Positions 1-57,766 of a stretch of 57,766 nt of DNA are shown here, piece by piece (the first letter of the stretch is position 1; each line of letters opens with the position of its first letter). The position numbers were made by a program, and so were the translations under genes. The DNA lies in contig MFNE01000026.1 of assembly GCA_001783695.1 (NCBI GenBank), positions 1 through 57,766 on the forward strand, given 5' to 3'. The notes beneath the pieces were generated by a model. The model saw only the letters and a list, made by a program, of their open reading frames with translations, made no database searches and was not told the origin of the DNA. This stretch comes from Candidatus Lambdaproteobacteria bacterium RIFOXYD2_FULL_50_16. GTDB taxonomy: Bacteria; SAR324; XYD2-FULL-50-16.

Positions 1-140
1 GGCTTCTAGGAATCCTGGCCACTAAACTCAAGATTGGCCGAAGTCATGCCCCTGATTCAGCTTCAAAAAATACTGGGCCAAGATTAATCCAAAGCCAGTG
101 CCCTGTTCCCCTTCGGTTCCCGCCTAAAGAGCCAAACCTC

Positions 141-473
141 CTATTGTTGGGTATAACCAATAAATTGTTGTAATAGGTAATCGCCTTTTACCTCGCCCGA
201 ATTATAGTCCACCTCTAGCCTAGGGGCTTCTAAAGAAAACCCTAAAGAGTAAACGGCTTTATCTGGTTTGGTGTTTAAGGGGGCAAAGGTTTGACCAGCC
301 ACCTCGGTAACTCCTAATTCTCCAGAAGGCTCAGCAAGATGGCTAAGGCAGGGATGGAGGCTGACCATTGGCCAGGGGCCTATTGGTAGGGGGAGCGGCT
401 GAGCCAGGGTAGGAAGCCCCCAGCAAAGTCCAAAGAAAATTAGGCTAAAGCGAATAAACTTTTGAATACCCAA
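141..473 (-). CDS. Small secreted hypothetical protein
   Basis: The 110-residue product has a convincing Sec signal peptide: a positive start (Lys5, Arg8), a hydrophobic stretch from about residue 9 to 20, and a likely cleavage after Ala24 in the segment TLAQP. The mature part is short and has no domain I recognise; it holds two cysteines at most. The start is TTG at 473, preceded by a strong purine-rich AGAGGAGA ribosome site, with slightly short spacing. It is divergent from the methionine-salvage operon that begins at 625, so 474-624 must hold both promoters. Export is inferred from the signal peptide; the function is unknown. Confidence 0.55.
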   Translation of the reverse strand: MGIQKFIRFSLIFFGLCWGLPTLAQPLPLPIGPWPMVSLHPCLSHLAEPSGELGVTEVAGQTFAPLNTKPDKAVYSLGFSLEAPRLEVDYNSGEVKGDYLLQQFIGYTQQ

Positions 474-624
474 ATCTCCTCTGAAAAAAAAGACTCCCCT
501 TAATAATTACAATAAATACTTTAATTCGAAAAGGTAAATTCCCTCGGAGGCTTCTTTGTCTAAAAAGGCTTTACAAGGCGGGGCCGATGGGTAATTTCTC
601 AATCTTAAACCTGTAAGAAGAACT

Positions 625-1770
625 ATGAAACCACTCAATCCTATTGCCACCGGTTTTGGTGAGTCCGTGTTTACAACCTTGACCAGACTCGCCAATCAGG
701 CAGGGGCGATCAATCTTGCTCAAGGATTCCCGGACTTCGACGGCCCAGAGTGGATTAAGGAACTGGCCATAGACGCCATTAAAACCGGCCCCCACCAATA
801 CGCCCCTTCAATGGGGGCGATTAGCCTCCGCCAAGGGTTGGCCGACTTCTACCTGGAACAATACAAGCTAAGTTTGGACCCCGCCCAAGAAATTTTAGTT
901 ACCGTCGGCGCTTCTGAAGCGATTTATTCGACGATTGTCGCGCTCCTAGCTCCTGGGGAAGAATTGTTGTGTTTTGAGCCTTTGTATGATTCTTACCTAG
1001 CCTCTGCCCGCCTGCATGGGGTTAAGATCTGCCCAGTGACCCTGCCCTTTCCAGGGCTGGAGATTGATTGGGACCGGATGGAGGACCTTTGCGGCCCCAA
1101 GACCAAAGCTTTGATTTTAAATAATCCCCACAACCCCACTGGCAAGGTTTTTAGCCAAGCCGAATTAGAAAAACTAGCCCTGTTTGCCCAAAAACACGAC
1201 CTCTATGTTATTTGCGACGAGGTTTACGAGTTTTTGACCTTTGAGACCCCCCATATTCCCCTTGCTAGTCTTCCAGGAATGCGGCAGAGGGTAGTCACTA
1301 TTTCAAGTATGGGTAAAACCTTGAGTTTGACCGGCTGGAAGATAGGTTGGGCCATGGGGCCCCATGAGCTAATTAAACCGATCCACCATGTACATCAGTT
1401 TATTACCTTTTGTTTAGCCCATCCTTTGCAAATCGCGCTGGCCAACACCTTGCCTCGCCTGAAGACCTATCTCCCTGAATTTCGAGCGCAATATTTTAAA
1501 AAACGGGATTATTTAATCCAGGGTCTTACCTCATTGGGCTTTAAACCCCAAAGACCACAGGGCACCTATTTTCTATTGGCCCAGGTTCCGAATGGACAGA
1601 CAGATGTGTCCTTCAGCCAAGAGTTGATCCATACAAAAAAAGTCGCAGCTCTGCCCTTGTCATCCTTTTATTTAGAATCAAACCAAGGAACGCAGTTGAT
1701 TCGGTTTTGTTTTGCGAAAAAAATGGAAACCTTAAGCTTGGCCCTGAATCAACTTAGAGGGGGTTTATGA
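625..1770 (+). CDS. mtnE: Class I/II aminotransferase, likely methionine-salvage transaminase
   Basis: This 381-residue fold-type I PLP enzyme probably transaminates 2-keto-4-methylthiobutyrate to methionine, the last step of the 5'-methylthioadenosine salvage cycle. The sequence shows the substrate/PLP segment NNPHNPTG (about residues 171-178), the PLP phenol-binding CDEVYE (about 197-202) and the Schiff-base lysine in SSMGKTLSLTGWKIGW (about 230-245). Length fits the YbdL/kynurenine aminotransferase-like subgroup. It opens a tight operon: its stop overlaps the mtnB start as ATGA, and mtnD and mtnC follow. The operon is the reason for choosing the mtnE role, because this subgroup also contains kynurenine and broad aromatic/methionine transaminases. 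The family is clear; the substrate is inferred from neighbours. Confidence 0.85.
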   Translation: MKPLNPIATGFGESVFTTLTRLANQAGAINLAQGFPDFDGPEWIKELAIDAIKTGPHQYAPSMGAISLRQGLADFYLEQYKLSLDPAQEILVTVGASEAIYSTIVALLAPGEELLCFEPLYDSYLASARLHGVKICPVTLPFPGLEIDWDRMEDLCGPKTKALILNNPHNPTGKVFSQAELEKLALFAQKHDLYVICDEVYEFLTFETPHIPLASLPGMRQRVVTISSMGKTLSLTGWKIGWAMGPHELIKPIHHVHQFITFCLAHPLQIALANTLPRLKTYLPEFRAQYFKKRDYLIQGLTSLGFKPQRPQGTYFLLAQVPNGQTDVSFSQELIHTKKVAALPLSSFYLESNQGTQLIRFCFAKKMETLSLALNQLRGGL

Positions 1771-2387
1771 ACGACTCTCAACAAGCCCAATCCCTAGCCA
1801 TTCTGGTCCGCCAGCTCAACGCGGCCGGGCATAATCCGGCGACCAGTGGCAACTATTCGTTGCGCTCTTTAGCATTACCTGGATACGCTTTGGTCTCTGA
1901 ATCAGGGATCGACAAAAGCCTATTTGAGGCGCAGAATTTAATCCCAATTGAAATAAATACGGGGCGGGCTCACCCTAGTTTGGGGCACGGGCGGCGCTCG
2001 TCAGATGAAACGGCGCTCCATCTGGTTTTATACCGTCTCACTCAAGCCGGGGCGGTGCTCCATAGTCACCATTTAGACAGTCTGTTATTTGCCGATTTAT
2101 ACCCTGGCAAGACGGTGCTTCGATTAGGCGGGTTAGAGCTTTTAAAGGGTTTTAAAGGGATAAAAAGCCACGAGGAAGTAATCGAATTGCCAGCTTTGGA
2201 AAATAGCCAAGACATGGCGGTTTTAGCCTTGGAGGTCCAAACGGCCCTTAATTTATATCCCTCAACTTGGGGATTTTTGCTAAGGGGCCACGGGCTTTAC
2301 GTTTGGGGGGAATCTTTGGCTGAGGCCAAACGGCATTTAGAGGTTTTTGAATATGTTTTTAAATATCATGTCCATCAGAAGAGGTAA
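1767..2387 (+). CDS. mtnB: Methylthioribulose-1-phosphate dehydratase
   Basis: The 206-residue protein belongs to the class II aldolase/adducin fold and is expected to dehydrate 5-methylthioribulose-1-phosphate to 2,3-diketo-5-methylthiopentyl-1-phosphate. Visible features are the phosphate-binding TSGNYS near residue 26, the segment SESGIDKS, the zinc-site histidines in LHSHHLD (about residues 98-104) and the closing RGHGLYVWG with the third ligand (about 173-181). Length matches bacterial MtnB (about 200-210). The ATG overlaps the aminotransferase stop and mtnD begins 3 bp after its end, so the genes are translationally coupled. Fuculose-phosphate aldolases share the fold, but mtnD and mtnC next door settle the assignment. 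Confidence 0.9.
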   Translation: MNDSQQAQSLAILVRQLNAAGHNPATSGNYSLRSLALPGYALVSESGIDKSLFEAQNLIPIEINTGRAHPSLGHGRRSSDETALHLVLYRLTQAGAVLHSHHLDSLLFADLYPGKTVLRLGGLELLKGFKGIKSHEEVIELPALENSQDMAVLALEVQTALNLYPSTWGFLLRGHGLYVWGESLAEAKRHLEVFEYVFKYHVHQKR

Positions 2388-2390
2388 GAG

Positions 2391-2912
2391 GTGAGTGAAC
2401 TCTATTTTCCAGACCAAAACCAAAAAATTACCGACGCCGAACAAATCACCCGAATCTTGGCCAGCCGGGGATTAACTTTTTCCCGCTGGGAAGCCAAGGC
2501 CCTGCTTACAAACGATGACTCTCCAGAAACCATTCTGGCTGCCTATCAGCATGAAGTGAAACCGTTTATGGAAAAACACGGTTTTTTGGCGGCAGACGTG
2601 ATCAATGTGCACCCTGAAACTCCTAATCTCGAAGCGATTCGCCACAAATTTTTGCAAGAACATGTACATACCGAAGATGAGGTGCGTTTTTTTGTCGATG
2701 GGCAGGGGGAATTTTGGCTACACTTTGCAGACGGTGTTGTGGCTAGTCTGATGTGTTACCGAAACGATTTTATAGCGATTCCTGCTAACACCAAACATTG
2801 GTTCGATTTGGCTCCAGCCTACCATTGCAAGGCAATTCGTATTTTTACCAATCCCGAAGGATGGGTGGCGCAATACACAGGGTCTGAGATCGAAAAAAGG
2901 TATTTTAAGTGA
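2391..2912 (+). CDS. mtnD: Acireductone dioxygenase (ARD)
   Basis: This 173-residue cupin oxidises acireductone to 2-keto-4-methylthiobutyrate and formate when iron-loaded; nickel-loaded enzyme of the same family gives the off-pathway CO-releasing reaction. The metal motif HVHTEDEVRFF (about residues 91-101) supplies two His and one Glu, and a later histidine in NTKHWFDL (about residue 134) completes the site. The start is GTG at 2391, preceded by AAGAGGTAAGAG; no ATG in frame lies nearby. Its stop overlaps the GTG start of mtnC by 4 bp. The enolase-phosphatase that makes its substrate is encoded immediately downstream. Confidence 0.93.
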   Translation: MSELYFPDQNQKITDAEQITRILASRGLTFSRWEAKALLTNDDSPETILAAYQHEVKPFMEKHGFLAADVINVHPETPNLEAIRHKFLQEHVHTEDEVRFFVDGQGEFWLHFADGVVASLMCYRNDFIAIPANTKHWFDLAPAYHCKAIRIFTNPEGWVAQYTGSEIEKRYFK

Positions 2913-3586
2913 AATTGGTTTTGATGGACATTGAGGGCACAACTAGCTCTATCGACTTTGTTCATAAAGAGTTGTTCCCCTTTGCGGCCAAAGCGTTACC
3001 TAGCTTTTTAAAAAACCACGCCCAAGAAACGGCGGTTTCTTTTATTTTAAAAAGCCTTGGCGAGGACCCTGGATACCAGGATTTAGAGCAACTTGGACAG
3101 ATCCTTTTAGGTTGGATTAAAGCCGATTTAAAGGAACCTCGGCTCAAGTCCTTGCAAGGACTAATCTGGCAGGCTGGATACCAGTCGGGGCAACTGAAGG
3201 GACATGTTTATCCTGAAGTGCCTGGGGTGCTTAAAGCCTGGGCCGGAGCGGGTCTAAAATTAGGAATCTATTCTTCCGGTTCTGTATTGGCGCAGAAACT
3301 AATTTTTGGGTATTCAGTAGCAGGTGACTTAAACCAGTGGTTAACCTACTATTTTGATACTCAAATTGGGGGCAAAAAAGAGGTGCGGTCCTATCAAAAT
3401 ATTGCCGAAAGTACGGGAGTGAATCCCAGCGAAATCCTTTTTTTATCAGATATCGCCGAAGAATTAGCCGCTGCCGAAGAAGCCGGGTATTTAGTTACAG
3501 AACTGCGCCGCGACCATTTGCCCCCTACCCGCGTTGGTTTTGCGGCCCAAAATTTCGAACAGGTTCGAGCCTTTTGGAAGATCTAG
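2909..3586 (+). CDS. mtnC: Enolase-phosphatase E1
   Basis: A 225-residue HAD-superfamily enzyme that enolises and dephosphorylates 2,3-diketo-5-methylthiopentyl-1-phosphate to the acireductone used by MtnD. The N-terminal motif MDIEGTTSSIDFVHKELFPFA (residues 6-26, catalytic Asp7 and Glu9) is the MtnC signature; YSSGS (about 116-120) is HAD motif II and LFLSDIAEE (about 177-185) is motif IV. The start is GTG at 2909, inside the mtnD stop as GTGA, with AAGG 8 bp upstream. A later Met6 would remove part of the first strand. The gene overlaps the following UPF0178 gene by 13 bp. Confidence 0.93.
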   Translation: MKLVLMDIEGTTSSIDFVHKELFPFAAKALPSFLKNHAQETAVSFILKSLGEDPGYQDLEQLGQILLGWIKADLKEPRLKSLQGLIWQAGYQSGQLKGHVYPEVPGVLKAWAGAGLKLGIYSSGSVLAQKLIFGYSVAGDLNQWLTYYFDTQIGGKKEVRSYQNIAESTGVNPSEILFLSDIAEELAAAEEAGYLVTELRRDHLPPTRVGFAAQNFEQVRAFWKI

Positions 3587-4056
3587 AACTCGCCCCTTTT
3601 ATCCTTTATATCGACGCCGATGCTTGCCCGAAGCTAGTAAAAGAGTTGATTTTTAAAGCAGCTATCAAACGCCGAATCCCCGTTTTACTAGTGGCCAACC
3701 GGGTATTAGAAATCCCTCGGTGCCGGTGGATCAAGTTCCATGTGGTCGAAGCCGGGCCTGATCAAGCAGACGCCTACATCGTAGAAAAATGTGTCCCAGG
3801 CGACTTGGTGGTCACCGGCGATATCCCCCTTGCCAGTTTAGTTTTAGCCAAAGGGACCCTGGCCATTGACCATCGAGGTAAAGAATTCACTCCCTCCAAT
3901 ATTCGAGAACGCCTCGCCATGCGCAATTTTTCTGCTGATTTGCGCGAGGTGGGTATCGAAACCTCGGGCCCCAAAGCGCTTAATGCCAAGGATAAAGAGG
4001 GTTTTGCCAATGCTCTGGACCGCTGCCTTACCCGTTTGTTTAATCAAAAGCATTAG
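3574..4056 (+). CDS. yaiI: UPF0178 (YaiI/DUF188) family protein
   Basis: A 160-residue protein of the YaiI/YqxD group, whose fold resembles PIN-type nucleases but whose role is not established. The family hallmarks are an N-terminal IDADACPK (residues 13-20), VEAGPDQADAYIVE (about 58-71, acidic cluster), VVTGDIPLA (about 79-87) and the late DHRGKEFT and NIRERLAMR segments. Translation appears to start at TTG 3574 inside the end of mtnC (13-bp overlap), so it is coupled to the salvage operon. A direct role in methionine salvage is not implied by the family; co-transcription is the only link. Confidence 0.85.
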   Translation: MEDLELAPFILYIDADACPKLVKELIFKAAIKRRIPVLLVANRVLEIPRCRWIKFHVVEAGPDQADAYIVEKCVPGDLVVTGDIPLASLVLAKGTLAIDHRGKEFTPSNIRERLAMRNFSADLREVGIETSGPKALNAKDKEGFANALDRCLTRLFNQKH

Positions 4057-4129
4057 CTGGTTCCTCCAAAAAATCGCCTGTGTAGATATTAAAGAAAGAT
4101 CAAGGTTCTGTAAGATTTTTCGCCAGCCC

Positions 4130-4155
4130 TTGCCCCCGTTAATATAAGGGGGTAA
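4130..4155 (+). promoter_or_regulatory. GC-rich hairpin in the leader of the SLC13 gene
   Basis: TTGCCCCC (4130-4137) pairs with GGGGGTAA (4148-4155) around a 10-base AT-rich loop, giving eight pairs including one G-T. It sits about 28 bp before the transporter ATG and is not followed by a T run, so it is not an ordinary terminator. It could be an mRNA leader structure or a protein site. Confidence 0.35.
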
Positions 4156-4182
4156 CATGGCAGTTCTAGCTAGGGAGGTCTC

Positions 4183-5553
4183 ATGGACAAGCTTAATAAA
4201 AAATTTATGATCTCTGTTCCCATTGCCTTGGCTTTGGCTTGGGGACTGGTTTCTAGCGGAATTGTGAGCGACCTTTTAGGTCTGAACCTGCCACAATCCG
4301 TTTCTTTTATGATCCTGGTTTTGGCCGCTTTATTTTGGGTGACCGAATGGATTCCGCTTTATTTGACCAGCTTCATGATATTGCTTTTGCAGTTGGTTTG
4401 GTTGGTCCCCGCGATTGATCCAGCCGCGCCTAAAGGTGCCCGCGCCCCCTATCTAGCCCCGTTTTTTTCAGAGATTATCCTCTTGTTTTTAGGTGGTTTT
4501 GTACTGGCCTCTCTGCTTCATAAGTTTGGCCTGGACCGGCGGCTGGCCAATGGTCTGCTCAAATGGACCGGCACCAGTCCCGCCAAAGCGATGCTTGGGT
4601 TTATGATGGCTTCGGCGCTTTTGTCGATGTGGATGAGTAACACGGCCACGGCGGCCATGATGTTTGCTATCTTGTTGCCTGTCGCGCAAAAGATCCCCGA
4701 AGGCAACCCTTTTGCAAAAGGACTGGCGGTTTCTATTCCGTTTGCATGTAATTTGGGCGGATTAGGCACCCCCATTGGCACCCCGCCCAATGCGATTGCC
4801 TTAAACTTTATGGCTACCAAAGGGGTGCATATCAGTTTTTTAGGTTGGATGGCCGCAACCATCCCCTTTATGTTGTTTTTTATATTTATTCTTTGGTTTT
4901 TCCTCTTAAAAATATTCCCCCATGGGGGCTATCAACTTGAACTCCCCGAAGCTTCCGAAGGGGGGCTTAGTGGAGTGCAAAAGTTGGTTTTAGGTATTTT
5001 TGGTTTAACCGTAACCTGCTGGTTTGCCTCTGATCTTTTAGACCTTTCGATTGGTACCTTATCTTTGATCCCCGTAATCCTCGCCTTTGGTTTTGGACTA
5101 CTAAAAGGCCCCGATTTTAAAGCCCTGCCTTGGGATGTTTTGTTTATGGTGGGCGGGGGTATTTGTTTGGGGGTTGGACTCGACAAAAGCGGGTTGACTG
5201 CCAAGATTGTTACCCTGATTCCCGAGGACCAAACCTTTTGGATAATCTTGGTTGCCTTTGGGATAGTGGCCGCTTTAATGACCACTTTTATGTCTAACAC
5301 CGCCACAGCTAACTTGCTGGTTCCCTTGGCGGTTTCGTTAAATCAAGAGGTTGGGCTACTGGCCATTATGATCGCTATGAATTGTTCAACGGCCATGGCT
5401 CTACCCATCTCCACCCCGCCCAACGCGATTGCCTTTGGTTCTGGGCTCTTAGAGACCCGTGATATGTATCGGCCAGGGGTTTTGATTAGCTTGGTTGCCT
5501 TAGCCTCCACTCTGGTTTTGGGCGCTTGGTATTGGCCCTTTATCCTGAACTAA
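4183..5553 (+). CDS. SLC13/DASS family anion transporter
   Basis: A 456-residue inner-membrane protein of the divalent anion:Na+ symporter family (CitT, SdcS and related di/tricarboxylate carriers). It has the two pseudo-symmetric Na+/substrate loops: SNTATAAMM near residue 152 with GTPPNAI near 200, and SNTATANLL near residue 370 with STPPNAI near 412. About 11-12 hydrophobic segments are visible. The ATG at 4183 follows GGGAGG with 5-bp spacing. The substrate cannot be told from sequence; a dicarboxylate is most likely, sulfate or phosphate less so. A small zinc-ribbon gene follows after 16 bp. A paralogue lies at 45008-46723. Confidence 0.88.
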   Translation: MDKLNKKFMISVPIALALAWGLVSSGIVSDLLGLNLPQSVSFMILVLAALFWVTEWIPLYLTSFMILLLQLVWLVPAIDPAAPKGARAPYLAPFFSEIILLFLGGFVLASLLHKFGLDRRLANGLLKWTGTSPAKAMLGFMMASALLSMWMSNTATAAMMFAILLPVAQKIPEGNPFAKGLAVSIPFACNLGGLGTPIGTPPNAIALNFMATKGVHISFLGWMAATIPFMLFFIFILWFFLLKIFPHGGYQLELPEASEGGLSGVQKLVLGIFGLTVTCWFASDLLDLSIGTLSLIPVILAFGFGLLKGPDFKALPWDVLFMVGGGICLGVGLDKSGLTAKIVTLIPEDQTFWIILVAFGIVAALMTTFMSNTATANLLVPLAVSLNQEVGLLAIMIAMNCSTAMALPISTPPNAIAFGSGLLETRDMYRPGVLISLVALASTLVLGAWYWPFILN

Positions 5554-5569
5554 ACCAAAAGGAGAACCC

Positions 5570-5890
5570 ATGGAAGTCCATCGCCAAACCTGCCAACTTT
5601 GCGGCAGTCACGAACAGCGTAACCTTTTGGTGCGCGAATCTGGAGAGCCAGATAAGGTTTTTGTTGAATGCGCCAAATGCCACGAGTTGGTCGCCCGCTA
5701 CATCGTTTCCCCTGGCGGTTATTTTCACGCTCACAGAGGATATGAGTCCTTTCTGCGTGGAGTCGCTCGTAGCGGGGAAGTAATGAGTGGCAAAAAACTA
5801 ACTGAAGAGTTCGAGGAGATGCAAGGACAGGTCGAGGCCCGCTTTGAGCGGATCAAAATCATCCTAGCCGAAAAACACAAGGTAGATTGA
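5570..5890 (+). CDS. Small zinc-ribbon protein
   Basis: A 106-residue soluble protein with two Cys-x2-Cys knuckles, CQLC at residues 8-11 and CAKC at about 34-37, separated by about 22 residues: a typical structural zinc ribbon. The rest is a short charged tail that is probably helical (about residues 70-106). Translation starts at ATG 5570 after AAGGAG with good spacing. The stop overlaps the next gene as TGATG. It is not a recognised family to me; the position between a transporter and an envelope protein suggests co-expression but no function. Confidence 0.7.
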   Translation: MEVHRQTCQLCGSHEQRNLLVRESGEPDKVFVECAKCHELVARYIVSPGGYFHAHRGYESFLRGVARSGEVMSGKKLTEEFEEMQGQVEARFERIKIILAEKHKVD

Positions 5891-6954
5891 TGTTTTTTTG
5901 GCGGTTCCTGGTTCTAATTATTTGTTTTGCCGCCACTCCTTTGTGGGCCCAGGAACCCCCAGTGCAACGGGATTGGGTGTTTTTTGCCGGCTATGCGGTA
6001 CCCTTTGCCAATCAAGGTTTGCACACCAGTTTCTGGGAAGCTACCTACCACCCGAAATTCTCGCCAGACCAAACCCAGGTATGGGGGGCTTTAAAAACCA
6101 ATCAGCTTTTATTAAATTATCAAGACGGCTCTTTCGGCCTCCAATCGAAAACCTTGGTGGTTAACGAAGGGGATTCAAGGGCCCTTTATGACCGTGGCAG
6201 GCACCTCAACAACTTAGCGTTTTTCAGCCATAGCCAAACTGTTAACCTCAGTTGGAACATAACAGGTTCAAAAGACAACCGACTCAAGGTCGATGCCGGG
6301 GGCAAAACCTATTTAAACCAAACCTCCGCAGAAACCGCCCGAGGTTTAGAATTGCCGACCAATTTTAAGGAAACACGAGTGGGATTATCTTTGGGCAATC
6401 AAGAGATAGAAGAAAGTCTCCAGGTTCAAGGGTATTATCTACAAATCGATCAGTTTTATAGGCAAGGCCTTAAAATTTGGGCGCTAGAGGCTGCACCTAG
6501 CCCGAAGGTTTTTCAAATAAAAGGTCTAGGCCGCCTATCCCCTTGGCAAGGGGGCGGTTTGGAGATGCAGGCTGGGTGGGGAGAGCAACCGGACTTTTTT
6601 ACAAGTTTTAATCTGGGTAGTTTAACCGGAAACCTGCCGGTGCCCGGGTACTTTCGAAACGAATTTCGCTCCCAACGGTTTTACCGGGCCAAATACCGCC
6701 AATCAATTGAGGAGGACGGGATCAAATATTGGGCCGATCTAACCTTGGCTCAAGCTCAAATCCCTGATTGGCAATGGGAAAGTGGGGGCGGGCGCTCCCA
6801 GACTTTGACCGGCTGGGCCTTAGGGGTCTATTACCCGATTGAGGCGCTGCAAGGTTTGCCCTTGATCTTACTTTACGGCCAAGGAGTCCCGCCAAACGAC
6901 CAGATGGGGCAGCCTCGCCAAGAGGTATTAATTGCTCTGGCTGCGGCCCTATAA
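5890..6954 (+). CDS. Predicted outer-membrane beta-barrel protein
   Basis: The 354-residue product begins with a Sec signal peptide ending in PLWAQ (cleavage around residue 20). The mature protein is rich in alternating polar/aromatic stretches typical of transmembrane beta strands, has many Gln, Trp and Tyr, no cysteine-rich or catalytic motif, and ends in a hydrophobic strand (VLIALAAAL). I take ATG 5890, which overlaps the previous stop by one base (TGATG), rather than the TTG one codon earlier. A porin-like or barrel role is inferred from composition only. Its last 6 bp overlap the end of the convergent gene at 6949. Confidence 0.65.
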   Translation: MFFWRFLVLIICFAATPLWAQEPPVQRDWVFFAGYAVPFANQGLHTSFWEATYHPKFSPDQTQVWGALKTNQLLLNYQDGSFGLQSKTLVVNEGDSRALYDRGRHLNNLAFFSHSQTVNLSWNITGSKDNRLKVDAGGKTYLNQTSAETARGLELPTNFKETRVGLSLGNQEIEESLQVQGYYLQIDQFYRQGLKIWALEAAPSPKVFQIKGLGRLSPWQGGGLEMQAGWGEQPDFFTSFNLGSLTGNLPVPGYFRNEFRSQRFYRAKYRQSIEEDGIKYWADLTLAQAQIPDWQWESGGGRSQTLTGWALGVYYPIEALQGLPLILLYGQGVPPNDQMGQPRQEVLIALAAAL

Positions 6955-7365
6955 GCCGATTTGTCGGCGTTTAGATGGGCCTAGAAGGGGGAGCTTAAAG
7001 GATTTCCCCGGTTCAGGCTTGTCTAAACCAAACATCCCAAAATAACCTTGGCCATCAAGGTCTAACCATAACCAACGGGGGTATTTATGCTCAAGTTGGT
7101 TAATTTTAGCTTCGACACTAACATCAGGCGCCGCAAGTCGAGCTAATAAAGGCCGGTAGGCAATTGCGAGGTTGCCAAGGACCCATTGGTATTCCAGCTC
7201 AACCGGAGGCTGCGCGGAACACAACACTCGCTTGGCAGCGAAGTCTTTTAAGCAAAGTTCCATCTCCACAAATAGCGGGGATGGTTGTTCTCTAAGTTCT
7301 CTAAGGGCTTTTTGGCTTAGGGTTAAAACCAAAGGACGTCCATAAAAGGAAAGGTTTAGTTCCAT
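6949..7365 (-). CDS. Conserved-looking hypothetical protein
   Basis: A 138-residue soluble protein with no recognised domain. I place the start at ATG 7365 because GGGGAAG lies 6 bp upstream in this strand; the longer reading frame to 7479 begins with sequence unlike a protein core. The product has an amphipathic N-terminal strand/helix region, a WLWLDLDGQGYFGMFGL segment near the centre-right (hydrophobic core) and a basic C-terminus (KRRQ). It lies between an outer-membrane-type gene, with which it overlaps at the 3' ends, and a divergent cytochrome c gene. No function can be assigned. Confidence 0.6.
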   Translation of the reverse strand: MELNLSFYGRPLVLTLSQKALRELREQPSPLFVEMELCLKDFAAKRVLCSAQPPVELEYQWVLGNLAIAYRPLLARLAAPDVSVEAKINQLEHKYPRWLWLDLDGQGYFGMFGLDKPEPGKSFKLPLLGPSKRRQIGL

Positions 7366-7538
7366 GGCGCTTCCCCATAAGTTCGACCAAAGCCTAACAC
7401 AAGTGGTTTTAAAAGTAAAAGTAACGTTTTTAGTTTGGCAACCCTGCCAAGAAGGTAGGATTTGACCAAATGGGTGCAAAGGGCAAAAATCGGTGCAGGC
7501 GTTTTTTTAAAGCCACCCCTTACATAGGACAAAAGGGT

Positions 7539-8069
7539 ATGCTTAAATTTGTGGTGACCTTGATTTTAGGGATGGTTTTTACCACTCCTCTTTGGGCTCA
7601 AATGGGTTCCGCCCCTTTGGATAAAAAGAATAAAAAGAGTGCTGTACAACGGCAAGGCCCTGCCAACGTGGGGGGCAGCTTCGATCGGGATGCGTACGTC
7701 AAATCGTTTGGTCTGCCTGACGGTTACCGGGATTTGAGCGCCCCGCCTCGGTTTAGCGGGGCCGACTTAGAGGATGGGGGGGCGCTTTATCAAAAACTTT
7801 GCCAAGATTGCCATGGCGATTCGGGCAAAGGCGACGGCCCTCAATCGGACTACCTATTCCGAGCGCCCACCAACCTGCCCCGCCTCTTAGCGGCAGAGGT
7901 AGGGGATGGGTATTTGATCTGGTCGATTGAAGAAGGAGGCGGACAGTTCGGCGGTTTAATGCCCGCCTTTTCCCGAACGAGCTTTGACCGGCAGTACCGC
8001 TTAGAACGCGCTCAAGTTTGGCAGTTGGTACAATATATTAGGCAAACCTTCTCACCAAAACCCGAATAA
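7539..8069 (+). CDS. Monoheme c-type cytochrome, periplasmic
   Basis: The 176-residue product carries a signal peptide (residues 1-20, ending PLWAQ) and one cytochrome c domain with heme-binding CQDCH (about residues 89-93) followed by GDSGKGDGP; the likely axial methionine is in GLMPAF (about residue 140). I prefer ATG 7539 to the upstream in-frame ATG at 7470, since only the shorter form starts with a proper signal peptide and AGGAC lies 8 bp before it. The first about 65 mature residues are basic and low in order. It probably carries electrons in the periplasm; the partner is not visible in this neighbourhood. Confidence 0.85.
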   Translation: MLKFVVTLILGMVFTTPLWAQMGSAPLDKKNKKSAVQRQGPANVGGSFDRDAYVKSFGLPDGYRDLSAPPRFSGADLEDGGALYQKLCQDCHGDSGKGDGPQSDYLFRAPTNLPRLLAAEVGDGYLIWSIEEGGGQFGGLMPAFSRTSFDRQYRLERAQVWQLVQYIRQTFSPKPE

Positions 8070-8072
8070 AAC

Positions 8073-8456
8073 ATGATTCGAATTTATGGCCTAAAAGAGC
8101 AACTTAACCCCATTAAGGCGAGGCTTTCAGACCAGATTGCGGAAGCTATGTTTGAGGCGTTAGGCTACCCCAAGAATAAAAGGGCGCAACGGTTTTTCCC
8201 GATGGAGCCAGAAGACTTTTATTATCCAGAGGGGCGCAGCCCCGCCTATACGGTTATCGAAATCAGTCTGATAACCGGAAGGTCCATTGAGGCTAAAAAA
8301 AGATTAATAAAACTTTTGTTTGAAAAAATTGCACTGGACCCTGGCATCGCGCCGGCAGATCTAGAGATCACCCTTTTTGAAGCCCCTGCGGCGCATTGGG
8401 GCTTTCGGGGGATAACTGGTGACGAAGCAATACTTGATTACAAAATTGAGGTTTAG
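8073..8456 (+). CDS. Tautomerase-superfamily protein lacking the N-terminal proline
   Basis: The 127-residue protein resembles the 4-oxalocrotonate tautomerase-like Tautomerase_2 group: a beta-alpha-beta start with long helix, a central PEDFYYPEGRS segment, VIEISLITGRSIEAKKRLIKLLFEKI, and the ending WGF(R)G. In active members residue 2 becomes the catalytic Pro-1; here the start codon is followed by Ile-Arg-Ile, so that base is missing. No alternative start in frame would place a proline at position 2. It begins 3 bp after the cytochrome gene, suggesting co-transcription. It may be a non-catalytic homologue or use another mechanism. Confidence 0.75.
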   Translation: MIRIYGLKEQLNPIKARLSDQIAEAMFEALGYPKNKRAQRFFPMEPEDFYYPEGRSPAYTVIEISLITGRSIEAKKRLIKLLFEKIALDPGIAPADLEITLFEAPAAHWGFRGITGDEAILDYKIEV

Positions 8457-8550
8457 ATCTGGGGCCTGTTATAAATAGTAGGTGAAATTTTTAGGTTTTT
8501 TAGTTAGAATATGCTTAGACCAGAGGGGGGTTGGATAAGGAGTCCACAAG

Positions 8551-10146
8551 ATGAGCCTAGAAAGTGCTAGTCGGGCCACCCTATTGCAAAAGATCACCGA
8601 ACTCGAAGCCCAGATCGAATCAGGGATTTGCTCCCCACAATTACAAAAGGTGCAAAAGAAGGTCGATGACCTTTTACAATTAGCCCATATGGGAATCTGG
8701 ACCCTGGACCGTCGTGGGCAGGTGTTGTTTGTAAGCCCAGAAGGCGCTCAGATGCTGGGTCAGCTACCAGAAAAGATTTTGGGGCGAAGTTTTTTTGAGT
8801 TAATCCCCTCCCTGGACCAATCCCGCATACGCCAAGAATTGCTTTATGGCACAGCTACCGAAAAAAAGCTTGAATTTGAGCTGAACCATTGGCTTGGAAA
8901 TCGGATTCATCTGGCGGCCCAGGTTTTGCCGCTGATTGTTGACGGCAACTTGGCTGGTTATCAACTAGTTTGTTTTGACTTGACCGAGTCTTATCGCAAT
9001 CGCCAAAACTTAGCCCAGTCTGAGGCCCGGTGGCAAGCACTGGTCGAACAATCCCCGAATTTGATTATTAGCCTTGATCGAGACCTAAAAATCAACTTTA
9101 TGAACCCAGCGGTTAGCGCCCTTGATCCTGCGGTGTGGACCGGGTGCTCTGTCCTAGACCTATTTAAGGACCTTGGTCAAAGAGCGGTGGCGCTTCATAA
9201 AATGGAAACCGCCTGGAGCACAGGATTTGGTTCCCGTTTTAACCTTCACTTTAACCCAAACCAAGAAGTTGAGATTGACTTTGAGATTAGAGCGGTTCCA
9301 GGAACTTGTGAAGGACGGGTAACCAGTGTTACTCTAACGGGAATAGACGTAACCGCGTATAATTCAGCGCTGAAACATTTATCAGAGGCTAAATTAGACG
9401 CAGAGGTGGCGGCCCAAGCAAAAACCAACTTTTTAGCCAATATGGGTCATGAGTTGCGCACCCCTTTAAACGGTATTTTGGGTGTTGCGCAGCTTTTATT
9501 GCTCGACCCTTATTTACGAGGGGAAAAGCGCGAATGGGTGAAAATCATTCAAGATTCGGGTGAATCGTTATTGGATATTTTACGCAATGTTTTAGACCTT
9601 TCGCGTATTGACGCGGACCGACTCCACCCGCGCATCCAGATCTTTGAGACCCAGGAGGTTGGCGCGAAACTAGAGCGGCTCTTTAAAGTTGCGGCGACTC
9701 AAGCTGGATTATCCCTTAAGTGTTCCTTGGATCCTGAATTGCCGAAGTTTTTGTTGGGAGATCCGTTTATGTTAGATCAGGTCTTAACCAACCTCATAGG
9801 CAATGCGATAAAATTTACCAAAAAGGGAGGGGTTGAGTATAAAATAAAACGGCTTGAAGGAGACGGCGACCAGTGCTTGGTGCGATTTGAGGTCCTAGAT
9901 CAGGGTCAAGGGATCGCCGAGAGCCAGTTTGAAGCTATTTTCGAGCCCTTCCGCCAAGTTGACCAAGGTATCACGAGGAACCATCAAGGGGCGGGTTTAG
10001 GGTTGGCAATTGCCCAAAAACTGGTTGGCTTGATGGGGGGAAAGTTGCAAATGGAAAGTGAGCTTGAGGTTGGTAGTCGCTTTTGGTTTGAACTGCCCTT
10101 TAAGATAGAAACAACTCAAATGGACCCCCCCCTAGTGTTTCCTTGA
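8551..10146 (+). CDS. Soluble PAS-PAS sensor histidine kinase
   Basis: A 531-residue cytoplasmic kinase without membrane segments. An N-terminal coiled region (1-40) is followed by PAS domains at about 45-150 and 160-275, a HisKA dimerisation domain with phospho-acceptor GHELRTPLNG (about 303-312), and an HATPase_c domain with the N box NLIGNAIKFTKKGG (about 415-428), G1 DQGQGIAE, and G2 GAGLGLAI (about 480-487). All catalytic boxes are intact. ATG 8551 follows AAGGAG at 8-bp spacing. There is no receiver on the protein and none next to it, so its partner is one of the separate receivers elsewhere. The ligand of the PAS domains is unknown. Confidence 0.9.
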   Translation: MSLESASRATLLQKITELEAQIESGICSPQLQKVQKKVDDLLQLAHMGIWTLDRRGQVLFVSPEGAQMLGQLPEKILGRSFFELIPSLDQSRIRQELLYGTATEKKLEFELNHWLGNRIHLAAQVLPLIVDGNLAGYQLVCFDLTESYRNRQNLAQSEARWQALVEQSPNLIISLDRDLKINFMNPAVSALDPAVWTGCSVLDLFKDLGQRAVALHKMETAWSTGFGSRFNLHFNPNQEVEIDFEIRAVPGTCEGRVTSVTLTGIDVTAYNSALKHLSEAKLDAEVAAQAKTNFLANMGHELRTPLNGILGVAQLLLLDPYLRGEKREWVKIIQDSGESLLDILRNVLDLSRIDADRLHPRIQIFETQEVGAKLERLFKVAATQAGLSLKCSLDPELPKFLLGDPFMLDQVLTNLIGNAIKFTKKGGVEYKIKRLEGDGDQCLVRFEVLDQGQGIAESQFEAIFEPFRQVDQGITRNHQGAGLGLAIAQKLVGLMGGKLQMESELEVGSRFWFELPFKIETTQMDPPLVFP

Positions 10147-10178
10147 ACTAGATCCACCAAGGGGCCAAAACCAAAATT

Positions 10179-10697
10179 CTAAAAAATGTCACTAGGGAGA
10201 AAATGCCCTTGTGGGTGACCACAAGTTGGGCATTTTCCAGGTGCTTTTTTCCCGTGATGGATATGGCCACAAACGTTGCATTTCCAATCAATTGCCTCTT
10301 CGCGCTCGTATAGTTTCTCTGCCTCAAGTAGATCTAGAAGCCGCTGAAAACGGTCGCGGTGGTGCTCTTCGATCTTGGCGATTTGTTTAAATAGCTTGGC
10401 TGCTTCCTTGTTCCCTTCTTCTTCCGCTTCTTTGGCCATAGTGGGATACATCTTTTTTACCTCGTAATCTTCTCCAGAAATGGCCGCTTTGAGATTGGAA
10501 ACCGTATCCCCTAACCCACCTAAAAGTAGAAATTCATCTTTTGCGTGGCGCATTTCATTGAGAGCGGTCTCTTCAAAAATGGCGGCGACGCCATGGTGTC
10601 CTTCTTTCTGGGCGACCTTGGCGAAGTAGGTATATTTGTTTCGGGCTTGGCTTTCTCCGGCGAACGCGTCTTTTAGGTTTTTTTCGGTTTTTTTCAT
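10179..10697 (-). CDS. rbr: Rubrerythrin
   Basis: A 172-residue cytoplasmic peroxide-reducing protein. The N-terminal ferritin-like four-helix domain supplies the di-iron ligands (Glu in FAGESQARNKY near residue 14, EETALNEMRHA near 42-52, then later Glu/His in EEEGNKEAAKLFKQIAKIEEHHRDRF near 92-117). The C-terminal rubredoxin domain has two CxxC pairs, CNVC (about 139-142) and CPTC (about 155-158), for the iron that passes electrons to the di-iron site. It is about 20 residues shorter than the classical 191-residue enzyme. It suggests an anaerobic or microaerobic life style. An AT-rich 210-bp gap to the divergent carbonic anhydrase holds its promoter. Confidence 0.95.
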   Translation of the reverse strand: MKKTEKNLKDAFAGESQARNKYTYFAKVAQKEGHHGVAAIFEETALNEMRHAKDEFLLLGGLGDTVSNLKAAISGEDYEVKKMYPTMAKEAEEEGNKEAAKLFKQIAKIEEHHRDRFQRLLDLLEAEKLYEREEAIDWKCNVCGHIHHGKKAPGKCPTCGHPQGHFLPSDIF

Positions 10698-10907
10698 CGA
10701 GGCTCCTGTGAGTTAGGTGATTGGATTTATTATAAGCGGCTACCGCTTTCAAAGCCAGGATTAACTTAAACTTCAAGCAAGTTTAAAATTTGAAATAACA
10801 ATAATGATTGATAACCGCCAATCTATTAAGGGTTTAGTAACGGTTGGCAAAATACCTTTTATTAGGTAAAAAGGCCTGGACCTCCACAAACCCAAGCCCG
10901 TTAAAAA

Positions 10908-11486
10908 ATGCGACCGAGCCCTGAAGAAGCGCTAGTAAAACTGTTAGAAGGCAACCGCCGGTTTTTGGCTGGCGAGCAGTCTCACCCACGGGCTAACATC
11001 GAGATTAGACGGCAACTTACCTTAGGCCAGGAACCTTTGGCTTGTATTTTAGGTTGCGCGGACTCTCGGGTTCCGCCTCAGCTTATATTTGATCAGGTAA
11101 TCGGCGATTTATTTATGGTGCGGGTGGCAGGCAATGTCTTAGACGACGTGGTAATCGGCAGTATTGAATTTGCGGTAGCCGTTTTAGAAACACCTTTGGT
11201 GATGGTTTTAGGACACCAAAACTGTGGTGCGGTTCGCGCGGCCATCGAGCACAAAGACAAAATTGGGCATTTGCGAAATTTGACCGAACGGATCGAACCG
11301 GTTTTTGCTTGTTGTAAAGACCCTAACGACCCAGAAGAGGTAGCGCAGATAAATGCCAAGGAAGTGGCCAAAAGGTTGCGCCTAGAAAGTCTCTTGGCCA
11401 CGAGAATAGAGGCGGGCCAACTAAAAGTGGTGGCCGCCTATTATGAGATGCACCATGGAACGGTGCAAATTCTATCAGAAAGCTAG
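10908..11486 (+). CDS. Beta-class carbonic anhydrase
   Basis: A 192-residue zinc enzyme that interconverts CO2 and bicarbonate in the cytoplasm. Zinc ligands and catalytic pair are visible: CADSR (Cys48, Asp50, Arg52 region) and GHQNCGAV (His near 102, Cys near 105). Length fits compact type II/clade-D-like beta enzymes. The ATG at 10908 has no good Shine-Dalgarno, so expression may be weak or the start uncertain. The 3' end overlaps the convergent TetR gene by 4 bp. No sulfate or cyanate gene is nearby to suggest a specialised role. Confidence 0.92.
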   Translation: MRPSPEEALVKLLEGNRRFLAGEQSHPRANIEIRRQLTLGQEPLACILGCADSRVPPQLIFDQVIGDLFMVRVAGNVLDDVVIGSIEFAVAVLETPLVMVLGHQNCGAVRAAIEHKDKIGHLRNLTERIEPVFACCKDPNDPEEVAQINAKEVAKRLRLESLLATRIEAGQLKVVAAYYEMHHGTVQILSES

Positions 11487-12067
11487 GCTCCCTCTTTTAC
11501 TTGGGTAGCGATTCCGGCCATAAAGGCGCGTAGGTTCGCCTTATCCATCGCCGAAAAGGGAGCGCGCAGGTCTTTTAAAAGACTCTGGCGCATAACCAGC
11601 CCCCCTTGCAAGATCGACCAAAACCCATAGGCAATCCGCTCGGAACTACGCCGATCCCCGCCAATCGAGGTTAGCCAACGGTTAATCTCGCTAATCAGCA
11701 AACTATAGGGGGTTTGGGGAGCAGTGCTAGGTTCGGCGCGTAGGGGGAGTTCTTCTAAAAGAAGCCGTGATAGACCTGGCTCGTCTTCAAAAAAACGGCC
11801 AAACGCAAGCCCTAACGCCAAGAGGCGGTTTTCAGCCTTGGTTTCTGGACCCATGGCTTCAACCATTTGCCGCGCGAGCCTTTGCCAAAGCTCATCCCTG
11901 AGCGTTTTAAGCAAATCCGCTTTGCTGGCAAAATGTTCATATATACTAGGGGCTTTGATTCCCAACCTAGCGGCTAAAGCCCTAAGGTTGAGATTTTCTA
12001 TCCCTGCCTCTTTAAGCAGGTTAAGCCCCTCTAAAATTAACCTTTCCTTGGTGCTGGCCATGGACAT
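11483..12067 (-). CDS. TetR-family transcriptional regulator
   Basis: A 194-residue repressor-type protein. Residues 7-55 form the TetR DNA-binding domain, with the helix-turn-helix LNLRALAARLGIKAPSIYEHFASKADLL matching the family consensus (its TxxxIAxxxGvs..tlY.hF pattern). The C-terminal ligand-binding domain resembles the TetR_C_13/WHG type (hydrophobic, with YGFWSILQGG near 150-160). Two overlapping inverted repeats just upstream of the start (12077-12102) are a likely autoregulatory operator. The start is either ATG 12067 or ATG 12061. The regulated target may be itself only, or a distant gene; the next gene on the other strand starts at 12241. Confidence 0.9.
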   Translation of the reverse strand: MSMASTKERLILEGLNLLKEAGIENLNLRALAARLGIKAPSIYEHFASKADLLKTLRDELWQRLARQMVEAMGPETKAENRLLALGLAFGRFFEDEPGLSRLLLEELPLRAEPSTAPQTPYSLLISEINRWLTSIGGDRRSSERIAYGFWSILQGGLVMRQSLLKDLRAPFSAMDKANLRAFMAGIATQVKEGA

Positions 12068-12076
12068 CCTATCCTT

Positions 12077-12102
12077 GTTAGGATTTTCCTAACCGGGTTA
12101 GG
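12077..12102. promoter_or_regulatory. Overlapping double palindrome, probable TetR operator
   Basis: Two perfect inverted repeats share one half-site: GTTAGGA-TTT-TCCTAAC (12077-12093) and CCTAAC-CGG-GTTAGG (12088-12102). They lie 10 bp upstream of the TetR start codon. Half-sites spaced in this way fit binding of two TetR dimers. The site is also about 140 bp upstream of the divergent c-di-GMP operon, so it could control both. Confidence 0.7.
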
Positions 12103-12240
12103 TGAAGACTGTCAAGGGTGAGAGGTGAAATTATTCAAAAATATTAGGCTTACAAGATTTTTGCCCTTATGTTAACTAGTCAAAGGTAGCTTCGGCTGCT
12201 AAAGATGGGCTGGACAGCTTGGCGGTACAATTAGAGGGAA

Positions 12241-14517
12241 ATGGACCTGAAAAAAGCAACCATACTCGACGCGATTGGCGAAGGCCTTTTTGTGGTGGAC
12301 CTTGAGGGACGGATTCGTTTTTGGAACCGTTGGATTTCGACCTACACCAAACAAGAGCCCAAGGCAGTAATCGGCAAACGGCTAGATGAAGTTTTTCCAG
12401 AGGTTAACCAAGATCAGCTAGTTAGAAAGATTGGCGCGAGCCTACGAATGGGGGTTCCCACCTACTTTTTTAACTTGGCCAGTGGCTGGTTTATAAAAAT
12501 TCCCTTTAAAAAGGTTACGGGCAGCCCTTTTGAATATATGCAGCAACAGGTGACAATTCACCCACTAGACCCAAAAGAGGGTTTAGTTGTGCTGCTGTTA
12601 CAAGACCAAACCGCTGCCCGTGAAGCCCAACATCGGCTAAGCCGTTTCGAAGCCTCTGAAGCGGAACAAAAGAAACTATTTTTAGATCAACTCACCGGGC
12701 TGCACTCGCGCTCGAAGATGTTGCAAGACTTGCCTAGAGCGTCAAAACCCCTTTTGGCCATTTTTTCGGTCGATTTGTTTAACGAAATGAACAAATTTTA
12801 TGGCTACGAGACGGGCGAATTGATTTTAAAGGAGGTTTCTGCGCGGCTAAAATCCTATTTTGGCGACGAAGCCCTGGGGATCTATAAATTACCTAGCGCC
12901 GAATTTGCGGTTTTAGAAGAAGGCTCGACCTCTATCGATAAATGGACCCAAAAGGTTCAATATTTCTTAGAAAACACCATGACTGAGCGGCTCGACAATC
13001 CTAAGTCGGGCCAACGGATTCCTTTGTCTATGACTGCGGGAATTAGCCGCGATAAAAAACAGCTTTTGCGCCATGCCGACTTGGCGCTGAAAGCGGCGAT
13101 AGAGCGCAAAAAAACTTGGTTGATTTTTGATAAGTCCTTAGACGACTTGGCTCGTTTTGAAGACAACATCCGTTGGGTGGGGATCGTTCGTGAAGCCCTA
13201 GAAGACGGGAGGATAATTCCCTATTATCAACCGATTATCGATAACAAATCGGGCGAAACCACTAAATACGAAACTTTAGTCCGTTTGATTGATCCGCAAG
13301 GCAAGGTTATTAGCCCCTACTATTTTTTAGAGGTAGCCAAAAAGGCCAAACTCTACGCCAAGATTACCCAACGGGTTCTAGACTGCTCCTTTGAAACCTT
13401 TGCTGATTCGAAAGCCGAGTTTTCGGTCAACCTAACGGTAGATGATATTCAAGATAAAGAAACCTTGGAGTACATCTACCGCAAGCTCCTAGAAAACCCC
13501 AAGATGACTCACAGGGTGATCTTTGAAATCATTGAGTCGGAAGGGATCGAAAACTTCGAAGAGGTCTCCCATTTTATTCAGCGAGTTAAAAGCCTCGGTG
13601 GCAAAATCGCCATTGACGACTTTGGCACCGGGTATTCGAATTTCGAATATTTAGTTCGCTTAGATGTTGATATCATTAAGATTGACGGGTCTCTAATCAG
13701 AAATCTTGATTTTGACAAAAACAAGTACATGGTGGTTGAGACCCTGGTCGAGTTTGCAAAAAAACTTGGGCTGCAAACGGTCGCTGAATTTGTGGATTCT
13801 AATAACGTCCTCAACGCGGTCAAAGCCTTAGGGATTACTTATAGCCAAGGGTTTTTCTTAGGGCAGCCTGAAGCACTTATTGAAAAAAAGGGCTCAAGCC
13901 GGGTCGCCCGACGCAGTTTAAACGAAAATCAATTGGACGCCTTTAAAGAGTTAATGAACATCGCCTTCGGGTCGGCGCTTTCGGTAATGGCTGATATTGT
14001 GGGCAGTTTGGTCAGCATCACCGTGCCCAATATCGATGTGATGGACCCGGATAAACTCAACCGCTTTGTGGACCTTAGCTTAAACGTAAGGGGCGAATCT
14101 TGGGTGGGTAGCCAAACCTTTTCTGGGATGATCGAAGGGGAGGTGCTTTTGTTTATCGCCCCTGAACCCGCCCGTAATCTGGCCGCCTTGTTTGAAAATA
14201 AACAAGGGAACCTGCTTTCGGAAAAAACCATTCGTGGAGCGGTGTTAGATTTTGTGAACATCATTGCGACCGCCTGTGTGAAAAATTTCTCTGAACATTT
14301 AGACCTTCACACCAAGCTAAACTTTCCGGCGCTAGAAGAAAGCCGGATTGGGTTGTTTAAGGCAGAATTGGGTTTAGAAGAACGCTTGGTGATGGTGGAC
14401 ACGGTGATCAAATTCCAGAAACGGGACATTCATGCCAATCTGGTTTTACTCACCCGGGTGGGCGATTCCCTCTTAACACGGCTGGATCAGTACATCGAAG
14501 AGATGGTAGGCAAATGA
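12241..14517 (+). CDS. PAS / degenerate GGDEF / EAL / CheC fusion protein
   Basis: A 758-residue soluble protein. A PAS-type domain (about 5-135) is followed by a GGDEF domain (about 150-300) whose signature is replaced by PSAEF, so it should not make c-di-GMP. The EAL domain (about 315-550) keeps ETLVR, SVNLTVDD, the Glu of IIESEG, DDFGTGYS, KIDGS and AEFV, so hydrolysis of c-di-GMP is expected. The C-terminal about 195 residues are a CheC-type domain: Asp566, Glu570, Asn573 and Pro596 fit the phosphatase pattern [DS]xxxExxN-x22-P exactly; the second copy has Gly/Asp670/Asn673/Pro696 and is weakened. The stop overlaps the next gene as ATGA. EAL-CheC joining is rare to my knowledge. Confidence 0.88.
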   Translation: MDLKKATILDAIGEGLFVVDLEGRIRFWNRWISTYTKQEPKAVIGKRLDEVFPEVNQDQLVRKIGASLRMGVPTYFFNLASGWFIKIPFKKVTGSPFEYMQQQVTIHPLDPKEGLVVLLLQDQTAAREAQHRLSRFEASEAEQKKLFLDQLTGLHSRSKMLQDLPRASKPLLAIFSVDLFNEMNKFYGYETGELILKEVSARLKSYFGDEALGIYKLPSAEFAVLEEGSTSIDKWTQKVQYFLENTMTERLDNPKSGQRIPLSMTAGISRDKKQLLRHADLALKAAIERKKTWLIFDKSLDDLARFEDNIRWVGIVREALEDGRIIPYYQPIIDNKSGETTKYETLVRLIDPQGKVISPYYFLEVAKKAKLYAKITQRVLDCSFETFADSKAEFSVNLTVDDIQDKETLEYIYRKLLENPKMTHRVIFEIIESEGIENFEEVSHFIQRVKSLGGKIAIDDFGTGYSNFEYLVRLDVDIIKIDGSLIRNLDFDKNKYMVVETLVEFAKKLGLQTVAEFVDSNNVLNAVKALGITYSQGFFLGQPEALIEKKGSSRVARRSLNENQLDAFKELMNIAFGSALSVMADIVGSLVSITVPNIDVMDPDKLNRFVDLSLNVRGESWVGSQTFSGMIEGEVLLFIAPEPARNLAALFENKQGNLLSEKTIRGAVLDFVNIIATACVKNFSEHLDLHTKLNFPALEESRIGLFKAELGLEERLVMVDTVIKFQKRDIHANLVLLTRVGDSLLTRLDQYIEEMVGK

Positions 14518-15137
14518 CTCCCATAGAACTCAAATGCTTAGAAGAGTTAATCAACATTTCTTTTGGCTCTGGCGTGGCGGTAGTGGCCGATATGATGGAT
14601 TCCAAAGCCCGCTTGCATCTCCCTGATGTCAAGGTTGTTAGTCCAGCAGAACTTTTGTTGGTGCTAAACGAGCGGATCAAACTCTCCTCCAGCCGACTGA
14701 TGGCCACTAGTCAACATTTTTTTGGTGAGATGGATGGCGAAATTCTGTTTCTAATTGATCAGTTTTCGGTGACCAATATGATTCGTCACTTAAATCATTT
14801 ACCTATGGAAACACAAATTTCAGGGCCCGAACTTTTAGACCCGGTCTTAGAGGTAGGTAACATACTTTCAGCCACTTGCTTAAAACGCCTGGCCGAGATG
14901 CTAGAATTCAATGTCGCTTTCACCCGCCCTAGTGTGGAATTTTTGCCCGAGTTGGGCCTAGCGACTGAAGACAATAGCCGTTATTGGGACGAGCGGGGCA
15001 AGGTGATTTTAGTAAATACCGAGCTAGATTTTAAGGAAGAAAAGATTTGGGGTAGTTTATATTTGTCGTTAGAGCCCGCAAGTTACAAGATTTTTAGCGC
15101 CAGGCTCAAGGCGTATAGCAGCGCCTTGGAGGTGTGA
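14514..15137 (+). CDS. Stand-alone CheC-family phosphatase
   Basis: A 207-residue homologue of the CheC/CheX/FliY family, which dephosphorylates CheY-type receivers. Two copies of the active-site helix are seen: the first has Glu11, Asn14 and Pro37 but Lys7 in place of Asp/Ser; the second has Asp109, Glu113, Asn116 and Pro139 and fits the consensus fully with 22 residues between Asn and Pro. It aligns along its length with the C-terminal domain of the protein just upstream (INISFGSG versus MNIAFGSA, GEMDGEILFLI versus GMIEGEVLLFI), so the two arose by duplication. No CheD or flagellar motor gene is near. Its target may be a receiver encoded nearby, such as 19512-20834 (inference). Confidence 0.85.
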   Translation: MTPIELKCLEELINISFGSGVAVVADMMDSKARLHLPDVKVVSPAELLLVLNERIKLSSSRLMATSQHFFGEMDGEILFLIDQFSVTNMIRHLNHLPMETQISGPELLDPVLEVGNILSATCLKRLAEMLEFNVAFTRPSVEFLPELGLATEDNSRYWDERGKVILVNTELDFKEEKIWGSLYLSLEPASYKIFSARLKAYSSALEV

Positions 15138-15139
15138 AT

Positions 15140-16420
15140 ATGTCTGGACATTCCTTAAGTTATAAAAAGTTACTAAACGCCCTCGAATGTGGGGTGATGA
15201 TTTTAGACCTTGAGTTGAATATTCTGTTTTGGAACGATTGGCTAACCGCTTACACCGACGTTTCAATTTCCAAGGCGCTCAAATCGCAGCTCAACCAACT
15301 TTTCCCTGAGGTCCGGCCAGAAGGATTAAAGAGGCAGATGCGCGCTACCCTGGCTTTGCAGGCCCCTATGTTTTATGGCAGTTTGCCAGATAATCAACTA
15401 TTAGAAGTGCCGCTGAATCGGATTATGAATCCGATCTTTAAGAGCATGCAGCAGTCGATTACCCTGGCCCCTTACGACGTAAAAAATGGATTGGTAGCTT
15501 TAATCTTAAACGACCAAACCAGCCTTAAAGAAGCCCAGCACCGCTTAGAGGCCAAGGTAGAAGAGGTCAAAAAGATGCAGTCCGGCTACTTAGACATTAT
15601 TGATCAACAAATTCTCTTGATCAAATGTGACTATCGAGGTCGGATAAATAAGGTTAGTTCCGCATTTTTACAGGTTTCCAAATACACCAAAGACGAGTTG
15701 GTGGGCATTTCGCTAGAAGAATTTATTAAGTTAGGTCAATTGGATGAGGTTAATACCGAAGAGATTTGGGAACAGGTGAATTCTGGGGTGGCTTGGAACG
15801 GGGAATTGGCCAAAACCAGAAAAGACGGTTCAAAGATCTGGCTGAGTGCGGTGGTGACTCCTAGTCTTTTATCATCGGGCAAGATCAATGAAATTAATGT
15901 GATATTGGCTGACATTAGCGACAAGAAAAAGATTGAATTGATCAGCACCACCGATCCTTTAACCGGGATTGCTAACCGGAAAAAGTTTGCTGAGGCTCTC
16001 GAACGCGAGATCCAAGTGGCAACCCGCTATGGCACTGGCTTTTCTGTGGCGATCTGCGACTTAGATCATTTCAAAAAAATTAACGATACCTTTGGTCACC
16101 AAATCGGCGACCAGGTTTTGGTGGGCACCTGCCGAATTTTTGAACGGGAAATCCGCGAAACCGATTACCTAGCCCGCTGGGGCGGAGAAGAGTTTGTATT
16201 GCTTTTCCCCCATGTTGACCTACGAACGACCCAAGGGATTTTGGAAAAAATCAGAAACGCCTTGGCCCTCCACCCCTTTGAACAGGCGGGTCAGGTAACC
16301 GCAAGTTTTGGCGCGACTGCCTTTAAACTTGGGGATAAGGACCACTCGCTCCTAGAAAGGGCAGACCGGGCCTTGTATAAATCGAAAAACGATGGCCGTA
16401 ACCGGGTGACGATTTTCTGA
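15140..16420 (+). CDS. PAS-PAS-GGDEF diguanylate cyclase
   Basis: The 426-residue soluble enzyme makes cyclic di-GMP from two GTP. The N-terminal domain (about 8-130) is a paralogue of the one in 12241-14517, with shared FPEV, MQQ, GLVALIL and EAQHRL. A second PAS lies at about 150-260. The GGDEF domain (about 265-425) keeps FSVAICDLDHFKKINDTFGH for metal and base binding, the active GGEEF at about 348-352 and an RETD product-inhibition site exactly five residues upstream, so feedback control is predicted. I choose ATG 15140 because GGAGG at 15128-15132 is 7 bp before it; GTG 15134 would be inside that site. The stop overlaps the next gene as TGATG. Confidence 0.92.
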   Translation: MSGHSLSYKKLLNALECGVMILDLELNILFWNDWLTAYTDVSISKALKSQLNQLFPEVRPEGLKRQMRATLALQAPMFYGSLPDNQLLEVPLNRIMNPIFKSMQQSITLAPYDVKNGLVALILNDQTSLKEAQHRLEAKVEEVKKMQSGYLDIIDQQILLIKCDYRGRINKVSSAFLQVSKYTKDELVGISLEEFIKLGQLDEVNTEEIWEQVNSGVAWNGELAKTRKDGSKIWLSAVVTPSLLSSGKINEINVILADISDKKKIELISTTDPLTGIANRKKFAEALEREIQVATRYGTGFSVAICDLDHFKKINDTFGHQIGDQVLVGTCRIFEREIRETDYLARWGGEEFVLLFPHVDLRTTQGILEKIRNALALHPFEQAGQVTASFGATAFKLGDKDHSLLERADRALYKSKNDGRNRVTIF

Positions 16421-17304
16421 TGGGAAGTTCAAAAAAACGGGGTAAAGTTGGTCCCCAAAAGCGTTACGCCGCACACAACTACTTATTTTTTTCCTTTGCT
16501 TTCGCCTTTATTTTAACGGCGCCCTTTTTTTTCTTTGACCTGCCCCTGTCGAGTTTAGCCGGGTTTGGGGTGGCGACGGTTTATATTTTTGTCCCTGCTG
16601 GGGTGACCCTGCTGATTTATAACAAAACTCTCATGGACCGGATCGAGTTGGCGATTCTGCCGAACCGAGGGTTTTTGTTGGCTATCTTTTTGCCCCTAGC
16701 CCTTGGGGGCATGGCCTTGTGGGTTAGTACACTGCTTGGGGAGACCGGGTTTTCTCTTGGTCTGGAAGAGGTTATCGCCCGATTGCCAGAAGAACAGCGG
16801 CCCGCTTCGGGCTCTGGTTCCCCCTTCTGGGGTGCGGCAGCCCAATCGCTGTTGGCCGGGTTTAGTATTAATGCCTTTTTTGCGTTAGGCGAGGAGCTGG
16901 GCTGGAGAGGGTTGCTGTTTAACGAGTGGATCAAATCGGGGTTTTGGAAATTATCCCTCTTGACGGGTCTGTGTTGGGGGCTTTGGTGGGCACCCTTGGT
17001 GGCCTTGGGGCAACATTACCCTGGGTATCCCTTAGAGGGCGTTGCCCTGATTCTCGCGTGGGCGATTTTAGCCAGTCCTTTATTGACTTGGGTGCGTATT
17101 CTAGGCCGCTCGGTGGCGGCAACTGCCCTCATGCGCGGGCTATTGGTTTCGGTTTCAGGGATCTCGGTTTTGCCCTTGGTCCATGCAAGCCCTTTGGGCT
17201 CGGGGATGATGGGGATTGCTGGACTTTTGGTCTTAGCCCTGGCTGATGTTCTTTTGTTGATTGGGCTCAAGGTGAAACCCCTAGGATTGCCAGAACGCCA
17301 TTAG
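16420..17304 (+). CDS. CPBP-family intramembrane metalloprotease
   Basis: The 294-residue polytopic membrane protein has about eight hydrophobic segments. Residues about 156-162 read EELGWRG, the EExxxR motif I of the CAAX protease/bacteriocin-processing (Abi) family; the second conserved motif may be the WGLWWAPL region (about 188-195) and a later histidine. The family cleaves substrates within the inner membrane, but few bacterial substrates are known. Its start overlaps the diguanylate cyclase stop by one base, so it is co-translated with the c-di-GMP genes. Co-expression could mean a role in membrane signalling, which is inference only. Confidence 0.8.
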   Translation: MGSSKKRGKVGPQKRYAAHNYLFFSFAFAFILTAPFFFFDLPLSSLAGFGVATVYIFVPAGVTLLIYNKTLMDRIELAILPNRGFLLAIFLPLALGGMALWVSTLLGETGFSLGLEEVIARLPEEQRPASGSGSPFWGAAAQSLLAGFSINAFFALGEELGWRGLLFNEWIKSGFWKLSLLTGLCWGLWWAPLVALGQHYPGYPLEGVALILAWAILASPLLTWVRILGRSVAATALMRGLLVSVSGISVLPLVHASPLGSGMMGIAGLLVLALADVLLLIGLKVKPLGLPERH

Positions 17305-17399
17305 GGTAAATGCCGGGTATTTGCGATGGCGGCAATTTCGATTGAAGAATTGGTCATTTTTCATCTATATTTCAGGTCAACCCTTCTTACGGACCCAAG

Positions 17400-19502
17400 T
17401 TGAATAATCGCAGTTTCGGGCTGATTTTTTCTGAAAATCAAGTGGTCTTGGATTTTATCCGGCACTCCCCTTTGTTTGCAGGGATGTCCGATTCGCTTCT
17501 GGCTCAATTAGAGCCACTGTGCGACTATTTGGAGATTGAAAAAGGACAGAAGATTTTGACCGAGGGTGAGCCTAATAATAACCTCTTTTTTTTAATAGAG
17601 GGGGTGCTCAAGGTAACCATCGAGGGGGAGATGGTGCGCTACTTGGATCAATCAGGTAGCTTGGTGGGCGAGATGAGTGTAATCAGTGACGCTCCGGCCA
17701 TAGCCAGTGTGGAGGCGGTCACCACTTGTCGGCTTTTGAGTGTGCGTAGCAAGGAATTTAGTCAGTTTGAATCGGCTGATAAAAGTGAAATCCGGCAGTC
17801 TTTATATTTCATTTTTGCGGTCATTTTAACCGAAAAATTAAAGGTCACCAGTCTAAAAGCGGTGCAATTTGAAAAAACCAACCGGCTTTTAGAACAGACC
17901 ACCTTAGACCTAGAAGCAGAGGCCTTAGCACGCAGGGTCGCTGACGAGCAGGCTAAGGTTTATGCCAAGTTTATGGAAGCGTCAGGCCAGGGTTTGGGGA
18001 TTTTTGGTTTGGATTTGTTTCCCCAATACTTAAACCCCGCTTTGCGAGCGATGTTAGGGGTGGAGGACTCCAGTCCAAGGGAACCGGTAAATTGGTTGTT
18101 GCGTTATGATAACAAAACCCGGTCCCGCTTCGCTTTGGAACTAATCCCGCAACTCTTCGAAACAGGCCAATGGAGCGGGGAATTAGACCTGGTCAAACCG
18201 GATGGGCAAAGGTTGCCTACATTGGAAAATATTTTTATTATCAATGGGGAAGAGGGGCATCCTCGGTTGATTGCGGCGGTGATCACCGACATTACCGCAA
18301 GAAAACAAATGGAAAACCAGCTACGATTAAACGAAGCCAGTATGAACGTGGCCCAACAGATAGCCCATCTGGGCAGTTGGGAACTAGAACTTTCCTCTGG
18401 TAAACTTAGTTGGTCTGATGAAGTGTTTCGGATTTTTGGGCAAACCCAAGAGCACTTCCTTCCTGATTATAATTCATTTATGGCCGGGATCCATGCAGAG
18501 GACCGGGGCGAGGTGATGGCGGCCCTAAACTTTGCCGCCCAGACCCAAACCTTACTTTCCATCGAGCACCGTGTGGTGCAACCAAACGGAGCGGAGCGGG
18601 TGGTCCAAGAGCGGGGTGAGGTTTTTAGTAATCGGTTTGGTGAACCCCAAAAAATGGTGGGGACTATGCTCGATATAACCGAGTCCAAGCGGATTCAAAA
18701 ACAATTACTAGATTATAAAGACGGCCTCGAAGTAATGGTGGCCAAACGAACCGAGGAATTAACCTTAGCCACCAAGGAAGCCGAACGCGCCAATCAAGCG
18801 AAATCCGATTTTTTGGCCAATATTTCTCACGAATTACGCACGCCACTCCATGGGATTTTATCCTTTGCCGAAAAAGGAATTCGTAAAAGCACCCAGTTGT
18901 CTCCAGAAAAATTACAACGCTATTTTGAGGTGATTGAAGGCAGCGGCCAACGCCTCCTAAGACTGCTGGATAACCTGTTAGACCTTTCTAAGCTGGAAGC
19001 CGGGAAGATGGATTTTGCCTTTGCCGAGGGGGATTTGGTGGACCTAGTTTGGCAAATCCACCAAGAAATGGAAGGGATGATTTTAGATAAAAACATCCAA
19101 TTTGTACTAGATCCTCCCCCGAATCATACGTGGGGTTTTTTTGACCCCTGTCGAATAGGGCAGGTTTTGAGTAATTTGTTTTCTAACGCCATTAAATTTT
19201 CTGATCCTGGCAAAACTTTACGGGTGCGTATTATAGACGAAGAGCTAGAAGGCAAGCCCGCCTTCCGTTTAGATGTCCTAGACCAGGGAATTGGTATTCC
19301 TGAAACAGAGTTAGAAGGTATTTTTGACAAGTTTGCTCAATCCAGCAAAACTGATCAAAAAGCCGGAGGAACTGGTTTAGGATTGGCTATTTGCCGAGAG
19401 ATAATCGAAGGACACCAAGGAAAAATCTGGGCCGAAATCTGGCCTGAAGGGGGAACCAAAATGACTATTTTATTCCCCAAACGCCATGTTACCCCTGCCT
19501 GA
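17400..19502 (+). CDS. cNMP-binding / PAS-PAS histidine kinase
   Basis: A 700-residue soluble kinase. A cyclic-nucleotide-binding (CRP-like) domain covers about residues 22-140 (GEPNNNLFFLIEG, GSLVGEMSVISDAPAIASVEA), then a coiled stretch (160-190), PAS domains at about 190-305 and 320-435, a HisKA with SHELRTPLHG (about 476-485) and an HATPase_c with NLFSNAIKFSDPGK (about 593-606), DQGIGIPE and GTGLGLAI. The phosphate cassette of the CRP-like domain lacks the classical Arg (residues GEMSVIS.APAIAS), so cAMP binding is uncertain. The start is TTG 17400; the next Met is inside the first domain. It is followed 9 bp later by a response regulator, its probable partner. Confidence 0.88.
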   Translation: MNNRSFGLIFSENQVVLDFIRHSPLFAGMSDSLLAQLEPLCDYLEIEKGQKILTEGEPNNNLFFLIEGVLKVTIEGEMVRYLDQSGSLVGEMSVISDAPAIASVEAVTTCRLLSVRSKEFSQFESADKSEIRQSLYFIFAVILTEKLKVTSLKAVQFEKTNRLLEQTTLDLEAEALARRVADEQAKVYAKFMEASGQGLGIFGLDLFPQYLNPALRAMLGVEDSSPREPVNWLLRYDNKTRSRFALELIPQLFETGQWSGELDLVKPDGQRLPTLENIFIINGEEGHPRLIAAVITDITARKQMENQLRLNEASMNVAQQIAHLGSWELELSSGKLSWSDEVFRIFGQTQEHFLPDYNSFMAGIHAEDRGEVMAALNFAAQTQTLLSIEHRVVQPNGAERVVQERGEVFSNRFGEPQKMVGTMLDITESKRIQKQLLDYKDGLEVMVAKRTEELTLATKEAERANQAKSDFLANISHELRTPLHGILSFAEKGIRKSTQLSPEKLQRYFEVIEGSGQRLLRLLDNLLDLSKLEAGKMDFAFAEGDLVDLVWQIHQEMEGMILDKNIQFVLDPPPNHTWGFFDPCRIGQVLSNLFSNAIKFSDPGKTLRVRIIDEELEGKPAFRLDVLDQGIGIPETELEGIFDKFAQSSKTDQKAGGTGLGLAICREIIEGHQGKIWAEIWPEGGTKMTILFPKRHVTPA

Positions 19503-19511
19503 AGAAACAAG

Positions 19512-20834
19512 ATGGAAAAGCAAGCACTAAAAGTTTTGGTTGCGGACGATAATCTAGTCAACCTCGAATCGATCTCTGATTTATTAGAAGAAGAGGGTTT
19601 GAGCTATCTTACGGCTACCAATGGGGTCGAAGCCCTAAAAATTCTAGAAGAACAGGGGCCTGCGGAGGTAATTATCCTCGACTGGATGATGCCGCAAATG
19701 AGTGGGTTCGAATTGCTCAAAATACTCAAAAGAGACCCTCGTTGGTGTGATATCCCGGTGATTATGCAAACCGCCAAAAGCCAGGAAAAGGACATGATCG
19801 ATGCCCTGGATTCGAAGGTTTTTTTATACCTGACTAAGCCCTATTCAGACAAAGTTCTAGCCTCGATGGTACGCCGGGCGCTTTCTGAATATCGGCGTTT
19901 TAAAGATATGGAAAGGCGGAGCGAATTTAAACAAGAAGAAGCCAAGGAGTTGCTTAAATCTTTGGTGGCCAACCAAACCAAAAAAATCGAATTTGATTTA
20001 AAAACCTATCAAGAACTAAACCAATTTTTTATACACAGTTTGGCTTGTAACGATCTTGAAGCCTTGGTTCAAACCTTTCTGGATTGTATTACGAAGTTTT
20101 CTTTTGAGTCGGCGCGTAATGAAGGCGAACCCGAAGAATTTAAGCTACTTCGCTGTAGTATCAGGTTAGCTGATGGGGAGGAGATTAACCTGTCAGACCG
20201 GGGGATCAGCTCTAAATTAGATAGTATGATTTTAGACAAGGCGATTAAAAGTGGTGAGATTATCGCCAGAGGGAGTTACACCGCCGTCCCGGCAGCATCG
20301 CAAAACCTAGCTATTTTGATTCGCAACAGCCCTTCTAATCCAGACGAATTAGACATGGCTTTAAAAATGGTGGCGGTGATGTTGGAGATGTTTGACGCGC
20401 GGGTAGGGCATTTCCGCAACAACCTAGAGATATTAAAACAAAAAGAGGCGTTAGAGCAAAAAAACGGACATATCCGCAATATTATCAAAAGCGCCGCCGA
20501 AGAACTGGGCAAGGTCAATCAGAAATATCAAGCGATGAAAGAGACCCAGATGGACATTATGGAACGACTCGATGAAAACTTAAAATCGGTGATCCCTAAT
20601 CTTAGCGAGGAGCAACTCAAAGCCTTGGAGGCGGCTAGCATAGACCGGCTTAATGCCAGTATGCAGCTTTATACAGAAGACCAGATCACAGACCAACAAT
20701 TTTTGTTAACCATTCAAGAGCTAAACCACCTTTTCTCTGAGAAAAATGCCGAAGAAAACAAACTAAAACCCGGTCAATTGGGTGGCACCGATCAGGCTCA
20801 AGTGGATGATCTATTAGCCTCTTTTGGGTTTTAG
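19512..20834 (+). CDS. Response regulator with long coiled-coil C-terminus
   Basis: The 440-residue protein has an N-terminal receiver (about 6-125) with the acidic pair ADD (11-13), phospho-acceptor Asp in IILDWMMP (about residue 58), the switch threonine in MQTAKS and the lysine in LTKPYS. The rest, about 130-440, is mostly helical with heptad-like stretches (about 130-170 and 300-380) and no known output domain; residues about 170-290 may form a small alpha/beta domain. It lies 9 bp after the cNMP/PAS kinase and is probably its phosphorylation target. Its 3' end overlaps gluQ on the other strand by 21 bp. Confidence 0.85.
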   Translation: MEKQALKVLVADDNLVNLESISDLLEEEGLSYLTATNGVEALKILEEQGPAEVIILDWMMPQMSGFELLKILKRDPRWCDIPVIMQTAKSQEKDMIDALDSKVFLYLTKPYSDKVLASMVRRALSEYRRFKDMERRSEFKQEEAKELLKSLVANQTKKIEFDLKTYQELNQFFIHSLACNDLEALVQTFLDCITKFSFESARNEGEPEEFKLLRCSIRLADGEEINLSDRGISSKLDSMILDKAIKSGEIIARGSYTAVPAASQNLAILIRNSPSNPDELDMALKMVAVMLEMFDARVGHFRNNLEILKQKEALEQKNGHIRNIIKSAAEELGKVNQKYQAMKETQMDIMERLDENLKSVIPNLSEEQLKALEAASIDRLNASMQLYTEDQITDQQFLLTIQELNHLFSEKNAEENKLKPGQLGGTDQAQVDDLLASFGF

Positions 20835-21677
20835 TTGGTCCAAGCTCCAATGGGCGAGGCCCCAGTTTAAAACCTCTTTCGGGCCAGCCAATTTTAAGTT
20901 GGCTGGTGGATTTTGTTTTAAAAACGCGAGGGTTTCAACTAACACTGCGCCGCCGGGTTTTACCGGCATCGCGCCAGATTGTTTGCTTAACTTCTGGCCT
21001 TTGAAGTCTGTGGCTAATGGGAGGTGGGCATATTTGGGGGTGGGTAATCCTAAAATCTGCCGCAACGCCACTTGACGGTCGGCGCTTAAAAGTAGGTCTG
21101 ATCCACGCAGTATCTCCGTAACCCCTTCGATTTGGTCGTCGATCACCGTGGCAAGATGGTAACTACAAACCCCATCGGCCCGCCAGACTACAAAGTCGCC
21201 TAATTCTTTTTCTAGGTTAATTCGCCTAGTCCCCCAAAGTTGGTCTTCCCACGCGGGCATTAAGCCTTTGGTTAAAAACCGGGTGGCTAGTTGTGGTTGC
21301 CGAGGGGTATGCCGGCAAGTTCCAGGATAGATAGGGCCTTCAGGGCCTTGAGGAGCTTGGGCAAGCTGTTTTCGACTGCAACTGCAACCATAGAGGCGCT
21401 CAGCTTGCCAAAGTTGCTCCAGCGCCGCTTGGTAGGCCTCCTGTCTCGTCGATTGGTAGGTTAGCTGGTCCCATTCCAGTCCCAAGACCTCTAAACAAGC
21501 CAAAATCGAATCTACCGAACCAGACTCGATCCGCAAAGGATCTAAGTCGTCAATACGTAGCACCCAAAGCCCTTTTTGCTTTTTTGCTTCTAGCCAACTA
21601 GCCAAGGCCGCAACCAAACTGCCAAAATGCAAAGGCCCGCTGGGAGTTGGGGCGAAACGGCCTACCACCGAGGTCAT
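20814..21677 (-). CDS. gluQ: Glutamyl-Q tRNA(Asp) synthetase
   Basis: A 287-residue truncated paralogue of glutamyl-tRNA synthetase that attaches glutamate to the queuosine at position 34 of tRNA-Asp. It has the class I signature GRFAPTPSGPLHFGS (residues 6-20, with HFGS as the HIGH box), RIDDLDPLR (about 41-49), the zinc-site cysteines CSCS near 97-100, and KLSKQ (about 233-237, KMSKS box). It lacks the anticodon-binding domain, as expected. It overlaps the receiver gene downstream on its left (22654 side) by 4 bp. The C-terminal coding end also carries a terminator hairpin for the opposite strand. Confidence 0.93.
   Translation of the reverse strand: MTSVVGRFAPTPSGPLHFGSLVAALASWLEAKKQKGLWVLRIDDLDPLRIESGSVDSILACLEVLGLEWDQLTYQSTRQEAYQAALEQLWQAERLYGCSCSRKQLAQAPQGPEGPIYPGTCRHTPRQPQLATRFLTKGLMPAWEDQLWGTRRINLEKELGDFVVWRADGVCSYHLATVIDDQIEGVTEILRGSDLLLSADRQVALRQILGLPTPKYAHLPLATDFKGQKLSKQSGAMPVKPGGAVLVETLAFLKQNPPANLKLAGPKEVLNWGLAHWSLDQLKPKRG
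20884..20920 (+). terminator. Intrinsic terminator inside gluQ, reading rightward
   Basis: CCAGCCAA (20884-20891) and TTGGCTGG (20899-20906) are perfect 8-bp arms around a 7-base loop, followed on the + strand by TGGATTTTGTTTT. It lies 50 bp past the stop of the response regulator gene and would end that transcript, although it is embedded in the coding sequence of convergent gluQ. Confidence 0.55.
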
Positions 21678-22654
21678 GAGCCTTTAGCGAGTTTGGCTTT
21701 TTTTTGAGCGATCCTGGATTCTAAAAAGGTGCCAGGACTATACCTGCTGCCGATACTCATAAATCCAGAACCAGGAAGAAAAATGCCTCGGTCTTTTCCA
21801 GGCCGCATTAAAGCGTCCATTTGCCCCTTTTCGAAGGTCGCCTCAAACGAGGATTTAAGGGTTCGCGCCATCTTTAAGGCCCACTCAATTTGCGCTATAA
21901 AGGCTTTGGGGTCTCGCAGCAAAGTTTTATCTACAAACCCCAAAACACCTTCAATATTTTTCGCTCGCCTTTGGCTTTCTTGGTCTTGCAAGGCGGTAAG
22001 AAATAAAATGGGGAAGGGCTGATCTATGATGTAAAGCAACTGACTCATCTCCACCCCATCGACACCGGGCATGGAGACATCGGCTAAGATTAGGTCTGGT
22101 CGGATCAATAGCGCTTTTAAAATAGCGTCCATCCCATCGGTGGCGCTAAAAAGATGGTATTGCTCGGTCTGATCTAAAAGCATCAAGTTGAGTTTGCGGA
22201 ACCAAGTCGAATCTTCTGCGACCAGAATTCGGGTTTTGGTTTTTGCAGATAATAAAGAACACCATTCATGCTCTTTAAGGTGGTATGGGTAGTCTGTAGG
22301 CTTGTTTCGGGGCAGTGGTTGAGCCAAGAGACTGGGAAGCTGGGCGCCCAATTCAGCTCGCGGCAGAATGTTTAATATATTAGCAAACTCTTCTTTTAGT
22401 CCCTCTGGGGCTTTTTTTTCGAAAATTAAAATCACAGAGGGGCAAATTTGGATCAGGTTAAGTACATGCATCATCACCAGCCCACCAAACTCAATCTCAT
22501 CTACATTGGCAATTACCAAGTCTGGGCGATAGCGGATGATTTTTCGAATCCCCTCTAAATTGTGCTCTGCTTCCATCACGGGCAGTTGAGCTTCTTGAGC
22601 GATTAAGTGGACTTCAATCGGTTGGTTAATTAAAAGTAGATTTTTGGCGCTCAA
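21674..22654 (-). CDS. Paired-receiver protein, first receiver degenerate
   Basis: A 326-residue protein made of two receiver-like domains. The first (about 4-115) has NLLLINQP where acidic residues are expected and Asn in place of the phospho-acceptor Asp (LVIANVDE), so it should not be phosphorylated. The second (about 140-265) has VAEDS, the acceptor Asp in LILADVSMPGVDG (about residue 193), FLTALQ and FVDKTL, and looks active. A basic about 50-residue tail follows. No output domain is present. It overlaps the upstream paralogue by 4 bp and shares its plan (LLYIIDQPFPILFL versus ILYILGHPLPIVFV), so the two arose by duplication. Confidence 0.8.
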   Translation of the reverse strand: MSAKNLLLINQPIEVHLIAQEAQLPVMEAEHNLEGIRKIIRYRPDLVIANVDEIEFGGLVMMHVLNLIQICPSVILIFEKKAPEGLKEEFANILNILPRAELGAQLPSLLAQPLPRNKPTDYPYHLKEHEWCSLLSAKTKTRILVAEDSTWFRKLNLMLLDQTEQYHLFSATDGMDAILKALLIRPDLILADVSMPGVDGVEMSQLLYIIDQPFPILFLTALQDQESQRRAKNIEGVLGFVDKTLLRDPKAFIAQIEWALKMARTLKSSFEATFEKGQMDALMRPGKDRGIFLPGSGFMSIGSRYSPGTFLESRIAQKKAKLAKGS

Positions 22655-23556
22655 GGCTCCTCCTTTAAAATCCCGGCCTGGTCCAAAATTACTAGTTTTT
22701 CTAGGTCCACTTGAGCGTAGGATTCTTTGACCTGTGTCTTGTCTTGATCACTAAGTTTAAGGATTTGAGCAATTTTTGCGGCCAACTTTCCAGAATCTGA
22801 GGTCAAGGAATCTTTATCGAAAAAACCACGTACCCCGTCGAGCTTGCGGATATCAGTTAGAACCTGATGGTTCTTTTTTTCAGAGACAAACACAATAGGC
22901 AGAGGGTGACCTAATATATATAAAATCTGCGCCATTGCGGTGCCGTCCAGATCGGGCATTTCGATATCGCTAATAATCAAATCTGGCCTAGTCATAATCG
23001 CCTTAAAGAGCCCCTCGCGGCCTTCGTTCGCAAAATAGATCTCATAAAGTCCAGTCACTTCAAGTTCCTTTTGGATGATCCTTCTGGTGCTCAACGAATT
23101 ATCCACTACCAGAATCCGCCTTCGGTCTCGTTTGCCCAGGAGGTCTAAGAGTTCACTTGGACCCAAGTTATAAGTGAAATCAGAAAAGGTCCGTCTAGGG
23201 GAGGCGCTTAAAGCGGGCTCGACAATATCTAGCAAGCGTTTTCGGATTTGATCTTTAGGGCAAACGCCTACTAGATTATCAAAATCAGTATAAGTGCTGT
23301 GGGCCAGTTCGGAGTTAGTAATTAATACTGCCGGGGTTTTGATCCCTAAAAGTTGCATGATTTTCATCATCGAAAATCCATTCAGCTTGGGCATTCCTTG
23401 GTCGAGGGTCACCAACGTGGGAAACTGGTCGAGTAGAGTCCTTAAGCCTTCGACCCCGTTGTTTGCGGTGATAATCTGCACCCCTAGAGGAGCCAGCAGT
23501 TCGCTTAAGACATTTTGAAATTTTTTTGAATCGTCAACTACTAGGATCTTGGCCAA
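22651..23556 (-). CDS. Paired-receiver protein (REC-REC)
   Basis: A 301-residue protein with two CheY-like receivers, KILVVDDSKKF (first, acceptor Asp in LVTLDQGMPKLNG) and RILVVDNSLST (second, acceptor Asp in LIISDIEMPDLDG). In the second the second acidic residue is Asn, which may affect metal binding; both have Lys near the end (CPKD, FDKDS). I propose the TTG at 23556 as start: AGAGGTGG lies just before it and the receiver fold begins right there, while the in-frame ATG at 23595 has no ribosome site. It has no output domain and probably relays or senses phosphate from a kinase encoded elsewhere. Confidence 0.75.
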   Translation of the reverse strand: MAKILVVDDSKKFQNVLSELLAPLGVQIITANNGVEGLRTLLDQFPTLVTLDQGMPKLNGFSMMKIMQLLGIKTPAVLITNSELAHSTYTDFDNLVGVCPKDQIRKRLLDIVEPALSASPRRTFSDFTYNLGPSELLDLLGKRDRRRILVVDNSLSTRRIIQKELEVTGLYEIYFANEGREGLFKAIMTRPDLIISDIEMPDLDGTAMAQILYILGHPLPIVFVSEKKNHQVLTDIRKLDGVRGFFDKDSLTSDSGKLAAKIAQILKLSDQDKTQVKESYAQVDLEKLVILDQAGILKEEP

Positions 23557-23743
23557 ACCACCTCTTAAAGATAATGATCTCTTCTTTTGTATCATTGACC
23601 AACCAAACCAACAAGTCTCCCTTAAAAGATAGACGCTTCAACTTGGGATTCACAGGAGCAATTAAATTTTGAGTGATGGCTTGCTTAAACCTTTGATCCC
23701 GCCGCCTAGTCATCCCTTTGTTTGATTTAAAAAGTATAGGCAA
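23534..23743 (-). CDS. Possible small basic protein upstream of paired receiver
   Basis: A 69-residue reading frame rich in Lys and Arg, with a beta-like hydrophobic segment (LLVWLVND, IIIFKRWF) near the end. Its stop lies 20 bp inside the proposed TTG start of the paired-receiver gene, an arrangement that fits translational coupling. Starts are TTG 23743 or ATG 23713, both with weak ribosome sites. No family recognised. It may be a real small gene or merely open frame. Confidence 0.3.
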   Translation of the reverse strand: MPILFKSNKGMTRRRDQRFKQAITQNLIAPVNPKLKRLSFKGDLLVWLVNDTKEEIIIFKRWFGQDPSS

Positions 23744-23830
23744 ATCTAGCCAATTCGTTGAGCAAAAAAAGATAATTTAAGTTAGGTCCCAATTTTGCTT
23801 GGAGGTAGCTAGATTTTTTATAGGAAACCG

Positions 23831-24586
23831 ATGGGTGTAAAAGAGCGGGTCAGAGAGATTATAGAACCAGGAAAGGGTGGCGCGTCCAAGGTGTTTGACC
23901 TCTTTATTCAGGGATTAGTACTCTTTTCGATTGTCTCATTTTCTGTAGAAACCCTGCCCGGCTTAGAACCTGAAACCCACCATTTCTTGGAATTATCCGA
24001 AAAGATTGGAGTAACGATTTTTTCGATAGAATATTGCCTCCGTATTTGGACTGCTGAAAATAAAAGGCGCTTTATATTTAGTTTTTTTGGAATTATCGAC
24101 TTAATGGCTATATTACCTTTTTATTTAAGTATGGGGATCGACCTGCGCTCGGTGCGAGGGTTTCGGCTCTTGCGCCTATTTCGAATGTTTAAGCTGTTCC
24201 GCTACAATCGAGCGATGAACTTATACCTGTACGCCTTTAGGCAAATCAAGGCAGAATTGGTGTTGTTTGTGGCGGTGACCATGTTTCTTTTGTACTTGGC
24301 AGCGGTGGGGATTTATTATTTTGAAAACGATGCGCAACCTCAAGTTTTTGCCTCAGTATTTCATAGTCTTTGGTGGGCGGTAGCAACCTTATTTACGGTT
24401 GGATATGGGGACGTTTATCCTATCACTTTAGGCGGGAAAATCTTTACCTTTGTTATTTTAATGCTAGGGGTGGGGGTGGTAGCGGTACCGGTAGGACTTT
24501 TAGCAACCTCGCTGACCCAAGCCAGCAAGCTTTCTAGTCAAGAATTAGAGGCCGCTAAATCGTTCAAAGAGCCTCCAACGCTTTGA
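23831..24586 (+). CDS. Voltage-gated-type potassium channel
   Basis: The 251-residue inner-membrane protein has six transmembrane segments. The S4 voltage sensor (about residues 106-130) has seven basic residues at every third position (RSVRGFRLLRLFRMFKLFR). The pore loop TLFTVGYGDVYP (about 191-202) contains the K+ selectivity filter TVGYGD. Length and plan match compact KvAP/Kch-like prokaryotic Kv channels without a regulatory RCK domain; the C-terminal about 30 residues are short and charged. It probably sets membrane potential or potassium flux. It stands alone as a transcription unit with about 90 bp upstream. Confidence 0.93.
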   Translation: MGVKERVREIIEPGKGGASKVFDLFIQGLVLFSIVSFSVETLPGLEPETHHFLELSEKIGVTIFSIEYCLRIWTAENKRRFIFSFFGIIDLMAILPFYLSMGIDLRSVRGFRLLRLFRMFKLFRYNRAMNLYLYAFRQIKAELVLFVAVTMFLLYLAAVGIYYFENDAQPQVFASVFHSLWWAVATLFTVGYGDVYPITLGGKIFTFVILMLGVGVVAVPVGLLATSLTQASKLSSQELEAAKSFKEPPTL

Positions 24587-24681
24587 ACCTTCAAGAAGAT
24601 CGCCAAGAGGTACGATCACCTTATGCTATTAGTTCGAGGACTAATTCAAAATCTGGCCCTATCATCGGGGGCCCGTCTGCC

Positions 24682-24885
24682 CTATTTAGTGACCAATACA
24701 AAACCAAAAGTAAGGCAGATTAATCCAGGGACAATATAATAAAAACGAAGATCTTTATCCTTACCCTTCGAAAGGGCAATCTTTTGTAATTTTAACATAT
24801 CCTTGCCGGCAAGGATGACCCCGGCCAGCAATAAGAAGGGGGCTAAACCAGGTATTCCAGCCAGGGTGAGCAGCACTTGATCCAT
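24682..24885 (-). CDS. Small two-helix membrane protein
   Basis: A 67-residue protein with hydrophobic segments at about 7-26 and 48-65, separated by a Lys-rich loop (KLQKIALSKGKDKD). The ATG 24885 is preceded by AAAGAGGAAA, a reasonable ribosome site. No domain recognised. The basic loop would lie on the cytoplasmic side by the positive-inside rule, with both ends outside. A weak hairpin (GGCCC/GGGCC at 24655-24673) downstream may end its transcript. Confidence 0.5.
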   Translation of the reverse strand: MDQVLLTLAGIPGLAPFLLLAGVILAGKDMLKLQKIALSKGKDKDLRFYYIVPGLICLTFGFVLVTK

Positions 24886-25003
24886 AGTTTCCTCTTTTTT
24901 TAGCCGATCCTATCCAGAGGTCCGTATTTTGGCAAGGGAAGGTCTGGGCCTTAAGGGTTTAGCAGCCTTTTTATTTACCAAAAAAAACGGGGAAGCCAAG
25001 CCT

Positions 25004-25198
25004 TTACAAACCCTGCTCTTGCTTAAAGGTCATCGCCTTGTGGCAAGCGGCCACCAATTGGGCACTTAATTCGGGCATTTGCTCATAATCGGTCCAAAGA
25101 CCTTCTTCGACAATGTCATGGATCTGCCCGGCGATTTCAGTAGCCAAGCGTTTGAGTTTGGCTAGTTCTTTTTTAGGGTCTAATTGCGTGTCAGACAT
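25004..25198 (-). CDS. Small helical protein, Rop-like/CCE_0567-type
   Basis: A 64-residue acidic protein predicted to be a helical hairpin: helix 1 about residues 7-32 (KKELAKLKRLATEIAGQIHDIVEE) and helix 2 about 43-60, joined by a turn with Trp-Thr-Asp-Tyr-Glu. The pattern resembles the short Rop-like/DUF683 helical-hairpin family seen in metal- and nitrogenase-linked operons, though I cannot align it rigorously. ATG 25198 follows AAAGGATAG. The 33-bp palindrome at 25225-25257 is only 27 bp upstream and is a likely control site for it. Confidence 0.5.
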   Translation of the reverse strand: MSDTQLDPKKELAKLKRLATEIAGQIHDIVEEGLWTDYEQMPELSAQLVAACHKAMTFKQEQGL

Positions 25199-25224
25199 CG
25201 GCTATCCTTTGTTGGGTTCCTGAC

Positions 25225-25257
25225 ATTTTCTAAGGCTTAGATTAAGCCTTAGAAAAT
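25225..25257. repeat. Perfect 33-bp palindrome
   Basis: ATTTTCTAAGGCTTA (25225-25239) and TAAGCCTTAGAAAAT (25243-25257) are perfect 15-bp inverted arms around GAT. It lies 27 bp upstream of the small helical protein start (25198) and about 380 bp upstream of the universal stress gene. It is not followed by a T run on either strand, so an operator or a transcript cap is more likely than a terminator. Confidence 0.85.
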
Positions 25258-25267
25258 ATTTAATAGG

Positions 25268-25291
25268 TTGTTATGTTGAATTAAATAACAA
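25268..25291. promoter_or_regulatory. Short inverted repeat between divergent genes
   Basis: TTGTTAT (25268-25274) and ATAACAA (25285-25291) are 7-bp inverted arms with a 10-bp AT-rich spacer. The site sits next to the 33-bp palindrome in the spacer before the universal stress gene. It might bind a CRP/FNR-type regulator, but half-site spacing does not match the FNR box. Confidence 0.25.
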
Positions 25292-25638
25292 ACGTACCGG
25301 CCTAAGATTAGTGCTAAAAACAATTCACACCCTAAACCTTCAACATTTATACCAAAGGCCGGGGCAAAAAATGGGTGACAAAGGCCTATCGGGGGCAGGC
25401 CCCTTACGCGGTTGAGTTGTAGTCTTTAAAAGGGGGGGCAATGGGTGTAAGCTCTGAAGGCAACTTTTTGCCAGTAAAAATCCAATCAAATCCAACTAGA
25501 TATCCGATTTTACCTAGCTTTGCCCTTTTGCTCAGGCAGGCGGGTTTAGCTCAAGGTTCAAATATCTTTGCATTGTTGGCTACAGATGCTATCATAAGCC
25601 CAAGAGGACAGTGCAGGTTTAGCCAAAAAGGAGGCGAG

Positions 25639-26460
25639 ATGAAAAGACAGATATTGGTTCCCTTAGATTCAAGTGCGGTCGGACGAGAGGTGATCCATCT
25701 GGCTGATCAGTGGGCTCACCTTTTTGATGCGGAATTGGTTTTTATGCAGGTTAACCCAGTCCTAAGGGATGTGGCCGATCAGGACCTTTTAGAATCGGTG
25801 ATTCTCTCAGAGCGGGTAACCGCCCCTTACCGTGCGATTGCTTCTTACGGGAACCCCAGCCAAGAGATTATTGAGCAGGAAAAGGTGGTTGACCCCTGGA
25901 TTGTGATGATGGCCGCCCATAGCCACTCGATGATGGCTCGGATTTTACTCGGCAGCAATACCGACTATGTGGTCAACCAGTGTAAATCTAACCTGTTTGT
26001 TTACAAGCGGAGCCTGGAGGCGCTCAAGGACTTGATTTTAGTGCCTGTGGACTATTCAAAAGTCAATTCCAAGGTGATTGCTTTGGCGGACGAACTGGGC
26101 CAGAAATTTGGGCGTAGGTTGCATTTTGTTCACGTCTTTAGTCTGCCCGAGTTCGCTCATTACAACATGGAGCATGGTTGGCAGTGGGATCAAATCGAGA
26201 TTGATCGCCAGCACCAAGAAGAGGAGGAAAAGCTTAATCACTTTATTGCCGAGCAGAAAGTAAAAACCGGGTATAAAACCGAACTTAGAATTGGCAAGCC
26301 TTACGAACAAGTGTTGGCCGTACAGCAAAAGCTAAACGCCAAACTGATCATTATGGCTGCCCATGAACACACCCGAGTCGAGCGGTTTTTGGTCGGTAGC
26401 AATACGAAGTACCTCCTGCATCACGCCAACTGTTCTGTCTTGGTCTATAAAGACCGCTAG
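25639..26460 (+). CDS. Tandem-domain universal stress protein
   Basis: A 273-residue protein with two UspA domains: about 1-130 (KRQILVPLDSSAVGREV...MAAHSHSMMARILLGSNTDYVV) and about 132-272 (DLILVPVDYSKVNSKVIALADELG...MAAHEHTRVERFLVGSNTKYLL). Each has the G-x(n)-G-(S/N) ATP-binding ending, so nucleotide binding is plausible in both. The longer frame to 25441 has no signal or domain; ATG 25639 follows AAGGAGG with 6-bp spacing and is clearly the start. A strong terminator follows the stop. It likely helps survival under stress or low oxygen; no partner is next to it. Confidence 0.92.
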   Translation: MKRQILVPLDSSAVGREVIHLADQWAHLFDAELVFMQVNPVLRDVADQDLLESVILSERVTAPYRAIASYGNPSQEIIEQEKVVDPWIVMMAAHSHSMMARILLGSNTDYVVNQCKSNLFVYKRSLEALKDLILVPVDYSKVNSKVIALADELGQKFGRRLHFVHVFSLPEFAHYNMEHGWQWDQIEIDRQHQEEEEKLNHFIAEQKVKTGYKTELRIGKPYEQVLAVQQKLNAKLIIMAAHEHTRVERFLVGSNTKYLLHHANCSVLVYKDR

Positions 26461-26481
26461 GAATTATCTGGTACTAGGCAC

Positions 26482-26528
26482 AAAAAGGACGGCTCCCAGT
26501 TAGTTACTGGCGGGTCGTCCTTTTTTTT
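26482..26528 (+). terminator. Strong intrinsic terminator after the Usp gene
   Basis: AAAAAGGACG (26482-26491) pairs with CGTCCTTTTT (26516-26525), with a second stem CCAGT/ACTGG inside, then eight T. It begins about 22 bp after the stop codon at 26460. Confidence 0.9.
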
Positions 26529-26529
26529 A

Positions 26530-27022
26530 CAAACTTTTAATTGCTTCAGACTCCTTCTGGCTAGTTTCTATTTGGGTGGGATTTCCCTTATTTCGTATTA
26601 AAGGTAAACAATCCTATTGAAGTAACCACCGTAAGCCCGCATTTGCTGCTGGCCAGCTTTAAAAAAACGGATGCCAAATAAACGCAGGAAGTAAATGGAC
26701 ACCTCCAGTTAAACCCGTAACAAAGTAGGGGTAACTGGCTCAGGTATTTATAAATTCACCTTTATTGATTTTGGCCTTGTCTAGTATTTCGCCAATATTT
26801 ACTCTGGTATTTTGCAGGAATCCCCCGAACCATCCATAATGACCCTCGAATTGGCTGGCGTCACGTTGGTGAGGATTTAGCCTAACTTAAAATTAGGTTG
26901 CCACGAAAATTCGTTTTTTTCCGAGCCCCCATTTTGTACCAAAAACCGTTACAACAACCCATAATCGTTAATCCTAGACCCAACCCGCTGGCTTTGCCAG
27001 TTTGATCACTTCCTAAAAATAA
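26530..27022. other. Gene-free stretch before the Bcr/CflA exporter
   Basis: About 490 bp without a supported gene, RNA or repeat. It is AT-richer than its flanks and has stops in all frames. It holds the promoter of the exporter gene, whose ATG at 27023 has no strong ribosome site. Confidence 0.5.
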
Positions 27023-28252
27023 ATGCCCTTTACCAACAGAAAAACCGCGCTGGTCGAGTTTATTATCTTAATGGCCAGCATGAGCTCTTTAATGGCGCTT
27101 TCGATTGACGCTATTCTTCCTGCCTTGCCGCTAATCGGAGCAGACCTAGGTGTGGTTAGGGCTAACGACAATCAACTTTTGATTTCGAGCCTATTTGTGG
27201 GAATGGCGTTTGGGCTTTTGATCTTTGGGCCCCTGTCTGATTCTTTTGGCCGAAAGCCCCCGTTAGCTGCTGGATTGGGCCTATTTGTGCTAGGTTGCTT
27301 GATCTCAATTGGAGCCCATGGGTTTGAGCAAATGTTGATCGGGCGGGTGATCCAGGGGATTGGTTTGGCCGCGCCTAGGGTGGTTTCGTTGGCGATGATC
27401 CGTGACCTCTTTCATGGTGAAGGCATGGCGAAGGTTATGTCGTTTGTAATGATGGTATTCATTTTAGTGCCCGCCTTGGCCCCGGCCTTGGGGCAAGCGA
27501 TTTTGTGGATTGCCCCTTGGCAAGCAATTTTTTGGATGTATCTGGTTCTTTCTATGGTGGTCTTGGTTTGGTTTACGCTGCGTCAGCCAGAGACACTAGT
27601 GCCCGAGAAACGTACCCCATTTGGGCCCATTAATATCTTACAACAGGTTTTTCAAATCCTAAAAACCAGAGAAGCGATGGGCCCAACCACCACCATTGGC
27701 ATCGTCTTTGGGGCTTTTTTAGGATATTTAAGCACGGCCCAACAAATTTTTGGGGGAATGTATGACCGTGCGGCCCAGTTTCCCCTTTACTTCGGGGCGT
27801 TGGCGCTGGTTTTTGGGGGGGCTTCGCTCTTAAATTCGCGTTTGGTTCAGGTCTATAAAATGAGGCCGTTGGCTTTAACCACCTTGGCAATATTGTCAGC
27901 CTGTTCTGGTGGTTTTTTTCTGGTGGCCCTAAATTCGGGCGGAGTTCCTCCCTTTTGGGCGTTTATGTTATTTTTGGCCGCTAGCTTTATGTGTATTGCG
28001 ATCCTCTTTGGCAACCTCAACGCCATGGCCATGGAGCCTTTAGGAAAAATTGCTGGGATTGGTGCTGCCGTGGTGGGCACCTTCTCTACGCTAATTTCGG
28101 CGGGACTAGGGGTTTTGATTGGGCAACTGTACGACGACACCTTGATCCCTATGGCCTCTGGCTTTGCTTGTCTCGGGTTGGCCAGTATGGTAATTTTGAT
28201 GGTAACTACAAAAACCGGAAAAGACCCTATCGACGCGGAAATTAGTTTATAA
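27023..28252 (+). CDS. MFS drug-resistance transporter, Bcr/CflA family
   Basis: A 409-residue inner-membrane antiporter with 12 predicted helices. Motif A reads GPLSDSFGRKPP (about residues 73-84) and the family-typical loop GRVIQGIGLAAPRVVSLAMIRD follows (about 111-132), close to Bcr and CflA, which export bicyclomycin, chloramphenicol or sulfonamides. The substrate here is unknown. The start is ATG 27023. Its end overlaps the convergent moaC by 6 bp. Confidence 0.88.
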   Translation: MPFTNRKTALVEFIILMASMSSLMALSIDAILPALPLIGADLGVVRANDNQLLISSLFVGMAFGLLIFGPLSDSFGRKPPLAAGLGLFVLGCLISIGAHGFEQMLIGRVIQGIGLAAPRVVSLAMIRDLFHGEGMAKVMSFVMMVFILVPALAPALGQAILWIAPWQAIFWMYLVLSMVVLVWFTLRQPETLVPEKRTPFGPINILQQVFQILKTREAMGPTTTIGIVFGAFLGYLSTAQQIFGGMYDRAAQFPLYFGALALVFGGASLLNSRLVQVYKMRPLALTTLAILSACSGGFFLVALNSGGVPPFWAFMLFLAASFMCIAILFGNLNAMAMEPLGKIAGIGAAVVGTFSTLISAGLGVLIGQLYDDTLIPMASGFACLGLASMVILMVTTKTGKDPIDAEISL

Positions 28253-28732
28253 AGGATCATTTATAAAGGTTCCCGATTTGCCGCCCTCCTTGCGCACCAA
28301 GCAAATCCCCTCGATGATCATCTTTTTGTCAACCGCCTTACACATGTCGTAAAAGGTTAAGGCGGCCATACTAACCGCCATTAAGGCTTCCATTTCGACC
28401 CCGGTTTTTCCCGTCAGCTTGGCTGTGGCTTGTATTAAAACCAGGCCCTGTTTTTGATCTAAGGTCAACTCCACCGAGACTTGATCAAGCCCTAATGGAT
28501 GGCACATGGGGATCAATTCCCCGGTTTTTTTTGCGGCCAAAATGGCGGCGGTTTTAGCCACCGTAAAGGCGTCGCCTTTTTCTAGTTTTCCCTCTATAAG
28601 AATTTGGGCTAGTTCAGGCGAGATGCGGACCTGCCCCTTGGCTACGGCTAGGCGTTGGGTGGGGGTTTTATTCCCTACGTCCACCATTTGGGCGCGGCCA
28701 GTTTGGTCAAAGTGGCTCAATTTCTTGGTCAT
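28247..28732 (-). CDS. moaC: Cyclic pyranopterin monophosphate synthase
   Basis: The 161-residue enzyme turns 3',8-cyclo-GTP, made by MoaA, into cyclic pyranopterin monophosphate, the first pterin of molybdenum cofactor synthesis. The sequence has MVDVGNKTPTQRLAVA (about 16-31), the active-site LIPMCHPLGLDQVSVEL (about 73-89), and GVEMEALMAVSMAALTFYDMCKAVDK (about 111-136, with the catalytic Lys/Asp region). Length matches E. coli MoaC (161). No other moa gene is in the window. It overlaps the unknown gene upstream by 26 bp, so it is translationally linked to that pair. Confidence 0.96.
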   Translation of the reverse strand: MTKKLSHFDQTGRAQMVDVGNKTPTQRLAVAKGQVRISPELAQILIEGKLEKGDAFTVAKTAAILAAKKTGELIPMCHPLGLDQVSVELTLDQKQGLVLIQATAKLTGKTGVEMEALMAVSMAALTFYDMCKAVDKKMIIEGICLVRKEGGKSGTFINDPL

Positions 28733-29561
28733 AATAACTCATCTGTCCGGCCCCGGTTTTAAGAGCCTGTAACGCCTGGGACTGGGCGCGAAGGGCTTGA
28801 AGGTTTGCGGTGCGTTCACCCGCTGGGTTTAAGAAACGGGCCCGCCAAAAGGGCTGGGACTGGGGTTTCTTTTTAAAGAGTTCAACCTCTAGCCACCCCC
28901 TTAAAGGGCCCAGGCAGAGTTCGGTTAGTTCGTTGGTAAGTTGCCCTGCCACCTCTTTTCGATTAGAGCGCGAGAGGTGTAAAAAGAGGGGCAAAACCCC
29001 GGAGTACAGTTCTTCTAAACGAACCGAGGTTTGGCCAGCCCACCAAGCTTGATTAAGCCCTCGAAATAGAGCCATAAATATCTGCACTAATTGGATTTCT
29101 TCGTCTAAAAACCAAGGGATCAATGGAGCTAAAGCGGGCAGCGATTCTGGGGCTTGTTGGTTTTTTATCAAGCGAAATTCTAACCTAGGATCCAAAAAAT
29201 CCCCTTGGGCTAATTCCATCTGGCTTTGAGTTAGACTTAAGACCAACCGCTTTTTTTCAATCTTTAAGAGTTTTTCCAAGTTAGCTTGATCACTCAAAAG
29301 CACCAACTGATCACAATGCTGCTCCAGCTTGATTAGGCTTGGTGCTAGTTTGGGTTCAACCTGGGAGCCTATAGGAAGTAGATAATAGGTTTGTTCTTCT
29401 AAACGAGCGCGGACTAAAAAATAGGGTCTTGTCCCTGATTCAGGGTAGTGCAAACAAAAGTCTAACACATAACCTTTTGTTTTGGGGAAGAGTCCCAAGG
29501 GACCTGATTGGGACAGGGACCAGTCGGCAAGGCGTTGCTCGCTGGCGCGGTAAAGAATCAT
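28707..29561 (-). CDS. Uncharacterised protein, first part of coupled pair with moaC
   Basis: A 284-residue soluble protein with no domain I recognise. Residues 1-100 look alpha/beta with an early MILYRASEQRLADW; residues about 140-240 are helical and rich in Leu (LIPWFLDEEIQLVQIFMALFRGLNQAWW), and the C-terminus is Gln- and Leu-rich. The start overlaps the upstream gene stop as ATGA and its end overlaps moaC by 26 bp. It carries no signal peptide or membrane segment. The tight coupling to the gene at 29558-30649 suggests the two products act together. Function unknown. Confidence 0.6.
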   Translation of the reverse strand: MILYRASEQRLADWSLSQSGPLGLFPKTKGYVLDFCLHYPESGTRPYFLVRARLEEQTYYLLPIGSQVEPKLAPSLIKLEQHCDQLVLLSDQANLEKLLKIEKKRLVLSLTQSQMELAQGDFLDPRLEFRLIKNQQAPESLPALAPLIPWFLDEEIQLVQIFMALFRGLNQAWWAGQTSVRLEELYSGVLPLFLHLSRSNRKEVAGQLTNELTELCLGPLRGWLEVELFKKKPQSQPFWRARFLNPAGERTANLQALRAQSQALQALKTGAGQMSYYDQEIEPL

Positions 29562-30649
29562 GGCGTCTCTGGCTGATAAAATCCAGGGCCAGCAGAGACT
29601 TGGCCAGAAAGAAAGGTCTCTAACCGGTCTAAAAGCCCAATCGAGCGACGGTCCTTAATAGACACCTGGAGCCCATTTTTATCGAGCTCCAACGCAAGTG
29701 CTCCCCCAAAAGGCGAAGCCAGGTCAAGCCGCCAGCTGCGGGTGGTAGCCCTTTGAACATGCCCGGCTAGTCCCAATTGCCGGTGAAGCCCGGTTAGTTG
29801 GCGCAAAAGGGCTTGCGGCTGGTCTAAGGGTTGGCCAAAGGGATAGTAAAGAGGGGCACCCTGTAATCTGGACCAACCCTCGGCGTCTTCCTGTTTTATA
29901 ACATAGTGATCTTCCAAATATTGATACCGACCCTCTAGGTCTTGGCGCAAGGTTTGAGCAAGGCTTAAAAACCGCTCAATCTTCAGCCCGTTCCCCCGGA
30001 GCAAACCCCGATTTTCAATCCAAACCATTGAGGCCCAGTCACCCTCTAAAGGACCAGCCAGAACTGCCAGCTCGATTAACGCCGGGTGTTGGGTAAGGAG
30101 TTGGTCTAAAAGCTGGGGCGCTTGGACGCCTTTGAGTTGAGCTTTAAATCCTTGGGGTTGGTTAAAGAGTTTTGCCGACTGTTCAAAGCTAAGTTGAACC
30201 TCGCTAAGCGGAGTGAATCGATTGGTAAACTGAGCCATGAGCCTGTTTCCAAAACGCGTGGGTAGCCAGATTTGAGTCTTAGAAAGTTGGCTGGAAAGCT
30301 GGTTTAAGTCTCGCTGCTCGCCTAGGAGGTGGGCCTCTACCAACCTTGAGTTACTTAAATCCAAAACCACCTGCACCCGTCCATGGGCCCCTTCTTGTAC
30401 TAAAGAGGCGATGGGTTGTTCAGTGGCTAAAGAAAAGTTGAGCCCAGTCTGGCTGGTAATTTCAGCAACCAAAAGCCCAAGGGCGTCTTCGGGGTCTAAC
30501 TCCTCCAGTTCAGGTGGGGGGCACAATAAAAAAAACTGGCATAATTGATCCCGGCCAATTGGGTCAAAAAAATGTTCTTCACGCTCTTTAGCCGGATCAA
30601 TCCCTGCCAGGGTCAGCGCAAAACGGCTGAGGGCGGCGCGGGAATCCAT
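29558..30649 (-). CDS. Uncharacterised large cytoplasmic protein
   Basis: A 363-residue protein without recognised motifs. It has no signal peptide or transmembrane helix, an acidic N-terminal region (EELDPEDALG, near residue 50), and many Leu/Gln-rich stretches. The region about 150-280 alternates short helices and strands. ATG 30649 begins 3 bp after the end of yggT and the next gene overlaps it by 4 bp, so the order yggT - this gene - 28707 - moaC is one transcription unit. No evidence gives a function. Confidence 0.55.
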   Translation of the reverse strand: MDSRAALSRFALTLAGIDPAKEREEHFFDPIGRDQLCQFFLLCPPPELEELDPEDALGLLVAEITSQTGLNFSLATEQPIASLVQEGAHGRVQVVLDLSNSRLVEAHLLGEQRDLNQLSSQLSKTQIWLPTRFGNRLMAQFTNRFTPLSEVQLSFEQSAKLFNQPQGFKAQLKGVQAPQLLDQLLTQHPALIELAVLAGPLEGDWASMVWIENRGLLRGNGLKIERFLSLAQTLRQDLEGRYQYLEDHYVIKQEDAEGWSRLQGAPLYYPFGQPLDQPQALLRQLTGLHRQLGLAGHVQRATTRSWRLDLASPFGGALALELDKNGLQVSIKDRRSIGLLDRLETFLSGQVSAGPGFYQPETP

Positions 30650-30652
30650 AAA

Positions 30653-31255
30653 CTAAAGAAACAGTTGGCCTTGGAGATCAAACCCCAAGGAGATGGTGAA
30701 GTGAAAAGCCAAATATAGGCCAATCCCCAATACTATGGGTGAAAGATCAACCTTAGCCCTAGGAAGGAGCCGTTGCAGAGGGGTCAAAAAGGGGTCAATC
30801 ATCCAGACCACACTCCTGACTAAGTGGTTGTTTTGCCCTGGCTTGACCAGGGTGAACACAAAATAAAACAAACAGAGGATCATCAAAAAAAAGATCATAC
30901 TGCGCCCAACCACGGTCAAACCTAAAAGGGCATATATCCCGCTGTTGAGTATAGCGTCATTCAGCGCCAGTTGGCCGACCACCAACCCGCCAACGCTCCT
31001 GATTATTCCGGGGAAGAAAATTTCCCCGTAATCGGCTGCTTCCAAGGCTAGCAGTGGTGCCAAAGGGGCAATGGTGCGGGGCACCCGGTCTTGAATCCAA
31101 TGCCATAGGGGCATGGTCGCCCGGTAAACAAAGCGAACCATTGGGTTAGACGGATCGGCATCTATCCAAGAGAGGATAAAGGCGGCAATAATCAGCCAAG
31201 AGTAGGCTTTAAAACCAAATCCCACCGCTTCAGCCAGACGGACAAAAAGTTCCAT
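30653..31255 (-). CDS. yggT: YggT-family membrane protein
   Basis: The 200-residue inner-membrane protein has two YGGT repeats, each with two hydrophobic segments: about 10-75 (AAFILSWIDADPSNPMVRFVYRATMPL) and about 115-195 (LVRSVVWMIDPFLTPLQRLLPR). The family pattern W-[ID]-x-D-P-x-[NL]-P-x-[LV]-[QR]-x-L is seen in both. YggT proteins are linked to cell-shape and division or to osmotic balance, but their biochemical role is open. Usually it lies near yggS-proC; here it follows a PilZ gene. The end and start codons are nearly joined to both neighbours. Confidence 0.85.
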   Translation of the reverse strand: MELFVRLAEAVGFGFKAYSWLIIAAFILSWIDADPSNPMVRFVYRATMPLWHWIQDRVPRTIAPLAPLLALEAADYGEIFFPGIIRSVGGLVVGQLALNDAILNSGIYALLGLTVVGRSMIFFLMILCLFYFVFTLVKPGQNNHLVRSVVWMIDPFLTPLQRLLPRAKVDLSPIVLGIGLYLAFHFTISLGFDLQGQLFL

Positions 31256-31756
31256 TTAGCCACCTGCGCTTGCAATGCTGTGCCATAGATCAAGGTCGAT
31301 CTCCTCAGCAAATCGGCAACCAATTTGAAATCCACCTTTGATCGGTATCGAGCGGGCTACTTCGAAATCAAAATCGAATTGGTGATGGTTGGTAAAGATC
31401 GGATCAGGAATGGCGGCTCGAAGCAGGGTGCCCGCTTCAAAGGCATGGATTGAAAAAAAACCCAAGCCCCCCTTGGAATAGTCAATTAAGCGAAATTTGA
31501 TTTCTTTGTTGCCAGAAAACACGAGGAGTTCTCCTTTGGCTTGATAGCGAGGAAAGGCACGCATCGCCCGCCCGTCTTGAGAAAAAGGGGAGTCATCAAG
31601 ACCAAAGTCGTCCTCGTCTGAAATTAAGGAGTCAGAGTCTTCTGCTTCGGTCTGATCGCCGAGTAGGGTTAAAATCACCTTGGTGCTGCCGTCCAAATCC
31701 AGCGGCTCGGTGAGGACAAAGCTTTTGTCCCTATATACTGCTTTGATAGAAAACAT
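31256..31756 (-). CDS. PilZ-domain protein with AF2212-like N-terminus
   Basis: A 166-residue protein. Residues 1-32 (SIKAVYRDKSFVLTEPLDL) resemble the short AF2212-like antitoxin fold, usually a stand-alone protein. After an acidic linker (about 33-60), the PilZ domain (about 62-160) has FPRYQAKGEL with Arg for c-di-GMP and DYSKGGLGF fitting (D/N)xSxxG, so c-di-GMP binding is likely. Of the two RxxxR arginines only one is clear. The gene starts the leftward unit that goes on to yggT, and lies downstream of the separately transcribed methyltransferase. It is a candidate reader of the c-di-GMP produced by 15140-16420. Confidence 0.75.
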   Translation of the reverse strand: MFSIKAVYRDKSFVLTEPLDLDGSTKVILTLLGDQTEAEDSDSLISDEDDFGLDDSPFSQDGRAMRAFPRYQAKGELLVFSGNKEIKFRLIDYSKGGLGFFSIHAFEAGTLLRAAIPDPIFTNHHQFDFDFEVARSIPIKGGFQIGCRFAEEIDLDLWHSIASAGG

Positions 31757-31806
31757 GGTTTTTGCTAAAATAGTTCGGGTTACACTAGCCTAATCGTTAA
31801 ATTAGA

Positions 31807-32388
31807 TCAAGCCGACGGACTTTGACCCATTGCTACTCCAAACCAGTCATATAACTTGGGTGTTTTGACGTTTTCGAAACCGGCCTGGGCCATCTGGTCT
31901 GCCATGGTTTGGGCGGATACCCTAATATGGGCCGGAGGTCCCATAGGGCTATCGACCGGGGCCCAGTCTAAGATAAGGAGTTTTCCTGCGGGTTTAAGGA
32001 TCCGTTTGCACTCGGCTAAAATGGCTAATGGCTGGTGGAGTTCATGGTGCAACATAACCATAACCACTAAATCGGCGATCTGGCTTTCTAAAGGGATTTG
32101 ACTTTCAGGCATCAAACGCAAATCCAGCCGCCCTTGGCTTACCTCTGGGCGGTTTTCCCTTGCCCAGGACAGCAATTCTTCGGAAATGTCCAACCCAATC
32201 AATTTGGCATTAGGGGCCAATTTTAGAAGCTCAGCACTATAAAAACCGGTTCCGCAACCCACCTCCACCATCAGTTTTGGGTTTTTTAACGCTAGCAGGG
32301 GCCAAAAAAGATTGGGGTCCTGGAATTTTAGCCGCTCTGGGTCATTTAGTTTCGCGAGTTTTTTGGGGTCGAACTTGATTTCGGTCAT
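31807..32388 (-). CDS. SAM-dependent methyltransferase, class I
   Basis: A 193-residue Rossmann-fold methyltransferase of the Methyltransf_11 type. Motif I MVEVGCGTGFYSAELL is at about 36-51, the acidic end of strand 2 is in LIGLDIS (about 63-69), motif II region is LVVMVMLHHELHQPL (about 108-122) and KPAGKLLILDW follows (about 131-141). The substrate is not obvious; ubiquinone/menaquinone or small-molecule types share this layout. The segment upstream (32389-33374) holds no intact gene. The start ATG 32388 has no clear ribosome site. Confidence 0.85.
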   Translation of the reverse strand: MTEIKFDPKKLAKLNDPERLKFQDPNLFWPLLALKNPKLMVEVGCGTGFYSAELLKLAPNAKLIGLDISEELLSWARENRPEVSQGRLDLRLMPESQIPLESQIADLVVMVMLHHELHQPLAILAECKRILKPAGKLLILDWAPVDSPMGPPAHIRVSAQTMADQMAQAGFENVKTPKLYDWFGVAMGQSPSA

Positions 32389-32940
32389 CAGGAATAGTTT
32401 GGGAGGGTTGCAGTCTTTTATCTAGCTATACTAATCGACTAACGAAGAGGAAGCAAGCAGCCTTAAGCTTATAGCGGGAAGAAGGGAGAAGCGTAATTTT
32501 CAGGGTAGAATACTTTTATTGGCCCCTTGTTTTGAAAAAAAACGGTGTGGGCCTCCGCGTATAAAGTAATAGCTATAGCTAGTTACCTCTTTATATTCTT
32601 TTTAGAATTACGAAACAATCAGCGCCGGTTAATTTCGTTTGGCTAGGGAAAAACCCTTATTTTGCGTACTGTCCCTTACCCTTTTGATCAAAATATTCTA
32701 ATCCAAAAACAGGTTTTTTTGTGACTTTCACGGTTCATTTGTTTGAGAACCTCCGTCCGGTTTGGTACAGTCACGACGGTTTTTTAAATGGGGCCAAAGC
32801 TTGGTACGGCCTCAACGGGCTTTATTAGGGCGCTTTGTTGATTAGGATTGGTGATAACCTTTTTATTTTTTTTTCGGTCCGAGATTGGGCTTATTTGCGC
32901 TAGATCGGGGCGCTGTTTAGTTTTGGATTTTTCCAAATGG
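32389..32940. other. Gene-free stretch upstream of the methyltransferase
   Basis: About 550 bp with stops in every frame and no RNA gene or repeat that I can support. It contains the promoter of the methyltransferase. It may be the worn remains of the 5' part of the receiver pseudogene at 32942-33250. Confidence 0.45.
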
Positions 32941-32941
32941 C

Positions 32942-33250
32942 TTGTGTGGACCGGAGGTTGTCCATGTTTTTTTAAGACAGGAACTGTTCAACAGTTTGGG
33001 ACTGGCAGCCGCTTCGCTGGCGGCTTACGCTTTGGTTTTGATGGATATCGACATGCCTGATGAACGGGATTCAAGCGAACCAAGAGATTTGGTTGCAGGC
33101 TTTGGAAACCCAGTGATCATCTTAGCCTTGACCTCTTACACCTCAGACGACCTCCCCCGCATCGACCCAGATTTACGCTTCGACGGCTACCTTAACAAAC
33201 CGCTCCGCAAGGGAAAACTCCTAGCCTGTGTAAAGCCCATATTAAAATGA
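32942..33250 (+). pseudogene. Remnant of a response-regulator receiver domain
   Basis: Only the C-terminal half of a receiver is legible: ALVLMDIDMPD with the phospho-acceptor Asp, then VIILALTSY (switch Thr region) and DGYLNKPLRKGKLLACVKPIL with the invariant Lys-Pro. The N-terminal beta-alpha half and the acidic pair are missing, and the loop after the acceptor is abnormal. The likely start would be TTG 32942, with no ribosome site. The style (LNKPLRK) resembles receivers of hybrid kinases, so this may be the tail of a lost hybrid kinase. Confidence 0.6.
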
Positions 33251-33374
33251 TCTGGGTATGGGCCGGGTGCTAGGGTAAAAGCCTTAAGCAAACAATGGGG
33301 AAAGGGCCGGTATTGACAAGCAAGGACTATGGGTTAGACTGTTGTAAAAAAAATAATCCTTTGGGCTTGGCTCC

Positions 33375-33776
33375 ATGGCTGTCAATTTAACTTCCTTTTT
33401 GATCGTGGACGACCAAAGTTCAACTAGGCATGTCATTAAAAGGGCACTGCAAACTGCTGGATATAGCGTTTTTAGTGAAGCGAAAAGTGGGACTGAAGCC
33501 CTCAACAAGTTGCGAGAATCGACCTACGATCTGGTGATTCTCGATTGGACGATGCCGGGTATGTCGGGAATTGATGTCTTAAAAGAAATCCGGCACAACC
33601 CAGATTGGAATAACCTTAAAGTGATTATGGTTACGGCTGAAGGTTTTAAGGAAAATGTGATCGAGGCGGTAAAGGCTGGGGCCAATAATTATATTGTCAA
33701 ACCCTTTACTCACGCCCTCTTGTTAGAAAAAATCGAACGTACCTTGGGCGCTAACTTCAAACCAGTGATGGGCTAG
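33375..33776 (+). CDS. CheY-like single-domain response regulator
   Basis: A 133-residue receiver: IVDDQ (acidic pair Asp12, Asp13), acceptor Asp in LVILDWTMPGMSG (about residue 58), the switch residue in VIMVTAEG and the Lys in YIVKPFT (about 110). All phosphotransfer residues are present. There is no output domain. It ends one base before the end of the CheA-like kinase gene on the other strand; the two may form a two-component pair. It could also serve as the diffusible receiver for the CheC proteins of the window. Confidence 0.9.
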   Translation: MAVNLTSFLIVDDQSSTRHVIKRALQTAGYSVFSEAKSGTEALNKLRESTYDLVILDWTMPGMSGIDVLKEIRHNPDWNNLKVIMVTAEGFKENVIEAVKAGANNYIVKPFTHALLLEKIERTLGANFKPVMG

Positions 33777-33777
33777 C

Positions 33778-35550
33778 TCAAATTGGGGAGGGGATTTTCA
33801 GGATAAACCGGGTCCCCTTGCCGACTTGACTTTGTATCTCAATCACCCCCGAAAGCGCTGCAACATCCTGATGTAAGGCCGCCATGCCTTCCCCCCGACC
33901 CGAGGTTTGACTGACCTCATCGCGAGTCGAAAAGCCAGGATGGAAGATCAGCGCATAAATTTCTTCCAAGCTTAAAGTGGGGTTGTCCCCTATAAGGCCA
34001 ATAGCTTGGGCCTTTTTCAAGACCCGATCAGGGTCGATCCCCCTTCCATCGTCTTTAAATTCCAATTCTAACAGTTTATCACTTACGTTAACCGAAAATT
34101 CGAGGTGACCCATTGGGGATTTTCCACGCTGCTGCCGTTCGCTCGGGGATTCGATACCGTGATCCACCGCGTTTCGGACTAAATGGATCAACGAATTCAA
34201 GCGAGACAACATAAACCTAGGAATCCTTGCCTCAGCGCAGTGGTCAATAAACTCAACCTGTTTGCCCAACTCCAATGCCAGCTTTGCCACTTCTTTGGCA
34301 TAACGCTCGGCCAATCCAGAGGCCGGGCGGCTGGTCGCGCGGATAAACAGCCGACGAGCCAAATCGGGGACCTCTTCCTCAAAGGCAACTTGAATTTTGT
34401 GAAAATCGTTTTGACTAATCGTAACCCCTTCAAAAAGAGCCCGCAGTTCGGGGGGCATTTCTTTAAAATAGCCCTGAATGTTGCTAACCAAGGCTAGAAA
34501 ATCAGCCTCTGTTTCCCTTGATACTTCTCCTGTTCGTAATTGGTCTTCAAGTAGGTGGCAAATTTGGCTCAAGTCGATCAAATCAAATAAACCTGAAACC
34601 CCCTTTAGGGTATGAAGGTCGGCCTTTAGTGTATTATTTACCGGGTTCTTTAAGCCATCTGTCACCAGACTACATAACTCAAGTAAAGACACAAATCCCT
34701 CAGGATCGGCATAAAGCTTTTGGCGTTTTTGCTCTTCGCTTTGAACCTGAGCGAGCAGTTTTTGGCTGGTAACATCACTCATACCGATATCGATGCCGTC
34801 CACTTCACCATCGCGGTTGAAACAGGTGTAGTAAGACAAGGCAATATGGTGGATTCGACCTTTTAAGGTTAATTGCACTTCTTGCGGTAGAATACTCATA
34901 ATCATCGAGCGTTGGCTTTCATCGTGATTTTGATCAAAAATCAAAGGAAAGCTGTCCCAATCTTGCGTAAAACCGGGGCATAAGCGTTCCATTACTTGAC
35001 CAAAATCCTTAAAACGCAGGTCATAAACATTGGATGCCCCTAAGTAGGTAAGACACATGCTGGAAATGTCGGCAGTAATTTGGCCTTTTGTATTGATCTT
35101 AACCAAGCCTTGGGGGGTGTGTTGTAAGGCTTCAGAAAGACGAAGCCCTAATTCCAAACGACGCTCGCCCGTGGTTTTAAGGAGTTTTAGTAAAGCCGAA
35201 CGGGGCACTAACTCTTTAAACCGTTTGCTCGGTATTTGTAGGGCCTTGATCTCGGTCTGGGCCCGAACCGTCGCCGAAGCAGGTTCGTCAAGCAGGGCTC
35301 CCATCTCGCCTAAGGCGTCGCCAGCTCTTCGCTCGGCGACAATCTCACCGCTGACCATAATCCCAGCGGTTCCCTCTAAGATCACAATGAGTCCAGGAAC
35401 TGGGCTTTGGGCAGTTAAAAGCTCGCTCCCCTGGGCGAACTTGACCGTTTCAAAAGCCTCGGCTAGGTGGGCCAATGCGACCTCACCTAAGCCTTCAAAA
35501 AGCTCAATCTTGCGAATTAGCTGACTTAATGAACGAATGTCTTTTTCCAA
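33778..35550 (-). CDS. CheA-like kinase with cNMP-binding domain
   Basis: A 590-residue protein with an unusual plan. The N-terminal cNMP-binding (CRP-like) domain (about 8-120; SELLTAQSPVPGLIVILEG) is followed by a PAS-like region (about 145-265), an Hpt domain with the phospho-His in DLHTLKGVSG (about 313-322), and a CheA-type HATPase (about 390-590) with LIHLVRNAVDHGIESPSERQQ, FKDDGRGID and SGRGEGM. It has neither the CheW-like P5 domain nor a P2 domain, so it should not dock to chemoreceptor arrays as CheA does. The start is TTG 35550 after GAGGGG. The CheY-like gene is convergent at its 3' end. Confidence 0.85.
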   Translation of the reverse strand: MEKDIRSLSQLIRKIELFEGLGEVALAHLAEAFETVKFAQGSELLTAQSPVPGLIVILEGTAGIMVSGEIVAERRAGDALGEMGALLDEPASATVRAQTEIKALQIPSKRFKELVPRSALLKLLKTTGERRLELGLRLSEALQHTPQGLVKINTKGQITADISSMCLTYLGASNVYDLRFKDFGQVMERLCPGFTQDWDSFPLIFDQNHDESQRSMIMSILPQEVQLTLKGRIHHIALSYYTCFNRDGEVDGIDIGMSDVTSQKLLAQVQSEEQKRQKLYADPEGFVSLLELCSLVTDGLKNPVNNTLKADLHTLKGVSGLFDLIDLSQICHLLEDQLRTGEVSRETEADFLALVSNIQGYFKEMPPELRALFEGVTISQNDFHKIQVAFEEEVPDLARRLFIRATSRPASGLAERYAKEVAKLALELGKQVEFIDHCAEARIPRFMLSRLNSLIHLVRNAVDHGIESPSERQQRGKSPMGHLEFSVNVSDKLLELEFKDDGRGIDPDRVLKKAQAIGLIGDNPTLSLEEIYALIFHPGFSTRDEVSQTSGRGEGMAALHQDVAALSGVIEIQSQVGKGTRFILKIPSPI

Positions 35551-35654
35551 TTTAGCCCCTCAGCCATAGAAAGCTTTAGACTACGGGTTTTAGGGGGAAA
35601 GGTGAACCCGATAAAACCTCTTTTTTTGTTAAAGTTTAGATTGTGTGAAAAAGC

Positions 35655-38165
35655 CTACAACCGCGGTGTTTCAAATATCAGCACAAATCGGGATCCAGGT
35701 TGGTAGGTTGGATCATATTTAATTTGCCCACCCATTTTGTGCATAAACTCTTGCGCTAAATTGAGTCCCAGCCCGGTTCCTGTTTCCTTGTTTGTGCCCA
35801 TGCTAGTATAATGTTGATCAATATGGAACATCGCTTTTTGGGCCCCCTTTGGCACCCCAATCCCTTGGTCCACTACCGAAAGTTGGACCTTTTCATCGAT
35901 GATTTCGCCTTCAATATAAACCTGTTTGCCAGGGTCTGAAAATTTAATTGAATTAGTAATTAGATTAAGTAACACCTCTTGAAGCATCTTTCGGTCAGCC
36001 AGAACCACTAATTCGACAGGTAATCGGTTTTCGATGGAAATGGACTTGGCCTCGGCCCTAGGGGCGATTATCTCCAGTAAATGTTCCACCTCGCGGTGGG
36101 GCAATAGCGGATGAAGCTCCGCCTTTAATTCTACATTTTGTGCCCTTGCCCAGCTTAAGAGATCTTCAAGAAGTTGGAACGCCGATTTGGCAGCCCGATC
36201 TAGCATCACGACGATATCTACCAAATCTGGCGGTATTTTTTCGATTTCATTTTTTAAAAGCTCTGCCCCGCCTAAAATAGCGTTAAACGGGTTTTTAAGA
36301 TCATGGGCGATGATGGCAAAAAACTTGTTTTTTGTCTGGTTGGCTAAGTCTAACTTGGCTAGAGCCTCTTGTTCGGTGGATATATCCGTATGGGTTCCTG
36401 TAAAACGGGTGGGTTTGCCGTCTGGGTCAAACTCGTGAACCTTACCTTGGGAAAGGATATGTACCCAATGGTCGTTTTTATGGCGCATTCGAAACACGGT
36501 GCGTAAAAAAGGAGCTTGCCCGCTTATATGGGCCTTTATCGCATTAAGAGTTTCGCATAAGTCGTCAGGATGGACCCGTGATTCCCATGCTTCATAACTC
36601 TGTTCAATCTCGTCCAACTCATAACCAATCATTTGCACCCAACCCTGGTCAAAAATCACTCGATTCGAACTAAGGTCCCAGTCCCAAACCCCAATCTTGC
36701 TGGCCTCTACCACTAATTCTAGGCGTTCTTTTATGATTCTAAGCTGGTTGGTCGCCGATTCTTGGGTGGTAATGTCCGAGGTTCGCAGCAATAAACCATT
36801 AATTTGATTTTCTAAAAACCGTGCTGAAATCAAGGTTTCGAAGTGTTTTAGTCCCCAAGCGGCCTCTTCTGTAAACTGAAACGACTTTGGGGTTCCGCTA
36901 GTAAGTACTTTGTTTAGCTTGGTTTGAACCTCTTGGCGTTTGGCTGGATCGGAAAATAAATCTAATATTGAGCTGCCAATATGCCCATCAAAGGGCAAGT
37001 CAAAGGGGGGGTGGTTAAGGTTTTCGATGATCAAGTTTTTCGAAACCGACACAATCCAATCAGGCGAGTTTTCGCTTAAAGAGCGCCACTTGCCCTCTAA
37101 GGCTCTAAGTTCTCCGGTCATTGTCTGGGCCAGCGACAAGGCCTTTAAACGGGTGCTGATTAGGTTTTGGGTGATCCAAGCTAAAAGCAGACTTAGAACT
37201 ATACCCAACACCAAGATCGAATTTGTCGCGGTATGTTTAAATCCTTGCTCAAATCCTGGAAGACTAAAAAACTCAAGTCGCCAAATTCTCCCGTAGGCTT
37301 GTATATGGCGGGTATCGGTGACCATAGGCCGGTAAGACTTGGGCAGTGGGCTATTCGCTTGAGAATCATAAAGCAGATTTTCTTGGAACTCGGTGTTTCC
37401 TTCGTATAATCTAAATCCAACTTGGTGGATCTGCTCTCCTAGGGTTCCCTTAACAAAGTCTTTGGCCCGAATGGGGCTATAAACGAAGCCTGCCAACGCT
37501 TTTTGGCGCTCCTTGGCGTTATCTAAAGGTAGCCCTTGGCGGTAATGGGGGATATAAATCAAAAAGCCCGCTTGGCGATCTCGCTCGGTTTCTTGGACTA
37601 GCGTGATTTGTCCTGAAATCGTCGTAGTCCCTTGGTCTCGAGCTGCCTCCATCGCCTCACGGCGAACGGGCTCTGAAAACATGTCATAACCAAAGGCGCG
37701 CTGGTTTCGCCAGTCAAAGGGTTCTAAAAATATGATAGAGGTATAAGCCGGGCGGTCTCCTGGGGGTCTGATGTGGTAACCTAAAAAACCTTCAGATTTT
37801 ATTTTTTTAATGTTCGCGTTAACCTGGGAAGGTTTTAGCCAAACCGCATACCCAACGCCCAAAATTCCAGGATGGTTTTGATCGAGTTTAAGCGCCGAGA
37901 TGTATTTGCGCCATTCGGTCCGTTCCACCACATTTGAGGCCAAAAAAAAGCCAAGCCCGCCTAATAGAACCTGTTCGTGGTCGCGCAATCGGGTGGATAG
38001 TTTTTGGGTAATGTCATCTGTTTTGTCGGCAAACATCACTTCAGAAGCTACCTGGTCAGCCCGCTGGATCTGCTTCCAGACAAATACAGAAATGCTCAGC
38101 GATGCCAAAAACATAAACAGAGGCAATAGTCGCCAAGAACGGGCCGAACCAAAGATGGGTTTCAT
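35655..38165 (-). CDS. CHASE / PAS-PAS membrane histidine kinase
   Basis: An 836-residue inner-membrane sensor. Transmembrane helix 1 (about 12-30) and 2 (about 315-335) enclose a periplasmic CHASE domain (about 75-260, with GVGYAVWL and RRAFGYDMFSEPVRREAM-like core). Cytoplasmic PAS domains lie at about 350-475 and 490-610, then a HisKA with AHDLKNPFNAIL (about 622-633) and an HATPase_c with NLITNSIKFSDPGK (about 735-748), DQGIGVPK and GTGLGLNL. ATG 38165 follows AAGGA. CHASE domains sense small extracellular ligands. No receiver lies next to it apart from the CheY-like gene beyond the CheA-like gene. Confidence 0.92.
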   Translation of the reverse strand: MKPIFGSARSWRLLPLFMFLASLSISVFVWKQIQRADQVASEVMFADKTDDITQKLSTRLRDHEQVLLGGLGFFLASNVVERTEWRKYISALKLDQNHPGILGVGYAVWLKPSQVNANIKKIKSEGFLGYHIRPPGDRPAYTSIIFLEPFDWRNQRAFGYDMFSEPVRREAMEAARDQGTTTISGQITLVQETERDRQAGFLIYIPHYRQGLPLDNAKERQKALAGFVYSPIRAKDFVKGTLGEQIHQVGFRLYEGNTEFQENLLYDSQANSPLPKSYRPMVTDTRHIQAYGRIWRLEFFSLPGFEQGFKHTATNSILVLGIVLSLLLAWITQNLISTRLKALSLAQTMTGELRALEGKWRSLSENSPDWIVSVSKNLIIENLNHPPFDLPFDGHIGSSILDLFSDPAKRQEVQTKLNKVLTSGTPKSFQFTEEAAWGLKHFETLISARFLENQINGLLLRTSDITTQESATNQLRIIKERLELVVEASKIGVWDWDLSSNRVIFDQGWVQMIGYELDEIEQSYEAWESRVHPDDLCETLNAIKAHISGQAPFLRTVFRMRHKNDHWVHILSQGKVHEFDPDGKPTRFTGTHTDISTEQEALAKLDLANQTKNKFFAIIAHDLKNPFNAILGGAELLKNEIEKIPPDLVDIVVMLDRAAKSAFQLLEDLLSWARAQNVELKAELHPLLPHREVEHLLEIIAPRAEAKSISIENRLPVELVVLADRKMLQEVLLNLITNSIKFSDPGKQVYIEGEIIDEKVQLSVVDQGIGVPKGAQKAMFHIDQHYTSMGTNKETGTGLGLNLAQEFMHKMGGQIKYDPTYQPGSRFVLIFETPRL

Positions 38166-38316
38166 GAATTTTCCTTCTCCCCTTTAAAACCTAAGGCCCC
38201 CTATAAGGATAACGCCCTCTGCCGAACTCTATCTTATCCCAATTAGCAAACTGGTTCAATGGTATAAATGGGCGCAAATTTAAAATACACGGGGCTTAGA
38301 AAAGAGGGGGGTAGGC

Positions 38317-38359
38317 AAAAAAAAAGGAAAAGCGCCACCGAAACTAGCGGCACTTTTCC
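38317..38359 (-). terminator. Intrinsic terminator of the Ala-rich protein gene
   Basis: Read on the - strand, GGAAAAGTGCC (ending at 38348) pairs with GGCGCTTTTCC (ending at 38325) around a short loop, followed by nine T. It lies about 30 bp after the stop codon at 38389. Confidence 0.85.
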
Positions 38360-38388
38360 CCTGAACTAAGACATAAAAGCCTTATAAA

Positions 38389-38607
38389 CTATTTTTGGGC
38401 TTTTTTGTTTTCTTTCTTGGTGTCATGTTTTGGCGCCTTTTCAGCAGGTGCTGCGGCAGCAGCAGCTTCTTCAGCTGGAGCGGCAACCACTGGAGCCGAA
38501 GCAGCAGCAGGAGCAGGAGCGGCAGCTGCGGGGGTTTTAGTCTCGCCAGCCATCAAGGGAGCAGCCAAAAAGAGTACAGCACAAGCAATCAAGATAAACT
38601 TCTTCAT
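38389..38607 (-). CDS. Small secreted Ala/Pro-rich protein
   Basis: A 72-residue protein with a clear signal peptide (residues 1-20, KKFILIACAVLFLAAPLMAG), then a low-complexity mature part of Ala, Pro and Glu (about 25-58) and a Lys-rich end (KAPKHDTKKENKKAQK). I use ATG 38607 since GGAGAA lies 7 bp before it; the frame extends to 38658 but this extra part is not protein-like. The matching DNA has a GCA/GCC-rich tract. It has its own terminator and is likely a single-gene unit. Similar small basic periplasmic peptides have no assigned role. Confidence 0.75.
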   Translation of the reverse strand: MKKFILIACAVLFLAAPLMAGETKTPAAAAPAPAAASAPVVAAPAEEAAAAAAPAEKAPKHDTKKENKKAQK

Positions 38608-38839
38608 GTGAACTTCTCCAAAAGAGGGGGCCTGCCTTGCGGGGTATCCGTAGGTCAAGGTTCCTCGATATTGCTAAATTCATAAAACATTTTTTAAATC
38701 AAGCCAAGACAAATAAATTTTATCAATTATTAGTTAAGCAATAAATAACCAGAAAAGACTGGGGTAGGTCAGCCGACGGGCTGGCGCAGACTCACAAGCA
38801 AAAAATAAAACGGTTAGATGCGATGGGGCCTAACTTAAA

Positions 38840-39409
38840 CTAACCTAATAAAGTGACTAGATTTTTAAGCAGCTTAAGGCCATGGTCCGCCTTGGCGGTT
38901 AAAATCGATTCTGGATGGAACTGCACCCCAATTACCTTTAAGGTTTTGTGGCTAATCGCCATCACTACTTCCCCGGTTTTGGCGGTCACCTCAAAGCAGT
39001 CGGGGACTTGATCGGCGATTAGGCTATGATAGCGGCCCACCATCAAGGGATTAGGCAGGTCTTTAAATATCCCGTCACCATGGTGTATCGCTGGGCTGGC
39101 CTTGCCGTGAACTGGATAGTCCAGAAGCTTTAAACTGCCGCCAAAAGCCTCAATCATCGCTTGGTGACCAAGGCAAACCCCAAAGATCGGGATTTGACCA
39201 GCGTAGGTCTCAATAACAGGAATAAGATTCCCCGCCTTTCTGGGGACAGAAGGTCCGGGGCTTAAAACCAAAAGGTTTGGGGCTTCCTCTTTTACCTTGG
39301 CCACGGGGACATCGTTGCGGTAAACCACCACCTGCGCCCCTAGTAGCTTGAAATATTCAGCTAGATTAAAGGTAAAGCTGTCGTAGTTATCTAAAATAAA
39401 GACCTTCAT
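38840..39409 (-). CDS. trpG: Anthranilate/aminodeoxychorismate synthase glutaminase subunit
   Basis: A 189-residue class I glutamine amidotransferase that supplies ammonia to the synthase encoded next to it. The catalytic triad is Cys in FGVCLGHQA (about residue 78) and His/Glu in GVQFHPES (about 165-172). The oxyanion turn is LSPGPSVPRKAG (about 50-61). It could serve anthranilate or p-aminobenzoate synthesis; PabA and TrpG cannot be separated by sequence. The start overlaps the trpE-like stop as ATGA. The unit ends about 180 bp before the Ala-rich gene. Confidence 0.9.
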   Translation of the reverse strand: MKVFILDNYDSFTFNLAEYFKLLGAQVVVYRNDVPVAKVKEEAPNLLVLSPGPSVPRKAGNLIPVIETYAGQIPIFGVCLGHQAMIEAFGGSLKLLDYPVHGKASPAIHHGDGIFKDLPNPLMVGRYHSLIADQVPDCFEVTAKTGEVVMAISHKTLKVIGVQFHPESILTAKADHGLKLLKNLVTLLG

Positions 39410-40920
39410 TTCCCCTCCTCCAAAATATGGAAAAAGGCGCGGCCTTTGGCTTCGGTTTCTTTGTATTCGGTGTTTGGGTCTGAGTCGTAAAGTAGGGTGG
39501 CCCCTACCCGTACCTCGGCCTCCCCGTTTTTAATATGAGCGGTGCGGATGATAATCCCGAAGTCAAGATTGCCGTTAAAGGTGAGGTATCCGATGTTACC
39601 CCCATAATAACCCCTAGGCACGGGCTCGAATGCTTCAATCAGACGCATAGCCGCAATTTTAGGCGCTCCGGTCAGGGTGCCCGCGTTAAGGCTGGCCACA
39701 AGCGCGTCAAAGGGCTCGAATCGAGAACGGTCGAGTTCACCTTCTACGTTGGCCACGGTGTGCATAACTTTGGAATATTTTTCTACAAAACGGTAATCGG
39801 TAACCTTTACCCCCGGCTTGCAAACTCGGCTTAAGTCGTTGCGGGCTAAGTCGATTAGCATATCTAACTCTGATTTTTCTTTTATAGAATTAAGCAGAGC
39901 CATCATGTTTTCGTAATCTTCGAAAGTGTCTTCACCGCGTGCGATGGTCCCCGAAATGGGGCGGGTGGTCACCTTGCCGTCCTCAATTCGAATAAACATC
40001 TCGGGACTAGCCCCTACTAAAGCTTCAGCCCCAAAATTGGCATAAAACATATAGGGAGAAGGGTTCACTTGGCGAAAGCGGTGATAGACCTCGAGTGGGT
40101 GCCGCGGACAGTCGAAATATTGGCTTCTTGAAAGCACAATCTCAAAGATTTCCCCTTGGCGAATCTCTTCTTGTGCCCTTTTAACCATCGCTTCGAAGTC
40201 TTTTTGGTCACGCTGATTTAGTTTGCCTAGCCCTGCTTTAGGCGGGGCGGCAGGGGCGGCTTTTTGGGCGTCCTCATGGCGTTTTTGGGCCAATTGGGGG
40301 GCGGTCAATTGGGAGTCGAAAAAGTCGTAAAAGTGCCGCTCCAACTGTTCTTTAAAGTGGTCGGCAATCAAAATTTGGTCTGGGAAAAAAAGCGTAAAAT
40401 CGTCCACCGGGACCGGCGGCTTTTGGTAAGGAATGTCTTCAAAAAGACGGATAAAGTCGTAGGCAAAGGCCCCGTATAGCCCAAGGCTTTGCTCTTTGCA
40501 ATTAAACCGGGCCAAGATGGCTTTGACGGCGTAGCTAATATTGGGTTGCTTGTGTCTTTTTGCTTCGTCGATCAGTTGGTTTTCGCGTGGCACACGGCCA
40601 GAGAGCCGGTTTTTTTGGCGGGTAAAGTCTTGGGCAAAGGCAAACAGTTCGTTTTCTAAAAGGGTCAGCATTCGCTCGCCCCTTGGGTTGATCGCTTCTA
40701 ATGAAAATTCCTCGTCCTTGCCCCGAAGTACCAGAGGTGGGTCCACTACCAGCAAACTCATTCGTCCGTAGATCGGCGCAATCTCGGCCGACTCGAAAAT
40801 CAGACCACGGTTTCTAACCTCTTCAAAAAAAGAAGCAAACCGGTCGTATTCGAGCCGCTCGGTGACCTTGCGGAAGGACTCGCCCTTAGGGCCAAATGGA
40901 TAAAAGGTTTCGTTAAACAT
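39406..40920 (-). CDS. trpE: Anthranilate synthase component I
   Basis: A 504-residue chorismate-utilising enzyme. Residues 1-210 form the substrate-binding N-terminal domain; about 240-504 is the chorismate-binding core with EIVLSRSQYFDCPRHPLEVYHRF, TRPISGTIARGED, RNDLSRVCKPGVKV and GAPKIAAMRLIEAFEPVPRGYYGG. PISGT and RNDL-type segments fit anthranilate synthase rather than isochorismate synthase. It resembles the TrpE half of the fused TrpE-TrpG proteins of alphaproteobacteria, here separated from TrpG by a 4-bp overlap. The N-terminus lacks the classic tryptophan-binding LLES segment, so feedback control is unclear; PabB remains possible. No other trp gene is near. Confidence 0.85.
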   Translation of the reverse strand: MFNETFYPFGPKGESFRKVTERLEYDRFASFFEEVRNRGLIFESAEIAPIYGRMSLLVVDPPLVLRGKDEEFSLEAINPRGERMLTLLENELFAFAQDFTRQKNRLSGRVPRENQLIDEAKRHKQPNISYAVKAILARFNCKEQSLGLYGAFAYDFIRLFEDIPYQKPPVPVDDFTLFFPDQILIADHFKEQLERHFYDFFDSQLTAPQLAQKRHEDAQKAAPAAPPKAGLGKLNQRDQKDFEAMVKRAQEEIRQGEIFEIVLSRSQYFDCPRHPLEVYHRFRQVNPSPYMFYANFGAEALVGASPEMFIRIEDGKVTTRPISGTIARGEDTFEDYENMMALLNSIKEKSELDMLIDLARNDLSRVCKPGVKVTDYRFVEKYSKVMHTVANVEGELDRSRFEPFDALVASLNAGTLTGAPKIAAMRLIEAFEPVPRGYYGGNIGYLTFNGNLDFGIIIRTAHIKNGEAEVRVGATLLYDSDPNTEYKETEAKGRAFFHILEEGK

Positions 40921-40976
40921 ACCAAGTTCCTAAGTTTAGCGTCCAAGTTAGCGAGGAAGTGGCTTGTTGGCAAGTC

Positions 40977-42986
40977 TCACTTGCCACGATAAAGATCGGC
41001 CAATTTGGCCAAGAGTTCGTCTTTATTCATGCCGATATTGGGTAGCGCTGGTTTGGGTTTTGGGGTCTCTAATTCCCCTGGCTTTTCTATAAGTTCAGCC
41101 ATTCCAGGCAAGGATAAAAAACGACTCGGTTTGTTAAACTGGGTGATCCCCCCAGAAAAGCCATAATGGGTCATGCTTAAATAAAGTCGGTCCTTGGCCC
41201 TGGTGACTGCCACATAAAACAAACGCTCTTCTTCTGCGATGGCCTCGTCGGTTTTTAGGGCGTAGGCGGTCGGGAAGATACCTTCAATCATACCAATCAC
41301 AAAAACATTGCCCCATTCGAGCCCTTTGGCCGAATGGATTGTACTTAAACAAACTCGACCCTCGTTTTGGTATATACCTGAGACCTCGGCCACCTCCCGT
41401 TCAGGCGGTTCTAGTGCAAAGTCAGTTAAAAGTAGCTCGATTGAAGTATAGCGGGCAGCGATTTGAGCTAAGGTTTCTAAGTCCTTTTTGCGCTGGGTCC
41501 AATTGTCGTATTTATCTTCTAAAATAGGCAAGTAGGCGTCTAAGAGGATGCGGTAAGAAAGACCGAGGTCGTCCTTTTTTTGGTCCGCTTCAATTAGCGT
41601 TTTAATTAAACGAACCGCCGCCGCCTTATATTTCGCTTTTTCAGGCAGACAATCAAAAATCGCTTTCATCTCTACCAAAACTGGGCGCCCCAGTAAATCA
41701 TGGATGATTTTAGACGCCGTTTTGGGCCCTACCCCAGGCAACAACATCAGCGCCCGGTTCCAGGCTAGTTCGTCGCGCGGGTTGGCAAGGAGCTTGAGGT
41801 ACCCAATCAAATCCTTGACGTGGGCAGTATCCGAAAATTTCTTGCCTCCGAATACCTCAAAAGGGATGCGCCTTTTGGCCAGTTCGGTTTGCAGATGAAA
41901 CGATATATGACTAGAGCGAAATAAAACCGCCATTTCAGACAGGTTTTCCCCTTGGTGGTAATATTCTTGAACCTGGTCAACGATCCAAGCGGCCTCATCG
42001 GCGGGTTCTTTAAAATAAACAATCCCCGGCTTTTCCCCTTGGCGACCTTCAGCACTTTTTAGAGTTTTAGAAAACTTGTGGACCATGTTTCCCAAGACCG
42101 CGTTGCCCAGGTCCAAAATCTCTTGGCTGGAACGGTAGTTGGCTTCAAGTTTGATCACCTTGGCTCCCTTAAACCGCTCTGGAAAACTCAAAATATTTTG
42201 GTGGTGTGCGCCGCGAAACCCGTAAATCGACTGAGCATCGTCGCCGACTACCATCACATTTTGGTGCGCTCCCCCTAAGAGGGAGACGATTTCGCCTTGC
42301 AAGTAGTTGGTGTCTTGGAATTCATCGACCATAATATACCGATAGGTCGTACTCAAATGTTCGCGGACCGCCTTTTGATCGAGGAGTAGCTTCAGATAAA
42401 GCAATAAATCGTCATAATCAAAATAAGCCTGCTCCAACTTGTATTTAGCATACTGACCCCGCAGTTTTTCGATCTCTTGGTTACATTCAATAAAGTTGGG
42501 GTATTCTCGCTCTAAGATTTCACCAACGCTAATACGTTTGTTGGTGGCCATTGAGCAGATTTTTTGTAAGGTTGATTTTTGGGGAAAACGTTTTTCTTTT
42601 CCATAATACCCCAAGTCGGTAGCGCAGCGATGGAGCGCCTCTTCGGCATCGGCCTGATCGATAACAGTAAAGTTTTCTTTGATTCCCAATGATTTAGCAA
42701 ACTGCCGAAGCACTTTCACCCCAAAGGCGTGAAAGGTGCCACCTTCGACCTGGCCTGCTCTGGGGTCTCGTTTGGCTGCGCGGTTCAACATCTCTTTAGC
42801 AGCGCGCCGGGTGAAGGTGAGCAGCAAGATTTGGCCAGGATCGACCCGGTTCATCACTAAGTTAAGCACCCGATATTCGATCACCCTCGTTTTACCAGAC
42901 CCCGCCCCGGCGATGACCAAGAGGGGGCCATCGCGGTGTTCTACCGCCGCTAACTGCTCTCGGTTTAAAAAAGAGGCCAATTCCAT
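40977..42986 (-). CDS. UvrD/PcrA/Rep-type DNA helicase
   Basis: A 669-residue superfamily 1A 3'-5' helicase. Motifs in order: Walker A AGAGSGKTRVIEYR (about 26-39), TFTRRAAKEM (Ia), motif II DEFQDTN (about 216-222), GDDAQSIYGFRGA (III), LEANYRSSQEI (IV), and VCLSTIHSAKGLEWGNVFVIG (V, about 548-568) with YVAVTRAKDRLYLS (VI, about 596-609). Its role is in repair or replication restart; PcrA and UvrD cannot be told apart here. It is shorter than E. coli UvrD (720), missing part of the C-terminal tail. It stands 56 bp from trpE and may share its transcript. Confidence 0.92.
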   Translation of the reverse strand: MELASFLNREQLAAVEHRDGPLLVIAGAGSGKTRVIEYRVLNLVMNRVDPGQILLLTFTRRAAKEMLNRAAKRDPRAGQVEGGTFHAFGVKVLRQFAKSLGIKENFTVIDQADAEEALHRCATDLGYYGKEKRFPQKSTLQKICSMATNKRISVGEILEREYPNFIECNQEIEKLRGQYAKYKLEQAYFDYDDLLLYLKLLLDQKAVREHLSTTYRYIMVDEFQDTNYLQGEIVSLLGGAHQNVMVVGDDAQSIYGFRGAHHQNILSFPERFKGAKVIKLEANYRSSQEILDLGNAVLGNMVHKFSKTLKSAEGRQGEKPGIVYFKEPADEAAWIVDQVQEYYHQGENLSEMAVLFRSSHISFHLQTELAKRRIPFEVFGGKKFSDTAHVKDLIGYLKLLANPRDELAWNRALMLLPGVGPKTASKIIHDLLGRPVLVEMKAIFDCLPEKAKYKAAAVRLIKTLIEADQKKDDLGLSYRILLDAYLPILEDKYDNWTQRKKDLETLAQIAARYTSIELLLTDFALEPPEREVAEVSGIYQNEGRVCLSTIHSAKGLEWGNVFVIGMIEGIFPTAYALKTDEAIAEEERLFYVAVTRAKDRLYLSMTHYGFSGGITQFNKPSRFLSLPGMAELIEKPGELETPKPKPALPNIGMNKDELLAKLADLYRGK

Positions 42987-43205
42987 CGGTCAAAAGAGAA
43001 TGTTTGTTCGTTTTTTGGCCAGCCTAACCTGAAAATAAATTGGGAGCAACCAAAACCGCCCATAGGTCTTTAGGAAAGGTCACAAAAACCAATACAAAGG
43101 AGGCAAAGCGTCTTGATCGACCAAGCTGGGAAACAAAAAAAATGGGGGGCTTGCAAATTCGCTTGACCTAAATCGAGCCGATCTTTAGGTTAAACGATCA
43201 CTGAT

Positions 43206-43281
43206 TGGGCCGTCGCCAAGTTGGTAAGGCAGCGGGTTTTGATCCCGTCATGCGTAGGTTCGAGTCCTACCGGCCCAACCA
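43206..43281 (+). tRNA. tRNA-Gln (UUG)
   Basis: Cloverleaf with acceptor TGGGCCG/CGGCCCA, D arm GCCAAGTTGGTAAGGC, anticodon loop TTTTGAT (anticodon TTG, reads CAA) and T arm GTAGGTTCGAGTCCTAC. The CCA end (43279-43281) is encoded. tRNA-Gly follows 40 bp later. Confidence 0.95.
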
Positions 43282-43286
43282 GTTTT

Positions 43287-43306
43287 CCCGCTTTTAAATA
43301 GGCGGG
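43287..43306 (+). other. Hairpin between tRNA-Gln and tRNA-Gly
   Basis: CCCGC (43287-43291) pairs with GCGGG (43302-43306). It has no good T run, so it may be a processing signal in a joint tRNA transcript rather than a terminator. Confidence 0.35.
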
Positions 43307-43320
43307 ATTGTTGTACAAAA

Positions 43321-43397
43321 GCGGGAGTAGCTCAGCTGGCTAGAGCATCTGCCTTCCACGCAGAGGGTCGCCGGTTCGAATCCGGTTTCCCGCTCCA
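43321..43397 (+). tRNA. tRNA-Gly (UCC)
   Basis: Cloverleaf with acceptor GCGGGAG/TTCCCGC, D arm CTCAGCTGGCTAGAG, anticodon loop CTTCCAC (anticodon TCC, reads GGA) and T arm CCGGTTCGAATCCGG. CCA is encoded at 43395-43397. Confidence 0.96.
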
Positions 43398-43440
43398 ATC
43401 CGATCTTGCTGATCGATTGGTTATTGTTTTATTTTTCTTT
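43395..43440 (+). terminator. Intrinsic terminator after the tRNA pair
   Basis: CCAATC-C-GATC (43395-43405) pairs with GATCGATTGG (43411-43420) with one bulged base, followed by TTATTGTTTTATTTTTC. The stem overlaps the CCA end of tRNA-Gly. Confidence 0.75.
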
Positions 43441-43683
43441 ATCCTCCAAAGACCGCCCTGGTTGTTTGATTGCGCGCTTTTCTTGCGTGTAGATTTTCGT
43501 ATTCCCTTGCTTTAACTTGCCTCTCAAATCCAATTCTGCTATATTGCGGGAACAAAATATCAATCTTTTCTAAGTTTCCTTTTTAGCTTTTCTAGGCGGC
43601 AAAACCAAGTTTTTAAGTGTATCTGTTTTGAGCTATTGGCTTTATTGCCAAAGGTACAAAAGACGCTTATCCCCGAAAGTGAC

Positions 43684-44811
43684 ATGGACGCAAAGCTTTT
43701 TGAACACCCGTTATACATCCCGACTAGTTTAGAATGTAGCGAGGCTAAAAGCTGCTTTAATAACTTTCTCCATTGCCTGTCGGATGTCTATTATCAGACC
43801 GACATGGAGGGCGTTATTTTGGCAATCTCTCCTTCGGCGGAAGCTCATTTGGGCTACAAGCCAGAAGAGATGGTGGGCAAGAAAATGGCGGATTTTTATT
43901 TTAGCCCAGAAGACCGACAAAAGGTTGTTGAAGAATTTGTATCTCACCAGGGCCGGATCACCAGGGTTATAGCCGCTTTACGCCATAAAACTGGCGACAT
44001 AGTCTGGGCCTCTACCGACGCGGCCATTAGGTTTGGCTCTAAAGGGGAACCCCTATTTATCGAAGGGTTGTCTCGCAACGTATCTAAAGAAAAAAAGCTA
44101 GAGCTTGAACTCCAACAAGAGATCACCAAAAGAAAACTCCTGGTGCAGGTGCTTTGCCATGACTTGGTAACCCCCTTAAATAACGTTTTAGGGATTTTAG
44201 CACTTAGCGAGCGGGAGGTTTTAGAAAGTTTAGATGCTTTGAAATCGTCGGCAACTTCTGGGGTAGAACTAATAAGTCTGGTGCGCTACATGCAGGTTTT
44301 TGAAGAGGAAGGCTCCCAGTTTAGTCTAACCAAGGTCAATGTCTCGCAGGTTTTAGAGGCGGTTAAAGAAAATTTTAAGGCGAAACTTGAACACAAAAAA
44401 ATTACCCTCAGTCTTCAGACCCAGCCTGACCTTTTTGTGTTAGCCGAGCCGATCTCGTTGAAAAATTCGGTATTAGGTAATTTTGTTTCGAATGCGATTA
44501 AATTTTCTGAAGCTAGGTCAACAATTGAAATGGTCGCCCAAAGGGAAGGGGACTGGGTTAGTATCTGCGTGAACGACCATGGGATCGGAATGTCACAAAG
44601 AATGAAAGAGCAATTGTTTACCCTAGGCAAAACCACCAGTCGCAAGGGAACCGCCAATGAGGACGGTTCTGGCTGGGGGATGAAATTGGCCAATTTCTTT
44701 ATAGAAAAATATCAGGGTCGTATTGAGGTAGTGTCGCACAATGAGATTGAAAACCCAAAAAATATCGGTACCTCTATCAAGGCTTTGATCCCGGTTTTTA
44801 AGCAAAACTAG
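43684..44811 (+). CDS. Soluble PAS sensor histidine kinase
   Basis: A 375-residue cytoplasmic kinase. A single PAS with PAC motif (about 20-140; SDVYYQTDMEGVILAISPSAEAHLGY) precedes a HisKA-like domain with CHDLVTPLNNVLG (about 157-169) and an HATPase_c with NFVSNAIKFSEA (about 270-281), NDHGIGMS and SGWGMKLANF (G2-like). The H box has Asp-Leu instead of Glu-Leu but the histidine is present. I suggest ATG 43684, although the frame also opens at TTG 43636 with 16 extra residues; neither has a strong ribosome site. No regulator gene is adjacent. Confidence 0.82.
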   Translation: MDAKLFEHPLYIPTSLECSEAKSCFNNFLHCLSDVYYQTDMEGVILAISPSAEAHLGYKPEEMVGKKMADFYFSPEDRQKVVEEFVSHQGRITRVIAALRHKTGDIVWASTDAAIRFGSKGEPLFIEGLSRNVSKEKKLELELQQEITKRKLLVQVLCHDLVTPLNNVLGILALSEREVLESLDALKSSATSGVELISLVRYMQVFEEEGSQFSLTKVNVSQVLEAVKENFKAKLEHKKITLSLQTQPDLFVLAEPISLKNSVLGNFVSNAIKFSEARSTIEMVAQREGDWVSICVNDHGIGMSQRMKEQLFTLGKTTSRKGTANEDGSGWGMKLANFFIEKYQGRIEVVSHNEIENPKNIGTSIKALIPVFKQN

Positions 44812-45007
44812 GTTTTTTCCCCCGTCATTGACGGGCCTCTCTATTCCCCACTAGGTTTTTTTGCCCAGTCTTTGGCCAGTGCCTCTCTTCCCCCGATAAC
44901 CGCCATACGGGTATTGCAATAGGTCGCTCTTTTGTGAAATGATAGGCTTAAGCTTTTTGTTTATAAAAGCCCCTCAAATACTCAGAACCAAAAAATGGGA
45001 GAATACC

Positions 45008-46723
45008 ATGGTAGTTTCAACTTGGAATCGGCTTTGGGTATTACATGAGGAAGCTAAAGCGCTAATTTTGTTTAGTCCAGCTGCTTTGATAAAGGTTTTT
45101 AGCCAGAGTAACGGGAGAAATCAAGAAGCCGATGCCAAAAGGGCAGACCAGCTAAGCCAGCCCTCTTCGGAACACCCTGTGAAGTCAGGGCCAGAGGGAA
45201 TGGAGGACCAAGACCCTAAAAATTATAGCAACCGGCAGAAATTGGGGCTGGTTTTAGGGCCTGTATTGTTTTTTTTAATACTTCTCTTGCCCACCCCTCT
45301 GGAGATGAGCCTGTCCGCCCAACGTATGGCGGCGATTGCGTTTTTGATGGCCACCTGGTGGATGTGCGAGTCCATACCTATTCCGGTCACTAGCTTACTG
45401 CCCATTTTATTGTTTCCAATGATGGGGGTCATGCACACATCCAAAGCCGCTGCCCCCTATGCGAATCAGTTGATATTTTTATTTATGGGAGGTTTTATTA
45501 TTGCTTTATCTATGCAGCGTTGGAATCTGCACCGAAGAATTGCCATGAATATCGTAAAAACCGTAGGCTTTTCTCCTGAAAGGTTGATTCTTGGATTTAT
45601 GTTAGCCACAGCAGCACTTTCGGCTTTTGTTTCTAATACGGCCACCACCGTAATGATGATGCCCATTGGCCTAGCGATTATCACCCATGTAATCGAAGAG
45701 GGGAAAAAGGAGGGGCTTGATAAGGTGATCGATTTTTCGGCTGGAAAATTTGCGTTTGGATTAAATTTAATGTTGGGAATCGCTTACGCCGCCTCAATCG
45801 GCGGAATTGCCACTCTGATCGGCACCCCACCTAACACGGTGTTAGCCGGTTATTTGAACAAGACTTATGGTTACGAGATCACCTTCGTAAAATGGTTGTA
45901 TGTTGGGGTTCCCTTGGTGGTCTTGTTTCTACCTTTAAGTTGGTATTGGCTTATTAAATTCGCCAACCCGATGAAGCTTAAAAAGGTGCCTGGAGGGCCG
46001 GAATTGATTGCCCGAGAGCTAGGAGCGATGGGCATAATGGGCAAGGGGGAGCGCTGGACCGCAGTGGTCTTTTTTATAACCGCCTTAGGCTGGATCTTTC
46101 GCGAACAAATCAGCGTGGTTTTTACGGATCCTAAATTGATCACCGACGCTACGATCGCGATGACCGGTGCAATTGTACTTTTTTTAATCCCGATTGATCT
46201 AAAAAAGAACGAATTTGTGATGAACTGGCATTGGGCGTCCAAGTTACCCTGGGGGGTCTTAATCCTGTTTGGCGGGGGATTGGCCTTGGCCGATGGATTT
46301 CAAGCGACTGGCCTAGCTACCTGGATTGGTTCGCAGGTTAAACTATTAGATCAAGCGCCTATCTTTTTATTGGTTTTGGCGGTCACCACCTTGATCATTT
46401 TTTTAACCGAACTCACCTCAAATACCGCCACGGCCGCCATGGTAATGCCGATTTTGGCCGCCATAGCAGTAGGATTAGGGCAAAATCCCTTGTTATTATT
46501 GGTGCCTGCCGCTATTGCTGCCTCTTGCGCCTTTATGCTGCCAGTCGCCACCCCGCCCAATGCCATTGTTTTTGGCTCTGGTTATGTAACGATTCCTCAA
46601 ATGGCGAAGAGTGGCTTTGGGCTTAACTTAATTGGGATTGCATTGACCATGGTGGTTACCTATGTCTTTTTAATCCCGATATTTGATATCGTTATGGGTG
46701 AGATCCCTATTTGGGTTAAATAA
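45008..46723 (+). CDS. SLC13/DASS family sodium:anion symporter
   Basis: A 571-residue inner-membrane carrier with an unusually long, charged N-terminal extension (about 1-80; Glu, Lys and Ser-rich) before about 12 hydrophobic segments. The two family loops are SNTATTVMM (about residue 210) with GTPPNTV (about 270) and SNTATAAMV (about 470) with ATPPNAI (about 513). I take ATG 45008 because GGGAG lies 6 bp before it; the frame runs back to 44939 but that part has no ribosome site. It is a paralogue of 4183-5553. Substrate unknown, probably dicarboxylate. Confidence 0.88.
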   Translation: MVVSTWNRLWVLHEEAKALILFSPAALIKVFSQSNGRNQEADAKRADQLSQPSSEHPVKSGPEGMEDQDPKNYSNRQKLGLVLGPVLFFLILLLPTPLEMSLSAQRMAAIAFLMATWWMCESIPIPVTSLLPILLFPMMGVMHTSKAAAPYANQLIFLFMGGFIIALSMQRWNLHRRIAMNIVKTVGFSPERLILGFMLATAALSAFVSNTATTVMMMPIGLAIITHVIEEGKKEGLDKVIDFSAGKFAFGLNLMLGIAYAASIGGIATLIGTPPNTVLAGYLNKTYGYEITFVKWLYVGVPLVVLFLPLSWYWLIKFANPMKLKKVPGGPELIARELGAMGIMGKGERWTAVVFFITALGWIFREQISVVFTDPKLITDATIAMTGAIVLFLIPIDLKKNEFVMNWHWASKLPWGVLILFGGGLALADGFQATGLATWIGSQVKLLDQAPIFLLVLAVTTLIIFLTELTSNTATAAMVMPILAAIAVGLGQNPLLLLVPAAIAASCAFMLPVATPPNAIVFGSGYVTIPQMAKSGFGLNLIGIALTMVVTYVFLIPIFDIVMGEIPIWVK

Positions 46724-46759
46724 TGGGGATATCTTTACTGGGAAACCAAGGTCCCTGGC

Positions 46760-47785
46760 TTAACCCTTTTTGATCACCGCTCTCCAACCTAACCCCTGGT
46801 AGGTTTCGTACCCAGGGGTCAGTGCTTGGGCAAAGAGGGAAGCATTGTTTACCTCGAAAGATTGGTTTTTAGCTTGGTTAAACTGAAGCCGGTCCCTTAA
46901 AAATCCGGGATGATTGGTGGGCGCGATAATTACGCCCTTGTTATCAACTACAAGGCATTCGGTTGAAGCCCGCTCGTTCTCGCGCAACCGGACCGCCTTC
47001 AGCGCTCCGTCTGCCAGCCCGCTCCAGTCCATCATAACCACGATCACCCCGGTTACGTCCCCACTTTCTTCCCCGTTTTCTCGTATTGCGGTAGCGTAGG
47101 GGATAACCGAGGCATTGATTAAATATGGGTTTTTGTGGATCTCGCCGACTGCGTATTCGTTGCCGCTTTGAGTGGCCTTTGCTGCTTGGAACCAAGCTTC
47201 ATTGATTACGGACTTGCCCTGTACCGAATACTTATTGGGTCTGCCGTTTGATAATATGGTTCCGTCTGTTCTAATCACCCAGATATCTTGGTAAATGGTA
47301 TATGAATCCAAAATCACCCCCAAGCGCTTAGAAGCCCAATCTGGGTTTTCTTTCGCCCCTACAACCGCCGCATCCGTCGCCCACCACCGCACATCGCAAG
47401 TGCGTTCAAAAAGGTTACGGTCGATCACATCAATTAGATTTAAGGCAAGGTCCGCAAAGCGGCTACCGTTGACAATATTGTCGATTCGTCGGCTTTCCTC
47501 AACCCGCGCTTTAAGGCTGTCGATTACGTCCGAAGTAAATGCATTAGAAGCGGTTTTAATGGTTTCTGCCAAATTTTTCATCTCTTGCGCGACCACCCCA
47601 AACCCTTTGCCTGCTACCCCTGAATTGGCCGCTTCGATCAAGGCGTTTAGGGAAAGCATATTCATGTTCGCCGTAATTAGGTCCAATTGACTGTTAAACC
47701 TAGAGGCCTTTGAGGCAGTAGCCTGCATCCCATTAATTAAATGTTCGGTAGCGTTCCCACCGGTTACTTGCTTGTTCTCGGACAT
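46760..47785 (-). CDS. Soluble chemoreceptor-like protein with inverted domain order
   Basis: The 341-residue protein starts with a short MCP signalling tip: LITANMNMLSLNALIEAANSGVAGKGFGVVAQEMKNLA (about residues 36-73) matches the conserved receptor hairpin. A helix to about 108 follows, then a Cache-type sensor domain (about 110-341) containing RNLFERTCDVRWWATD (about 122-137), IYQDIWVIRTDGTIL and SVIPYATAI. No transmembrane helix or signal peptide is present, so it should be cytoplasmic, with sensor after signalling domain, the reverse of ordinary receptors. The hairpin is too short to include methylation helices. No CheW or CheA of standard type is near. Confidence 0.82.
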   Translation of the reverse strand: MSENKQVTGGNATEHLINGMQATASKASRFNSQLDLITANMNMLSLNALIEAANSGVAGKGFGVVAQEMKNLAETIKTASNAFTSDVIDSLKARVEESRRIDNIVNGSRFADLALNLIDVIDRNLFERTCDVRWWATDAAVVGAKENPDWASKRLGVILDSYTIYQDIWVIRTDGTILSNGRPNKYSVQGKSVINEAWFQAAKATQSGNEYAVGEIHKNPYLINASVIPYATAIRENGEESGDVTGVIVVMMDWSGLADGALKAVRLRENERASTECLVVDNKGVIIAPTNHPGFLRDRLQFNQAKNQSFEVNNASLFAQALTPGYETYQGLGWRAVIKKG

Positions 47786-48053
47786 ACAATTCCTGCATTT
47801 GGCTTTTCAACTTGGGATAGACGTTAGGAGGGAGCTATCCAGGTTGTAGCCCTGAAAAAACCGTACAAATTTAAAGCGTCTTTAAGAATGTTTGCAATAG
47901 AATGAAATTATAAAAGATAAAATATTGGTATGCGGTTTGTTACAGGTAGGAAAAGACACAAAATGTAGGGAATGCGCCAAGTTTGTCAGACTTGATACAA
48001 ACTGTTTTGAAGACGAGGGAGAATGGCGCAGAGAAAAAGGCGGGCAACGACCG
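47786..48053. other. Gene-free stretch upstream of the chemoreceptor-like gene
   Basis: About 270 bp of AT-rich DNA with no supported gene or RNA. It must hold the promoter of the leftward gene starting at 47785. Confidence 0.4.
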
Positions 48054-48090
48054 TAAAACCCTGGTTCTTCTATTAAAGATAAGGGTTTTA
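48054..48090 (-). terminator. Possible terminator of tRNA-Met
   Basis: TAAAACCCT (48054-48062) and AGGGTTTTA (48082-48090) form nine pairs around a 19-base loop, just downstream of tRNA-Met on the - strand. The T stretch on that strand is only four bases and lies in the stem, so it is a weak call. Confidence 0.4.
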
Positions 48091-48110
48091 GTTTTAAAAG
48101 TACCGGTTAT

Positions 48111-48187
48111 TGGTAGCGAAGGCGAGAGTTGAACTCGCGACCTTACGATTATGAGTCGTACGCTCTAACCAACTGAGCTACTTCGCC
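48111..48187 (-). tRNA. tRNA-Met (CAU), elongator type
   Basis: On the - strand the acceptor GGCGAAG pairs with CTTCGCT (one G-T), the anticodon arm ACGAC-TCATAAT-CGT shows CAT, and the T arm is GCGAGTTCAACTCTCGC. CCA is encoded (48111-48113). An isoleucine tRNA with modified CAU cannot be excluded, but the anticodon arm fits elongator Met. Confidence 0.9.
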
Positions 48188-48327
48188 GCCAATAGAATCG
48201 CAATATTTAGGCGATGGATCGGGCCTTGTCAAGCCTTGATTGCACTCTAGTAAACTGGGCTTTTACTTGCTAGAAGAATCGAGGGCCGATAGGCTTAAAG
48301 TAGGTAGGAAGCCAGGGAAGGAGTTAG

Positions 48328-49080
48328 ATGGATCAACCAAAAGAATGGATAGTAATTGCCGATTCCCATTTAGGGGCGGGGCCTGGAGACCTCGAACCTA
48401 TTTTAGCCTTGATTTTAAAGACCCCAGCTAAGGAGCGAGGGCTGATTTTTTTAGGCGATTTGTTCCATATCTGGGCCGGACCCCGAAAATTCCACACCTT
48501 AGAGGTTTCCACCCTAATGGCCGCTTTGACCGAGTTTCAAGGCAGGGGCGGGCAGGTACGTTTGGTTATGGGGAACCGGGACGCTTTATTAGAGGAAACT
48601 CAACTAGGTGGCCCTGGATTTGAAGGGTTACCCTTCGACCGAATTGCCCAAGAAAATGACCAAATCGAAACCCCATCTGGTTCCATCCTTCTGGCGCATG
48701 GTGATCTAGTCAACCAATTGGACCAGCGCTACCTTAGGTGGCGGGCGGTTTATCGGAGTGCTTGGTTCCGCTGGGCCTTTACGTTATTGCCAAAAAAAAA
48801 GGCCCAAAAAATCATGGTAGGTTTAGAAGCCAAACTCAAAGGGACCAATCTTCATTTTAAACTGGAATTTCCTTGGCCTCAGTGGGAACATTGGCTTGAA
48901 ACCCAGGTTAGGTTTTGGGCTCCTCGATTAATACTAGTGGGCCATTTTCATCCAGAACAGTTAATCGAAACCAAGTTAGGCACCACTACCGCTTTAGTAA
49001 TTCCCGACTGGCTAAATAGCCGGTGCTACCTTTGGGTTAAAGAGGATTTGAGTTATGAAGTTTGCCATTTTACTCCTTAG
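48328..49080 (+). CDS. lpxH: LpxH-like UDP-2,3-diacylglucosamine hydrolase
   Basis: A 250-residue calcineurin-type metallophosphoesterase, probably the lipid A enzyme that removes UMP from UDP-2,3-diacylglucosamine at the membrane. The metal motifs are IADSHLGAG (Asp9, His11), FLGDLFHIW (Asp near 43), GNRD (about 85-88), LAHGD (about 117-121) and VGHFHP (about 205-210). The first motif has Asp-Ser-His rather than the Asp-Leu-His of E. coli LpxH, and the spacing is shorter than LpxG, so a related phosphohydrolase is possible. ATG 48328 follows AAGGAG. It overlaps the next gene by 26 bp. Confidence 0.75.
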   Translation: MDQPKEWIVIADSHLGAGPGDLEPILALILKTPAKERGLIFLGDLFHIWAGPRKFHTLEVSTLMAALTEFQGRGGQVRLVMGNRDALLEETQLGGPGFEGLPFDRIAQENDQIETPSGSILLAHGDLVNQLDQRYLRWRAVYRSAWFRWAFTLLPKKKAQKIMVGLEAKLKGTNLHFKLEFPWPQWEHWLETQVRFWAPRLILVGHFHPEQLIETKLGTTTALVIPDWLNSRCYLWVKEDLSYEVCHFTP

Positions 49081-50296
49081 TTTTTTTTGGTTGGGTGGGT
49101 TTGCCAGCGCCCAAACCCTACAGGTTACCGGACAAATCATGGGCGAGATCAGTCCTTGTGGCTGCTCTCCAGGCAAGGAAAAAGGGGGTATCGCCCGGCT
49201 CTCGACCTACCTTAAAGCGAACCAGGGTGGTCTTTGGGTTGATTTAGGCAACTATTCATCTCCGCCGACAGAACAAGGTGAGCTTAAAAACCAGCTCTGG
49301 GCCAAGGCTTTTACTGATAATTCGCTTTTTGCGCTTCTGCCGGGCCCTTTGGAATTTTCTCAAGGAAAAAGGGGGCTGGCCAAACGCCCATTGCCCTACC
49401 TATTAACCAACCTCTTGAGCCCCGTTGCCAACGTGGATCGAGTAAAAACTCAAGTAGATTGGCAGTTTTTTGGGTTTTTATCCCCCGAACTTTTAAGTAG
49501 CGGGCGACACAAAACGGACCTTTTAGGTGGGGTAGAGTTTTTTTTAAAAGAGGTTGGAAAAAATCGCTCTGCCGCTAGGCATCGAGCTTTGTTGTTTAGA
49601 GGCTCAGACCAAGAACTTAAAGAAATAGTTCAAACAGGCCTTTTTGAACTGGTCCTTCCAGCCAATCAGGCGGTCTTAGAGGAGGATCAAAAAGAAATCT
49701 TGGTCCTAGGCACCCGTCAGTACCCGCTACCCCCGATCAAAGGCCAAGGGGTTTTGGAAATTTCGTTGGATAACCAAAAAACTGTGCGGACCCTTTGGCT
49801 CGACAAGGCTTTTGAGGCTGATAAGGCTTGGGTCCCAGAGTTTAAAGCTTACGATCAAGCGGTTGAAAAACTTTTTGAAAGTTTTCTAAAATCCCAACAA
49901 AAGGCCCCAGACAAAAGGGTTTACAAGGGCAGCGCCTACTGTGTAACCTGTCACCAGGAGGAAGGGGCCATTCATCAAGGCACCGCCCATGCTCAAGCCT
50001 TTGGTTCGTTAGAAAAGGTGGGGCGGGATCGGGACCCAGATTGCATAGCTTGCCATTCGGCGGGATTTTTAAAGGGTGGCTTTGTATCGAAAGAAACCAC
50101 GCCTGGGCTTGAAAATGTAGGCTGCGAATCTTGCCACGGGCAGTTTAGGCCCCATGTGGAAAAACCGCCGTCTTATGTTAATCCCCGTCAAAAGGTGACC
50201 GAAAAAACCTGCAAGAATTGTCACCAAGGCAGCCATTCGCCAGATTTCAAGTTTGAGACCTATTACCCTAAAATCGTACACACAAAACAGCGATGA
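49055..50296 (+). CDS. UshA-like / tetraheme cytochrome c fusion
   Basis: A 413-residue periplasmic protein with a signal peptide (about 1-20, ending FASAQ). Residues about 20-215 resemble the N-terminal part of 5'-nucleotidase/UshA-type proteins found fused to multiheme cytochromes: GEISPCGCSPGKEKGGIARL and WVDLGNYSS. Metal residues of true nucleotidases are not obvious, so it may be inactive. The C-terminal part has four heme sites: CVTCH (about 299-303), CIACH (about 330-334), CESCH (about 355-359) and CKNCH (about 386-390), cytochrome c554-like. It overlaps lpxH upstream and dsbA downstream (ATGA). Electron transfer in the periplasm is expected; the partner is unknown. Confidence 0.85.
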   Translation: MKFAILLLSFFWLGGFASAQTLQVTGQIMGEISPCGCSPGKEKGGIARLSTYLKANQGGLWVDLGNYSSPPTEQGELKNQLWAKAFTDNSLFALLPGPLEFSQGKRGLAKRPLPYLLTNLLSPVANVDRVKTQVDWQFFGFLSPELLSSGRHKTDLLGGVEFFLKEVGKNRSAARHRALLFRGSDQELKEIVQTGLFELVLPANQAVLEEDQKEILVLGTRQYPLPPIKGQGVLEISLDNQKTVRTLWLDKAFEADKAWVPEFKAYDQAVEKLFESFLKSQQKAPDKRVYKGSAYCVTCHQEEGAIHQGTAHAQAFGSLEKVGRDRDPDCIACHSAGFLKGGFVSKETTPGLENVGCESCHGQFRPHVEKPPSYVNPRQKVTEKTCKNCHQGSHSPDFKFETYYPKIVHTKQR

Positions 50297-50910
50297 GAAT
50301 CAAAAAACTGGTTTTTAGTCTCTTAGGTTTAGCCCTTGTGGGGTCAGTGGCCTTGGCCGATGGGTTAGACGGGCAGTATGAGGTGGTGGCTCCGTTGGTA
50401 GCGCCCCCGGCCCATAGTTTGGATAAGGTGATCATTCACGAGGTGTTTTATTTCGGCTGCCCCCATTGTTTTGAATTAAATAAGGTTCTGCCTACTTTTG
50501 CTAAAACTTATGGAAAGCGGGTTGAGCTTATTTCGGTGCCCATTGGTTGGAGTGGGCCTGATCCTGGGCGGCTGTTGATGATCGCTCGGCAGAAAGGGCA
50601 CGACAAGGAAATGGAGGTTAAAAACATGATCCTTAGCTTTACCCACGAAAAGGGACTGGGCAAGGCGATGTTCACTCGCGACAAGTTGCAGTTTGTCGCC
50701 AAGTTGACCGGGCTGTCGCGAGAATTTGAAACCCTAATGGATGACCCCGTAATTGTTAAACAGATGGATGACGCCATGGCTTTTGCCAAGGAAAAGGGGG
50801 TTGAGTCCACGCCGACTTTGATTTTGCAAGGCTCGGTCAAGGTTGTGGGCAACGATTTGGTTAATTTGAAAAAGGTGCTCAACTCCATGCTTAAGGAGCC
50901 AGTCCCCTAA
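50293..50910 (+). CDS. dsbA: Periplasmic thiol:disulfide oxidase DsbA
   Basis: A 205-residue thioredoxin-fold protein with signal peptide (about 1-22, GSVALA) and the catalytic motif CPHC in YFGCPHCFELN (about residues 56-59), the same dipeptide as E. coli DsbA. The cis-proline is in STPTLIL (about 175-181). It probably introduces disulfides into exported proteins; placement between a multiheme cytochrome and nadE may support heme-protein maturation, which is inference. ATG 50293 overlaps the upstream stop as ATGA, and its TAA overlaps the nadE ATG by one base. No DsbB is in the window. Confidence 0.93.
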   Translation: MRIKKLVFSLLGLALVGSVALADGLDGQYEVVAPLVAPPAHSLDKVIIHEVFYFGCPHCFELNKVLPTFAKTYGKRVELISVPIGWSGPDPGRLLMIARQKGHDKEMEVKNMILSFTHEKGLGKAMFTRDKLQFVAKLTGLSREFETLMDDPVIVKQMDDAMAFAKEKGVESTPTLILQGSVKVVGNDLVNLKKVLNSMLKEPVP

Positions 50911-52544
50911 TGCGACTTGGTCTTTTACAACTCAATTACCGGGTCGGTGATGTGGCGGGCAACGCAGCAAAAATTGTTGCCGCCGTGCAAGCGGCCCCCA
51001 AGGTAGATCTGTTTGTCACCTCCGAGCTGGCACTGATGGGGTATCCCCCCAAAGATCTTTTGTTTAATTACGGACTTTTAGAAAAGTGCCAAAAAGAGCT
51101 TGAGTCTTTGGCTTTGAGCTTAAAAGACTATCCTCCGATCTTGGTGGGAGCGCCTGAGTTTAATGATACGGGCGTAGGGAAGGCTTTGTTTAACGCCAGT
51201 TTTCTTTTGCAAAAGGGGCGTGTTGACGCCAGTTTCCATAAAAAATTACTGCCAACCTACGATGTTTTTGACGAAGCCCGGTATTTCGAATCGGCTAAAT
51301 CTTCGCAGATATTGGAGCTAGGCGGGCGTCGGATAGGGATCACTATTTGCGAAGACATTTGGAACGACCACCTTTTCCAGCCGGCCAAGTCGCTTTACGG
51401 GCAAAATCCGATGAACGAACTGCGGGCCGGGCGGGTTGATTTGGTAGTGAATCTTTCTAGTAGTCCCTTTTGGCTAGGTAAGCACAAACAGCGCGAGACC
51501 ATGCTTTCGATGGTGGCTAAAAAATCTGGGGTGCCTTTGGTTTATGTTAACCAAGTTGGGGGTAACGACGACTTAATCTTTGATGGACGCACCCTCGCCT
51601 TTAACCATGCAGGGGAACAAATCGCCCAGGGGGCTATGTTTGCCGAAGATTTTGTTTTGGTTGATACCGACTCGAACGTGCCACTGCCTCCGGCCATAGT
51701 CGATGAAGAAAAAGAGCTATTTATGGCCTTGGTCTTAGGGACCAGGGACTACGTCGAAAAATGCGGATTTAAAAAAGTAGTTTTAGGGCTCTCTGGCGGG
51801 ATAGATTCGGCCTTAACCGCCGTGATTGCTGCCCAGGCCCTAGGACCAGACAAGGTGAAAGCGATTTTGCTACCCTCACCCTATTCTTCCAAAGGCAGTA
51901 TCGATGATTCGCTCAATTTGGCCAAACGGGTGGGGATTGAAACCGCGATTTTGCCTATTGGGGATTTGATGCAAGGCTTTGAGCAGGCCTTAACCCCGGT
52001 TTTGGGCGGCCAACCAACGGGGCTGACGGCTGAAAATCTGCAAGCCAGGATTCGAGGAAACCTCTTGATGGCTTATTCCAATCAGACCAATGCCATGCTT
52101 TTGACTACAGGCAATAAATCAGAGCTTTCAGTGGGTTATTGTACTATTTATGGGGACATGGCCGGGGGGTTGGCGGTGATTAGTGACCTGCCTAAAACGC
52201 TGGTTTACCGTTTAAGTAACTGGATCAACCAGACCCAAAACAACCCTATACCTCAAGCAATTATCGACAAAGCGCCCAGCGCTGAATTACGCCCAAATCA
52301 AACCGATCAGGACAGCCTTCCCCCCTATGAGCAACTAGACGCGATTCTAAGCCTTTACATCGAAGGGCGTCGAAGTTTAGCCGAGATTGTAGAGGCCGGC
52401 TTCGCCGAACCGATCGTTCAGCAAATAGCTAAGTTGGTGCGGGGGGCGGAGTTTAAACGAAAACAACTACCGCCAGGACTGAAAGTCCACGAACTGGCTT
52501 TTGGAACTGGCTGGCGGATGCCCATTGCCGCAAAATCCCTATAG
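50910..52544 (+). CDS. nadE: Glutamine-dependent NAD+ synthetase
   Basis: A 544-residue cytoplasmic enzyme that amidates deamido-NAD with ammonia from glutamine. The N-terminal nitrilase-like glutaminase (about 1-260) has the catalytic Glu in SELALMGYPPKDLL (about 43), Lys in FHKKLLPTYDVF (about 111) and Cys in ITICEDIW (about 147). The C-terminal synthetase has the ATP loop LSGGIDSALTA (about 294-304), GNKSELSVGYCTIYGDMAGG (about 409-428) and the ending RRSLAEI. It is the long two-domain type and does not need a separate amidase. It begins one base inside the dsbA stop and tex follows after 5 bp. Confidence 0.97.
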   Translation: MRLGLLQLNYRVGDVAGNAAKIVAAVQAAPKVDLFVTSELALMGYPPKDLLFNYGLLEKCQKELESLALSLKDYPPILVGAPEFNDTGVGKALFNASFLLQKGRVDASFHKKLLPTYDVFDEARYFESAKSSQILELGGRRIGITICEDIWNDHLFQPAKSLYGQNPMNELRAGRVDLVVNLSSSPFWLGKHKQRETMLSMVAKKSGVPLVYVNQVGGNDDLIFDGRTLAFNHAGEQIAQGAMFAEDFVLVDTDSNVPLPPAIVDEEKELFMALVLGTRDYVEKCGFKKVVLGLSGGIDSALTAVIAAQALGPDKVKAILLPSPYSSKGSIDDSLNLAKRVGIETAILPIGDLMQGFEQALTPVLGGQPTGLTAENLQARIRGNLLMAYSNQTNAMLLTTGNKSELSVGYCTIYGDMAGGLAVISDLPKTLVYRLSNWINQTQNNPIPQAIIDKAPSAELRPNQTDQDSLPPYEQLDAILSLYIEGRRSLAEIVEAGFAEPIVQQIAKLVRGAEFKRKQLPPGLKVHELAFGTGWRMPIAAKSL

Positions 52545-52549
52545 AGTCT

Positions 52550-54745
52550 ATGCATAATATTATTGCTAAAGAGTTGGGGGTTAACCCAGCTCAGGCCTTG
52601 GCGGTTATCGCCTTAGCTGCGGAAGGGGCTACGGTCCCGTTTATTGCTCGCTATCGCAAAGAAAAGACCGGCGGCCTTGACGAGGTCCAGATTCGTGAGG
52701 TGTTGGAACGACACCAATATTTAAGCGAATTAGCCGAGCGTAAAGAAGTAGTGTTGGCCAGCATTGGCGAGCAAGGCAAGCTTGATGAGCCTTTAAAATT
52801 AAAGATTTTAACTTGTACGACCAAGCAAGCCCTTGAAGACCTTTACCTGCCCTTTAAGCCCAAACGACGCACCAAGGCAATGATTGCCAAGGAAAAGGGG
52901 TTGGAGCCTTTGGCATTGTTGATTTTATCTGGTGGGGATTTAAAATCTTGGATCAATGGACAAGCGATCCCCGAAACAGAAGCTCTAGCGGGAGCCCGAG
53001 ACATTATCGCTGAACGAATCGCCGAAGACCCAGAACCAAAGGAACGGCTTCGCCAGTTGGCGCGGAGCCTTGGAGAGATTGGGGCGGAGGTCAAAAAGGA
53101 GTTTTTAGGCCAAAAAAACAAATATTCGGATTACCACGAATTTAAGGAGCCGATCCGCAAGATCGCCGCCCATAGGTACCTAGCGCTTCGCCGAGGCGAA
53201 GCGGAGAAGGTGCTTAGGTTGAAAATTGAGTTGCCTACCGAGGCGATTAAAGAGGTTTTAAAAGCGCGCTGGGTGGGAGGGCATCCGGCCCAACTCGAAT
53301 TGGCCTTAGACGACGCTTGGAACCGTTTGATGGCCCCGACCTTAGAGGCCGAATTACGCGCCGAACTCAAGTTAAGCGCGGATCAAGAGTCGATCCAAGT
53401 GTTTGGTCAAAACCTAATCGACCTGCTTTTGGCTCCTATGGGTGGGCCTAAGACGGTCATGGGTCTTGATCCCGGGTTTCGCACAGGAAGCAAATGGGTG
53501 GTGATCGATAAAACGGGCAAGTTTTTAGAAGAAGGGACTATCTATCCTGTCGAACCCCAAAAACAAGTGGAAAAGTCAGCCCGCATCTTGGCCCAAGCGA
53601 TTCAAAAATATGGAGTAGAGGTGATCTCTTTAGGCAACGGCACTGCCAGTCGAGAGGTGATGGCTTTTGTTAAAGCGATGCTTAAAGAATACAAACAGGA
53701 ACAAGTTTTGCCGGTGATGGTTAATGAATCAGGGGCGTCGGTTTATTCGGCATCGGACATGGCCCGTCAAGAATTCCCCGACTTAGATGTTTCCATTCGG
53801 GGGGCGGTCTCGATTGCCCGCCGTTTTCAAGACCCCTTGGCTGAACTGGTCAAGATCGATCCTAAATCAATTGGGGTTGGGCAGTACCAACATGATGTGG
53901 ACCAAAAGCTGTTAAAAAAACGACTCGATGATCAAGTGGAATCGGCGGTTAATAAGGTGGGGGTGATGTTAAACACCGCTTCGGTGCCCCTCCTGTCTTA
54001 TGTGGCCGGGCTTAATTCGCAAGCGGCCCAGCGAATTGTGGAATTTCGGGATCAAAAGGGGGGCTTCAAAAGCCGCCAAGAGCTTTTAGAGGTGCCCCGA
54101 TTTGGACCTAAAGCCTTTGAGCAGGCCGCTGGGTTTTTGAGGATAGACGGAGGGCTAGAGCCCTTGGACCGTTCAGCGGTTCATCCTGAAGCCTATCCCT
54201 TGGTCCGCCGGATGGCTGCGGATCTGGGGTTGGCGGTAGGTGAACTGATTGGCAACGAGGTGGCTTTGGCCAAGCTTAAACCCCAACAATATATTACCGA
54301 GACCTTGGGGTTGCCAAGTTTGACTGATATTTTAGAAGAACTTAAAAAACCTGGACGAGATCCTAGAGGGCAATTGCAAGTAGCCCAGTTTGATGACTCC
54401 GTGCAAACGATGGCCGACCTTCAGCCTGGGATGGAACTGGAAGGGCAGGTCACCAATCTGACCAAATTTGGGGTTTTTGTGGATATTGGGGTCCACCAAG
54501 ACGGATTGATTCACTTATCTGAACTGGCGGACCGCTTTATTAAGGATGCCAGTGAAGTGTGTAAGGTGGGCCAATTGATCCAGGTTCGGGTCTTGTCGGT
54601 TGACCTGGAGCGAAAGCGTATCGCCTTGAGCGCCAAACGCCCAGGCGCGGGCCCAAAGCCGACCCACACCCAAGCGGCCAAAGCCTCTGGGCCTGTTCAA
54701 CCTCCCAGTTTATCTGATTTAGCAGCTAAATTTAAGGGGAGATAA
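52550..54745 (+). CDS. tex: Transcription accessory protein Tex
   Basis: A 731-residue RNA-binding protein. It has an N-terminal Tex-specific helical region (about 1-190, ATVPFIARYRKEKTGGLDEVQIREV), a YqgF/RNase-H-like domain (about 305-430, MGLDPGFRTG), HhH motifs (about 470-560, with LNSQAAQRIVEFRDQKGGF and VPRFGPKAFEQAAGFLRI) and a C-terminal S1 RNA-binding domain (about 625-700, GMELEGQVTNLTKFGVFVDIGVHQDGLIH). The domain order is complete. Tex affects transcription and expression of surface or virulence genes in several bacteria. It closes the lpxH-cytochrome-dsbA-nadE unit; the next gene is 127 bp later. Confidence 0.97.
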   Translation: MHNIIAKELGVNPAQALAVIALAAEGATVPFIARYRKEKTGGLDEVQIREVLERHQYLSELAERKEVVLASIGEQGKLDEPLKLKILTCTTKQALEDLYLPFKPKRRTKAMIAKEKGLEPLALLILSGGDLKSWINGQAIPETEALAGARDIIAERIAEDPEPKERLRQLARSLGEIGAEVKKEFLGQKNKYSDYHEFKEPIRKIAAHRYLALRRGEAEKVLRLKIELPTEAIKEVLKARWVGGHPAQLELALDDAWNRLMAPTLEAELRAELKLSADQESIQVFGQNLIDLLLAPMGGPKTVMGLDPGFRTGSKWVVIDKTGKFLEEGTIYPVEPQKQVEKSARILAQAIQKYGVEVISLGNGTASREVMAFVKAMLKEYKQEQVLPVMVNESGASVYSASDMARQEFPDLDVSIRGAVSIARRFQDPLAELVKIDPKSIGVGQYQHDVDQKLLKKRLDDQVESAVNKVGVMLNTASVPLLSYVAGLNSQAAQRIVEFRDQKGGFKSRQELLEVPRFGPKAFEQAAGFLRIDGGLEPLDRSAVHPEAYPLVRRMAADLGLAVGELIGNEVALAKLKPQQYITETLGLPSLTDILEELKKPGRDPRGQLQVAQFDDSVQTMADLQPGMELEGQVTNLTKFGVFVDIGVHQDGLIHLSELADRFIKDASEVCKVGQLIQVRVLSVDLERKRIALSAKRPGAGPKPTHTQAAKASGPVQPPSLSDLAAKFKGR

Positions 54746-54798
54746 AGAGGCCTTTTGGGGTTAGGATTTTGGGGTTTTTAGAGCCCAAAAAAGCGGTT

Positions 54799-54812
54799 GC
54801 CTAAGCTTAGGC
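54799..54812. repeat. Short palindrome before rimP
   Basis: GCCTAAGCTTAGGC is a perfect 14-bp palindrome in the 127-bp spacer between tex and rimP. It has no T run and may be a protein site; its biological role is unknown. Confidence 0.4.
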
Positions 54813-54872
54813 TCTGTGTTACTTTCGCAAACTACAGCGGACCTTATGACCCGGCCCTAGAGGTCACTTTTT

Positions 54873-55346
54873 ATGTCCTTGGACGACCAGCAAATTACTA
54901 GGCTTGAAGCCTTAATAGAGCCCCTAGCCATAGAAGCTGGGCTGGAATTAGTGGATATTGAAACCACTGGAACGGGTCGAGGGACCTTACTAAGTGTTTT
55001 GATCGACAAAAAGGGTGGAGTAAACGTGGATGATTGCGCCGACCTGTCTCGGCAGATTTCCTACTTGCTCGATGTAGAGGATCCGATTGGCCACGAATAC
55101 CGATTAGAGGTTTCGTCGCCAGGGCTTTTTCGAAAGCTAAAAAAGGACAAAGATTTAGTCCGCCACCAAGGGGACCGTGTAAAGATCAAGTTGACCGAAC
55201 CCATAGAAGGCGAGTTTACCTGGGTTGGCCAGTTAGCCAGCTTTGATAATCAAAATTTGGTACTCCAGGAGGAGGGCCAAAGCCGGGATTTGGTGATTGA
55301 GCGACGGTTGATTAAAAAGATCAACCTAGAACCTAAGTTGTTTTAA
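54873..55346 (+). CDS. rimP: Ribosome maturation factor RimP
   Basis: A 157-residue protein needed for late 30S subunit maturation. The N-terminal alpha/beta domain has LIEPLAIEAGLELVDIETTG and VLIDKKGGVNVDDCADLSRQIS (about 13-64), then GHEYRLEVSSPGLFRKLKK (about 74-92) and a C-terminal SH3-like barrel (about 95-157, VKIKLTEPIEGEFTWVG). Length and order match bacterial RimP (about 150). ATG 54873 is 9 bp after AGAGG. nusA follows after 16 bp, the usual order in proteobacteria. Confidence 0.95.
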   Translation: MSLDDQQITRLEALIEPLAIEAGLELVDIETTGTGRGTLLSVLIDKKGGVNVDDCADLSRQISYLLDVEDPIGHEYRLEVSSPGLFRKLKKDKDLVRHQGDRVKIKLTEPIEGEFTWVGQLASFDNQNLVLQEEGQSRDLVIERRLIKKINLEPKLF

Positions 55347-55362
55347 CTATAAAGGAACAAGC

Positions 55363-56721
55363 ATGTCTTCTAATAGCGGATTGCTGGACGCCATTGTCGA
55401 ATTGAGCCACGAACGTGGACTTGATCAAGACACCATCATCGAGGCCATTGAAGATGCCATCGTGGGCGCCGCTTACAAAAAGTATAAAGATTACCGTAAT
55501 ATCGAAGCGGTGCTTTCGAAAAAGTCGGGTGAAGTTGAATTGATGTACTTCAAAACCGTGGTGGAGCAGGTTAATGACCCCCACAACGAGATCCTGCTTG
55601 ATGAAGTGCGCCAATACGACCCCGAAGCCGAACCGGGCGACGAGGTGGAATTTGAGATCGACGTGCTAGAGTTCCAAAACGTCATTGCCCAAACCGCCCG
55701 CCAGTTGATCTTCCAAAAGATCAACGAAGCCGAACGCGAATCGATCTTGGAAAAATACAAAGAAAAGATTGGCGAGATTGTTCATGGACAGGTTGCCCGT
55801 ATCGAGCGGGGACGAGTGGTGGTGATGATTGGCCATACGGTTGAGGCTTCCCTAGAGCGCCGTGAACAAATCCCTTTTGAAAAATTGCAGCCTGGGGATA
55901 ATATCCGGGCTTTGCTTTTAGAAATCAAAGGCGAAGGCCGTGGGCCTGCCCTGATTTTGACCCGTACTCATCCCAACTTTTTGATGAAGTTGATTGAGGT
56001 TGAAGTTCCTGAAGTATTCGATGGAGTAATTGATGTGGTCTGCGCCGCTCGCGAACCGGGTCGCCGTGCTAAAGTAGCGGTAAAAAGTAACGATCCTGAT
56101 GTCGATCCCGTAGGGGCTTGTGTTGGGGTTCGGGGCAGTCGTATTCAAGCTGTCGTTGCTGAACTTTGCGGTGAGCGTATTGACGTTATTGAGCATTCCG
56201 AAGAACTAAGCCAATTTATTGCCAACGCGTTAGCCCCGGCCGAAATCATTGAAATGACCTTGGACGAAGCAGAAGGCGTAGCTGACATTAAGGTAATGCC
56301 TGACCAGCTTTCGCTAGCTATTGGAAAGCAAGGCCAAAACGTTCGCCTAGCCTCTAAATTGGCCAATGTGTCGATCAACATTAGCCCTTGGGAGACGGTT
56401 GATCCCTTCCAGCAACAAGAGGCCCGCGCCTTGGCTAATGAAAATGAGCCCATTCAGGCAGGTGAATCTGTTTCTAAACCAGAGGCTTTGCCCATGGTCG
56501 AAGAGATTCCAGAGCCGATTCAAGCAGGCGAACGCGAAATTTTGCCTGAGCCTTTGCCCGAGTTTGAGGACACTCCTGATATCCCAATGAGTGAGCCCGA
56601 GGACGAATTAGAACCGCTGCCCGAGATTCCGGCCGATCCAGAGGATTTGGCTAGTTTGCAACATTCACCCCAAACCGAAGCCTCCCCTCAAAAAGGGGAA
56701 TCCTCCGAATCCCAAGCATAG
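55363..56721 (+). CDS. nusA: Transcription elongation factor NusA
   Basis: A 452-residue factor for pausing, termination and antitermination. The N-terminal domain (about 1-125) starts LLDAIVELSHERGLDQDTIIEAIEDAI; S1 lies at about 130-200 (GEIVHGQVARIERGRVVV) and the two KH domains at about 200-345 (DPVGACVGVRGSRIQAVVAELCGERIDVIE and LSLAIGKQGQNVRLASKL). After about 345 the protein does not show the acidic AR/HhH repeats of E. coli NusA; it ends in a Pro/Glu-rich low-complexity tail with EPIQAGE occurring twice. No ylxR gene lies between nusA and infB. Confidence 0.96.
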   Translation: MSSNSGLLDAIVELSHERGLDQDTIIEAIEDAIVGAAYKKYKDYRNIEAVLSKKSGEVELMYFKTVVEQVNDPHNEILLDEVRQYDPEAEPGDEVEFEIDVLEFQNVIAQTARQLIFQKINEAERESILEKYKEKIGEIVHGQVARIERGRVVVMIGHTVEASLERREQIPFEKLQPGDNIRALLLEIKGEGRGPALILTRTHPNFLMKLIEVEVPEVFDGVIDVVCAAREPGRRAKVAVKSNDPDVDPVGACVGVRGSRIQAVVAELCGERIDVIEHSEELSQFIANALAPAEIIEMTLDEAEGVADIKVMPDQLSLAIGKQGQNVRLASKLANVSINISPWETVDPFQQQEARALANENEPIQAGESVSKPEALPMVEEIPEPIQAGEREILPEPLPEFEDTPDIPMSEPEDELEPLPEIPADPEDLASLQHSPQTEASPQKGESSESQA

Positions 56722-56768
56722 ACCCACTATGGTCCACCCTTAAAAAAGCGCGAAACAGCCTGAACTTT

Positions 56769-57766
56769 ATGAAACTGCACGAGTTAGCAAAAGAACTGGA
56801 TAAACCGGCGAAGGAATTGATCGCCGTGGCCGCTGGCCTTGGCATCGAAGCCAAAAATACCTTTGTCCAGTTGACCGAAGAACAGGCTGAAAAGATCAAA
56901 GGCGCTCTTTCTCATCCACTAGAATTGGGTAAAGATGCTTCCCTACACGATGACAGCGATTCAAAGACTCCTAGGCGCCGCCGGGTAATCTCTTTGGCCA
57001 GCGATGGGGCCGTTAAAAGGGTCCGTCGGGCTGCGCCAGAAGAGGTAAAGATTGAGCCCGTCAAGGTGGAAGAAGAAGCCTTAGAAGAAGGGGAGGAATC
57101 AGAGGTTGATGTCCAAGAATCAGAAGAGGTGGAATCGGTGGTTGAAGCCGAAACTGAGCCCGAACTTGCGGAAAAACCGGCAGAGCCCACTATTCCAGGG
57201 CGGGTTAAGATCGGTTTAGTTCGAAGGGGAGAGCCGGTTGCGTCCGATCAATTGCTTATTGATGAAATCCCAGTGAAGGCCCCAGCTCCCACTGTTCCAG
57301 AAACGCCCGAGCGGTTGGAAAAAAGATTAGCCGATGAAGCGCTTAAAGCCAAAAAACCGGTTAAAAAGGATCGGTTTGGTGAGGTTAAAGGGGGCGCGCA
57401 CAAAAACTTAAAAAATATCGACCTCGAAGCCCGCGAGGCAAGGCCTACCTCCAAAAAACGGTTCACCAAGTTTTCTAGCCCCACCAAGGGCAGCCAGAAA
57501 CGAGCGGCTGAACCAAAGTCAAAACACGTCTTCCAGCCTCGAAAGAAGGATTTGGTGATTGCTGGCTCGATGACTGTGGGGGATTTGGCTGGTTTGATTG
57601 GCGTGCGAGCTCCTGAAATCATGAAAACCCTGATGAAATTGGGGATCATGGCAACCATTACCCAAGTCATCGACCCTGAAACCTCGGCCTTGGTAGCTGC
57701 GGAGTTTGAGGTTGATGTCAAGGTTGAAGTAAAGTCTTTAGAAGACGGGATCGAACAGGTTGCAGA
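56769..57766 (+). CDS. infB: Translation initiation factor IF-2, N-terminal part
   Basis: The reading frame is open from ATG 56769 to the right edge, so only about 332 residues are visible. Residues 1-50 form the small IF2_N helical domain (MKLHELAKELDKPAKELIAVAAGLGIE). Next is a long, charged, Glu/Pro/Lys-rich spacer (about 60-255), typical of this factor. A second IF2_N-type domain begins at about 258 (DLVIAGSMTVGDLAGLIGVRAPEIMKTLMKLG). The GTPase domain lies beyond the window. Its place 47 bp after nusA fits the conserved cluster. Confidence 0.93.
   Translation, partial: MKLHELAKELDKPAKELIAVAAGLGIEAKNTFVQLTEEQAEKIKGALSHPLELGKDASLHDDSDSKTPRRRRVISLASDGAVKRVRRAAPEEVKIEPVKVEEEALEEGEESEVDVQESEEVESVVEAETEPELAEKPAEPTIPGRVKIGLVRRGEPVASDQLLIDEIPVKAPAPTVPETPERLEKRLADEALKAKKPVKKDRFGEVKGGAHKNLKNIDLEAREARPTSKKRFTKFSSPTKGSQKRAAEPKSKHVFQPRKKDLVIAGSMTVGDLAGLIGVRAPEIMKTLMKLGIMATITQVIDPETSALVAAEFEVDVKVEVKSLEDGIEQVA

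Follow-up and report, generated by a model that had tools for sequence, protein, structure and literature searches.

Which receiver would two CheC-type phosphatases serve when they are encoded among enzymes that make and break c-di-GMP, and how did one of them come to be part of such an enzyme? The locus lies in the window, by which we mean the whole 57,766-nucleotide stretch analysed (contig MFNE01000026.1 of Candidatus Lambdaproteobacteria bacterium RIFOXYD2_FULL_50_16; genome 3.14 Mb, 98% complete, with 52 genomes of its phylum in the searched set). Three plus-strand open reading frames follow one another with successive 4-nt overlaps (Table 1), exactly where a preliminary description of this DNA had placed them, and an SD-like AGAGGGA precedes the ATG of gene 1. 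The operon is real and intact. A gene for a CPBP/Rce1-like membrane protease comes next and is probably co-transcribed as a fourth gene; a neighbour of this kind was not noticed at any other CheC locus. The histidine kinase encoded further downstream is a possible kinase for a receiver. Directly behind this cNMP/PAS kinase lies a REC protein, the C-terminal part of which (~300 aa) matched no Pfam family above cut-off. No receiver gene is present between 12092 and 17304.

Table 1. Features of the operon and its downstream neighbours (window coordinates).
Feature	Coordinates	Strand	Evidence and remarks
Gene 1: PAS*-GGDEF(degenerate)-EAL-CheC fusion, 758 aa	12241..14517	+	ORF and domain matches
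Gene 1, PAS* domain, residues 2-134	12244..12642	+	FWNRW and YMQQ motifs; 37% identity to gene 3 PAS*
Gene 1, degenerate GGDEF, residues 143-297, motif PSAEF	12667..13131	+	Pfam 38.2 bits
Gene 1, EAL phosphodiesterase domain, residues 316-543	13186..13869	+	Pfam 6.6e-60; catalytic residues complete
Gene 1, fused CheC domain, residues 557-755	13909..14505	+	Site 1 complete, site 2 E to D
Gene 2: stand-alone CheC, 207 aa	14514..15137	+	NCBIfam, model, motif; site 2 complete, site 1 K for D/S
Gene 3: PAS*-PAS-GGDEF diguanylate cyclase, 428 aa	15134..16420	+	Pfam; GGEEF and I-site RETD
CPBP/Rce1-like membrane protease	16420..17304	+	1-nt overlap with gene 3
Histidine kinase: cNMP-binding, PAS, HisKA, HATPase	17400..19502	+	95 nt downstream
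REC protein, 440 aa; receiver proposed in the preliminary description	19512..20834	+	REC not of cassette type

Gene 1 encodes, as proposed, an EAL phosphodiesterase with a C-terminal CheC domain. Within residues 560-750, where CheC had been placed, the protein matches Pfam CheC at residues 564-598 (24.8 bits, cut-off 22) and Pfam CheX at residues 623-690 (29.0 bits, cut-off 27). The metal- and substrate-binding residues of the EAL domain (E344, N397, E429, D459/D460, K480, E516 and Q536) form the full set that had been claimed. The protein also has an N-terminal PAS domain and a GGDEF domain, neither of which figured in that description; the GG[DE]EF motif is absent, with PSAEF in its place, so that this domain is predicted to be inactive as a cyclase and is probably regulatory. 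The stand-alone CheC likewise stood up. Although it stays under the Pfam cut-offs, NCBIfam CheC_Thtogales aligns with it along the whole protein (1.8e-13), and it shares 27% identity with the fused domain (2e-17). AlphaFold models of the two CheC sequences (mean pLDDT 80.6 and 86.1) both match Thermotoga CheC (1xkr) and FliY (4hyn), with best E-values of 5e-13 and 8.5e-12, and Foldseek alignment to 1xkr (TM about 0.7-0.8 for both) gives the CheC fold with its two similar halves, in the C-terminal domain of gene 1 as in gene 2. The Thermotoga maritima protein (1xkr, 2f9z) shares this fold and the active-site motif with the window CheCs at about 20% sequence identity; unlike them, it is a chemotaxis protein with a CheD partner. 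A chance or artefactual origin of the fusion was ruled out: the reading frame is unbroken across the EAL-CheC junction, no separate CheC start codon was seen there, and both CheC regions have the predicted fold.

Gene 3 has the GGEEF motif at residues 350-354, as had been reported, and an I-site RxxD (RETD) at residues 341-344, with a Pfam GGDEF match of 1.5e-42. Its N-terminal PAS belongs to a recurrent N-terminal type with the pattern WNxW ... MQQ, here called PAS*, for which a separate profile was built; it scores 147.2 bits against that profile, of which it is itself a seed, with WNxW and MQQ aligned. The PAS* domains of genes 1 and 3 are sisters in the PAS* tree (100/98).

We asked how common the EAL-CheC fusion is. 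None was found elsewhere among the matches listed in a CheC-profile search of about 1,270 genomes (~250 with such a CheC), none of 72,556 plasmid records covered 80% of the fusion protein, and a contig scan with the whole fusion protein as query returned no relative. Loci of plasmid matches were fetched from Marinobacter and Pseudoalteromonas, and the Marinobacter locus, when read, contained no CheC. Two long frames considered as further fusions were rejected: the 538-aa frame in G429 encloses a shorter REC-CheC protein, and the 640-aa frame in G794 encodes a protein with repeated CheX-like parts. The literature searched for EAL with CheC or CheX, for CheC with GGDEF and for class II CheC does not describe the fusion. 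Because the genome result concerns the matches listed for a CheC profile, "rare" is well supported and "unique" is not; common, at any rate, the architecture was not found to be. What is new at this locus is the fusion, whereas CheC beside c-di-GMP enzymes belongs to an already widespread cassette.

To examine this cassette, CheC relatives were drawn from the phylum of the window, from sampled genomes of the phyla to which three named loci belong (Pseudomonadota, Geobacter, Nitrospirae), from a single class inside the first of the three, and from named contigs. The loci were annotated with small custom profiles for REC, CheC, GGDEF, EAL, HK and PAS*. The common order, found in several phyla, is REC > CheC > PAS*-output, the output being HK or GGDEF and rarely GGDEF-EAL. 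REC was adjacent or fused at 110 of the 127 non-redundant CheC loci outside the window and PAS* was present at 109 of 127 (outputs HK 54, GGDEF 42, GGDEF-EAL 2, the remainder cut off or not seen), counts that give a pattern and not a census because they come from best-scoring loci, mostly with ~1.5 kb flanks, and from profiles with about a dozen seeds. CheC outside chemotaxis is thus nothing unusual, contrary to what the preliminary description implied. CheC, receiver and PAS* make up a general module, present in several phyla, whose output can be exchanged: a histidine kinase, a cyclase or a bifunctional enzyme. Genes 2 and 3 fit it, the CheC gene lying directly upstream of the PAS*-GGDEF gene and overlapping it. 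Class II CheC phosphatases (Muff and Ordal 2008) reportedly lie outside chemotaxis clusters and were proposed to dephosphorylate other receivers; the window resembles them in having CheC away from chemotaxis clusters and differs in that an EAL phosphodiesterase carries a CheC at its C-terminus. Loci L096 and L098 (REC-CheC followed by PAS*-GGDEF) share the pairing of CheC with a PAS*-cyclase, but there CheC is fused to the receiver, not to a phosphodiesterase. REC-CheC fusions are also known as CheC-type response regulators, for example Psyr_0886 (PMC2222644, PMC5654926). An EAL output is shared by L099 (Gammaproteobacteria) and L055 (a Pseudomonadota MAG), both REC > CheC > PAS*-PAS-GGDEF-EAL; unlike the window, they have separate genes, an intact GGDEF and a receiver. 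On Vibrio coralliilyticus plasmid p319 (L203), a further CheC cassette adjoins c-di-GMP breakdown genes, in the order HDOD > REC > CheC > PAS*-HK > REC-GGDEF-EAL > HD-domain phosphohydrolase on one strand.

A described counterpart is the pdcABC operon of Burkholderia thailandensis, whose three products, according to the review PMC9899790, are the cyclase PdcA, the CheC/CheX phosphatase PdcB and the receiver PdcC. Once phosphorylated, PdcC is reported to inhibit PdcA by binding its PAS, and PdcB to dephosphorylate PdcC (Wang et al. 2022, AEM 88:e02529-21, as summarized in PMC9899790). A Burkholderia cenocepacia locus (L202) has the cassette, and the PAS* profile finds its cyclase PAS at 119.5 bits; on this match the operon in Burkholderia is of the same kind as the cassette. 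The L202 cyclase appears to be the pdcA homologue listed in PMC9899790. The window operon is like pdcABC in combining a CheC-type protein with a PAS-GGDEF cyclase in one operon, with control that would run through a CheY-like receiver. It differs in that pdcABC, as reviewed there, includes a gene for its receiver but none for a phosphodiesterase, whereas the window operon lacks a receiver gene and has gained an EAL enzyme with PAS* and CheC. We read it as a rearranged, enlarged Pdc-type switch in which a rare fusion is present and the receiver gene lies outside the operon.

In an ordinary cassette, a CheY-like receiver that has been phosphorylated would alter the activity of the output enzyme by binding its PAS*, and CheC would strip the phosphate. 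Because cyclase and phosphodiesterase carry sister PAS* domains here, the same phosphorylated receiver probably contacts both; because one CheC is in cis on the phosphodiesterase and another stands alongside, the phosphate would be erased locally, at the enzymes. From these two features, synthesis and breakdown of c-di-GMP would probably be set by one phosphorylation state, with cyclase and phosphodiesterase likely shifted in opposite directions. We consider it reasonably probable that the operon works as such a member of the Pdc type, with both CheCs erasing the phosphate of a receiver for which an orphan on contig C10 (see below) is the best candidate. The coupling of c-di-GMP turnover to receiver dephosphorylation suggested earlier is well supported, by analogy with the action described for the homologous pdcABC in the review PMC9899790. 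What is known of Pdc logic from a single cyclase operon would be extended to a phosphodiesterase arm consisting of one protein with separately testable parts. More tentatively, and with considerable doubt, we suggest that a single phosphorylated receiver controlling both maker and breaker, with the breaker erasing the phosphate in cis, forms a bistable or self-resetting switch. In the literature searched, no c-di-GMP enzyme was described as wired in this way.

To look for the missing receiver, all 106 REC matches of the genome were scored with a cassette-receiver profile. The best (157.6 bits) was the receiver of the only other CheC locus that a CheC-alignment search found in the genome, a REC > CheC > PAS*-HK-REC cassette on contig C52, itself included in the profile. 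The second was an orphan, G000:C10:21975-22328(-), at 117 bits, and the rest scored ~85 or less. In the receiver tree the orphan is placed inside a set of 17 rows of GGDEF-type cassette receivers (95/90), with sampled ordinary receivers apart. The receivers at 19512 and 33375, earlier proposed as substrates, are unlikely to be so: they scored 50.9 and 80.9 bits against 117 for the orphan, lie among the genome's ordinary receivers in the tree, and were rejected as first choice on both counts. In the CheC tree, the window pair joins GGDEF-type cassettes in a group of 29 rows (26 GGDEF-type, the window pair and one HK-type) apart from the HK-type CheC of C52 (99/96), with the window CheCs on long branches and a tree pairing them with the genome's HK-type CheC not rejected (p-AU = 0.108). 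On the 117-bit score, the receiver tree and the GGDEF-type side of the CheC tree, the C10 orphan is preferred and would be, as judged from sequence kinship, the best candidate partner of the operon. Kinship to cassette receivers may be a usable rule for finding a partner whose gene has moved away. The orphan (L199:5958-6401) neighbours fliP/fliQ-like genes and is on the opposite strand; it may link the switch to the flagellum.

The C52 receiver was kept as a rival because the PAS* tree leans the other way, both window PAS* domains joining the HK-type PAS* of C52 and L030 (88/84), with a GGDEF-type grouping not rejected (p-AU = 0.46). The window operon would then be a c-di-GMP branch fed by the C52 kinase cassette. 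The C52 receiver also has the top profile score, partly owing to its own membership in the profile, but it already sits beside its own CheC, the CheC tree separates that type from the window pair, and an unpaired cassette-type receiver is available on C10. We regard the C52 receiver as an unlikely partner.

With the C10 orphan as preferred partner, both CheCs would act on it as phosphatases. The CheC active-site consensus is D/S-x3-E-x2-N-x22-P, present once or twice per protein. In the fused domain, site 1 is complete (D566-E570-N573-P596) and site 2 reads G666-D670-N673-P696; in the stand-alone protein, site 2 is complete (D109-E113-N116-P139) and site 1 reads K7-E11-N14-P37. Each sequence thus has one full site and another that is one or two positions off consensus, the latter a point against the main reading. 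The "two full CheC motifs" of the preliminary description hold as one per protein, not as two in either. Signalling enzymes often retain degenerate domains as sensors, and the fused CheC might accordingly be a docking or sensing domain that binds the phosphorylated receiver and gates the EAL domain, leaving dephosphorylation to the stand-alone CheC. The departures of G666 and D670 from the consensus D/S and E fit this, as does the degenerate GGDEF of the same protein; however, site 1 of the fused domain is complete, and D in place of E at site 2 is common to 19 of 136 CheC domains and is found in the Burkholderia cassette CheC as well. We think this reading improbable and retain erasure by both CheCs.

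The preliminary description had noted no chemotaxis or flagellar gene. This held near the operon, no che or cheD gene being seen among the surrounding open reading frames, but not genome-wide: the genome has a clear FliM (231 bits) and CheW-domain matches on five contigs, none of them the operon's. A 542-aa open frame on the chemotaxis contig (G000:C24:75765-77195) has three consecutive CheW domains. It is quite unlikely that the CheCs couple c-di-GMP to flagellar taxis by acting on a chemotaxis CheY or on the 19512 or 33375 receiver. In favour of this, CheW-domain proteins and FliM are encoded in the genome, the receiver at 19512 is only 3 kb downstream, on the operon's own strand and preceded by a histidine kinase, and the C10 orphan adjoins fliP- and fliQ-like genes. 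Against it, cassette CheCs pair with cassette receivers, and the 19512 and 33375 receivers, together with the ones sampled on the C24 chemotaxis contig, fall among the ordinary receivers of the genome.

As to the origin of the phosphodiesterase arm of the proposed Pdc-type switch, the GGDEF-EAL core of gene 1 resembles other, CheC-less proteins of the same genome and family, which suggests that a copied PAS* and a CheC probably came to flank a captured core. Tandem CheC genes occur at loci L037-L039, L080 and L083 and are a plausible intermediate on the way to fusion. At another locus (L198, G794:C81), in a genome from one of the phylum samples, a row of genes encodes a CheY-like receiver, a pair of short CheX-like proteins and a 627-aa protein in which CheX-like parts are repeated.
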